Position numbers and translations under genes: made by a program | Notes under the pieces: generated by a model | What the model was told of the DNA's origin: nothing | What the model saw: the letters and a program-made list of their open reading frames with translations, nothing else | The model's database searches: none | Assembly (NCBI GenBank): GCA_028286385.1 | Contig: JAQBRQ010000013.1 | Span: forward strand, 1 to 38,053 | Origin: Candidatus Saccharimonadota bacterium | Lineage (GTDB): Bacteria; Patescibacteriota; Saccharimonadia; Saccharimonadales; UBA4665 | Direction: 5' to 3' | DNA: 38,053 nt | In this document: positions 1-38,053 of the stretch, in pieces | Numbering within the stretch: the stretch's first letter is position 1 | Layout: each line of letters begins with the position of its first letter

Positions 1-2
1 AA

Positions 3-293
3 ACACGCAAAGTAACACGAATAGTTAGCAGTGCCGTAGTTGGTGCTTTAGCATTCGGACTCATCGCTACCGGCACCGCAAGCGCTGGCGGCTACGGTGG
101 TTACGGAGGTTATGGCGGCTACGGCGGAGACTACGGTGGTTACGGTGGAGGTTATGGCGGCTACGGCGGAGACTACGGCGGCTACGGTGGCTACGGAGGT
201 TATGGCGGCTACGGCGGTGGCTACGGAGGCTATGGTGGTATCGGCTACGCTAGCTATAATCGCTGGCCTTGTCACCACCGAGGCATTTACTAG
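3..293 (+). CDS. Secreted Gly/Tyr-rich repeat protein (5' end cut by window)
   Basis: The frame is open from base 3 and ends at TAG 291-293; the start codon lies before the window. The visible N-terminus has basic residues, then a hydrophobic core (VVGALAFGLIATG) and a TASA site just before the first GGY, so it is read as a Sec signal peptide. The mature part is almost wholly GGY, GGYGG and GGDYGG repeats, ending in a short tail containing one Cys and two His. Such Gly/Tyr-rich sequences are usually disordered, adhesive or structural at surfaces; that role is inferred. No catalytic domain is visible. The repeats are encoded by near-identical GGCTACGG units, which can change in number by slippage. 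Confidence 0.75.
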   Translation, partial: TRKVTRIVSSAVVGALAFGLIATGTASAGGYGGYGGYGGYGGDYGGYGGGYGGYGGDYGGYGGYGGYGGYGGGYGGYGGIGYASYNRWPCHHRGIY

Positions 294-328
294 CGCTGTC
301 TAAAAACTAAAACAAGAACAGAACAACT

Positions 329-365
329 AAAAAAGGCTTCCGTGTTAACACCGGAAGCCTTTTTT
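329..365 (+). terminator. Bidirectional intrinsic terminator
   Basis: The stem GGCTTCCG (335-342) pairs with CGGAAGCC (352-359) around a TGTTAACAC loop. It is flanked by an A-run at 329-334 and a T-run at 360-365, so both strands show a hairpin followed by a U-tract. It sits between the convergent Gly/Tyr-rich gene and the SGNH hydrolase gene and should stop transcription from both. Confidence 0.9.
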
Positions 366-426
366 CTAGGATGACTTTTATGCAAGAATGGCGCCGCTAA
401 TACCTTGAGTAATTAGTAATTAATTA

Positions 427-1995
427 CTAAGGATCACTAGTCGTTGTAGTCGTCGTTGTGGTAGTAGTCGTAGTAGTGCCGCTACTAGTACCGTTAGTTC
501 CAGTCGCGTTCGTGGTCCCATCTCCATTCGTAGTACCGTTGGTTCCGTACGATCCACCCGTGGTGTTATTACTGTAGCTCCCCGTTGCCCCGTTGTTATT
601 GCCCGAATAATTATTACTAGGATTAGTAGTACCGCTAGTACCGCTAGTACCGTTGGTTCCGTACGTTCCACCCGTGGTGTTATTACTGTAGCTCCCGTTG
701 CCCCCCGTTGCCCCGTTATAATTAGTGGTAGTGTTGTCGACTCCATTATTTCGAGTTTGGCCATAACTAGCGCCGGAGCTAGTCCCAGATCCGCTATTGT
801 TGTTGGCTCCAATTCCGGCAGGCACTTGCTCTATGACTGATTCGGCGATGTGCTGTTGGCCGCGTGCGGTTGGATGAGCTGGCGCAGGGTCATTCAAGCT
901 TTGGATCCATCGGTCGGGGGAGCAACCGGCATGGCCGGTAAAGTTTGCTGAGGCATAGCTTACAAAGGGGTATTGCGAAATGACGTTCCGGATAGTTTTA
1001 TTGAGGGCGTCCCGCTGCCTATTCAGGAAGTCGATTTCTTGATTGGTGGCGAAGTTTTGACGATTCTTACAGTAGTTGGAGATCGGGTTGTAATACCCAG
1101 TAACTATGACAGGAGGTGGCGCGCCGTTGCTACGATTGGAGATAGCCTGGAGCGCATATGCGTACTTGGTCTGCATCGCTGTGAGCAAGCCTTTGGCGGC
1201 CGTGTTTGCAGTGTCAGTTGCGCAATTGCTGGCATAGCACGTTCGCAAAAAATCTACCCAATGCACGTCGTTTGCTCCGGCGGTTATGGTGATCAGATCC
1301 GGCCTGCCGTTGCTAAAAGCCTGGTCTAGCTGTTGGTTCATATTAGATCCCGAAACGCCTTGCTGCGTCACGATATCGCCAACTGTCGCGCCGCTACAGC
1401 TAACGTTGATCAAGCTCAGTCCCGTTTGCTGGGCCACAAAGTTTGGATAACCTTGCGATGTTCGACCGCAACGAGAGTCGTCGCTCGACGTATTAAGCGC
1501 GCCTGATGTTGTGTCGCCGGATGTGTTATAAGCGTTACGGGAGCCGTCGCTCGACGTATTAGATGTATTATACGACGTGTTGTTGGGTGTGTTCGATGTA
1601 TTAGACCTGTTAGGTGCGTTATAAGACGTATTGTTATCGGACCCCAACCCCAGGCCCGCCGGTATTGAATCACCCATGGCTACGTAAATGCCCGTTCCTC
1701 CCGTCGATGTATCCACACCATCCGTACCATTAGTTGTGTAATTATTTGCTGGTGGCGTTGTCGTCGATGTGCTGGTGTTGCCAGCGCTGCCATAAGTTGT
1801 TGACTGTGTGTTCGTATTGCTACCATTGCCGTTATACGCTGATGAGTACGCCGACATCGATGTTGATGAGCCTGAGCCGTACGCACCGTAATTGCTAGAG
1901 TCGCTAGTTGTTGAGCCACCTGCGAAGGTCGTCCCGACAGCCATGCCGAAGAGGAGTGGCAAACAGCTAGCCGCGACTAGAACCCGTCTTATCAT
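427..1995 (-). CDS. Secreted SGNH/GDSL-type hydrolase with Asn/Thr/Gly-rich repeats
   Basis: A 522-aa product if ATG 1995 is used. That start has an AGGTGGGG Shine-Dalgarno 8 bases upstream; GTG at 2010 is in frame but has none. A signal peptide is followed by a low-complexity Ser/Thr/Asn/Gly region. The SGNH blocks then appear: GDS near residue 108 (nucleophile Ser), SCSGAT near 199, GAND near 240, and HP in PAPAHPTARG near 370. The family hydrolyses esters on lipids, sugars or peptidoglycan; the substrate is unknown. Oddities are a low-complexity insert of about 58 residues between block I and the next conserved segment, and a C-terminal tail of NNTTGG/YGTNGT repeats ending in a long Thr run. 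Many N-x-S/T triplets occur. Confidence 0.85.
   Translation of the reverse strand: MIRRVLVAASCLPLLFGMAVGTTFAGGSTTSDSSNYGAYGSGSSTSMSAYSSAYNGNGSNTNTQSTTYGSAGNTSTSTTTPPANNYTTNGTDGVDTSTGGTGIYVAMGDSIPAGLGLGSDNNTSYNAPNRSNTSNTPNNTSYNTSNTSSDGSRNAYNTSGDTTSGALNTSSDDSRCGRTSQGYPNFVAQQTGLSLINVSCSGATVGDIVTQQGVSGSNMNQQLDQAFSNGRPDLITITAGANDVHWVDFLRTCYASNCATDTANTAAKGLLTAMQTKYAYALQAISNRSNGAPPPVIVTGYYNPISNYCKNRQNFATNQEIDFLNRQRDALNKTIRNVISQYPFVSYASANFTGHAGCSPDRWIQSLNDPAPAHPTARGQQHIAESVIEQVPAGIGANNNSGSGTSSGASYGQTRNNGVDNTTTNYNGATGGNGSYSNNTTGGTYGTNGTSGTSGTTNPSNNYSGNNNGATGSYSNNTTGGSYGTNGTTNGDGTTNATGTNGTSSGTTTTTTTTTTTTTSDP
531..696 (-). repeat. 52-bp direct repeat pair in the SGNH tail
   Basis: Bases 531-582 and 645-696 match over 52 positions with a single mismatch (552 versus 666), 114 bp apart. 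They encode the repeated SYSNNTTGG-YGTNGT segments of the hydrolase tail. The near-identity suggests recent duplication or homogenisation. Confidence 0.85.
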
Positions 1996-2059
1996 AAGAT
2001 GTTCCCCCACCTATCTAGCCTAATCCGTTGCTCCTGAGAGGACAGTAAAAAACTTCGCT

Positions 2060-2088
2060 TTGCACTTATCCCTAGGCTCGCTTACAAT
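2060..2088 (+). promoter_or_regulatory. Sigma70-type promoter of the FKBP gene (leaderless)
   Basis: A -35 TTGCAC (2060-2065) and a -10 TACAAT (2083-2088) are separated by 17 bp. The expected start of transcription (2094-2096) falls at or just before the start codons at 2097/2100, so the mRNA would have almost no leader. Confidence 0.8.
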
Positions 2089-2096
2089 TTAAGGTG

Positions 2097-2810
2097 ATGA
2101 TGAAAAACAAACAGGTGATTATAGCGGGAACCGTCGCTGGAGTGTTAGTGCTTAGCGGTGTTGGCTTCGGCGTGTGGCAGCATAGTCACGGCAAAAAAAG
2201 TGAACCGAGTCTGAGTCTTTTAAGTGGCGATGACTATACTCTGCCGGCCTCAGAATCTGCTAGTAGTAGCGTACCGCTCACCGAAACTAAGCCTACCACC
2301 AATCCAAATAATAGCCTGAACGTGTCCGTCGATTCAGCAGCCAACAAGCTTGGGCAGATTACTCCGACCCAAAATAAAGCTGGTGGTTCGTCGGGTGGCG
2401 CTAACGCCAGCGGGTCGTCTACGCCCTCGGCGCTCGATCCATCGACCTTCGCACAGTACGAAAAGTATAAAGAAGGTCAGAGCGGCCTATTTGGTGATAT
2501 CCAGGTTGGCAATGGTGCCGAATTGACCGCCGGCAAAAAGGCTGCGGTTTATTACAAGGGTTGGTTGACCAATGGGCAGCTATTCGACCAGTCGCGGGCT
2601 GGTTCTGACGGCAAAATTCAGCCGTTCGTCTTTACGCTCGGTGAACATCAGGTGATTGTTGGCTGGGAGCAGGCACTGTCAGGCATGAAAGTCGGCGGCA
2701 CTCGTCTGGTGATTGTGCCACCGGCTGTTGGCTACGGTGCTTCGGGCCAAGGCTCTATCCCTGGTAATTCAGTGCTAGTTTTTCAAGTGGAATTGGCTGC
2801 CGTTCAATAG
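2097..2810 (+). CDS. Membrane-anchored FKBP-type peptidyl-prolyl isomerase
   Basis: The product is 237 aa. Residues 7-27 form one hydrophobic segment (signal anchor), followed by a Ser/Asn/Gly-rich linker of about 100 residues. A C-terminal FKBP domain (about 130-237) shows VYYKGWLTNGQLFDQS, FTLGEHQVIVGWEQAL, GMKVGGTRLVIVPP and YGASGQGSIPGNSVLVF, the usual active-site framework. It should catalyse proline isomerisation of exported proteins outside the membrane. GTG 2094, ATG 2097 and ATG 2100 are in frame; 2097 or 2100 best suits the promoter. The neighbouring genes for secreted low-complexity proteins are plausible clients, but that is inference. Confidence 0.9.
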   Translation: MMKNKQVIIAGTVAGVLVLSGVGFGVWQHSHGKKSEPSLSLLSGDDYTLPASESASSSVPLTETKPTTNPNNSLNVSVDSAANKLGQITPTQNKAGGSSGGANASGSSTPSALDPSTFAQYEKYKEGQSGLFGDIQVGNGAELTAGKKAAVYYKGWLTNGQLFDQSRAGSDGKIQPFVFTLGEHQVIVGWEQALSGMKVGGTRLVIVPPAVGYGASGQGSIPGNSVLVFQVELAAVQ

Positions 2811-2825
2811 CCTATCACCTAAGAC

Positions 2826-2834
2826 TGGTATGAT
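2826..2834 (+). promoter_or_regulatory. Extended -10 promoter of the ExoD-family gene
   Basis: TGGTATGAT (2826-2834) is an extended -10. The ATG at 2841 lies 6 bases downstream, so a leaderless transcript is expected. No convincing -35 is visible. Confidence 0.65.
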
Positions 2835-2840
2835 GGAGCC

Positions 2841-3455
2841 ATGACAAAACATGATACGCCCAAAGCTTTCAGCGATCAGCTCGACGGCTGGGTTAAGGGC
2901 AATCAGCTCAAAAATCTGCAGACCTTAATCGATCTATTCGAAGATAAAAGTTTTGCCGTTGTAATGTTGCTGTTGATGCTGATCCCGGCACTGCCAATCC
3001 CGACTGGGGGTGTGACGCATGTCTTTGAAGTGGTTGTAGCATTGCTGGCACTGGAGCAAATTGCCGGCCTAAAGGCTATTTGGCTGCCGCGCTCTCTGAC
3101 CAAAAAAGTTAAACTCGAAAAAATCATGAAGGGCAAGCTAGTCGTGGCGATGATGAATCGCGTACGGTGGCTCGAAAAGCGTTCTAGTCCACGTTGGACC
3201 GGTTTCTTTAAGCTACCACTCGTCGAGCGAGCCATTGGGTTGGTGGTGCTAGGCCTGACGGTTACAGCCTTTCTTTCACCGCCATTTTCGGGACTCGATA
3301 CTTTGCCGTCACTCGGAGTTGTAATTGTCAGTCTGGCGGTTATTCTCGAAGATGTCGTAATGCTATTGGCCGGAATCGTTGTTGGTGCGCTCGGTGTGGT
3401 GCTGAGTGTCGGTTTTGGGGCCGTTGTCGTCAAAGCTGTCCAGAGTCTTTTCTAA
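2841..3455 (+). CDS. ExoD-family integral membrane protein
   Basis: A 204-aa protein with four to five hydrophobic segments and the family pattern: LIPALPIPTGGVTHVFEVV near residue 48, WLPRSL near 81, LEKRSSPRWTG near 111, LSPPFSG near 145 and VILEDVVMLLAGIVVGALG near 167. ExoD was first linked to exopolysaccharide production in rhizobia, but the molecular function of the family is unknown. The gene has its own promoter and lies 30 bases after the FKBP stop, so both may also be read through together. Family assignment is fairly sure; a biochemical role cannot be stated. Confidence 0.75.
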   Translation: MTKHDTPKAFSDQLDGWVKGNQLKNLQTLIDLFEDKSFAVVMLLLMLIPALPIPTGGVTHVFEVVVALLALEQIAGLKAIWLPRSLTKKVKLEKIMKGKLVVAMMNRVRWLEKRSSPRWTGFFKLPLVERAIGLVVLGLTVTAFLSPPFSGLDTLPSLGVVIVSLAVILEDVVMLLAGIVVGALGVVLSVGFGAVVVKAVQSLF

Positions 3456-3522
3456 AGGAGTTACAGATTAGGATAAAGCGTTGCAAGAGAGTATACTTAT
3501 GTTATATAACGAGGTACCTACT

Positions 3523-3585
3523 ATGTCCAAAGACCGAGGCCGTAAAGAAGTTAAGAAACCAAAAGCTCCGAAAGTACAGGGTTAA
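3523..3585 (+). CDS. 20-residue basic microprotein
   Basis: The frame starts at ATG 3523, ends at TAA 3583-3585, and reads MSKDRGRKEVKKPKAPKVQG. It has a GAGGT Shine-Dalgarno at about 3511-3515, seven bases before the ATG. A likely promoter lies upstream: TTGCAA at 3481, and TATATA at 3503-3508. The peptide is very basic, with Lys/Arg/Pro. I recall similar MSKD/GKDRxRKE-KK-PK microproteins in other bacteria, but I cannot verify the family here. The next gene starts 6 bases after its stop, suggesting a two-gene transcript. Function unknown; nucleic-acid or ribosome binding is only a guess from charge. Confidence 0.65.
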   Translation: MSKDRGRKEVKKPKAPKVQG

Positions 3586-3591
3586 CCCCCT

Positions 3592-3840
3592 ATGCCGTCG
3601 GCTACCAAAAAGTTCCTAGACTGTCCCGAAGCAATCGCACGTGTCGAGCACGATCTCCGATTGCTGGTCAATGACCCAGCTTTTAACACCGAGTCAAGCT
3701 ACAGCGCCAACGTCGCAGCTTACCCGGATCATTTGATCCCATTTGTGCAAAAGCACATCGCGTATCTGCATGCTCACCCAAAGGTCAACCCCGATCAATA
3801 CCTGTCCAATCTGCGCATGATGACCAAGATTCGTGTATAA
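3592..3840 (+). CDS. Hypothetical 82-aa protein
   Basis: A soluble, slightly basic protein with no signal peptide or membrane segment. It contains FLDCPEAIARVEHDLR and a His-rich stretch (FVQKHIAYLHAHPKVNPDQY). Start ATG 3592 follows the microprotein stop by six bases. No purine-rich Shine-Dalgarno is present (the spacer is CCCCCT), so translation is probably coupled to the upstream gene. The final codons form part of a hairpin (3835-3856). I do not recognise the family. Confidence 0.6.
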   Translation: MPSATKKFLDCPEAIARVEHDLRLLVNDPAFNTESSYSANVAAYPDHLIPFVQKHIAYLHAHPKVNPDQYLSNLRMMTKIRV

Positions 3841-3908
3841 CGCAACAGCGTTATACAAGATACCTTCTTGGTCAAGCGCAACGCCCGCAGGGCGAGCGCT
3901 ATGACCAA
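3821..3908 (+). promoter_or_regulatory. Alternative hairpins at the 3' end of the 82-aa gene
   Basis: Three pairings are visible. (1) GTATAACGC 3835-3843 pairs with GCGTTATAC 3848-3856 around AACA, containing the stop codon. (2) TTGGTCA+AGCGC 3868-3879 pairs with GCGCT+TGACCAA 3896-3908, capped by CGCCC/GGGCG at 3882-3894. (3) TGACCAAGA 3821-3829 could instead pair with TCTTGGTCA 3866-3874, enclosing hairpin 1. Pairings 2 and 3 compete for 3868-3874. No U-run follows, so these are not classical terminators. The rest of the gene-free stretch 3841-4248 is covered by the next three entries; I see nothing further in it. Confidence 0.6.
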
Positions 3909-4000
3909 AATAAGAGTTTAGATACGAAAAGCCGCTCCATAGTCTGATGACGAGAAGCGGCTGAAAGGTATTTCGGCCTACTTCGGCAGGCGAACGTTCC

Positions 4001-4026
4001 TCTTTAGGGACTATCTTTAGGGACTA
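4001..4026. repeat. Perfect 13-bp tandem duplication
   Basis: TCTTTAGGGACTA occurs at 4001-4013 and again immediately at 4014-4026 without mismatch. It lies inside the candidate minus-strand transcript, the second copy overlapping the stop of the candidate small frame. Confidence 0.85.
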
Positions 4027-4089
4027 AAAGGCGCATACCTCCTGCGCTCGATTATTCATTGCCTGCCTGGTAGATTTAGGACTTTTCAA
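4024..4089 (-). CDS. Possible 21-residue peptide, TTG start
   Basis: TTG 4089-4087 is preceded by a GAAAGGGGG tract (4097-4105) at a usable distance and opens a 21-codon frame (MKSPKSTRQAMNNRAQEVCA then F) ending at TAG 4026-4024. Its last codons overlap a GCGCA/TGCGC hairpin. Only the spacing and the purine tract support it; it could be chance. Confidence 0.2.
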   Translation of the reverse strand: MKSPKSTRQAMNNRAQEVCAF

Positions 4090-4248
4090 TGGATTACCCC
4101 CTTTCTATATTTGTAATAATACTTTTATTTTACTATAGCCACCCGCTCGATCAAGTGGGAATGGTCACACCTTTGTGGGAGATTTAACAGCTCCCTGAAC
4201 ATGATCGTTGTAGTATATTCCTACTATTTATTAAGAAAGGAGGTTTAC

Positions 4249-4485
4249 ATGGACCCAGATGAACTCGATGAAGAAGAGCAACTCGAACAGCGAACTCCTG
4301 ATATGGAATCGCCATTTGCTCCAGCACATCCCAGAGGCGATATATCCGATACGCACCCATCCACCGATACCGGAATCGACCAAGATGAGCTGTACGAAGA
4401 GGGCATATCAGGGGCGGCTGAAGCGGCTGAGCCTAACCCAGACGACGATGTTGTGGGTTATGAGGAGCCAAATAAGGGTAAATAA
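4249..4485 (+). CDS. Acidic hypothetical protein, 78 aa
   Basis: ATG 4249 is chosen because AAAGGAGG, one of the best Shine-Dalgarno sequences in the window, ends six bases upstream; an upstream in-frame ATG at 4201 has none. The product is very acidic and Pro-rich (MDPDELDEEEQLEQ at the start, PDDDVVGYEEPNKGK at the end), has no membrane segment, and is probably disordered. Function unknown. The strong ribosome site sets it apart from neighbours that appear leaderless. Confidence 0.6.
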   Translation: MDPDELDEEEQLEQRTPDMESPFAPAHPRGDISDTHPSTDTGIDQDELYEEGISGAAEAAEPNPDDDVVGYEEPNKGK

Positions 4486-4507
4486 ACATGGGGGGTTTGA
4501 TTACCCC

Positions 4508-4536
4508 TTGTGGATGAGAACCTTAACTGGTATAAT
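4508..4536 (+). promoter_or_regulatory. Promoter of the RRM-protein gene
   Basis: TTGTGG (4508-4513), a 17-bp spacer, then an extended -10 TGGTATAAT (-10 hexamer 4531-4536). Transcription should begin near 4543, giving a leader of about 140 bases, in contrast to the leaderless pattern elsewhere. Confidence 0.85.
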
Positions 4537-4542
4537 GACGTC

Positions 4543-4683
4543 ACTAGAAAAGCTGCTAATAACGTCTTTATCAGATAAGTTAGGTTCTAGAGTAAATTAA
4601 GTAAATAATACGTTATCAGAGGAGCAGCTAACTGGTTTGCCAGATTACCTCGAAAGCGAACGAAAGAGTAGAGAGTAATAGTA
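4543..4683 (+). promoter_or_regulatory. Structured 5' leader of the RRM-protein mRNA
   Basis: AGCTGCT (4551-4557) pairs with AGCAGCT (4623-4629), and ATAACG (4559-4564) pairs with CGTTAT (4611-4616), forming one interrupted long-range stem. A competing pairing is CTAGAA (4544-4549) with TTCTAG (4585-4590). The last 50 bases before the start are purine-rich and unstructured, with only weak GAGAG ribosome-site character. Long folded leaders are common for cold-shock and RNA-chaperone mRNAs, so temperature or autoregulation is a reasonable inference. Confidence 0.6.
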
Positions 4684-5025
4684 ATGGCAACCAAACTATT
4701 TATCGGTTCACTAGCATGGGCAACTAACGATGACAGTCTTAAGGACTTCTTCGCAACTGTAGGTACTGTTGTATCTGCAAGCGTCATCATGGATCGCGAA
4801 ACTAACCGCTCAAAGGGCTTCGGCTTTGTTGAGATGTCATCTGACGACGAAGCTAAGGCTGCAGTCGAACAGTTGAACGGTAAGGACCTCGACGGTCGTG
4901 CAATCGTTGTTAACGAAGCACGTCCTCGCGAAGAGCGTCCTCGTGGCGGCGGCGGTGGCGGTGGCTACAGCGGCGGCAACGGTGGTGGCTACGGTGGTGG
5001 CGACCGCGGTGGCAATCGCTACTAA
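4684..5025 (+). CDS. RRM-domain RNA-binding protein with Gly-rich tail
   Basis: A 113-aa single RRM of the cyanobacterial Rbp / glycine-rich RNA-binding type. RNP2 is LFIGSL (5-10) and RNP1 is KGFGFVEM (44-51), with the aromatic residues that stack on RNA bases. The RRM ends near residue 80 and is followed by an Arg/Gly-rich tail (PREERPRGGGGGGGY, then GGNGGG and GGDRGG). It probably acts as an RNA chaperone or regulator in the cytoplasm. It is monocistronic: own promoter, folded leader and strong terminator. Confidence 0.92.
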   Translation: MATKLFIGSLAWATNDDSLKDFFATVGTVVSASVIMDRETNRSKGFGFVEMSSDDEAKAAVEQLNGKDLDGRAIVVNEARPREERPRGGGGGGGYSGGNGGGYGGGDRGGNRY

Positions 5026-5051
5026 TCTGTAACCAGATTGGAACGCTTAAG

Positions 5052-5076
5052 GAGCAGGTGAAAGCCTGCTCTTTTT
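5052..5076 (+). terminator. Intrinsic terminator of the RRM gene
   Basis: GAGCAGG (5052-5058) pairs with CCTGCTC (5065-5071) around TGAAAG, followed directly by TTTTT (5072-5076). Confidence 0.93.
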
Positions 5077-5100
5077 CTATGCATTAAATAGGTTATAAAC

Positions 5101-5130
5101 TTGACCGTCCACCCCTTACACCAGTAGTCT
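5101..5130 (+). promoter_or_regulatory. Promoter of the trehalase gene (leaderless)
   Basis: TTGACC (5101-5106) and TAGTCT (5125-5130) are 18 bp apart. The ATG at 5137 is six bases after the -10, so the transcript should begin at or next to the start codon. Confidence 0.6.
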
Positions 5131-5136
5131 AGAGAG

Positions 5137-6417
5137 ATGTCAGCATTCAATAAAGCAAAAGATTTTATGGCCAGCACCTTCCAGCTGTCGTTTCGTCCCG
5201 ATAAGGAACTGACGATTGACGATGTCCGTGATTCACGAGTCTACATCGCAGAGTATTGGTCTAAAGTGCAGCGCTTCCACCCCAAAGACGACGAAAGCCT
5301 GCTTGGTGTGCCAAAACCGTATTTGGTGCCAAGCTACAGCGCCAAGACTGGTTTTGACTTCATGGAGCTGTATTACTGGGACAGCTACTTCATGGTTCAG
5401 GGCATGCTTGATGCCGATCATCAGGAGCTCGTTACCGGTATTCTCGAAGATCTGCTGTCATTATTCGAGCGCTTCAAGGTCATTCCTAACGCCTCGCGCA
5501 CGTACCTAACCGGACGCTCGCAGCCGCCATTCCTAACAACCTTTATTTTTGATGTCTACCAGACGTACGATCTGGATAAAGAGTGGCTCAAGGCCGCTAT
5601 GGAAATCGCTAAGAAAGAATACGCCACTGTGTGGATGGGTGTCAAAAAGCCAAATGAACGGCTAGTTTACCAAGGCCTCAGTCGCTACTACGACATTAAC
5701 TACCTGCATGATTTAGCCGAAGCCGAGAGCGGCTGGGACATGACTCCGCGCTTCGATCGCCGGGCACTCAACTTTTTACCGGTTGATTTGAACGCCTTAC
5801 TCTACAAGTACGAAGCTGACTTTGCCCGCGCTGCCCGCATTTTTGAGGACAAGCGCGAAGCCGCAAAGTGGGACGATGCTGCCGAACTGCGCAAAGTAAT
5901 TATGAACAAGCTAATGTGGGACAAAGGCCGTGGTTTGTACTACGACTTCAACTACGTCAAAGAGAAGCGCGGTAACGTAAGCAGCCTGGCCACCTATTTC
6001 CCAATGTGGGCCGGCATGGTCGATGATAAGCAAGCCGCAGCGCTAGTGAAGGCTTTAAGGCGCTTCGAAAACAAGGGTGGCTTGGCTACGACCGACGCTT
6101 TGCCGCTTGGCCAATTCGTGCTCGGCAGCATGCCAACGCAGTGGGCCTACCCCAATGGCTGGGCACCATTACAGTTTATTGTCATCAAAGCGTTGGAGCG
6201 CTATGGCTACCATACCGATGCCCGCCGGATCGCCATGAAGTGGCTCAAAACCAACCAGGCGTGGTTCAACGAAAACAAAGTATTCCTCGAAAAGTACAAC
6301 GTTGTATCGCCCGAAAAGCCACCAGTCAAAGGCCTCTATCCGTCACAAACCGGTTTTGGCTGGACGAATGCCGTCTTTGAGCGTCTTTGCCAAGACTACG
6401 TCGACCGCCCGCTTTAG
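5137..6417 (+). CDS. Cytoplasmic trehalase (GH37)
   Basis: A 426-aa (alpha/alpha)6-barrel hydrolase that splits alpha,alpha-trehalose to two glucose. Signature 1 appears as ELYYWDSY (77-84) and signature 2 as QWAYPNGWAP (335-344). The general acid is probably Asp201 in ESGWDMTPRF, and the general base Glu385 in LEKYN. There is no signal peptide, so it acts in the cytoplasm. It is shorter than the 540-aa E. coli enzymes, lacking N-terminal length. Flanked by a terminator and by metG, it looks monocistronic. Trehalose is abundant in many actinobacteria, so a host sugar could be the substrate; that link is inference. Confidence 0.92.
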   Translation: MSAFNKAKDFMASTFQLSFRPDKELTIDDVRDSRVYIAEYWSKVQRFHPKDDESLLGVPKPYLVPSYSAKTGFDFMELYYWDSYFMVQGMLDADHQELVTGILEDLLSLFERFKVIPNASRTYLTGRSQPPFLTTFIFDVYQTYDLDKEWLKAAMEIAKKEYATVWMGVKKPNERLVYQGLSRYYDINYLHDLAEAESGWDMTPRFDRRALNFLPVDLNALLYKYEADFARAARIFEDKREAAKWDDAAELRKVIMNKLMWDKGRGLYYDFNYVKEKRGNVSSLATYFPMWAGMVDDKQAAALVKALRRFENKGGLATTDALPLGQFVLGSMPTQWAYPNGWAPLQFIVIKALERYGYHTDARRIAMKWLKTNQAWFNENKVFLEKYNVVSPEKPPVKGLYPSQTGFGWTNAVFERLCQDYVDRPL

Positions 6418-6457
6418 CCTTGGCGCCTAAGGGAGTGGCTCGTCTTCTTGAGTAATC

Positions 6458-6466
6458 TGGTACAAT
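6458..6466 (+). promoter_or_regulatory. Extended -10 promoter of metG
   Basis: TGGTACAAT (6458-6466) with ATG 8 bases beyond it at 6475; no Shine-Dalgarno is present, consistent with a leaderless message. Confidence 0.65.
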
Positions 6467-6474
6467 AAACACCT

Positions 6475-7923
6475 ATGGGCAATTACTACATCACCACGTC
6501 TATTCCTTATGTAAACGGCGAACCTCATCTTGGGCACGCTATGGAATTTGTGATGGGTGATGTGCTGGCGCGTCGCGCCCGGCAGCAAGGTGATGACGTC
6601 ATCTTTAGCATGGGCAGCGATGAGCATGGTGGCAAAATATCCGAAAAGGCGGCCGAAATGGGACTAACTCCCAAAGCTTTAGCCGATCAAATGAGTAAAA
6701 CTTTTAGTGACTTGGCCGAAAAGCTCAATATCAGCAATGATCGTTTTATCCGAACTACCGATGAGGGTCATGAGCAACGCGCTAAACTCATCTGGAAAGC
6801 CCTCAAGAACGACATCTACAAAAGCAAATACGTCGGCTGGTACTGTACCGGCGACGAGGCCTTTTTTAGCGAGGCTGAGGTCAAGGCTAATAATGGCGTT
6901 TGTCCGAATCATAACCGTCCTTACGAAAAAATCGAGGAAGAAAATTACTTCTTTAAGCTGAGCAATTACACGCAACCAGTACTGGAAGCAATCGAAAGCG
7001 GCCAGTTCCTGATTATCCCCGAAACCAAGCGCAACGAAATCCTAAATGTACTTAAAGATGGGCTAGATGACATTAGCGTCAGTCGTCCAAAAGAAAAGAT
7101 TGATTGGGGCATTCCGGTTCCGGGCGACGCCAAGCAGGTTATGTATGTCTGGTTTGAGGCGCTCATGAACTACATCACCGTTCTTGGCTATCCCGAGCAC
7201 GAAGATTTTAAGAAGTTCTGGCCAGCTAACACGCAGGTTATCGGTAAAGACATTATTCGCTTCCATGCTGCCATCTGGCCAGCCATGCTTATGAGTCTGG
7301 GCATTGAACTGCCTAAAACCCTCTATGTGCACAGCTTCGTAAACATTGACGGCAAAAAAATGAGTAAGAGCCTTGGTAATTTTGTCTCACCAAACGAGGT
7401 AATCGATAAATACGGTGCCGATGCCTTTCGCTATTACTTCCTGCGTCACGTGCCAAGCTATAATGACGGTGACTTCACCTGGGACGCTTTTGAAGCTGCA
7501 TACAATAGCGAGCTGGCCAACGAGCTTGGTAACGCCGTGCAGCGCACTGCCGCTATGATTCAGAAATATCAGAACGGCATTATCGGCGATGTCCCAGCGG
7601 CAGAGCACGATATCGCGCAGTACGAAGAAGCGCTGGCTGCATGTCGCTTTGATCGCGCCCTCGACGAAGTCTGGGAGCAAGTTCGCGGTCTTAATCAATA
7701 CATAGACCAAGAAAAGCCCTGGATGATTGCCAAAGAAAAGGACGAAGAGCACCTGCGAGAAGTACTCGCTTACCAGGCTAGTTCGTTGCTTGGCATCGCT
7801 ACCTTGCTCGAGCCATTCTTGCCCGAAACTGCCGAAAAAATCACTGCCGTCTTCTCTGAGGGCATTGTCCGACCGATCAAAGGCACGCTTTTCCCTAAGC
7901 AAGAAGTCGATCAGGCAGCCTAG
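6475..7923 (+). CDS. metG: Methionyl-tRNA synthetase
   Basis: A 482-aa class I synthetase that charges tRNA-Met. HLGH (18-21) is the HIGH motif, KMSKS is at 295-299, and SIPYVNG opens the Rossmann fold. DEHG, GWYCTGDEAFF and WFEALMNYI match substrate and connective regions. The product ends after the anticodon-binding helical bundle, with no C-terminal EMAP/tRNA-binding domain, as in shorter bacterial MetRS. tatD starts two bases after the stop, so the two form an operon. Confidence 0.96.
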   Translation: MGNYYITTSIPYVNGEPHLGHAMEFVMGDVLARRARQQGDDVIFSMGSDEHGGKISEKAAEMGLTPKALADQMSKTFSDLAEKLNISNDRFIRTTDEGHEQRAKLIWKALKNDIYKSKYVGWYCTGDEAFFSEAEVKANNGVCPNHNRPYEKIEEENYFFKLSNYTQPVLEAIESGQFLIIPETKRNEILNVLKDGLDDISVSRPKEKIDWGIPVPGDAKQVMYVWFEALMNYITVLGYPEHEDFKKFWPANTQVIGKDIIRFHAAIWPAMLMSLGIELPKTLYVHSFVNIDGKKMSKSLGNFVSPNEVIDKYGADAFRYYFLRHVPSYNDGDFTWDAFEAAYNSELANELGNAVQRTAAMIQKYQNGIIGDVPAAEHDIAQYEEALAACRFDRALDEVWEQVRGLNQYIDQEKPWMIAKEKDEEHLREVLAYQASSLLGIATLLEPFLPETAEKITAVFSEGIVRPIKGTLFPKQEVDQAA

Positions 7924-7925
7924 CT

Positions 7926-8738
7926 ATGGAGCTCGTCGATACGCACTGCCACATACAGTCGGCAGGTTTAACGAGTGGCGAACGCTCCACGCGAGAGTTA
8001 TGGGCAAAAAATCCCGCACTTACAGCCGATTCGCTAGTGTCAGATGCCGCCAAAGCAGGCGTAACACGTCTCATTTGTGTCGGCTGCGACCTGGAAGACA
8101 GTAAATTAGCAGTTAATTTTGTTCAGAATCACGATACTTGCTGGGCAAGTATTGGCCTGCACCCGCACGAAGCGCAACATTATGCCGGCAATCAGGCTCA
8201 ACTCGACGAGTTTGCGGCTTTAGTAACACAGCCCAAGGTCGTGGCGATTGGCGAGTGCGGTTTTGATTTTTACTATAATCACTCGCCCAAAGAAGCTCAG
8301 GTAGAGGCGCTCAAGTTTCAGCTAGAGCTGGCGCTTAAGCACGATTTACCCCTGATATTTCACGTTCGAGAGGCATTTGATGACTTTTGGCCGATCTTCG
8401 ATAGCTACAGCGATATTCGCGGTGTACTGCACAGTTTCACTGATTCAGCCGAGAATTTACAGAAGGCAATCGAGCGCGGATTGTACGTTGGCATCAACGG
8501 CATTGCGACATTTGCTAAAGATCCAGCGCAGCTCGATGTCTATAGGGCAGTCCCAGCCCAAAGGCTACTTCTAGAAACTGACGCCCCCTTCTTGACACCA
8601 ACTCCTTATCGTGGTAGTATAAATGAGCCCAAACGAGTGAGGGACGTTGCCGATTTTGTAGCTGAACTACGTGGAGAAGACCGCGAAGTTTTGGCCGCGA
8701 CAACAACCAGTAACGCTCGAGCACTCTTCGGGATATAA
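7926..8738 (+). CDS. tatD: TatD-family metal-dependent DNase
   Basis: A 270-aa TIM-barrel metallohydrolase. Metal-binding motifs in order: DTHCH (5-9), GECGFDF near residue 101, FHVREA near 145, GVLHSFTD near 162 and ETDAPFLTPTPYRG near 217. The family has 3'-5' DNase and possibly D-aminoacyl-tRNA or repair activities. metG followed by tatD is a common bacterial pairing. The start is ATG 7926, two bases after the metG stop, without its own ribosome site. A TATAAT overlaps its stop codon and probably drives the next genes. Confidence 0.95.
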   Translation: MELVDTHCHIQSAGLTSGERSTRELWAKNPALTADSLVSDAAKAGVTRLICVGCDLEDSKLAVNFVQNHDTCWASIGLHPHEAQHYAGNQAQLDEFAALVTQPKVVAIGECGFDFYYNHSPKEAQVEALKFQLELALKHDLPLIFHVREAFDDFWPIFDSYSDIRGVLHSFTDSAENLQKAIERGLYVGINGIATFAKDPAQLDVYRAVPAQRLLLETDAPFLTPTPYRGSINEPKRVRDVADFVAELRGEDREVLAATTTSNARALFGI

Positions 8739-8739
8739 T
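8734..8739 (+). promoter_or_regulatory. -10 element overlapping the tatD stop
   Basis: TATAAT (8734-8739) includes the TAA stop of tatD. It lies 16 bases before the ATG at 8756. No good -35 is seen, so confidence is modest. Confidence 0.4.
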
Positions 8740-8755
8740 TAGCGAGATATTTATT

Positions 8756-9109
8756 ATGAGCAAACCTAAACAACACTTTACAATTGCCGCCGAGAACATA
8801 GCTCGTCCTGTTAATAGGGAGAAAGTTCAAAATCGCCTGATAACTGTTACAAACGGCACAAATAACGCGCGTTTCAGTCTCTATGCAAGCTTCAATGGCG
8901 TCGCCGCTCCTGCAGAGCAGGTGGCCGCACCGGCGCCTGAAGCCGAATCAGCCGCGCCAGCTACTCCATCTGATTCAGTGCAAGTTGTTGGGATGTTAGA
9001 ACGTACCGAACAGCGCCAATTATCCGAACAGGAGCAAAAGCTTGCTGCGGCAGAGCACGCAACTGCAGAGGCGTACAATGAGGGACACAATTATGGGACT
9101 CTTGCCTAG
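8756..9109 (+). CDS. Hypothetical 117-aa protein with Ala/Pro-rich linker
   Basis: The N-terminal 50 residues (HFTIAAENIARPVNREKVQN, then RLITVTNGTNNARFSLYASF) could form a small beta-rich fold. They are followed by an Ala/Pro/Glu linker (about 51-74) and a charged helical tail. No signal peptide or membrane segment. It overlaps the next gene by 17 bases, so the pair is translated together. I do not recognise it. Confidence 0.6.
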   Translation: MSKPKQHFTIAAENIARPVNREKVQNRLITVTNGTNNARFSLYASFNGVAAPAEQVAAPAPEAESAAPATPSDSVQVVGMLERTEQRQLSEQEQKLAAAEHATAEAYNEGHNYGTLA

Positions 9110-9461
9110 AATTTTTCCCCGCACGGATGAGCAGCGCCAAGCAGATTTTGAGCAATCGTTACTCCGTCGTGAAGCAAAAATTGGCGGCCAGTTATTCGGT
9201 CCTTTACCAAAAGGTCACGAACGCCAGTTCTTTTGCTTAGACGAACACACTTGGATCTGGCACGAAGAGTGGGTTAGGGATGGCAAACGCCAAGTTATTA
9301 CGACCCGTTATGATGTCCGCCCGAATGGCGTCATTAAATCGCAAGATGGCCGAGCTAGCCAATACGTCCAAGGCGATGAAGCCCGCAACTTGTACCGCGC
9401 CGTGGAGCTCTACCAGCAACGCGTCGATGCCGATTACCAGCGGATACTTCGCTCAGCCTAA
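9093..9461 (+). CDS. Hypothetical protein, 122 aa
   Basis: ATG 9093 is selected because GAGGG lies about eight bases upstream and the body (LFGPLPKGHERQFFCLDEHT, WIWHEEWVRDGKRQVITTRY) looks like one compact alpha/beta domain rich in Trp, His and Arg. An upstream in-frame ATG at 9042 lies deep in the preceding gene and is less likely. I recall similar sequences only from Saccharibacteria, but cannot confirm that. It sits 7 bases before the cysteine desulfurase, so a shared transcript is likely. Function unknown. Confidence 0.65.
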   Translation: MGLLPRIFPRTDEQRQADFEQSLLRREAKIGGQLFGPLPKGHERQFFCLDEHTWIWHEEWVRDGKRQVITTRYDVRPNGVIKSQDGRASQYVQGDEARNLYRAVELYQQRVDADYQRILRSA

Positions 9462-9468
9462 GAATTCA

Positions 9469-10617
9469 ATGTCTGACACACTTATCTATCTTGATTATGC
9501 CGCTGCCACACCGGTGAGTGAGGCAGTGCTGCAAGCTATGCAGCCATTCATGAGCACCAATTTTTATAATCCATCGGCCACTTACAGCGCGGCCCGTGAG
9601 ACTCAGAACGCACTGGAAGCTGCCCGAACCACTGCTGCCCATTGGCTTGGTGCGCGTTCCAGCGAGATTATTTTTACGGCTGGTGGTACCGAGGCCAATA
9701 ATTTGGCAATTCATGGCATTATGCGCCGATTTCCGGACGCCAATGCCGTAGTTAGTAGCATTGAGCATGAGTCAGTCCTGGCTCCGGCGCATCGCTATGA
9801 GTGCCGTGAAGCCGCCGTCGACAAAAACGGCCGCCTGGACCTAGATGACCTAAGCAATAAAATTGATGACAAGACTGTTTTGGTCAGCATCATGTACGCC
9901 AACAACGAAGTCGGCACGATTCAGCCCGTTAAAGACGCCGGACAACTCATTGCCAATATTCGCCGTCAGCGCCAAAAGTCTGGTAACACGCTTCCAATCT
10001 ATCTGCACACCGACGCCTGCCAGGCCGCAAATTACCTCGACTTGCACGTCGCCCGACTCGGTGTCGACCTGTTAACGATTAATGGCGGAAAAGTCTACGG
10101 CCCGAAGCAGAGCGGCGCGTTATACGTAAAAGGCGGTGTTGAACTCATGCCGCTGATTGACGGTGGTGGCCAGGAGCGCAATATTCGCAGTGGTACCCAA
10201 AATGTCGCTGGTGCGGTCGGTTTTGCTGCCGCGCTTGATGCCGCTCAACAGATCAAAAACGATGAATCTAATCGCTTATCAAAATTACAACAGCATTTCC
10301 GCATGTTAATCGCACAACAACTGCCAACAGCCAGCATTAATGGCTCAAATAAACACTGCTTGCCTAATAACTTACATGTCACGATCCCCGGTTACGATAA
10401 TGAGCGACTACTGATTCAGCTCGATGAAGCCGGTATTTTAGCTGCTGCCGGGTCGGCCTGCAGCGCCAGTAACGAAGAGCCATCGCACGTGCTCACGGCC
10501 ATGGGCTTAGGTGATGAAGATGCACAGGCAAGTCTGCGTTTTACTATGGGTCGCGCTACAACAATCCAAGAGATTGAACGCGTTGTTATGGCGCTCAGCC
10601 AACTGATCAAGCACTAG
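9469..10617 (+). CDS. Cysteine desulfurase, NifS/IscS type
   Basis: A 382-aa class V aminotransferase-fold PLP enzyme that takes sulfur from cysteine as a persulfide. YLDYAAATP (7-15), TAGGTEANN (70-78), IEHES (98-102), TDACQ (181-185), the PLP lysine K208 in NGGKVYGPKQSG, and the catalytic loop GSACSASNEEPSHVL with Cys331 are all present. The residue just before the PLP lysine is Gly where IscS has His. No iscU, sufBCD or other Fe-S genes are adjacent. mnmA lies 13 kb away, so sulfur supply for tRNA thiolation is a likely role. Start ATG 9469 is seven bases after the previous stop. Confidence 0.93.
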   Translation: MSDTLIYLDYAAATPVSEAVLQAMQPFMSTNFYNPSATYSAARETQNALEAARTTAAHWLGARSSEIIFTAGGTEANNLAIHGIMRRFPDANAVVSSIEHESVLAPAHRYECREAAVDKNGRLDLDDLSNKIDDKTVLVSIMYANNEVGTIQPVKDAGQLIANIRRQRQKSGNTLPIYLHTDACQAANYLDLHVARLGVDLLTINGGKVYGPKQSGALYVKGGVELMPLIDGGGQERNIRSGTQNVAGAVGFAAALDAAQQIKNDESNRLSKLQQHFRMLIAQQLPTASINGSNKHCLPNNLHVTIPGYDNERLLIQLDEAGILAAAGSACSASNEEPSHVLTAMGLGDEDAQASLRFTMGRATTIQEIERVVMALSQLIKH

Positions 10618-10643
10618 GGTAGCTAACACGTAAGCAAAAGCGG

Positions 10644-10649
10644 TATACT
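10644..10649 (+). promoter_or_regulatory. -10 element of the F1-ATPase operon
   Basis: TATACT (10644-10649) is 12 bases before ATG 10662. There is no strong -35. It lies in the only gap between the desulfurase and the operon and probably drives 10662-16863. Confidence 0.5.
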
Positions 10650-10661
10650 GGCTTACAGATA

Positions 10662-11567
10662 ATGCACGCAATTATTACAAAGTATAGTCGATTTTTAGCT
10701 GTCCTAGTTGTGGTCGGGCTGTTTTTTGTGGCTATGCCCGTCAATGCGGCCACCAGCAAGGATGCTACAAAAAAAGACACGGCAACTGCAAAAAAAGAGC
10801 CGCAAGACATATCCGGAGCGGTTACCCAGAGCTACAGTGCTGACCCGTCAGTCCAGGTAGCGATGATTGTTCAGATCAAGGCCAAAGATGCTACCACGGT
10901 GGTGCCACTCACCAGCAAGGAGAGCAAAAACGTATTAGGTGTCGTTATCCCGACCAGCGATGCTACTATTGTGCTGACGCCTGAAGTATCTAAGCAGCAG
11001 CAAGTCTTGGTTGCCACATCTGGCAAACATAGCGTGATTGTGAGTAATCAAAACGGGCAAATCAAGGTTGGTGATTATGTGGCAATCTCAGCAATTGACG
11101 GTGTTGGCATGAAAGCCAGTGACCAGCAAGATCAGGTGATTGGCAAGGCTGCCGGCAACTTTACGGGCACTTCTAATGTGATTGGGTCAGTTAAAATCAA
11201 AGATAGCCTCAACAAAGAGAGCGGTGTTGCTTTGGGCCGCATCGAAGTTGATATTAATATTTCACATAACCCGTTGCGTCAAAAAACAGTTGATTTTGTG
11301 CCGGCATTTTTGGCAGGTGTCGCCGTCTCGGTTGCCGATAAACCAGTGAGTGTGGCCCGCATTTACCTCGCTAGCGTTATCTTGCTGGTGACAGCGCTCC
11401 TAGCCGGTAACATGCTCTATAGTGGCATCCGTGGCGGCATGATCGCCGTTGGGCGTAATCCGCTATCCAAAAAGTCGATTATAAAGAGTTTAATTCAGAC
11501 CGTATTGGCCGGATTGATTGTTTTTGTTGTCGGCATCTTTGCGGTATACTTATTATTAAAGCTTTAG
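10662..11567 (+). CDS. Exported-domain membrane protein with c-subunit-like hairpin (first gene of the F1-ATPase operon)
   Basis: A 301-aa product. Residues 1-30 form a Sec signal peptide (PVNAA). A Lys/Thr linker follows, then a beta-rich domain (about 85-165) with VLGVVI, GQIKVGDYVAISAIDGVGMK and QVIGKAAGNF. That pattern resembles the C-terminal domain of peptidase-G2/tail-spike-like proteins. Two hydrophobic helices (about 233-253 and 275-299) are joined by a polar loop GMIAVGRNPLSKKSII. The RNP loop and position in the gene order match F-type subunit c (usually R-N/Q-P), but neither helix contains Asp or Glu, so the ion-binding carboxylate is missing. An odd c-replacement is inferred; it could instead be an unrelated membrane partner. 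Confidence 0.6.
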   Translation: MHAIITKYSRFLAVLVVVGLFFVAMPVNAATSKDATKKDTATAKKEPQDISGAVTQSYSADPSVQVAMIVQIKAKDATTVVPLTSKESKNVLGVVIPTSDATIVLTPEVSKQQQVLVATSGKHSVIVSNQNGQIKVGDYVAISAIDGVGMKASDQQDQVIGKAAGNFTGTSNVIGSVKIKDSLNKESGVALGRIEVDINISHNPLRQKTVDFVPAFLAGVAVSVADKPVSVARIYLASVILLVTALLAGNMLYSGIRGGMIAVGRNPLSKKSIIKSLIQTVLAGLIVFVVGIFAVYLLLKL

Positions 11568-11616
11568 CGCTTTATAAAGGTCCTTTTCTGAATATAGCTA
11601 TGGTGGGCAAACAAAC

Positions 11617-12243
11617 ATGACAATCTGGTGGTTGATATTGATTCTGGCAACGCTTGCGAGCATTGGCGGAGCTTTTGTATGGTTAGCCTTACGTATTGGC
11701 CAAGCTGGCAGTGGCAGCAAGTCCAAGATTCAAAACGGTTCGATCGAAGAGGCTGCCGATCAAGATGTTGAGCACATCTTTAACGAGCAATTCCGCGAAG
11801 AGCTTCGCAATCGCGGCCGCCTGCATTTCGAGAAAATTATTGGTGAGAATGCCATGTTCCTGCAGCAGGATTTGCGCTTGACGACTTCCCAGCTCAACGA
11901 GTACATGAAGACCGAGATTACCCAGAAGCTCCAGGAAGAGTTCAGCAAGTATGAAGAGTCGATCATGGATGCTAAGCAGCTGGCTATCGAGTCAATCGAG
12001 AAGACCAACGCGGCTATCGACGAGCAACGACAGGTTATTGGCCTGCAGGTTCAACAGGAAATCGCTGCCGAGAAGCAGCAGATGCTCAAGCACTTTGAGT
12101 CCAATATGGCAAATATTATCAACCATTACGTGTTAGCAGCTGTTGGTGATCAGATTGATTTGAGCGATCAGCTAGAATACATTTTGGGTGATCTGGAAGC
12201 TAATAAGCAGGCAATTATTGAGGATATTCAGCGTGGCGCATGA
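11617..12243 (+). CDS. F-type ATPase subunit b-like protein
   Basis: 208 aa: one N-terminal membrane helix (about 3-26), then a long charged, mostly helical region (50-205) with heptad-like segments such as EITQKLQEEFSKYEESI and EQRQVIGLQVQQEIAAEK. This is the architecture of the peripheral-stalk subunit b. It sits between the c-like gene and delta, as b does in standard atp operons. Its length exceeds the usual 156-170 aa. A GGTGG lies about ten bases before ATG 11617. The identification rests on architecture and position; sequence similarity is weak. Confidence 0.7.
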   Translation: MTIWWLILILATLASIGGAFVWLALRIGQAGSGSKSKIQNGSIEEAADQDVEHIFNEQFREELRNRGRLHFEKIIGENAMFLQQDLRLTTSQLNEYMKTEITQKLQEEFSKYEESIMDAKQLAIESIEKTNAAIDEQRQVIGLQVQQEIAAEKQQMLKHFESNMANIINHYVLAAVGDQIDLSDQLEYILGDLEANKQAIIEDIQRGA

Positions 12244-12811
12244 GACAGCAGCGGAAACGCCTCAAAAAACGTTTGGATTGCCGGTACTCGTGGCCAGCCC
12301 AGTTGACGTCGGTCGCCTAATCCGCGAACTCGAGGTTATAGACGGGGCACTTTTACAGGTCAAATTACAGAAAGATAGCCAGGATAGGCTGCCAAAAACC
12401 AGCCACCTTATGGATCAAACCGCGCAGCTCAATAAGCTCGATCTGAGCAATGACCATGACCGCAAACAGTTGCAGGAATTCTTGGTACTAGTCAAACAAA
12501 AAGCGCCAATACTTCACATTAGTTTTAGCGCCGACCCAACAACCGCTTTTATTGAAAAAATCATGGCTTGGTTGCGCCGCGAAATCCATCCGTCGGTACT
12601 GTTAACTATCGGTCTGCAGCCAAATATTGGCGCTGGTTGCGTGGTGCGGAGCACCAATAAATACTTTGATTTTTCGTTGCGCAAAGATTTTGAGACGAAG
12701 CGCGATTTACTGCTCGGCACGCTCGGTGCTGCTGAGGTCACGGCTGCCCGCACGGCGTCTGCCCCAGTCGCCAACGCCCCCGCGCCAGTAGCGCAAGGAG
12801 CGGCCACATGA
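12233..12811 (+). CDS. F-type ATPase subunit delta-like protein
   Basis: GTG 12233 is chosen as start: it has a GAGG nine bases upstream and overlaps the end of the b gene by 11 bases. The product is 192 aa. The C-terminal part matches the delta/OSCP strand pattern: [20 protein letters not shown] resembles the family segment that precedes the final helix. An Ala/Pro-rich tail follows (about 165-192). Delta links stalk b to the top of the alpha/beta head. The N-terminal domain is divergent. The stop overlaps the alpha start by four bases (ATGA). Confidence 0.7.
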
Positions 12812-14324
12812 GTACCGGCAACAAACACTTCGATGGTTTAGTTGAGGCTGGCAACCCAATTGGTGAAGTCATCGCTGTCGAGAAATTCTTGGTTAAAGTG
12901 CATGGCCTCCAGCCCTGTGCCGTCCATGCGCTGGTGATGTTCGACGATGGCACCAAGGGCTTTGTGCACCAAGTAAATAGCGATCACGTGCTTGTCTTGC
13001 ATCTCGGTTCGGAGAGTTTGCGCACCGGCGCGGTAGCTGTTGTTCAGCACCAGGAATTGGTGACTAAAGTCGGTAAGGATTATATTGGCCGTGTGGTTTC
13101 GGTGACCGGCGACCCGCTGGATGGCAAAGGTCCAATCGCAGCGGCGGATGTCTGGCCGGTTTTTAACACCGCCCCGGCACTGTACGAGCGCCGCCTCGTT
13201 GAAGACCAATTGGAAAGCGGCGTATCGGCGATTGATGCCTTATTCCCAATTGTGCGCGGTCAGCGTATGGCGCTACTCGGCGACACCAAGTCCGGTAAAA
13301 GCACCTTGGCTACCCAGTTGACGATCAACCAAAAGAACACCGATCAAATTGTGGTCTACTGCATGATCGCCAAGCGCCGAAGTGACGTCGATGCGCTTCT
13401 GACACGCCTCCAGGAAAATGGCGGCATGGAAAAGGCTATTGTGGTGGTATCAACGATGTTTGAGTCGCTCATTATGAGCTATATCGCACCGTACGTTGCC
13501 TGCGCCCATGCCGAATTCTTATGGCAAAAGTGCGAACAGGACACGCTAATTATTTATGATGATTTAACGTCCCATGCCCACGCCTACCGCGAAGTCGCAC
13601 TGATGTCCGGCGTTAGCCCAGGGCGCGACTCCTATCCTGGTGATATGTTCTATGCCCACTCAAGTCTGCTGGAGCGGGCCGGTCGCCTTGATACAACCGG
13701 AAAATGTCTAACTAGCGTGCCGATGGTCCACGCCGCCAACGGTGATATTACGGCTTACCTGCCAACCAACATTATGTCCATCACCGACGGTCAGTGGATC
13801 CTCGACATGGAGATTTTCCGTTCTGGTATTCGACCAGCCCTTAACGTTGGTCTATCGGTGACTCGTGCTGGTGGTGTTGGTCACAACAAACGCCAGAAGA
13901 GCTTTGCTGCTCAGACACTTAAAACTCTGGCCGCTTACCGCCAGGCAGAAGAGTTCTCGCACTTTGGTTCGGAGCTTGCCGTTGAAGCTAAGCGTGCCCT
14001 GTTAACTGGCAAACGAATCTTCGAAATTCTGACCCAAGCACCGCAAGATACATTCTCGCTGTTGGCGCAGCAGCTGATGTTTGACCTGGTGCTAAACCTG
14101 CCGGATGGCGAAGACCTCGATCTGAATGCCCTTAAAATTAACTCCAATGAGTTCGCCAAACGTATCACCAAAGATGAAGAGTACGAGACTATTCGCGAGG
14201 AGCTCAAAGCTAAGTGCCTCATTGAGATAATGGGAGCGCCAGAACCAGCTAAGCCGGCCGAAGCGCCGCCGGTAGCGGAGCCAACAAAAGAAGATAAAAA
14301 AGCCGATAAAAAGGCGGCCAAAGT

Positions 14325-14328
<4 letters not shown>
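12808..14328 (+). CDS. atpA: F1-ATPase subunit alpha
   Basis: 506 aa. P-loop GDTKSGKS (158-165; classical GDRQTGKT), [16 protein letters not shown] near 247, [20 protein letters not shown] near 270, [11 protein letters not shown] near 319 and the arginine-finger region SVTRAGG (R353). These mark it clearly as alpha, not beta, and suggest the regulatory and catalytic interfaces are intact. It is divergent in several blocks (VGHNKRQK replaces the usual AAQTK). An Ala/Pro/Lys/Glu tail of about 30 residues extends the C-terminus. Four-base overlaps with both neighbours show tight translational coupling. Confidence 0.93.
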
Positions 14329-16863
<2,535 letters not shown>

Positions 16864-16872
16864 ATACGTTTT

Positions 16873-17880
16873 TTAGTTGACGACAAAGTAGTCAAAGGCG
16901 AATGAACTACCGGTTGGTGGCGCGCTGGAATCGCAGATACTAAAGCTGCTCGTTGTGCGGTTTACATAGTAGTCGATGGTACCGGCAGCTGAACCGACCG
17001 GTGTTATGATCACCCGCGGCGTACTGTTGTACTTGCTCGCGAAATTGATGGTGATAAAGCAGCCGGCTGGCGCGCTCGTGCCAATATTAACCGTGACGGT
17101 TCCGGCGGTATCCGAGCCGTTGACGCTTGATGAGCCGCCATTGCCAAGTGCTGGTCCGCTGCTGCGACTGGGCGTAGGGCCACCAGTAACAATGTGTTTG
17201 GTGAGTATCAGGTCGCTATTGAGCTGTAAGCTTGAGGTGGTGATTTGTGGCGCTGAGATCGGGCCGCTGAAGGTGCCGCCGCCATTCACTTGTAGTGTTT
17301 TAGCAACCGTTAGCGATCCTTGGATGCCAGTGTCGCCAGCTACCGATAAGTCTTTGTTGATCTGGGCTTGGCCAAGCTGGGTCGTGCCGGAGACAGTTAT
17401 ATTAGACAATGCCACCGTGCCACCGATACGCAGATTGCCAGCCACTTCAAGGTCTTCGCGGACCAGTACTTTGCCGGCAAACACAGCGCTGGATTGGACG
17501 TTTAGAATTTGTTGGGTGCTACCAACAGTGGCATCGCTAGACCCCACCTGTCTGAGCGCGTCCGCCGTTAGAGCCTGGGTTTTGAGGATGCTGGTCGTCG
17601 ATGCTTTCTTGCTTTGGAAATAGGCAACCGTCAAAATACTGCCAGCAATGACCAAAAGAAAAACAAACAGGATTAAATACAGATTGAAGCGAACTAAATT
17701 GTGCTTGAGACCACCTTTTTTTGGCGAACTTGGCGGTGCCCCTGCAGTGCCGTTTGTTGAGGTGGCATCAATGACGCCGCTATCTTGCGGTTCGAGCGCA
17801 TTAACGTCGTCGTTGGTTGCTTCTAGGCTTGCTGCTTCCTGATCGGCAGCTGGTGCCACGGGTGTTTCTGACTCAGCCAT
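16873..17880 (-). CDS. Membrane-anchored beta-repeat surface protein
   Basis: 335 aa. A cytoplasmic acidic/Pro-rich N-terminus (1-62) precedes one membrane helix (LYLILFVFLLVIAGSILTVA, about 68-87). Outside the cell there is a series of short repeats with the rhythm GxLxIGGTxxLSNIxVSGTT (about 125-225), typical of polymer-forming or beta-helix proteins. A Ser/Gly linker leads to a C-terminal domain (about 260-335) with PRVIITPVGSAAGTIDYYVN and FAFDYFVVN, resembling tail-fibre/H-type-lectin-like beta sandwiches. It probably forms a stalk with a binding head; the ligand is unknown. Confidence 0.65.
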   Translation of the reverse strand: MAESETPVAPAADQEAASLEATNDDVNALEPQDSGVIDATSTNGTAGAPPSSPKKGGLKHNLVRFNLYLILFVFLLVIAGSILTVAYFQSKKASTTSILKTQALTADALRQVGSSDATVGSTQQILNVQSSAVFAGKVLVREDLEVAGNLRIGGTVALSNITVSGTTQLGQAQINKDLSVAGDTGIQGSLTVAKTLQVNGGGTFSGPISAPQITTSSLQLNSDLILTKHIVTGGPTPSRSSGPALGNGGSSSVNGSDTAGTVTVNIGTSAPAGCFITINFASKYNSTPRVIITPVGSAAGTIDYYVNRTTSSFSICDSSAPPTGSSFAFDYFVVN

Positions 17881-17891
17881 AACTTACTACT

Positions 17892-17921
17892 ATCATACCT
17901 GAATGCTCGACTAAGCGTAAA
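17892..17921 (-). promoter_or_regulatory. Promoter of the beta-repeat surface gene
   Basis: On the minus strand TTTACG (17921-17916) and TATGAT (17897-17892) are 18 bp apart; the ATG at 17880 is 11 bases further on. Confidence 0.5.
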
Positions 17922-17964
17922 CAGATTGCCTTTTAGCAGCAATTGCAGCATTATATGTAGAGTA

Positions 17965-18699
17965 ATGGCGTGGAAACAAACAGCAAAATACGTGATCGCC
18001 CTGATGCTTCCGGTACTTCTATTGCCGGCAGTAGCTTTAGCTGCCCAGTCATCATCGAGTAACTATCAAGTTAATGAAGTATTCTTCGGCAGTGGTGGTG
18101 AACTCAATGCCTGCTCCACTTCCTACTGCTCCAAGCAGTCTGCCGGCGATCTTGCTGTTGGCAGCACGGCAAGCAATAGCTATCGGGCGCAAGCCGGTTT
18201 TAACACCGATCGCTCGCCGTATATTGAGTTCACGGTTAATAACACCAATATCAATCTTGGAACCCTAACTGCAACTAGTACTAGAACTGCCACAGCGTCG
18301 TTTACGGTCAAGGCCTATTTGGCGCATGGCTATAATGTTACAAACGCCTCTGATCCACCGAGTAACAACGGATACACTATGCAAGCGCTCACCATACCGA
18401 CCGCCTCCAGCGTCGGGACTGAGCAGTTCGGTATGAATCTGGTCGCCAACACTATCCCATCGACTTTTGGCGCCGACCCGACCTATACCCCTGACAACAG
18501 CTTTAGTTTTGGGCAAGTAGCCCCTGATTATAGCTCGACCAACCTCTTTAAATATCTCAAAGACGATACGGTAGCATTCTCATCGGCGAGCACAAGCGAT
18601 ACAACTTACACGGTTTCCTACCTTTTCAATATTAGCCACGTGACGCCAGGCGGCAATTACACATTGCGACACGTACTTGTCGCCACCGGTACATACTAA
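17965..18699 (+). CDS. Secreted surface protein, 244 aa
   Basis: ATG 17965 gives a clean signal peptide (MAWKQTAKYVIALMLPVLLL, cleavage after LAA); the in-frame ATG at 17926 would put 13 extra residues before it. A TATATG (17952-17957) ends seven bases before this start. The mature protein is Ser/Thr-rich and beta-prone, with two Cys in an early NACSTSYCSK motif. It ends in TPGGNYTLRHVLVATGTY, like the P-x-G-x-Y end of the next secreted genes. No sortase signal or membrane anchor. Probable envelope or matrix component; function unknown. Confidence 0.7.
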   Translation: MAWKQTAKYVIALMLPVLLLPAVALAAQSSSSNYQVNEVFFGSGGELNACSTSYCSKQSAGDLAVGSTASNSYRAQAGFNTDRSPYIEFTVNNTNINLGTLTATSTRTATASFTVKAYLAHGYNVTNASDPPSNNGYTMQALTIPTASSVGTEQFGMNLVANTIPSTFGADPTYTPDNSFSFGQVAPDYSSTNLFKYLKDDTVAFSSASTSDTTYTVSYLFNISHVTPGGNYTLRHVLVATGTY

Positions 18700-18745
18700 A
18701 ATATTGTGGGTTGTGGATAACTTTGGGCAGTTCATGCAAAAACTC

Positions 18746-18774
18746 TTGATGGCTAATCATAAGCATGGTACGAT
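18746..18774 (+). promoter_or_regulatory. Promoter of the surface-protein operon
   Basis: TTGATG (18746-18751), 17-bp spacer, extended -10 TGGTACGAT (hexamer 18769-18774). It leaves a leader of about 30 bases before ATG 18811, without a clear ribosome site. Confidence 0.8.
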
Positions 18775-18810
18775 ACCCGGGTACAACACTAAACAAAAAC
18801 AATTGGCCTT

Positions 18811-20229
18811 ATGAATAACCCGGTTACATTTACATTTAATACCAGCTTAGCCCGGCGAGTTGTCTGTGCGATGCTTGCTGCCTTATTGTGTATTGCTAGC
18901 TTGCCGATATTTGGCGATCAGCACGCTTCTGCCCAGCAGTTAGCCAGTCGAAGTATTCAGATGAGCGACGCGTCCACCAGCGGCAACGTCAATATCACAT
19001 CGGGCGTGGGTAGCGGTGTAGGCGTAACTTATCGCGTGTCATTTACGTCGAAGGTTAGAGCTAACAGCTTAATCATCGATTTCTGTAAAGAAGCTCCAAT
19101 TATCAACGACACTTGCAATGCTCCGACTGGTTTTGATGCTTCCTCCAGTAGTTTATCGGGCGTTACCGGCAAAGTATCAGCAGCCAATAACTGGACGCGC
19201 ACAGCCTCAGCTGGCCAGGTAAAACTAGCCAATACGACGAGCTCGGGCGGCAGCGCTGACAGCATGAGCCAAACAGGTACGCAATTAGTGCCAGTGTCAC
19301 AGACCCAAGTCTTTGATATAACAGGCATTACTAACCCGAATGTGTCGGCGTGTACGGTGTCAGGAACTCCCAATTGTTCGTTCTACGCTCGAATTTATAC
19401 GTATGATAATAACTCCTGGGGCACTTATTCTAGCGCCGTCCTTGCGGGGAACTACGTTGATTATGGTGGTATCGCGCTTAGTACGACCACGGTCATTACT
19501 ATTACGGCTCGCGTTCAGGAATCGCTGACTTTCTGTGTTGCTGCTTCCGACCCAGCCACGTGGTTGACTCCTGTCGGTTCTGGCGCAGCGTATGACTGTA
19601 GCACCTCCGAGGTCGCCGCGGCCCCGCCGACGTTAACCTTAGGACACGGCTCGCCGACTTTAATATTGGACAGCAACTCCGCGGATACGGCCCCTATGTG
19701 GTCTTCGCTATCGACTAATGCTACCAGCGGCGCCGTCATTAATCTAGTCAACAGCAATGTTACCTGTGGTGGCTTGAGCGCCGATAACGGTACCACGTGT
19801 GCGATACCAGCTGTTAACAGCGGTAGTGCTACAACTGGTAGCGCCAATGCCATCGAAGCCAATGCTGGTACTGCGGCCTTCGGTATGTTTGCCGGCAATG
19901 TCGCTTCTGCTACTAGTACCACTGCCAGCAGCGTTGGTACAGTTACGCCAAACGCGCCGTATCACACCTCTGGCCATGCCAAGCGACAAGTTGCTGCTGA
20001 TCCGGACACTTACTACGGTATGGATACCACGACTGCTCAGGTCAACGGCAACACGCCATCAGGGACACCCGGTAATGTCAAAACAACCTTTGGTAGTATT
20101 GTAGCTAGCACGTCTAGCCCAGTCTACCGTGCATACAATATGTATGTTTTTGCCGCCACTGCAGCGCTGACCACTCCGGCTGGTATCTACACCGCCAACC
20201 TCAGCATGATTGCAACGGGCACCTTCTAG
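18811..20229 (+). CDS. Secreted Thr/Ser-rich surface protein, 472 aa (paralogue of the next gene)
   Basis: A hydrophobic signal segment (about 15-35) ends near QHASAQQ. The mature part is beta-prone. It shares with the next gene, in order: LIIDFCKEAP, CNAPTGFDAS, FYARIYTYDN, DYGGIALSTT and ESLTFCVA, then a P-A-G-x-Y C-terminal motif (TPAGIYTANLSMIATGTF). Paired Cys in the shared blocks could form disulfides. No anchor is visible, so it is either released or held by a partner such as the DUF916-like protein downstream. The spaced blocks resemble WxL-type wall proteins, though no W-x-L motif is present. Confidence 0.7.
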   Translation: MNNPVTFTFNTSLARRVVCAMLAALLCIASLPIFGDQHASAQQLASRSIQMSDASTSGNVNITSGVGSGVGVTYRVSFTSKVRANSLIIDFCKEAPIINDTCNAPTGFDASSSSLSGVTGKVSAANNWTRTASAGQVKLANTTSSGGSADSMSQTGTQLVPVSQTQVFDITGITNPNVSACTVSGTPNCSFYARIYTYDNNSWGTYSSAVLAGNYVDYGGIALSTTTVITITARVQESLTFCVAASDPATWLTPVGSGAAYDCSTSEVAAAPPTLTLGHGSPTLILDSNSADTAPMWSSLSTNATSGAVINLVNSNVTCGGLSADNGTTCAIPAVNSGSATTGSANAIEANAGTAAFGMFAGNVASATSTTASSVGTVTPNAPYHTSGHAKRQVAADPDTYYGMDTTTAQVNGNTPSGTPGNVKTTFGSIVASTSSPVYRAYNMYVFAATAALTTPAGIYTANLSMIATGTF

Positions 20230-20236
20230 GACCGGA

Positions 20237-20255
20237 AATGAATGAACCATTCATT
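20237..20255 (+). promoter_or_regulatory. Hairpin covering a start codon
   Basis: AATGAATG (20237-20244) is a perfect reverse complement of CATTCATT (20248-20255), with loop AAC. The stem contains the ATG (20242-20244) of the second surface gene, so translation may depend on ribosomes finishing the gene before it, 12 bases upstream. Confidence 0.6.
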
Positions 20256-21312
20256 CGTCCTCAAGCGACCACCAACTAGAAAACTACTAGTCAGTGTTGG
20301 TTTATTATGCATGATGTTGGCTGTAGCCTGGCAGGTGCTTTTCACACCCGCCTACGGTGTCCAGCTGGGTGATCGGGCGCTACAAATTGCTAGCAGCGAG
20401 GCCAGCGCCACAACCGATTATCGCCTGACATTCACGTTACCAACTGCCGGCACGCTCGGCTCTATCGACATTGAGTTTTGTTCTAACGATCCATTCCCGG
20501 GCACAGCTTGCACGGCGCCAGCTGGTCTCGACGCCAGCACAGCTGTGCTGGCTGACCAGACCGGTGCCACCGGCTTCAGTATTGATGGCGCTTCGACCAC
20601 AAATAGGATCGTTTTAACACGACCGCCAGCGAGTGAGCCTACCGGTCCGGCCACGTATCACTTTAGCGGTGTAACGAGCCCTTCTACGCCTGGGTCATAC
20701 TATGCACGTATTCAAACTTTTGCGACCGCCGATGCGACAGGCCCAGCCAGCGATTATGGCGGTCTTGCCTTTGCTATCACCAATGCTATATCGATTAGCG
20801 CCACTGTCCCGCCATATCTTATTTTCTGTACAGGCGTAACCATTCCCGGCTTTAACTGTGTTAATGCAAGCGGTGATTACATCGATTTTGGTGAATTATC
20901 ACCATCGAAAGCTCACGGCGGTACGTCGCAATTTTTGGTGGCAACTAATGCTGTCGATGGCTACGGCGTCACCGTCAATGGCACTACTCTAACTAGTGGT
21001 AATAACATCATCCCGGCCATGGCGAGCAATGATGTTTCGCGGCCAGGCCTTGGGCAGTTCGGCTTCAATCTGCGGGCTAATGCAACGCCGAGCAGCGGTA
21101 GTGATCCGAGCGGGCCAGGAGCCGGTCAGCCGCAATCGAACTACAATCAGCCGAATAGCTATCGATTTGTTTCTGGCGACAGCATTGTCATTAATCCGGC
21201 TGCCGATAATATTCGGGTCTACACCTCAAGCTACATTGCCAACATCCCAACGATCCAAGCGCCTGGGATCTACGTAACGACGCTAACCTATGTTTGTCTG
21301 GCGCTATTCTAG
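20242..21312 (+). CDS. Secreted surface protein, 356 aa (paralogue of the preceding gene)
   Basis: An N-terminal hydrophobic segment (about 13-35) ends at FTPAYGVQ, read as a signal peptide. Blocks shared with the preceding gene are SIDIEFCSNDP, CTAPAGLDAS, YYARIQTF, DYGGLAFAIT, PYLIFCTGV and the C-terminal APGIYVTTLTYV. Cys positions match between the two. It is shorter because the central Ser/Thr-rich part is reduced. It starts 12 bases after the previous stop (same operon). No anchor and no catalytic motif. Confidence 0.7.
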   Translation: MNHSFVLKRPPTRKLLVSVGLLCMMLAVAWQVLFTPAYGVQLGDRALQIASSEASATTDYRLTFTLPTAGTLGSIDIEFCSNDPFPGTACTAPAGLDASTAVLADQTGATGFSIDGASTTNRIVLTRPPASEPTGPATYHFSGVTSPSTPGSYYARIQTFATADATGPASDYGGLAFAITNAISISATVPPYLIFCTGVTIPGFNCVNASGDYIDFGELSPSKAHGGTSQFLVATNAVDGYGVTVNGTTLTSGNNIIPAMASNDVSRPGLGQFGFNLRANATPSSGSDPSGPGAGQPQSNYNQPNSYRFVSGDSIVINPAADNIRVYTSSYIANIPTIQAPGIYVTTLTYVCLALF

Positions 21313-21319
21313 CACCGTC

Positions 21320-21348
21320 TTGTCAGGGTCCGTGCGGTTTGATACTAT
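21320..21348 (+). promoter_or_regulatory. Promoter of the DUF916-like gene
   Basis: TTGTCA (21320-21325), 17-bp spacer, TACTAT (21343-21348) with TG at the extended position. It starts eight bases after the preceding stop, giving a leader of about 25 bases. Confidence 0.8.
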
Positions 21349-21381
21349 TAACAATAATAAAGAAGGGAAAACATAAGCGAC

Positions 21382-22383
21382 ATGATGCGAAGCTCTATCA
21401 GGAGATCTGTGTGCTCCTTGCTGATAGCATTTGCATTGCTGCTGGGCGTCGTGCCTACGGCTAGTGCTGCGACTGCACCCACCCCTGGCGGTAATGGCTT
21501 GCGAGTGTCTCCAGTACGCACCGATCTTATTATTAGCCCAGGCGAAACCAAGGTCGTCACTATTAATGTGACCAATGTTACTTCCGCGCCAGGGACCTTC
21601 CAGACAGTTGTCAACGATTTTGTGGCTGACCCAAATGAAAGTGGCAACCCGGCCATTATTTTTAATTCAACGGAGTTTGCGCCCACTCACAGTCTCAAGC
21701 GATATGTAGGCCCCGTTACTCGCTTTACGCTCGCACCAGGCCAGCAACAAGGCATACCGATTACTATTAAGGTGCCTGCCAACGCAGCCGGCGGCGGCTA
21801 CTACGGTGCTATTCGCTTTGCGCCAGCTGGTGCTAGCCTCAGCCGCAAGCAGCAGGTTAATTTGGCCGGTAGTGTCGGCTCACTGATTTTGGTCAAAGTA
21901 CCCGGTAATATTACAAATAAGCTGGCCATTGCAAGTTTTGATGCACGCACCAGGGATCGCGCCAGCAGTTTCTTTACCAGCAGTAAAAACATTGACGCGA
22001 CTGTTCGCTTCCAAAATCAGGGCAACATCCAAGAGCAGCCATTCGGCAAGGTCCTCTTAAGGGACCGCAGCGGTAAAATTCTTAACTCGTTCGAAATCAA
22101 CGCCACGAACCCGCCGGGGAACGTCCTACCAGATAGCATTCGCAAGTTCTCTATACCGGTTAACAAAGTTGGAAAATTCGGTAAGTTTAAGCTAGAAGGC
22201 AATTTTGGTTACGGCACCAGCGGCCAATTGTTGAGTGGCAGCACAACCTTTTACGTTATTCCATCCTGGATGATCCTGACGTTTGTCGGCGTAGTACTAT
22301 TCTTGGTCTTCCTGATCTTTGGAGTACCTCGACTAGTTAGAGCCTACAATCAGCGTGTTCTCAGGCGAGCTGGCCGACGCTAG
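21382..22383 (+). CDS. DUF916-like membrane-anchored surface protein
   Basis: 333 aa. Signal peptide (to about residue 29, TASAAT), then an Ig-like domain with LRVSPVRTDLIISPGETKVV and RFTLAPGQQQGIPITIKVPA, then GGGYYGAIRFAP. A second beta domain follows (about 190-285), then a C-terminal membrane helix (about 292-315) and a basic cytoplasmic tail (RLVRAYNQRVLRRAGRR). This is the layout of DUF916 proteins, which accompany WxL surface proteins in Firmicutes and hold them at the wall. A role as anchor for the two or three secreted proteins just upstream is inferred from position. Confidence 0.75.
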   Translation: MMRSSIRRSVCSLLIAFALLLGVVPTASAATAPTPGGNGLRVSPVRTDLIISPGETKVVTINVTNVTSAPGTFQTVVNDFVADPNESGNPAIIFNSTEFAPTHSLKRYVGPVTRFTLAPGQQQGIPITIKVPANAAGGGYYGAIRFAPAGASLSRKQQVNLAGSVGSLILVKVPGNITNKLAIASFDARTRDRASSFFTSSKNIDATVRFQNQGNIQEQPFGKVLLRDRSGKILNSFEINATNPPGNVLPDSIRKFSIPVNKVGKFGKFKLEGNFGYGTSGQLLSGSTTFYVIPSWMILTFVGVVLFLVFLIFGVPRLVRAYNQRVLRRAGRR

Positions 22384-22398
22384 TCATCGGTAACGCGC

Positions 22399-22427
22399 TT
22401 TGCGCTCGGTGCTAATAAGGTTATGCT
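22399..22427 (+). promoter_or_regulatory. Candidate promoter of the first PKD-like gene (leaderless)
   Basis: TTTGCG (22399-22404), 17-bp spacer, TATGCT (22422-22427). ATG 22435 is seven bases downstream. Confidence 0.5.
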
Positions 22428-22434
22428 TATACAT

Positions 22435-23322
22435 ATGATACGGCGAGCTTCTATACTACTTATCATTGGGCTAGCGTTCGTTTGGGCGCCAGCCACCGCT
22501 TATGCTGCCGGCGCTTTTCCTAATCAGCAAGGCTCGGGCTCGGTAGGTTTGCAGGGGACAATTAGCACCGCGGCTCCAACCAGGGCAGCCACAATTACGA
22601 CGCCAAGCAATGGTGCCGTATTTACGACCGTACCAATAGCCGTCAACGGTACCTGTCCGGCTAACGTGCTCGTCAAGATTTTTGCTAATAATGTTTTTGT
22701 AGGCTCAGCGTTTTGTGCGGGCGGCAGCTACTCGGTGCAGGCCAGCTTGTTTAGTGGCCAGAATGATTTAGTCGCTCGAGTGTATGACGCACTTGATCAG
22801 TCCGGACCTGATTCTAATGTCGTGTCGGTTATCTTCAATGACGCCCAGTTCGCTCAGTTCGGCACACGCGTAACCCTGAGTAGCGTTTACGCGCAACGAG
22901 GTACGCCTCCAGGCCAGGAGCTAACCTGGCCAATTCTGTTGAGCGGCGGTACCGGGCCTTATGCCATTAGCGTTGATTGGGGCGATGGCACCTCGGCTGA
23001 CTTATCTAGCCAGGACATACCGGGCACCATAACCATCAAGCATACCTATAAAACGGCTGGAATTTACACAGTAATTATCAAGGCTATCGATAAAAACGGC
23101 GGTACCGCATTCTTGCAGCTGGTCGGGCAAGCAACCGGCGCAACCCAGAATACCAGCGGTAGAGATAGCGGCGCTAACTCGATCGTCAAAAAGGAAATCC
23201 TGTGGTGGCCGGCGCTGGCCATGTTGCCGTTAATCTTTGGTGGTTTTTGGACGGGGCGACGTTCTGAACTATTTAGTCTGCGTAAGCAGTTGGAGAAGAG
23301 TCGCGACCAAGGGAAGCTCTAG
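22435..23322 (+). CDS. PKD-like surface protein with C-terminal membrane anchor
   Basis: ATG 22435 (295 aa) fits the promoter better than ATG 22423, which would lie inside the -10. Signal peptide (to about residue 25, TAYAAG) is followed by an Ig-like module (ATITTPSNGAVFTTVPIAVN, NGTCPANVLVKIFANNVFVG). Then comes a PKD-like domain with GPYAISVDWGDGTSADLS and HTYKTAGIYTVIIKAIDKNG, and a final membrane helix (WWPALAMLPLIFGGFW) with a charged tail. Same architecture as the gene at 28094, so these are paralogues. PKD domains mediate protein or carbohydrate contacts at surfaces; the partner is unknown. Confidence 0.8.
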   Translation: MIRRASILLIIGLAFVWAPATAYAAGAFPNQQGSGSVGLQGTISTAAPTRAATITTPSNGAVFTTVPIAVNGTCPANVLVKIFANNVFVGSAFCAGGSYSVQASLFSGQNDLVARVYDALDQSGPDSNVVSVIFNDAQFAQFGTRVTLSSVYAQRGTPPGQELTWPILLSGGTGPYAISVDWGDGTSADLSSQDIPGTITIKHTYKTAGIYTVIIKAIDKNGGTAFLQLVGQATGATQNTSGRDSGANSIVKKEILWWPALAMLPLIFGGFWTGRRSELFSLRKQLEKSRDQGKL

Positions 23323-23433
23323 CCACTAGCTGCAGGAGTTTGTGGGGTCCGTTTTCGCGCGGGTTTTAATCTAGCGAATAAAACGCCGGCTGCACTCGGC
23401 AATCAAGCCCCCACAAACTCCTGCAGCTAGTGG
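23323..23433. repeat. 111-bp element with perfect 25-bp inverted arms
   Basis: Bases 23323-23347 and 23409-23433 are exact reverse complements over 25 bp, starting at the base after the PKD-gene stop. The 61-bp interior has its own small pairings: GTTTTA with TAAAAC, and GCCG with CGGC. Thirteen bases of the left arm (TGCAGGAGTTTGT, 23331-23343) recur at 34053-34065. No U-run follows either arm, and no target-site duplication is obvious. Candidates are a MITE-like repeat, an RNA processing site or a strong mRNA 3'-end stabiliser. Confidence 0.9.
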
Positions 23434-23450
23434 GCCACCTGGTCTCTAGG

Positions 23451-23479
23451 TTGAGATATGTGGTCGAACTGGTTAGAAT
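23451..23479 (+). promoter_or_regulatory. Promoter of mnmA (near-leaderless)
   Basis: TTGAGA (23451-23456), 17-bp spacer, TAGAAT (23474-23479). ATG 23489 is nine bases downstream. Confidence 0.75.
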
Positions 23480-23488
23480 AGAGGGTCT

Positions 23489-24535
23489 ATGGCTAAAAAA
23501 GTTTATGTTGGAATGTCCGGTGGTGTTGATTCATCAGTGACTGCGGCGCTGCTCATCGAGCAGGGCTATGACGTCACGGGCGTTTACATGAAGAACTGGA
23601 GCCAGGACTTGCCGGGCTTTGCATGCCCCTGGAAAGAGGATTATCAGGACGCCAAGCGCGTGGCTGTCCAGCTTGGCATTGACTTCAAAATGTATGATTT
23701 CGAGACCGAATATCGCCAAAAAGTCGTTAATTACATGGTCGCCGAATATCAGGCTGGTCGAACGCCGAACCCCGATATTATGTGCAACCAAGAAGTTAAA
23801 TTTAAGCTATTCCTAGAAACTGCTTTAGCCGATGGCGCCGATATGATCGCTACCGGCCACTACAGCCGCATTGACGCTAGTGACGGGCAGGCCCGCTTGC
23901 GCGTCGCCAAGAATGCCAGCAAAGACCAGTCGTACTTTTTGTACCGCGTCACCGAAGACGCGCTGTCCAAAAGCCTGATGCCAATCGGCGAATACGCCAC
24001 CAAAGAAGAGGTCCGGGCGCTGGCTACCGAACGCAAATTAGCCACAGCTGACAAAAAAGACAGCCAAGGCATTTGTTTTGTGGGTAAAGTCGGCATCAAA
24101 GATTTCTTGCTTGTTGAATTAGGCCCGCAGCCGCATGGCCCGATCGTCGACCAGGCTGGCCGCACCATTGGCGAGCACGACGGCGCGCTATTTTATACGA
24201 TTGGTCAGCGCCACGGCCTCGATGTTGGCGGCGGCTTGCCATATTATGTGTCCCGCAAGGATATGGCGACCAATACTGTCTACGTCACCACCGACCTCAA
24301 CGATGCTGCGCTGTGGTCCAAAGATATCTCCGTCCAGGACGCCCATTGGATCAACACACCACCTGAAGCCGGCAAGCAGTACCAGGCCCGCCTGCGCTAC
24401 CGCGGCCCCTTGGTGTCATGTGTTATCGAAGGCGATACGATCAAGCTGGCTGACGAGCAGCGCGGCCTAGCCTCCGGCCAATCAGCCGTTATCTACGACG
24501 GCGACTTTGTGCTTGGCGGCGCTATTTTGGCATAA
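23489..24535 (+). CDS. mnmA: tRNA-specific 2-thiouridylase MnmA
   Basis: 348 aa. It adds sulfur to U34 of tRNA Lys, Glu and Gln, using ATP to activate the base. PP-loop GMSGGVDSSV (8-17), catalytic Cys99 in NPDIMCNQEVKF, and the second catalytic Cys196 in DSQGICFVG are all present. GGLPYYVSRKDM and RYRGPLVSCVIEGD belong to the C-terminal domains. The sulfur donor is probably the cysteine desulfurase at 9469; no TusABCDE relay is seen in the window. Its 3' end overlaps a convergent gene by 43 bases. Confidence 0.96.
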   Translation: MAKKVYVGMSGGVDSSVTAALLIEQGYDVTGVYMKNWSQDLPGFACPWKEDYQDAKRVAVQLGIDFKMYDFETEYRQKVVNYMVAEYQAGRTPNPDIMCNQEVKFKLFLETALADGADMIATGHYSRIDASDGQARLRVAKNASKDQSYFLYRVTEDALSKSLMPIGEYATKEEVRALATERKLATADKKDSQGICFVGKVGIKDFLLVELGPQPHGPIVDQAGRTIGEHDGALFYTIGQRHGLDVGGGLPYYVSRKDMATNTVYVTTDLNDAALWSKDISVQDAHWINTPPEAGKQYQARLRYRGPLVSCVIEGDTIKLADEQRGLASGQSAVIYDGDFVLGGAILA

Positions 24536-25155
24536 GCATAATATGAATCGTTAAACACCGTAAAAACGGGTTGGTATTCACCGTTTTCATCCAGGCGACC
24601 GAGCGAAGCATGGATTTGATTACGGGGGTTGTCGAGTTCAGCAGTACTTGGGTTGGCAGTTACGCGATACTGCATTGCTTCATGAGTCAAACCAAGTTGC
24701 AAGGCTAGCCCAAGCTCGCGGTCACTAGAAGTAAATGATTCTTCTATAGGGCCATGTAGTACTTCAAACATTCCGCCAATAGCCACTAGGCCGGCATGGT
24801 TTAACTGCTCATAGTCTTTGCCGGCCTTAAAAGCATCGAGACGTTCAATATCGTCGGCTCCAATAAATGGTGAAATAATGCCTCTGTCTATGGCAGCGCA
24901 AAGGTTTGCTCTGGCCCTATCAACAGCGTGCATGCTGAAGAGTGGTTTGCCGTCTTCATACTCATGCGTCTGGTGGAGGGCATGTGTAATCTCATCTTTT
25001 TTACCGTATGGCTGGTTGATGGTTGGTCGTTTGACAAGCCCGGCGCCGACAGCGCCTAAATGGGCGATAAAGCCAGCCATCCTATCGAAGGTTTCGCCAT
25101 TAGGGACTAAGCGTACGGCATCTGTAGATCGGTCAAGTTCTTGAACGAGTATCAT
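24493..25155 (-). CDS. Hypothetical 220-aa protein
   Basis: A soluble protein without signal peptide or membrane segment. Regions include GFIAHLGAVGAGLVKRPTIN, THALHQTHEYEDGKPLFSMH and NPRNQIHASLGRLDENGEYQ. I do not recognise the family. ATG 25155 lies eight bases after the -10 of the best promoter in the window, so it is probably well expressed and leaderless. Its last 14 codons are encoded antisense to the end of mnmA, which may couple the two by transcription interference. Divergent from alaS. Confidence 0.7.
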   Translation of the reverse strand: MILVQELDRSTDAVRLVPNGETFDRMAGFIAHLGAVGAGLVKRPTINQPYGKKDEITHALHQTHEYEDGKPLFSMHAVDRARANLCAAIDRGIISPFIGADDIERLDAFKAGKDYEQLNHAGLVAIGGMFEVLHGPIEESFTSSDRELGLALQLGLTHEAMQYRVTANPSTAELDNPRNQIHASLGRLDENGEYQPVFTVFNDSYYAYAKIAPPSTKSPS

Positions 25156-25163
25156 ATCTTTTC

Positions 25164-25192
25164 ATTATAGCAAATAAAACACTATTTGTCAA
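25164..25192 (-). promoter_or_regulatory. Consensus sigma70 promoter (TTGACA-17-TATAAT)
   Basis: On the minus strand TTGACA (25192-25187) and TATAAT (25169-25164) are perfect consensus hexamers 17 bp apart, with TG at the extended -10. ATG 25155 is eight bases downstream, so the mRNA should be leaderless. Confidence 0.92.
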
Positions 25193-25197
25193 GTATC

Positions 25198-25206
25198 TGG
25201 TAGACT
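25198..25206 (+). promoter_or_regulatory. Extended -10 promoter of alaS
   Basis: TGGTAGACT (25198-25206) ends seven bases before ATG 25214. The -35 of the divergent consensus promoter lies only six bases upstream, so the two promoters cannot easily be occupied at once. Confidence 0.65.
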
Positions 25207-25213
25207 GTAACAG

Positions 25214-27097
25214 ATGACAGCACAAGAAATTCGCAAAGCTTATCTAGACTTTTATACAGAACGTGGCCACAAAGTGATTCCACGGGCGCTTTTGGTGCCA
25301 TATAACGACCCGACTACGCTGTTTACCGGTTCTGGCATGCAGCCATTACTGCCGTATTTATTGGGCGAAGAGCACCCTGATGGCGTGCGCCTGGTCGATA
25401 GCCAGACCTGTTTGCGGGCCCAAGACATCGAAGAGGTTGGCGATAATAGCCACACTACTTTCTTTGAAATGCTCGGCAACTGGAGCCTGGGCGATTACTT
25501 TAAAGAGCAGCAGATTCGCTGGTTCTTTGAGTTCCTGGTCGACGTCGTAGGGCTCGACCCAAACAAGATTTACGCCACCTGTTTTATCGGCAGCGAAGAG
25601 CACGGCATCGAGCGCGATGATACCTCAGCAGCGATCTGGCAGAAACTTTTCGCCGAGAAGGGCATCGACGCCAAAATCGTAGCCATTGGCAGCCAGCAAG
25701 AAGGCAACGAAAAGGGCATGCAAGACGGTCGCATTTTCTTCTACGACGACGGCGAAAACTGGTGGAGCCGCGGCGGCGGCCTCGGCAAAACGCCAATGGG
25801 CGACCCGTGCGGCCCAGATAGCGAAGTCTTCTATGACTTCGGTGACGAGCACCACGCCGAAGGCTTCGGTTTGCCGCACCCGGCCAGTGACTCCGGCCGC
25901 TTCATGGAAATTGGCAATCAGGTCTTCATGCAGTACCAGCGCACCGAGGCCGGCTTTAAACCGCTGGCTAAGCAAAACGTCGACTTTGGTGGCGGCCTGG
26001 AGCGAATCGCGGCTGCCAAAATCAATAGCCCGGACGTCTTTATGATCAGCTTGCTTAAGCCAATTATTGATAAGCTTGAAGAAATTTCCGGCAAAGGCTA
26101 CAAAGGCAACACCGAGAGCATGCGCGTGATTGCCGACCACTTGCGCGCCGCGGTGTTCCTGGCCGTCGACGGTGTCGTGCCAAGCAACAAAGAGCAGGGT
26201 TACGTTATGCGCCGCTTACTGCGCCGCGCCATTCGCTTCGCGTTCGACCTCGGCATTGAGCAGAGCTTTTTGGAGCAAATCGTCCCAGTTATTACCGACC
26301 TGTACCACCAAGATTACCCCGAGGTAGACGCCCAGTCAGACAAGGTTGTCGAAGTGCTAGTAAAAGAAGAGAAAGTCTTCCGCCAAACGCTGCGCAAAGG
26401 TCTAGCCGAGCTGAAAAAGCAAGCTGCAAATGGCTTAACTGGTGAGATAATGTTCAAGCTATATGATACGTACGGTTTCCCGATTGAGCTTACTCAAGAA
26501 GAAGCCTTTAATCAGGGTATATATACTGATCCTAATGTTAATACTGACTTTCACAACCTGATGCAAGAACAGCGTGAGCGCTCACAAACCGCCAGCAAAG
26601 GTGTGTTCAAGGGCGGGCTCGGCGGCGACAGCCTGCAGCACAAAAAGTACCACACCGCTACACACCTTATGTACCAGGCACTACGCGACGTGCTCGGCGA
26701 CCACGTAGTACAGCGCGGCTCCAACATTACCGAAGAACGCCTGCGCTTTGATTTTAGCCACCCAGAAAAAGTCACCCGCGAACAGCTCGACCAAGTCGAA
26801 CAGATTGTTAACGATCAAATCGCTCAAGACCTCAAGGTTTCATTCGCCGAATACCCAACCAAAGTTGCCCGCGAAGACATGGGCGCGCTCGGCCAGTTTG
26901 GCGACCGCTACGGCGACACCGTTAAGGTCTATAAGATGATTGCCGACGGCGCCGACAAACCATTTAGTTTTGAAATCTGTGGCGGGCCGCACGTAGACCA
27001 CACTCTACAACTCTACGAAGATGGCAAGAAGTTCAAGATTCTTAAAGAAGAATCTTCTAGTGCTGGCATTCGCCGCATCAAAGCCGTCCTTAAGTAG
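25214..27097 (+). CDS. alaS: Alanyl-tRNA synthetase lacking the C-Ala domain
   Basis: 627 aa, about 250 shorter than E. coli AlaRS. Class II catalytic core: RKAYLDFYTERGHKVIPRA, FEMLGNWSLGDYF, MGDPCGPDSEVFYDFGD and VDFGGGLER. Then the tRNA-recognition helices, and the editing domain with HTATH and CGGPH metal-binding motifs. It ends just after the editing domain (SSSAGIRRIKAVLK), so the C-Ala/DHHA1 module is missing. This is a complete compact form, not a truncation: the stop is clean and the next gene is convergent 17 bases later. Confidence 0.96.
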   Translation: MTAQEIRKAYLDFYTERGHKVIPRALLVPYNDPTTLFTGSGMQPLLPYLLGEEHPDGVRLVDSQTCLRAQDIEEVGDNSHTTFFEMLGNWSLGDYFKEQQIRWFFEFLVDVVGLDPNKIYATCFIGSEEHGIERDDTSAAIWQKLFAEKGIDAKIVAIGSQQEGNEKGMQDGRIFFYDDGENWWSRGGGLGKTPMGDPCGPDSEVFYDFGDEHHAEGFGLPHPASDSGRFMEIGNQVFMQYQRTEAGFKPLAKQNVDFGGGLERIAAAKINSPDVFMISLLKPIIDKLEEISGKGYKGNTESMRVIADHLRAAVFLAVDGVVPSNKEQGYVMRRLLRRAIRFAFDLGIEQSFLEQIVPVITDLYHQDYPEVDAQSDKVVEVLVKEEKVFRQTLRKGLAELKKQAANGLTGEIMFKLYDTYGFPIELTQEEAFNQGIYTDPNVNTDFHNLMQEQRERSQTASKGVFKGGLGGDSLQHKKYHTATHLMYQALRDVLGDHVVQRGSNITEERLRFDFSHPEKVTREQLDQVEQIVNDQIAQDLKVSFAEYPTKVAREDMGALGQFGDRYGDTVKVYKMIADGADKPFSFEICGGPHVDHTLQLYEDGKKFKILKEESSSAGIRRIKAVLK

Positions 27098-27114
27098 CAC
27101 ACTGCAAAGGTTTG

Positions 27115-27984
27115 TTAATCTTTAGCCAGTTCGGCGTAATGCCTATGTGCATCACCAATAATTTTAGCCACACCAGCAAAAGCCCACAGCCGAGTAGTGG
27201 CTGAGTCGAGGTTGTGAGACGTATATTGTAAGCCACGCTCATCGCGGTAGTGAGACAGCGGAAGCACCTCCAGAGAGCCGCTAAACATCGCAGCTGCAGT
27301 GTTTGATACAAACCGTCCATCGGCCATCACGCCTACGCCGCTTTCTGGCGTTATATCGTCGAAAATGCGAGCCCCAATAAGTTGCATAATGCGCGTCCCA
27401 GGTTGGTAATGCACTGTGTGTTCTGTGTCACCCGCATGAAGTTTGATGTATTCCACCGCTGCGGCAGATAGCTGACCACCAAGTGTTATTGAGCCCCAGT
27501 AAGGTGCAACGAGTTGGGTGGTTTGTTCTTCTGTGTCGAACCGGTGCCAACCCACCATGTTAACAATAGACTGTAGTTCGATAGTGGCGTTCTCTGCATC
27601 CGCGTTCGACTCGTAAAAGTTGTCATCATCAAGAGTCGTAAATATCTTGTCGTAGGCGAGCGAAAACTGCGTCCATTGTGGGGTGCCTAAGCTGGTGCTA
27701 ATTTCAAACATTGAATGATCAGGGGCAGGTAAGTAATTTTCTGGATGACGATACAGTAACCCGCCAACGCATGCCGCTGCACCGATTGCAGCATATGATT
27801 GGTGGACGTTCAGTACTAAAGCCTCATCTGTTGCATCGTACCAATACCACTCTGGCGTGGGTTCACTGACAATTAGTGGCTGGTTATCAGTGACCTCTTC
27901 GGTACGCTCAAGTATGCTCTCGGGCAGATCGAGTCCGTTCATGCGTTCATTAAAGTCGGGTTGCATCCAGTAGGCTTCAGTCAT
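27115..27984 (-). CDS. Hypothetical 289-aa protein
   Basis: A soluble, acidic protein with several Trp/Tyr-rich stretches (PEWYWYDATDEALVL, SLGTPQWTQFSLAYDKIF) and a small hydrophobic SYAAIGAAACVGGLLY near residue 83. No signal peptide. I do not recognise the family. Start ATG 27984 lies seven bases after a TATTAT. Convergent with alaS. With the 24493 gene it makes two unknown minus-strand genes flanking alaS, but their sequences do not look alike. Confidence 0.65.
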   Translation of the reverse strand: MTEAYWMQPDFNERMNGLDLPESILERTEEVTDNQPLIVSEPTPEWYWYDATDEALVLNVHQSYAAIGAAACVGGLLYRHPENYLPAPDHSMFEISTSLGTPQWTQFSLAYDKIFTTLDDDNFYESNADAENATIELQSIVNMVGWHRFDTEEQTTQLVAPYWGSITLGGQLSAAAVEYIKLHAGDTEHTVHYQPGTRIMQLIGARIFDDITPESGVGVMADGRFVSNTAAAMFSGSLEVLPLSHYRDERGLQYTSHNLDSATTRLWAFAGVAKIIGDAHRHYAELAKD

Positions 27985-27991
27985 AGTTGGA

Positions 27992-27997
27992 ATAATA
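27992..27997 (-). promoter_or_regulatory. -10 of the 289-aa gene (leaderless)
   Basis: TATTAT on the minus strand (27997-27992) with ATG seven bases downstream. The -35 region is poor. Confidence 0.4.
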
Positions 27998-28035
27998 ACA
28001 GTTTACTCATGAATAACCATAAGCTTGACCGAATA

Positions 28036-28044
28036 TGGTATAAT
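28036..28044 (+). promoter_or_regulatory. Extended -10 promoter of the second PKD-like gene
   Basis: TGGTATAAT (28036-28044). The leader to ATG 28094 is about 43 bases, strikingly A-rich, without a Shine-Dalgarno and probably unstructured. Confidence 0.75.
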
Positions 28045-28093
28045 GTAGCCAGGTTAACTAAAACAAACACCTACAAAAAACAAAAAATCATTT

Positions 28094-29254
28094 ATGAAAA
28101 AGAAGTCTCATCGACAGATGACGCCTAAGCAGTTGCGCGCGGTTCAGACCAGCCGGTATCTGCGGGTTACACACCATAAACACACGGGGCATCGTATGCA
28201 CCGGCGGACCACGTCATACCCGATGCTGGCGATGATTGTATTGTGCGTCGGTGTGTTTCTGATGAGCTGGACGCGCTTTGTGACGGCCGATACCTTCGTC
28301 TACCCTGGGCCAAAACAGGGTGGCTATACTGTCAACGCCAGTGTGCCCGGGCCGGCGCCAACCCAGGCCGCAACCATTGATACTCCTAACGAAGACGCCC
28401 GTTTTACGACCCTGCCCACCGGTGTTAGCGGTACTTGCCCGGTCAATACCTACGTTACGCTGTACCGTAATGGAGCCTTCAGCGGCGTGGCGCTTTGCCA
28501 AACTGACGGCACTTATTCGCTCCAAACCGGTTTATTTGTTGGTGCCAATGAGCTCCAAGCCCGTGTCTTTAGCCCAACTGATGTGCCCGGACCAATGTCT
28601 AGCAGCGTGAATGTGGTGTATGCGCCACCGGCGCCACCCCCGGATCCAACACCAACACCAGGCCAGGCCAGCAATCCCAACACGTCTACGCCATCATCTG
28701 GGACCGGCACATCAAGTAATCAGCCATCGAGTGGCACAGCCAGCCAGGCGGCACCGGCTGATCCGCTCATGTTCAAAACCAGCTTTAATTACCGCGGCCA
28801 GTACACCGGCACAGCCAGCACCTGGCAGCTTGATCTATCTGGGGGCAATCCGCCGTACGCCATATCAGTTGATTGGGGCGACGGCACGACCAGCTTGATC
28901 AGTCGCCCTCGCGCTGGCGTCTTCGGCATCGACCACACCTACAAAGCAGCCGGCGGGTACAAAGGCAGCTACACCGTCAAATTCAAGGCCAGCGATGCTG
29001 ATGGCACGCAGACCTACATACAGCTGCTGGCAATTGTGAATGATCCGCCGTCGGGCACCGGCGTAACCAATAAAATTGATCTGCTCGGTGGCAACACAGA
29101 GTCTGCTCCGGCTTATGTTCAAAAATTACTGCAATATGTCTGGCCGAGTTACGGCGGAGTCGTGCTGATGCTGACCAGTTTCTGGCTCGGTGAGCGCCAT
29201 GAGCTGAAGCATCTCAAACCGCAACGTGCAAAATCCCGTCATAGACATGCTTAA
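28094..29254 (+). CDS. PKD-like surface protein, paralogue of the 22435 gene
   Basis: 386 aa. A long basic N-terminus (KKKSHRQMTPKQLRAVQTSR) precedes a signal-anchor helix (MLAMIVLCVGVFLMSW, about 44-59). Then an Ig-like module (AATIDTPNEDARFTTLPTGV, GTCPVNTYVTLYRNGAFSGV) and a Pro/Thr/Ser linker (about 178-218). The PKD-like domain (PPYAISVDWGDGTTSLIS, DHTYKAAGGY) and a C-terminal membrane helix (YGGVVLMLTSFWLG) with a basic tail complete it. Two membrane segments would make an exported loop. It differs from its paralogue in the long basic N-terminus and the linker. Confidence 0.8.
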   Translation: MKKKSHRQMTPKQLRAVQTSRYLRVTHHKHTGHRMHRRTTSYPMLAMIVLCVGVFLMSWTRFVTADTFVYPGPKQGGYTVNASVPGPAPTQAATIDTPNEDARFTTLPTGVSGTCPVNTYVTLYRNGAFSGVALCQTDGTYSLQTGLFVGANELQARVFSPTDVPGPMSSSVNVVYAPPAPPPDPTPTPGQASNPNTSTPSSGTGTSSNQPSSGTASQAAPADPLMFKTSFNYRGQYTGTASTWQLDLSGGNPPYAISVDWGDGTTSLISRPRAGVFGIDHTYKAAGGYKGSYTVKFKASDADGTQTYIQLLAIVNDPPSGTGVTNKIDLLGGNTESAPAYVQKLLQYVWPSYGGVVLMLTSFWLGERHELKHLKPQRAKSRHRHA

Positions 29255-29266
29255 CAGGTGTTAGTG

Positions 29267-29275
29267 TGGTAAAAT
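29267..29275 (+). promoter_or_regulatory. Extended -10 promoter of the ftsA-like operon (leaderless)
   Basis: TGGTAAAAT (29267-29275) ends seven bases before ATG 29283. Confidence 0.7.
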
Positions 29276-29282
29276 AGTGCAT

Positions 29283-30638
29283 ATGCTTCAAAAATTTAAA
29301 GCCGTTGGTAACACCGTAGCCAAGAGGGCCCGTACTGGTGCCGAACAAGCCCGTATCGGTGCTACTAAGGCCTCGGCTAACGTTCGCGCTCGAACCGCCA
29401 AGCAGGACGATCAGTACTTGGTCGCCCTCGATATCGGCACCGAATTCGTCAAAGCCCTGGTTGGTAAGGTCAGCGAAGATGGCGCCACCGTTGAGATCGT
29501 CGGTGTTGGCCGCGCGCACCAGAGTTTGAGCGATATGCAAGCCGGTGCCATCTCCGATATTGCCGGCGTCGTCGAAAATTGCGATAAAGCCCTTCATCAG
29601 GCCGAAGAACAAGCCGGCGTCAGTGTTCGCACGGCCATCATTGGTATCGCCGGCGAATTGGTAAAGGGTACGACCACAACAGTGAGAGTTGCCCGTAAGC
29701 AAGCGACCAAGCCGCTCGATATCGCCGAAATGGAAAAGATTATCAACTTAGTACAAGAACGCGCCCAAGAAAAGGCTAAGCAGCAGCTGGCTTGGGAGCT
29801 CGGCGGCAAAGAAGTCGATGTTCGCCTGGTCAACAGCGCCCTGGTATCCATCGAAATTGACGGTTACCCAGTTACCAACCCTATCGGTTTCCAGGGTAAA
29901 GACGTCGTCGTGCAACTGTACACCGCTTTCGCGCCGATGATTCACATTGGCGCCCTCGAAAAAACCGCCGAAGAACTCGACCTCGATCTGTTAGCCGTCG
30001 CTGCCGAGCCATTTGCTGTGGCCCGTGCAGTCATTGGTAATAACCCCAATCAGAACCTCAGCGCCATCTTAATGGATGTTGGTGGTGGTACAACCGATAT
30101 CGCCGTGATTAACGAAGGCGGCGTCCAAGGTACCAAGATGTTTGGCATCGGCGGACGAGCCTACACGCATGCCGTGGAGCGCGAACTCAGCGTTGAATTC
30201 GAGCAAGCCGAAGAACTCAAGCTTGGCCTAAGCACCAACAAAATTCCTTCCCAGAAGCGTCCGGCTATCGAAGCGGCGCTCAACAAAACTGCCGAAACCT
30301 GGGTTAGCGGTATCGAGCTGGCTCTGAGCGAGTTTACTAAGCTCGATCACCTGCCGCACCGCATGTTCCTTTGCGGCGGCGGTTCATCACTCGATATTCT
30401 TATGGAGCGTCTCGAAGCCACCGAATGGTACAAATCACTGCCGTTTACCCGCAAACCAAGCGTTCACCACATTCGTCCTGGCCAGGTCCCGGGCATGACC
30501 GACCTAACAGGGGACGTTACCGACCATACCTTCATTACGGCCATGGGATTATTACGTGTTGGTATGGACACAAAACAGTTCTCGGCCGGTAAATCTGGAT
30601 CAATCCGTGAAAAAATTGATAAAATGTTAAGTACCTAA
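29283..30638 (+). CDS. FtsA/PilM-like actin-fold ATPase
   Basis: ATG 29283 (451 aa) suits the promoter; an in-frame GTG at 29277 is less likely. After a basic, Ala-rich N-terminal extension of about 42 residues come phosphate-1 LVALDIGTEFVKALVG (46-61), an SHS2/1C-type region with GAISDIAGVVENCDKAL and NPIGFQGKDV, phosphate-2 AILMDVGGGTTDIAVI, and adenosine motif MFLCGGGSSLDIL. This matches FtsA, the membrane tether of FtsZ rings; PilM of type IV pili has the same fold. No pil genes are seen here and mltG is nearby, so a division role is favoured. The next gene starts two bases after the stop. Confidence 0.82.
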   Translation: MLQKFKAVGNTVAKRARTGAEQARIGATKASANVRARTAKQDDQYLVALDIGTEFVKALVGKVSEDGATVEIVGVGRAHQSLSDMQAGAISDIAGVVENCDKALHQAEEQAGVSVRTAIIGIAGELVKGTTTTVRVARKQATKPLDIAEMEKIINLVQERAQEKAKQQLAWELGGKEVDVRLVNSALVSIEIDGYPVTNPIGFQGKDVVVQLYTAFAPMIHIGALEKTAEELDLDLLAVAAEPFAVARAVIGNNPNQNLSAILMDVGGGTTDIAVINEGGVQGTKMFGIGGRAYTHAVERELSVEFEQAEELKLGLSTNKIPSQKRPAIEAALNKTAETWVSGIELALSEFTKLDHLPHRMFLCGGGSSLDILMERLEATEWYKSLPFTRKPSVHHIRPGQVPGMTDLTGDVTDHTFITAMGLLRVGMDTKQFSAGKSGSIREKIDKMLST

Positions 30639-30640
30639 CC

Positions 30641-32383
30641 ATGACTGCAAACGACAAAGACACTATTTACATCGATATCGACGACGAAATCACCGGGATT
30701 ATCGATAAATTAAAGTCCTCCAACGGTAAAATTGTCGCCTTGGTGCTGCCAAAGCGTGCCAGTGTTTTCCAGAGTATCGTTAATATGAAGTTGCTCAAGC
30801 GCGCCGCTGACGAAGCCAAAAAGCACCTGGTGCTCATCACTTCCGAAGCTGGATTGTTGCCGCTGGCTGGTCTTGCAGGTGTGCACGTTGCTAAAACCCT
30901 GACTAGTAAGCCCGAAGTCCCAGCCGGACCAATGCTCGACAGTGATGCCGAGGAAACCATTCAAGAAGGCGGCGAAACAATTGACGAGCTACCGCCAGAT
31001 GCCGCCGAGCAGCCTATTGGCAAATTAGCCGGGATCGGCGCTGCTGCAACTGGTGCTGATGGTGTTGAGACTCTAACACTCGATGACGACGAAGCGCCCG
31101 AAGCCCTCGCAGATGCAGCTGCTGCGACCAAAACTTTTGAACCGCCAAAAGGTAAAAAGAACAAAAAGCTATCCGTACCGAACTTCGAGAAGTTCCGTCT
31201 GCTCCTAGTTCTGGGCGTGCTGGCGGGCATTCTGTTGATCGGCGGCGGTGTTTACGCGGCTGTTGCTTTGCCAAAGGCGACCATCAATATTAAGACTGAT
31301 GCCAGCAATGTCGATACCAACCTCAATCTAAACCTATCTACTGCGGCCAAGACTCTCAAGGCTAGCACCAGCACCGTTCCAGCCAAATTGGCAACCCAGC
31401 AAAAGTCCAATACGCAACAAGTCACTACCACCGGTCAGAAGAACAACGGTAACAAGGCCAGCGGTAGGCTTGCTATGTCAGCTCTGATTTGTGGTTCAAT
31501 TCCTGACAACGGGCCACCAGACGTACCTGCGGGTACAGGGGTGAGCTCTAATGGTTTGACATATATCGCCCAAGAAAATACTTCATTTAGCCCAATTCCT
31601 TCTGGTCCACCAAAGAACAAATGCTACTCGTACAATGCTACCGATAGTACGACTATCATCGCGCAAAACGGAGGTTCCAGCTATAACGGTGCTAATAGCT
31701 TTGCTGTAGCGGGCCGTAAAGATGTTTCAGCGTCGGTCAGCTCGTCAATTTCCGGCGGTACCGATAACATTACCCAGGTGGTTAGTGCAACCGATATCGC
31801 CAATGTTAAAGCTAAGCTTACGGCGGCCGATGCTAACCTCAAAGTGCCACTCGAAACCGAACTAAAGCAACAAGGCTACCGCGCCATTAGCGCCACGTAT
31901 CTTGCTGGCACTCCGGCAGTTACGGTTAGCGCACAGCCCGGTGATGCAGCGAGCACCGTTACAGCAACCAGCACGGTAACCTACACTATGTTCGGTGTTC
32001 ACGATAGCGACCTCAAGAAGCTGGTCGAAGACAGTATTAAGAAAGAGATTGATACCAACAAGCAGAGCATCCTGGATAATGGCCTGAGTGGAGCAGCCTT
32101 CACCGTAACGAACCAGTCAGCAACCGATGCCCAGGTAACCTTGGCGGCGACCGCTACTGCTGGTCCGGACCTTGATGTCGCAACGATTAAGAGCGACGCA
32201 GCGGGCAAAAAGGGTGCTGACATTCGCGCCTCACTTCAGAACAATCCAGATGTAAAGAGCGTCGATGTTAAACTTAGCCCATTCTGGGTTAACTCCGTAC
32301 CTAAGAAAACCGATAAGATCATTGTTAATATTGCGAAGCCTACAAGCACTAAGCCGAGCACGAGTAATGGCAGTAACCCCTAA
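30641..32383 (+). CDS. Large single-pass membrane protein, 580 aa
   Basis: N-terminal domain (1-95) with YIDIDDEITGIIDKLKSS, IVALVLPKRASVFQSIVNMK and LVLITSEAGLLPLAGLAG has a small alpha/beta look. An acidic linker (about 100-165) follows, then a basic patch (KGKKNKK) and one membrane helix (185-209). The exported Ala/Thr/Ser-rich part (210-580) contains repeats of mixed strands and helices, vaguely like baseplate-J type domains, with a Lys/Thr/Ser tail. I recall this arrangement as common in CPR genomes but know no assigned function. Tight coupling to the FtsA-like gene suggests an envelope or division partner. Confidence 0.7.
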   Translation: MTANDKDTIYIDIDDEITGIIDKLKSSNGKIVALVLPKRASVFQSIVNMKLLKRAADEAKKHLVLITSEAGLLPLAGLAGVHVAKTLTSKPEVPAGPMLDSDAEETIQEGGETIDELPPDAAEQPIGKLAGIGAAATGADGVETLTLDDDEAPEALADAAAATKTFEPPKGKKNKKLSVPNFEKFRLLLVLGVLAGILLIGGGVYAAVALPKATINIKTDASNVDTNLNLNLSTAAKTLKASTSTVPAKLATQQKSNTQQVTTTGQKNNGNKASGRLAMSALICGSIPDNGPPDVPAGTGVSSNGLTYIAQENTSFSPIPSGPPKNKCYSYNATDSTTIIAQNGGSSYNGANSFAVAGRKDVSASVSSSISGGTDNITQVVSATDIANVKAKLTAADANLKVPLETELKQQGYRAISATYLAGTPAVTVSAQPGDAASTVTATSTVTYTMFGVHDSDLKKLVEDSIKKEIDTNKQSILDNGLSGAAFTVTNQSATDAQVTLAATATAGPDLDVATIKSDAAGKKGADIRASLQNNPDVKSVDVKLSPFWVNSVPKKTDKIIVNIAKPTSTKPSTSNGSNP

Positions 32384-32804
32384 CAGCATACTGGCACTAG
32401 ACGTTGGCGCCCGGCGCGTCGGCGTGGCGGTGGCCACCGTTCAAGCCCGATTGCCGCGGCCACTCATTACGCTCATCCAGGATGACACATTCTTCGGCGC
32501 GCTAGAGAGCATCATCGAAGTTGAAGGCGTTCGGGCCGTCGTTGTAGGCTTCCCGCGCGGCATGCAAGGCCAGCATACCGCTCAAACAGATGCCATTGAG
32601 GCCTTTGTGGCACAATTAAAGCAACATGTGCCACTACCAATCCATATGCAGGACGAAGCGCTGACTTCCAAGCACGCCGAGGCCGAGCTCCAAGCCCGCG
32701 GCAGAGCCTACGATAAGGGCGATATCGATGCCTTGGCCGCCACCTATATTCTTGATGATTTCTTAAAAGAGCACCCTAATATAGCCCAAGAGGTTACCTC
32801 ATGA
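32367..32804 (+). CDS. ruvX: RuvX/YqgF-type Holliday-junction resolvase family protein
   Basis: ATG 32367 gives 145 aa and overlaps the previous gene by 17 bases. RNase-H-like fold: ILALDVGARRVGVAVA (first catalytic Asp), AVVVGFPRGMQGQ, MQDEALTSKHAE, and DKGDIDALAATYILDDFL with C-terminal acidic residues. The family includes resolvases and a nuclease for pre-16S rRNA 5' processing. Its stop overlaps the mltG start (ATGA). ruvX followed by mltG is frequent in bacteria. Confidence 0.9.
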   Translation: MAVTPNSILALDVGARRVGVAVATVQARLPRPLITLIQDDTFFGALESIIEVEGVRAVVVGFPRGMQGQHTAQTDAIEAFVAQLKQHVPLPIHMQDEALTSKHAEAELQARGRAYDKGDIDALAATYILDDFLKEHPNIAQEVTS

Positions 32805-33856
32805 GCCGCTACAACCTCGGGTCTATGCGCCGCGGCAGTTTACCGAACCGTGTCTGGATACTGGCGCTGTCGCTGCTCATTATTGCCATAATCGGAGCCG
32901 TTACTGTGCGCCACAACTACAACGACAAGCTGGGGCCGGTGAGCAATAATCAGACCACACAATTATTCACCGTTGAGCGAGGTAGCTCAGTCAAAGAAAT
33001 CGCCGAATCACTGGAATCCAAGCACCTGATTCGCAGCGCTTGGGCAATGGGGCTGTACGTGCACAGCAAAGAGTTAGGCGATAAGCTTCAGGCCGGCACC
33101 TATGCCTTTTCGCCGAGCCAAAGTACCAGTGAGATCGTCAGCACGCTCACCAAGGGCAAAGTATCAACCAAGCTAGTCACCATTTTGCCGGGGCGGCGTA
33201 TTGATCAGATTAGAGCCGACCTGATTAACGAGGGTTTTGCGCCAACTGATGTCGATCAGGCGCTTGATCCCTCTCAGTATGCTGATTTACCGGCCTTAGC
33301 CTTCAAACCGAGCACCAGCAATACGCTAGAGGGGTTGTTGTGGCCCGACTCCTTCCAAAAAGATGCCACTACCTCGCCGACAGTGATTATTCGTCAGTCG
33401 ATCGTCGAGATGGGTGAATATTTGACACCAGACGTCCAGGCTGCCTTCGCCGCGCAGGGTCTTACGACGTATCAGGGCATTACTTTAGCCTCAATAGTAC
33501 TCCAGGAGGTTAGTAAGCCTGCAGATCAGACGCAGGCCGCCCAGGTATTCCTATCGCGTCTCAAGGCTGGCATGATGCTTGGCTCGGACGCTACAGCTAA
33601 GTATGGCTCAATTGCCGCTGGTCGGGCCCCCGATTTGACCTACGATTCGCCATATAACACCTTGATTCACACCGGTTTGCCTTCAACCCCAATCAGTACG
33701 ATCACCAGTAGTTCGCTGGCTGCTGCCACCAAACCGGCAACAACCGACTGGGTGTACTTTGTCTCTGGTGACGATGGCACTACGCACTTCTCTAAGACTC
33801 TGGAAGAGCACGAAGCTCTGACCAACAAATATTGTCACGCATTGTGCGGTCGTTAG
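32801..33856 (+). CDS. mltG: MltG-type endolytic transglycosylase
   Basis: 351 aa. A short basic cytoplasmic N-terminus and one membrane helix (about 17-35) are followed by a LysM-like segment (LFTVERGSSVKEIAESLESK) and the YceG domain. Motifs: EGLLWPDSF (177-185), TLASIVLQEVSK (228-239) and YDSPYNTLIHTGLPSTPI. The usual ASIVEKE is ASIVLQE here: the first Glu is Leu, while the second, Glu236, is kept and should serve as the catalytic acid. It would cut nascent glycan strands at the outer membrane face, ending their growth. Fits the wall-growth grouping of this region. Confidence 0.92.
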   Translation: MSRYNLGSMRRGSLPNRVWILALSLLIIAIIGAVTVRHNYNDKLGPVSNNQTTQLFTVERGSSVKEIAESLESKHLIRSAWAMGLYVHSKELGDKLQAGTYAFSPSQSTSEIVSTLTKGKVSTKLVTILPGRRIDQIRADLINEGFAPTDVDQALDPSQYADLPALAFKPSTSNTLEGLLWPDSFQKDATTSPTVIIRQSIVEMGEYLTPDVQAAFAAQGLTTYQGITLASIVLQEVSKPADQTQAAQVFLSRLKAGMMLGSDATAKYGSIAAGRAPDLTYDSPYNTLIHTGLPSTPISTITSSSLAAATKPATTDWVYFVSGDDGTTHFSKTLEEHEALTNKYCHALCGR

Positions 33857-33875
33857 GCCGCCTTAACAGGGGTCG

Positions 33876-33921
33876 ACAAGTATAAAAACCTTGCAATTTT
33901 AGCCGTAATTGCTATACTTGT
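33876..33921 (+). promoter_or_regulatory. Promoter embedded in an inverted repeat
   Basis: TTGCAA (33891-33896), 16-bp spacer and TATACT (33913-33918) with TGC as the extended -10. The same bases form an inverted repeat: ACAAGTATA (33876-33884) with TATACTTGT (33913-33921), and GCAATT (33893-33898) with AATTGC (33907-33912). It could be an operator for a dimeric repressor, or a 3' hairpin for mltG. Confidence 0.55.
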
Positions 33922-34170
33922 TTGGTAGCTTTTTGTTATAGATGTTTATCTGTGCGACCGCTACCTCTGAAATACGACAATTTTTTGACCGCAAACTCAT
34001 TTGCACCCCTGGTAATATAAACGTCTATTTGTAAGAGTATTTGCACCCCGTGTGCAGGAGTTTGTATCAGTACAACCCCTTCCAATTCGATCCTTGAGCG
34101 CATATCCCTAACTGGCACCCCTAGGTCAGCTAAGCGCTTAACTGTCCTAAAGAGCCATCTCCAATCTAAA
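33922..34170 (+). promoter_or_regulatory. Long leader of the LysM-CHAP gene
   Basis: The gene-free stretch 33857-34170 holds the promoter above and this leader. Direct repeats of ATTTGCACCCC occur at 33999-34009 and 34039-34049, exactly 40 bp apart, and GCACCCC recurs at 34115-34121. TGCAC (34042-34046) can pair with GTGCA (34052-34056), followed by AGGAG (34056-34060). The frame of the downstream protein is open back to about 34020, but contains no ATG, GTG or TTG before 34171. I could not match it to a known riboswitch. Confidence 0.45.
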
Positions 34171-35226
34171 ATGCGACGTAAGTCGACTCGTCGTCGGGCT
34201 ATACGTACTGCATTATTGTTATCAAATGTCGCCGTTTTAGCGGTGATTTCTATTATTGTTGTCCAAAATCCGCGCACCACTGGCCTACCAAAGGCTGCAG
34301 CCGTGGCTGGCGACACCAGTATTGCCGGAGATGTCGCTAATCCGCTAGACCGCGTATCCTCAGCCGATATCGCCTTGATGGTCGCTCGACTCAGTAGTTT
34401 GCCCGAAACAACGGCTATCACCAACCAGGCGCAGTCTCAGGCTGCCACCGTGACCATCGCTGCCTCTAACGACAGTGTTGTGAGCAAGCCGCAAGTTGTG
34501 GCAACGGCTCTCAAGTCACGGGCCGATATCAAGTCATACACCGCCGTTGCCGGCGACAGTTTAGCCAGCATCGCCGCTAAATTCAGCGTTACCTCAGATA
34601 GCATCCGCTGGTCAAACAGCTTATCCGGTGAAGCAATCACAGCCGGTACCAAGTTAACAATCCCGCCAGTTAATGGCATTATCTACACCGTACAGGCGGG
34701 TGACACGGTCGAAATGCTGGCCCAAAAGTACAATGCCAACAAAGACAAGATCGCTGCCTTTAACGATGCCGAAATCAAAGGTCTTCAACCAGGACAGCAA
34801 ATTGTGATTCCAGATGGCACCAGGGGTGCTGTTATTACTGCTGCTCAAGTAGCTCGCTCCAGCGCTGTGGCAAGCTCCAGCTTCCCTTGGGGTGGCGCAC
34901 CAATCTACGGCTACAACGGCTACGATTACGGCTACTGTACCTGGTACGTCGCTAGCAAGATGGCTGTTCCAAGTAACTGGGGTAACGCCAACACCTGGGA
35001 TAACCTGGCTCCGCTCAGCGGTTGGAGCGTTAGCAGCCGGCCAACTGCCGGAGCTATCGGCCAAAGTGATGCCGGTTACTTCGGTCATGTTGCCTACGTC
35101 GAAGCGGTATCCGATGATGGCACCATGATCAAATACTCCGATATGAACGGCCTCTCTGGCTTTGGCCGCGTGGGCTATAGCGATTGGGTCTCGTCCAGCA
35201 AATTCGGCCACTACATCGCCCACTAA
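34171..35226 (+). CDS. Secreted or anchored peptidoglycan hydrolase, 2x LysM + CHAP
   Basis: 351 aa. A very basic N-terminus (MRRKSTRRRAIR) and a hydrophobic signal or anchor (13-32) lead to a linker, LysM 1 (121-166, YTAVAGDSLASIAAKFSV), LysM 2 (170-214, YTVQAGDTVEMLAQKYNA) and a C-terminal CHAP domain. Likely catalytic residues are Cys256 (YGYCTWYV), His306 (FGHVAYVE) and Asn326 (YSDMNG). CHAP enzymes cleave peptide bonds or the amide in peptidoglycan, for daughter-cell separation or attack on neighbours. ATG 34171 has no ribosome site, and an upstream AGGAG lacks a usual start codon, so the true N-terminus is uncertain. Confidence 0.88.
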   Translation: MRRKSTRRRAIRTALLLSNVAVLAVISIIVVQNPRTTGLPKAAAVAGDTSIAGDVANPLDRVSSADIALMVARLSSLPETTAITNQAQSQAATVTIAASNDSVVSKPQVVATALKSRADIKSYTAVAGDSLASIAAKFSVTSDSIRWSNSLSGEAITAGTKLTIPPVNGIIYTVQAGDTVEMLAQKYNANKDKIAAFNDAEIKGLQPGQQIVIPDGTRGAVITAAQVARSSAVASSSFPWGGAPIYGYNGYDYGYCTWYVASKMAVPSNWGNANTWDNLAPLSGWSVSSRPTAGAIGQSDAGYFGHVAYVEAVSDDGTMIKYSDMNGLSGFGRVGYSDWVSSSKFGHYIAH

Positions 35227-35269
35227 ACAGTCGCTTTAGAGTACAGGGGTGGACTAGAGAGCAAAAATC

Positions 35270-35278
35270 TGGTATTCT
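35270..35278 (+). promoter_or_regulatory. Extended -10 promoter of obgE (leaderless)
   Basis: TGGTATTCT (35270-35278) ends six bases before ATG 35285. Confidence 0.65.
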
Positions 35279-35284
35279 ATAGCG

Positions 35285-36565
35285 ATGAGTTTTATCGATA
35301 AAGTTAAAGTAGTAGCAGTGGCAGGCGATGGCGGCAACGGCAAGTTGAGTTTTCGCCACGAAAAATTTATCGATAAAGGCGGCCCGGATGGCGGCGATGG
35401 CGGCAACGGTGGCGACATCGTACTGCAAGCCAGTCGCAACCAGAACACCCTAGCAGCCTTCCGTTATCAAAGAGAGTTAAAGGCCGATGATGGCAAGCCC
35501 GGCGGCAAAACCCGTATGCACGGCCGCAGCGCCAAGCACATGATCGTGCAAGTTCCGGTCGGCACCGTTGCTACCATCGAAGACGGTGAAGTCGTAGCCG
35601 ATCTGACCGAAGACGGCCAAACGGCAATTATTGCCAAGGGCGGCCATGGTGGCTTCGGTAATGCTCACTTCGTATCATCCCGTCGTCAGGCACCGAACTT
35701 TGCCGAAAAAGGTGAGCCTGGCGAACAATTCAATCTGGGGCTAGAGCTTAAAATGATCGCTGATGTTAGCCTGGTCGGTCTGCCAAATGCTGGCAAATCA
35801 ACGCTGCTGAGTAAAGTCAGTAACGCCCGCCCGGAAATCGCCGACTACGCCTTCACGACGCTATCGCCAAACTTGGGTGTGGCCGATATTGATGGCCAGA
35901 ACAGCGTGCTGATTGCCGACATTCCTGGCTTAATCGAAGGTGCCGCTGACGGCAAAGGCCTGGGCCACGACTTCTTGCGCCACATTGAGCGCACCGCCGT
36001 GGTGCTGCACCTAATCGATGCCTACAACGAAGATGTTGTTAGCGTCTACAAAACCGTCAAAGCCGAGCTTAAGGCCTATCAGCCCGATCTTATCAAACGT
36101 CCCGAAGTCATCGCTATCACTAAAGTTGAAGGTCTTGACGACGAGATGACCGACGATCTTATTAAGAAGCTCAAAAAAGCCGCGCCTAAAGGTGCCGCCA
36201 TTTTTGCCATCTCGGCCCAATCCGGCCAGGGTCTTAAGGAAATGCTCTATGCCATCAGCGGCAAGGTTCAGGAAGTTCGCGCCCATGTTGAGGCCGAAAA
36301 GCCCGATACCAGCATCCCAGTGCTGACGCTGAGCGATACATCCGATGCCTACACCGTTGTCAACGACGAAGAGCTGTACAAAGTCACCGGTGAGCGCATC
36401 GAGCGCTTTGCCCGCCGCACCGACTTCGACAGCGAAGAGGGCGTCCAGCGCTTGCGCGATATCATGCGCCGCGCCGGCATTCTTCACGAAATGGTTCGCC
36501 AAGGCATTGAGCCGGGTAACACCATCCAGGTCGGTAAAAACGCCGCCTACCAATTCGAATATTAA
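35285..36565 (+). CDS. obgE: Obg-family GTPase (ribosome assembly / stress)
   Basis: 426 aa. An N-terminal Gly-rich Obg fold (1-158, with GGPDGGDGGNGGDIVLQA and KGGHGGFGN) precedes the G domain (159-330). There G1 is GLPNAGKST (165-173), G2 lies around FTTLSP, and G3 is DIPG (212-215). G4 reads TKVE (279-282) where most Obg proteins have NKxD. A C-terminal OCT domain (about 345-426) follows. Obg binds the 50S subunit during late assembly and responds to ppGpp. The Asp-to-Glu change at G4 could alter guanine contact. It is monocistronic by its promoter and spacing. Confidence 0.95.
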   Translation: MSFIDKVKVVAVAGDGGNGKLSFRHEKFIDKGGPDGGDGGNGGDIVLQASRNQNTLAAFRYQRELKADDGKPGGKTRMHGRSAKHMIVQVPVGTVATIEDGEVVADLTEDGQTAIIAKGGHGGFGNAHFVSSRRQAPNFAEKGEPGEQFNLGLELKMIADVSLVGLPNAGKSTLLSKVSNARPEIADYAFTTLSPNLGVADIDGQNSVLIADIPGLIEGAADGKGLGHDFLRHIERTAVVLHLIDAYNEDVVSVYKTVKAELKAYQPDLIKRPEVIAITKVEGLDDEMTDDLIKKLKKAAPKGAAIFAISAQSGQGLKEMLYAISGKVQEVRAHVEAEKPDTSIPVLTLSDTSDAYTVVNDEELYKVTGERIERFARRTDFDSEEGVQRLRDIMRRAGILHEMVRQGIEPGNTIQVGKNAAYQFEY

Positions 36566-36602
36566 CTTTTCATTAAGTCACGGCCGCCATGCAGCAGACT
36601 AG

Positions 36603-36611
36603 TGGTAAACT
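36603..36611 (+). promoter_or_regulatory. Extended -10 promoter of the exonuclease I gene
   Basis: TGGTAAACT (36603-36611) is ten bases before ATG 36622; the -35 is weak. Confidence 0.5.
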
Positions 36612-36621
36612 GGTAACTACT

Positions 36622-38053
36622 ATGGCAGCAAGTTTTTTCTTTTACGATCTAGAGACCACCGGGTTTGACGCCCGTGAGGGCCGGGTTATGCAGTTTGCCG
36701 GTCAGCGGACCGATATGGAGCTCAATCCAATCGGCGATCCGGTCAATCTGTTAATCAAGTTAACAGCCGATACCTTGCCGTCGCCAGATGCAATTTTGGT
36801 AACCGGCATCACGCCGCAGCAAACCTTGGCCGATGGCGTCACCGAGGCCGAATTCTTAAAGATTTTTTATGACCAAGTCGTCCAACCGGATACCATATTT
36901 GTGGGCTTCAATAGCATCCGCTTTGACGACGAGTTTATGCGCTTTTTGCACTACCGTAACTTCTACGATCCGTACGAATGGCAGTGGGCTAATGGTTGCT
37001 CGCGCTGGGATATTCTGGACCTGGTCCGCATGACGCGCGCCCTCAGGCCGGAAGGCATTGAGTGGCCTTTCAACGACGAGGGTAAGCCGGCTAACCGCCT
37101 GGAATTGCTCACCAAAGTAAACAAACTTGATCACGAAAATGCCCACGATGCGCTCAACGACGTTTACGCCACCATCGCGGTCGCCAAGTTAATTCGCGAA
37201 AAGCAAAAAGACTTGTTCGAATACTTGCTGGGCGTTCGCGACAAAAAGAAAGCTGCCGAAATCATCGAAACCGGCAATCCGTTCGTGTACTCCACCGGCC
37301 GGTATAGTGGTGCAGGCTCAAGCTTATGTACGTCGGTGGCAGTGTTGCTGGCCAAGCATCCTCAGCCCGGTTCGGCGCTCGTCTTCGATTTGCGCCATGA
37401 TCCAACCCCATTCCTGGATATGAGCGTCGACGAGCTAATCCAGGCCTGGCGCTATTCTAAAGATCCCGAAGCACTGCGCTTGCCCGTCAAATCAGTTAAA
37501 TATAATCGCAGCCCAGCGGTGGCGCCACTCGGCGTTATTAAGGACGAAGCCGTGCAGGAGCGCATCGAACTCAAACTGGAGACCATCACCAAACATCTCG
37601 GAATACTCCAGCAACACCGTGCCGCTTTTGCCAAGAAGATACTAGAGGCAGTCGAAAAGATGGACGCCCAGCGCGATAAAGAACAGCAGACAGCGTTAGA
37701 CGAAAGCCAGCTCACCGTCGACAGCCGCTTATACGACAAGTTTATCGACAACGGCGATAAACAAGCCATGCGTACAGTACGAACCGCCAAGCCCGAAGAG
37801 CTCAATAGCCTGGCCGATAATTTTCATGACGACCGCCTCAAGATGTTACTGCCCCTGTATAAAGCCCGCAATTACCCCAAGAGTCTAGATTCCGATGAGC
37901 GGGCTGCCTGGGACGCTTTTTGCGCCCAAAAACTGTTTGATGGCGGCACCAATAGCCGCTTAGCGCGGTATTTTGCTCGATTAGCCGAGCTAGCAAACGG
38001 CAAGTTAACAGATAGCCAAAAGTACTTACTTGAAGAGCTCCAGCTCTACGGGC
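36622..38053 (+). CDS. sbcB: Exodeoxyribonuclease I, SbcB-like (3' end cut by window)
   Basis: The frame is open from ATG 36622 to the window end (477 codons). A DEDDh exonuclease core shows YDLETTGFD (Asp9, Glu11), GRVMQFAGQRTD, FVGFNSIRFDDEFMR and HENAHDALNDVYATI (catalytic His and Asp). The exonuclease-I-specific middle follows, with AAEIIETGNPFVYSTGRYSG and VFDLRHDPTPFLDM, then a long helical region with LYDKFIDNGDK. It degrades single-stranded DNA 3' to 5' in recombination and mismatch repair. E. coli ExoI has 475 aa, so only a short part should be missing. Confidence 0.93.
   Translation, partial: MAASFFFYDLETTGFDAREGRVMQFAGQRTDMELNPIGDPVNLLIKLTADTLPSPDAILVTGITPQQTLADGVTEAEFLKIFYDQVVQPDTIFVGFNSIRFDDEFMRFLHYRNFYDPYEWQWANGCSRWDILDLVRMTRALRPEGIEWPFNDEGKPANRLELLTKVNKLDHENAHDALNDVYATIAVAKLIREKQKDLFEYLLGVRDKKKAAEIIETGNPFVYSTGRYSGAGSSLCTSVAVLLAKHPQPGSALVFDLRHDPTPFLDMSVDELIQAWRYSKDPEALRLPVKSVKYNRSPAVAPLGVIKDEAVQERIELKLETITKHLGILQQHRAAFAKKILEAVEKMDAQRDKEQQTALDESQLTVDSRLYDKFIDNGDKQAMRTVRTAKPEELNSLADNFHDDRLKMLLPLYKARNYPKSLDSDERAAWDAFCAQKLFDGGTNSRLARYFARLAELANGKLTDSQKYLLEELQLYG

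Follow-up and report, generated by a model that had tools for sequence, protein, structure and literature searches.

Which surface structure is encoded by a block of consecutive genes for secreted and membrane-anchored proteins in a Candidatus Saccharimonadota bacterium? CPR bacteria are tiny parasites that live attached to other microbes, and work on this attachment centres on type IV pili. In Lactobacillus and Enterococcus, a WxLIP-type membrane protein binds WxL surface proteins, and an earlier note, made from the sequence alone, had compared the block with such a WxL/DUF916 system. We analysed a stretch of 38,053 nucleotides (the window) from an assembly of 832 kb in 48 contigs. The block is real and coherent, and the earlier note, which named the correct relative of gene 4, is partly supported. 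The locus is probably a pilus operon of a CPR cell (Saccharibacteria), to which the CPR-specific family matches and the small genome also point. For the full reading, in which the pilins are non-covalent, gene 4 tethers them via their terminal strand and PamR and a bactofilin-like protein are accessory parts, we estimate a probability of about 0.6. The genes of the block, and one relative elsewhere in the window, are as follows.

16873..17880, minus strand: bactofilin-like gene, beyond the region described in the earlier note (sub-threshold PF04519 match, divergent neighbour, co-occurrence)
17965..18699, plus strand: gene 1, PamT, secreted pilin-like protein, 244 aa (NF058579, NF058581, alignment)
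18811..20229, plus strand: gene 2, large divergent Pam pilin with two domains, 472 aa (hhalign to gene 3, orthologues)
20242..21312, plus strand: gene 3, standard Pam pilin with N-domain and C-domain, 356 aa (NF058581, alignment, AlphaFold2)
21382..22383, plus strand: gene 4, WxLIP/DUF916 homologue, 333 aa (PF06030, hhalign, Foldseek)
22423..23322, plus strand: gene 5, PamR, 299 aa (NF058578, PKD)
28094..29254, plus strand: PamR paralogue outside the operon (NF058578, 241.7 bits, cut-off 300)

Genes 1–5 lie at or near the positions at which the earlier note had placed them, and as the start of gene 1 the ATG at 17965 agrees better with the family alignment than an upstream TTG does. Judged by profile matches, most of the block is the CPR 'Pam' pilus, a system already named in NCBIfam (2026). 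PamT scored 297.9 bits against NF058579 (cut-off 240) and 140.6 bits against the Pam pilin C-domain NF058581 (cut-off 55). Gene 3 scored 167.5 bits against this C-domain model, and gene 5 scored 389 bits against the PamR model NF058578 (cut-off 300). Genes 1, 3 and 5 thus exceed the cut-offs of the CPR Pam system, with the same subunits in one operon. Gene 2 differs from the curated system in that its match to NF058581 (20.9 bits) is under the pilin cut-off. The model is matched by 18 of the 22 aligned orthologues of gene 2, and the gene 2 domains match both domains of gene 3 (hhalign E 1e-36 and 7e-35). As the C-terminal domain of gene 1 is also paralogous to genes 2 and 3 (hhalign E 1.6e-43), the three secreted proteins are all paralogues in their C-domain. 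A further difference from the curated system is that the WxLIP-like gene 4 and the bactofilin-like gene are conserved here and have no Pam name in NCBIfam, where gene 4 and its orthologues found no convincing match. NF058580, considered as an absent Pam component, was ruled out because it is a lipase model. As the secreted proteins are Pam pilins and PamT in NCBIfam, we prefer to call this a pilus locus, and a CPR Pam pilus locus with a WxLIP homologue as conserved membrane partner is the better label. The status of the structure as a pilus follows the NCBIfam naming and is read here from the genes. As we found no paper describing Pam pili in the open-access literature searched, the pilus claim depends on NCBIfam.

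The products of genes 1–3 begin with hydrophobic leader segments and lack LPxTG, in agreement with the earlier description of three secreted proteins without anchors. Two of these had been described as paralogues with matched Cys blocks, which is also what we found: the Cys blocks of genes 2 and 3 match each other and are conserved in orthologues. C80/C90 in gene 3 and C92/C102 in gene 2 are invariant, and C196/C206 in gene 3 occur in at least 90% of orthologues. According to the alignment and the AlphaFold2 model of gene 3 (mean pLDDT 91.5), about 8 residues separate the likely signal cleavage site from the first strand. This means that there is no obvious donor-strand extension in the model. 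A phmmer match of gene 3 to CfaB (E 0.0023) disappeared when the family profile was used and was judged to be due to chance. Genes 1–3 matched no type IV pilin family in Pfam or NCBIfam, so that the proteins of the block differ from the type IV pili of Saccharibacteria, surface filaments that have been implicated in host attachment (PMC12206443, PMC10633639).

Next, we focused on the C-terminus, where the earlier note had seen a shared P-x-G-x-Y motif. Counted from the last residue, G(-15), Y/F(-13) and F/Y(-1) were found in 116 of 117 pilins of related loci and in 0 of 728 other ORFs of these loci that exceed 120 aa. The single pilin that departs from this signature appears to come from a gene that is broken or was misread. 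The signature is thus position-locked, and these counts make the P-x-G-x-Y terminus a precise, conserved feature. From the sequences, it is plausible that the pilin C-terminus serves attachment. In the block, the signature lies in the following strands.

18652..18696, plus strand: PamT C-terminal strand, last 15 codons, GNYTLRHVLVATGTY
20182..20226, plus strand: C-terminal strand of the large pilin, GIYTANLSMIATGTF
21265..21309, plus strand: C-terminal strand of the standard pilin, GIYVTTLTYVCLALF

Profile and fold comparisons identify gene 4 as a WxLIP/DUF916 homologue. It consists of a signal peptide, two Ig-like domains and a C-terminal TM helix (295–332 in the model; hydrophobic, with a basic tail), and matched PF06030/DUF916 (now WxLIP_PGBD) in Pfam with 29.2 bits (cut-off 27.3), which bears out the earlier proposal of a DUF916-like anchored protein. 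The same family was matched by 26 of 30 gene 4 orthologues at E<=0.1. The profile of these orthologues aligned with 16 Lactobacillales WxLIPs over 218 columns that include both Ig domains (hhalign Prob 98.4, E 9e-15; reversed control 4.7). As the gene-4 profile was itself used to choose these WxLIPs among WxL loci, this alignment shows the extent of the similarity and is not an independent discovery; independent support comes from Pfam and from the fold comparison. The DUF916 domain on its own aligned with WxLIP at 97.6%, and the second Ig domain on its own at 2.9%, yet the latter lies inside the 98.4% full-length alignment. DUF3324 had no Pfam match in gene 4 at E<=10. In a Foldseek search with the AlphaFold2 model of gene 4 (mean pLDDT 88), the top PDB matches were the E. 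faecium WxLIP structures 9i1y and 9i25 (E 3e-12), with both gene 4 domains covered. According to its PDB title, 9i25 is WxLIP bound to a long WxL. Later matches include CfaA (E 9e-9, TM 0.53 by target), CsuC, DraB, Caf1M and V. cholerae RbmA. The moderate TM-scores (0.4–0.5) indicate a fold relation at the superfamily level. A search for gene 4 in one set of genome contigs returned no relatives, whereas a separate genome search did. Arg254, which is invariant in gene 4, was considered as a binding site for the free C-terminus of the pilins, in the manner of the PapD Arg/Lys. We dropped this idea because WxLIP-like proteins whose partners have extended tails conserve the residue almost as well.

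The genes of the block are inherited together. In about 40 loci of related genomes, the common order is the bactofilin-like gene on the opposite strand, PamT, at least one pilin, the WxLIP-like gene and PamR, with several paralogous pilin subunits per locus, some of them in tandem. The earlier note had named in advance, as a point on which its proposal could fail, whether the secreted genes are conserved together with the DUF916-like gene, and on this point the proposal held. Among 195 genomes of the class, which are related and not independent, strong gene-4 homologues (E<1e-30) were found in 63 of the 67 genomes with strong pilins (over the cut-off) and in 2 of the 128 others (discordant 4 + 2; Fisher p ~1e-43). 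A count by genus, which eases the effect of kinship without removing it, found both genes in 43 of 97 genera (43 of the 46 that bear pilins; discordant 3 + 1; p 9e-23). PamR and pilins agree in 61 of the 195 genomes (discordant 6 + 5), and full-length-type matches to the bactofilin-like gene occurred in 55 of the 67 pilin genomes versus 2 of the 128 others; the hit lists were already known when E-value thresholds were chosen for gene 4, PamR and the bactofilin-like gene. At the scale of the phylum, the pilin cut-off was exceeded in 27 of 380 genomes. At E<=0.001, 103 genomes had a pilin match, and many of these were weak and came from beyond the class.

PamR has a PKD/RbmA-like extracellular part (PKD, 27.9 bits, cut-off 23.5 in Pfam) and a TM-like C-terminal anchor segment, as would be expected of the PKD-like anchored protein that had been noticed at this position. 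Its paralogue further along the window is a possible accessory part. The bactofilin-like protein matched PF04519 with 25.5 bits, under the cut-off of 27.9, and contains an N-terminal cytoplasmic part, one TM segment, a beta-repeat region and a conserved C-terminal domain. Its gene is transcribed divergently from PamT and borders the cluster in most loci, and it belongs to the conserved block as a sixth member. Promoter and terminator scans gave a signal near the shuffle level and were set aside.

The relation to WxL systems is narrower than had been proposed. The WxL domain PF13731 was found in 0 of the 195 genomes of the class (positive control: matches in 9 of 12 Lactobacillales genomes), and it did not match genes 1–3 at E<=10. 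The dual W-x-L motif is absent from the translations of the block, as the earlier note had seen. The Pfam and class-wide searches thus rule out WxL membership of the secreted proteins, and as no WxL domain was found in these genomes, the block is not a WxL system by sequence. What stands of the WxL/DUF916 comparison is the DUF916 call with the WxLIP homology of gene 4, the co-inheritance of this gene with the secreted genes, and the conserved C-terminus. Alignments of the pilin C-domain with WxL gave Prob 7.9–62, depending on the alignment, and were limited to the last strand or to the final 42 columns. This is suggestive, and as the whole domains are not significantly similar we do not claim that they are homologous. 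Compared with the WxL/WxLIP clusters of Lactobacillales (PF13731, PF06030, DUF3324), gene 4 likewise has two Ig-like domains and a TM helix, and its secreted partners end in a G/x-Y-(x5)-aromatic strand that resembles the second WxL strand. However, the partners here are pilins with two domains and conserved Cys, gene 4 has a second Ig domain that is not recognisable as DUF3324 when taken alone, and the block includes PamR and the bactofilin-like gene.

Away from Pam clusters, WxLIP-like genes also lie next to secreted proteins with related ends. On contig C14 of the same genome, a WxLIP-like pair comes after two secreted proteins that have Y(-13) and end in F (L219). Among the 14 genes directly upstream of WxLIP-like genes that are neither pilins nor WxLIP-like themselves, 6 have Y/F(-13) and a terminal F/Y, versus a background of 21 of 669 ORFs (16 of 234 with a hydrophobic N-terminus). 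Two of the other 8 end in extended tails of the kind described below, and several resemble antisense or partial ORFs. Other genomes of the class contain small secreted Y-x-L-type proteins, sometimes in tandem, that adjoin WxLIP-like genes (L226, L237, L238, L241 and L242). These end in ...TYTGQVTYTL plus a few residues, which is close to the WxL ending ...YxxxLTWTL. As the Y-x-L-type proteins were gathered by their tail pattern, their common tail reflects this selection. Their alignment with the Pam pilin C-domain spans 119 columns (Prob 96, E 3.6e-9; reversed control 0.2), and the tail alone does not explain this similarity. We infer from this alignment that the Y-x-L-type proteins are homologous to the Pam pilin domain. 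The presence of WxLIP-like genes beside proteins with related C-termini points the same way as a model in which gene 4 docks to pilins.

Could the locus instead be a WxL-like wall-attachment cluster, whose single surface proteins sit with their C-domain on peptidoglycan and are held by the WxLIP-like protein? The homology of gene 4 fits this, and so do the Y-x-L-type proteins, whose size, tail and gene context resemble those of small WxL proteins. We consider it unlikely, as no WxL domain was found in the 195 genomes of the class, NCBIfam curates the subunits as pilins, and the multiple paralogous subunits per locus, some in tandem, fit a filament. A sortase-assembled pilus of the Gram-positive type is very improbable. 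Two sortases are present in the genome, on contig C22, but the contig of the window carries neither. None of the 117 pilins has LPxT[GA] in its last 60 residues; they stop exactly at the conserved aromatic residue, with no sorting tail.

Gene 4 and the pilins might also be co-inherited without contact, gene 4 being an independent anchored adhesin or wall-binding protein. Two genomes do have strong gene-4 homologues without strong pilins, and weak gene-4 homologues are common (131 of the 195 genomes at E<=0.001). However, the co-occurrence is very tight and the genes are directly adjacent. In addition, WxLIP-like genes away from Pam clusters still adjoin proteins with related C-termini, and the WxLIP–WxL complex of a homologue has been solved (9i25). 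This makes an absence of contact quite unlikely.

The most likely reading is that gene 4 docks and anchors non-covalent pili via their C-terminal strand. PamT, the large pilin and the standard pilin would be exported and fold into beta-rich domains, and the subunits would polymerise without sortase linkage, via the edge of the C-domain. The WxLIP-like product of gene 4 would keep them on the cell surface as a membrane-tethered chaperone or anchor, as has been proposed for WxLIP with WxL. Its first Ig domain may pair with the edge of the pilin C-terminal domain, and the last pilin strand, which ends at the aromatic residue, would be the element of recognition and assembly. For WxL proteins, a published study based on AlphaFold2 proposes that DUF916 contributes a hairpin strand which completes their beta-sandwich (PMC10599100). 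PamR and the bactofilin-like protein would be further accessory parts tethered to the envelope, and the filament may serve adhesion or host attachment.

This arrangement resembles chaperone-usher pili, in which a two-Ig-domain protein likewise adjoins beta-rich pilins with a conserved C-terminal strand, and the gene 4 fold matches the chaperones CfaA, CsuC, DraB and Caf1M. Unlike PapD/CfaA-type chaperones, gene 4 is tethered by a TM helix, and the block includes no usher gene. Searching the PDB with profiles revealed no sequence relationship to chaperone-usher pili; the gene 4 sequence points to WxLIP. A broader idea, which we regard as possible but doubtful, is that WxLIP/DUF916 proteins, tethered to the membrane and widespread in bacteria that lack an outer membrane, are the counterpart of PapD-type chaperones there and recognise a C-terminal 'G-x-Y...aromatic' strand. 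WxL proteins, Y-x-L-type proteins and CPR Pam pilins would then be branches of one non-covalent surface-assembly system that ranges from polymerised pili to single wall-bound domains.

The link to WxLIP, the counts for the C-terminal signature and the sixth gene appear to be additions to the curated Pam system. The co-inheritance of the pilins with a WxLIP relative suggests how these pili stay on the cell. As the Pam pilus is now linked to a family for which structures have been solved, those of E. faecium WxLIP by itself and together with WxL, the way in which Pam subunits are held and assembled becomes a concrete structural test. It also raises the question whether CPR pilins and WxL proteins have a common assembly principle.

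Besides the Pam cluster, the window contains these genes:

28094-29254, PamR paralogue, below the cut-off
29277-30638, FtsA/PilM-like gene
30641-32383, 580-aa ORF
32801-33856, MltG homologue
34171-35226, protein with two LysM domains and one CHAP domain

Similar second PamR copies occur downstream of the cluster at loci L029, L031 and L032. In the window, the paralogue is directly followed by the FtsA/PilM-like gene and then by the 580-aa ORF, which matched no family in either Pfam or NCBIfam. The LysM/CHAP protein, encoded near the MltG homologue, is likely a cell-wall hydrolase.

Related gene sets were also found at other loci, including one on another contig (C14) of this genome:

L063, 5434-6430 and 8213-9523, bactofilin-like gene and one pilin gene, each as two ORFs
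L220, 6914-12800, and L221, 1718-12300, divergent second Pam-like cluster
L237, 7829-10426, and L238, 2431-5691, small secreted proteins encoded in tandem arrays close to a WxLIP-like gene
L219 (contig C14), 4975-12787, second locus of this genome

As each is split in two ORFs, the L063 genes, from one related genome, look broken or misassembled. The divergent clusters of L220 and L221 run from a WxLIP-like gene through one or two pilin genes and another WxLIP-like gene to a PamR-like gene. Immediately before them lies a gene for a protein of at least 2000 aa, which bears a related C-terminal aromatic signature.

The arrayed proteins of L237 and L238, from other genomes of the class, matched no Pfam or NCBIfam family. 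They carry Y-x-L-type tails, which resemble the WxL C-terminus, and appear to be the CPR equivalents of small WxL proteins.

L219 encodes two secreted proteins, a pair of tandem WxLIP-like genes and then a 1231-aa fibre-like protein. Both secreted proteins terminate in Y(-13)...F(-1), counted from the C-terminus. The fibre-like protein matched Peptidase_S74 and, below the cut-off, the N-terminal model of the Bdellovibrio mosaic adhesive trimer. This locus possibly represents an adhesive fibre system of its own.
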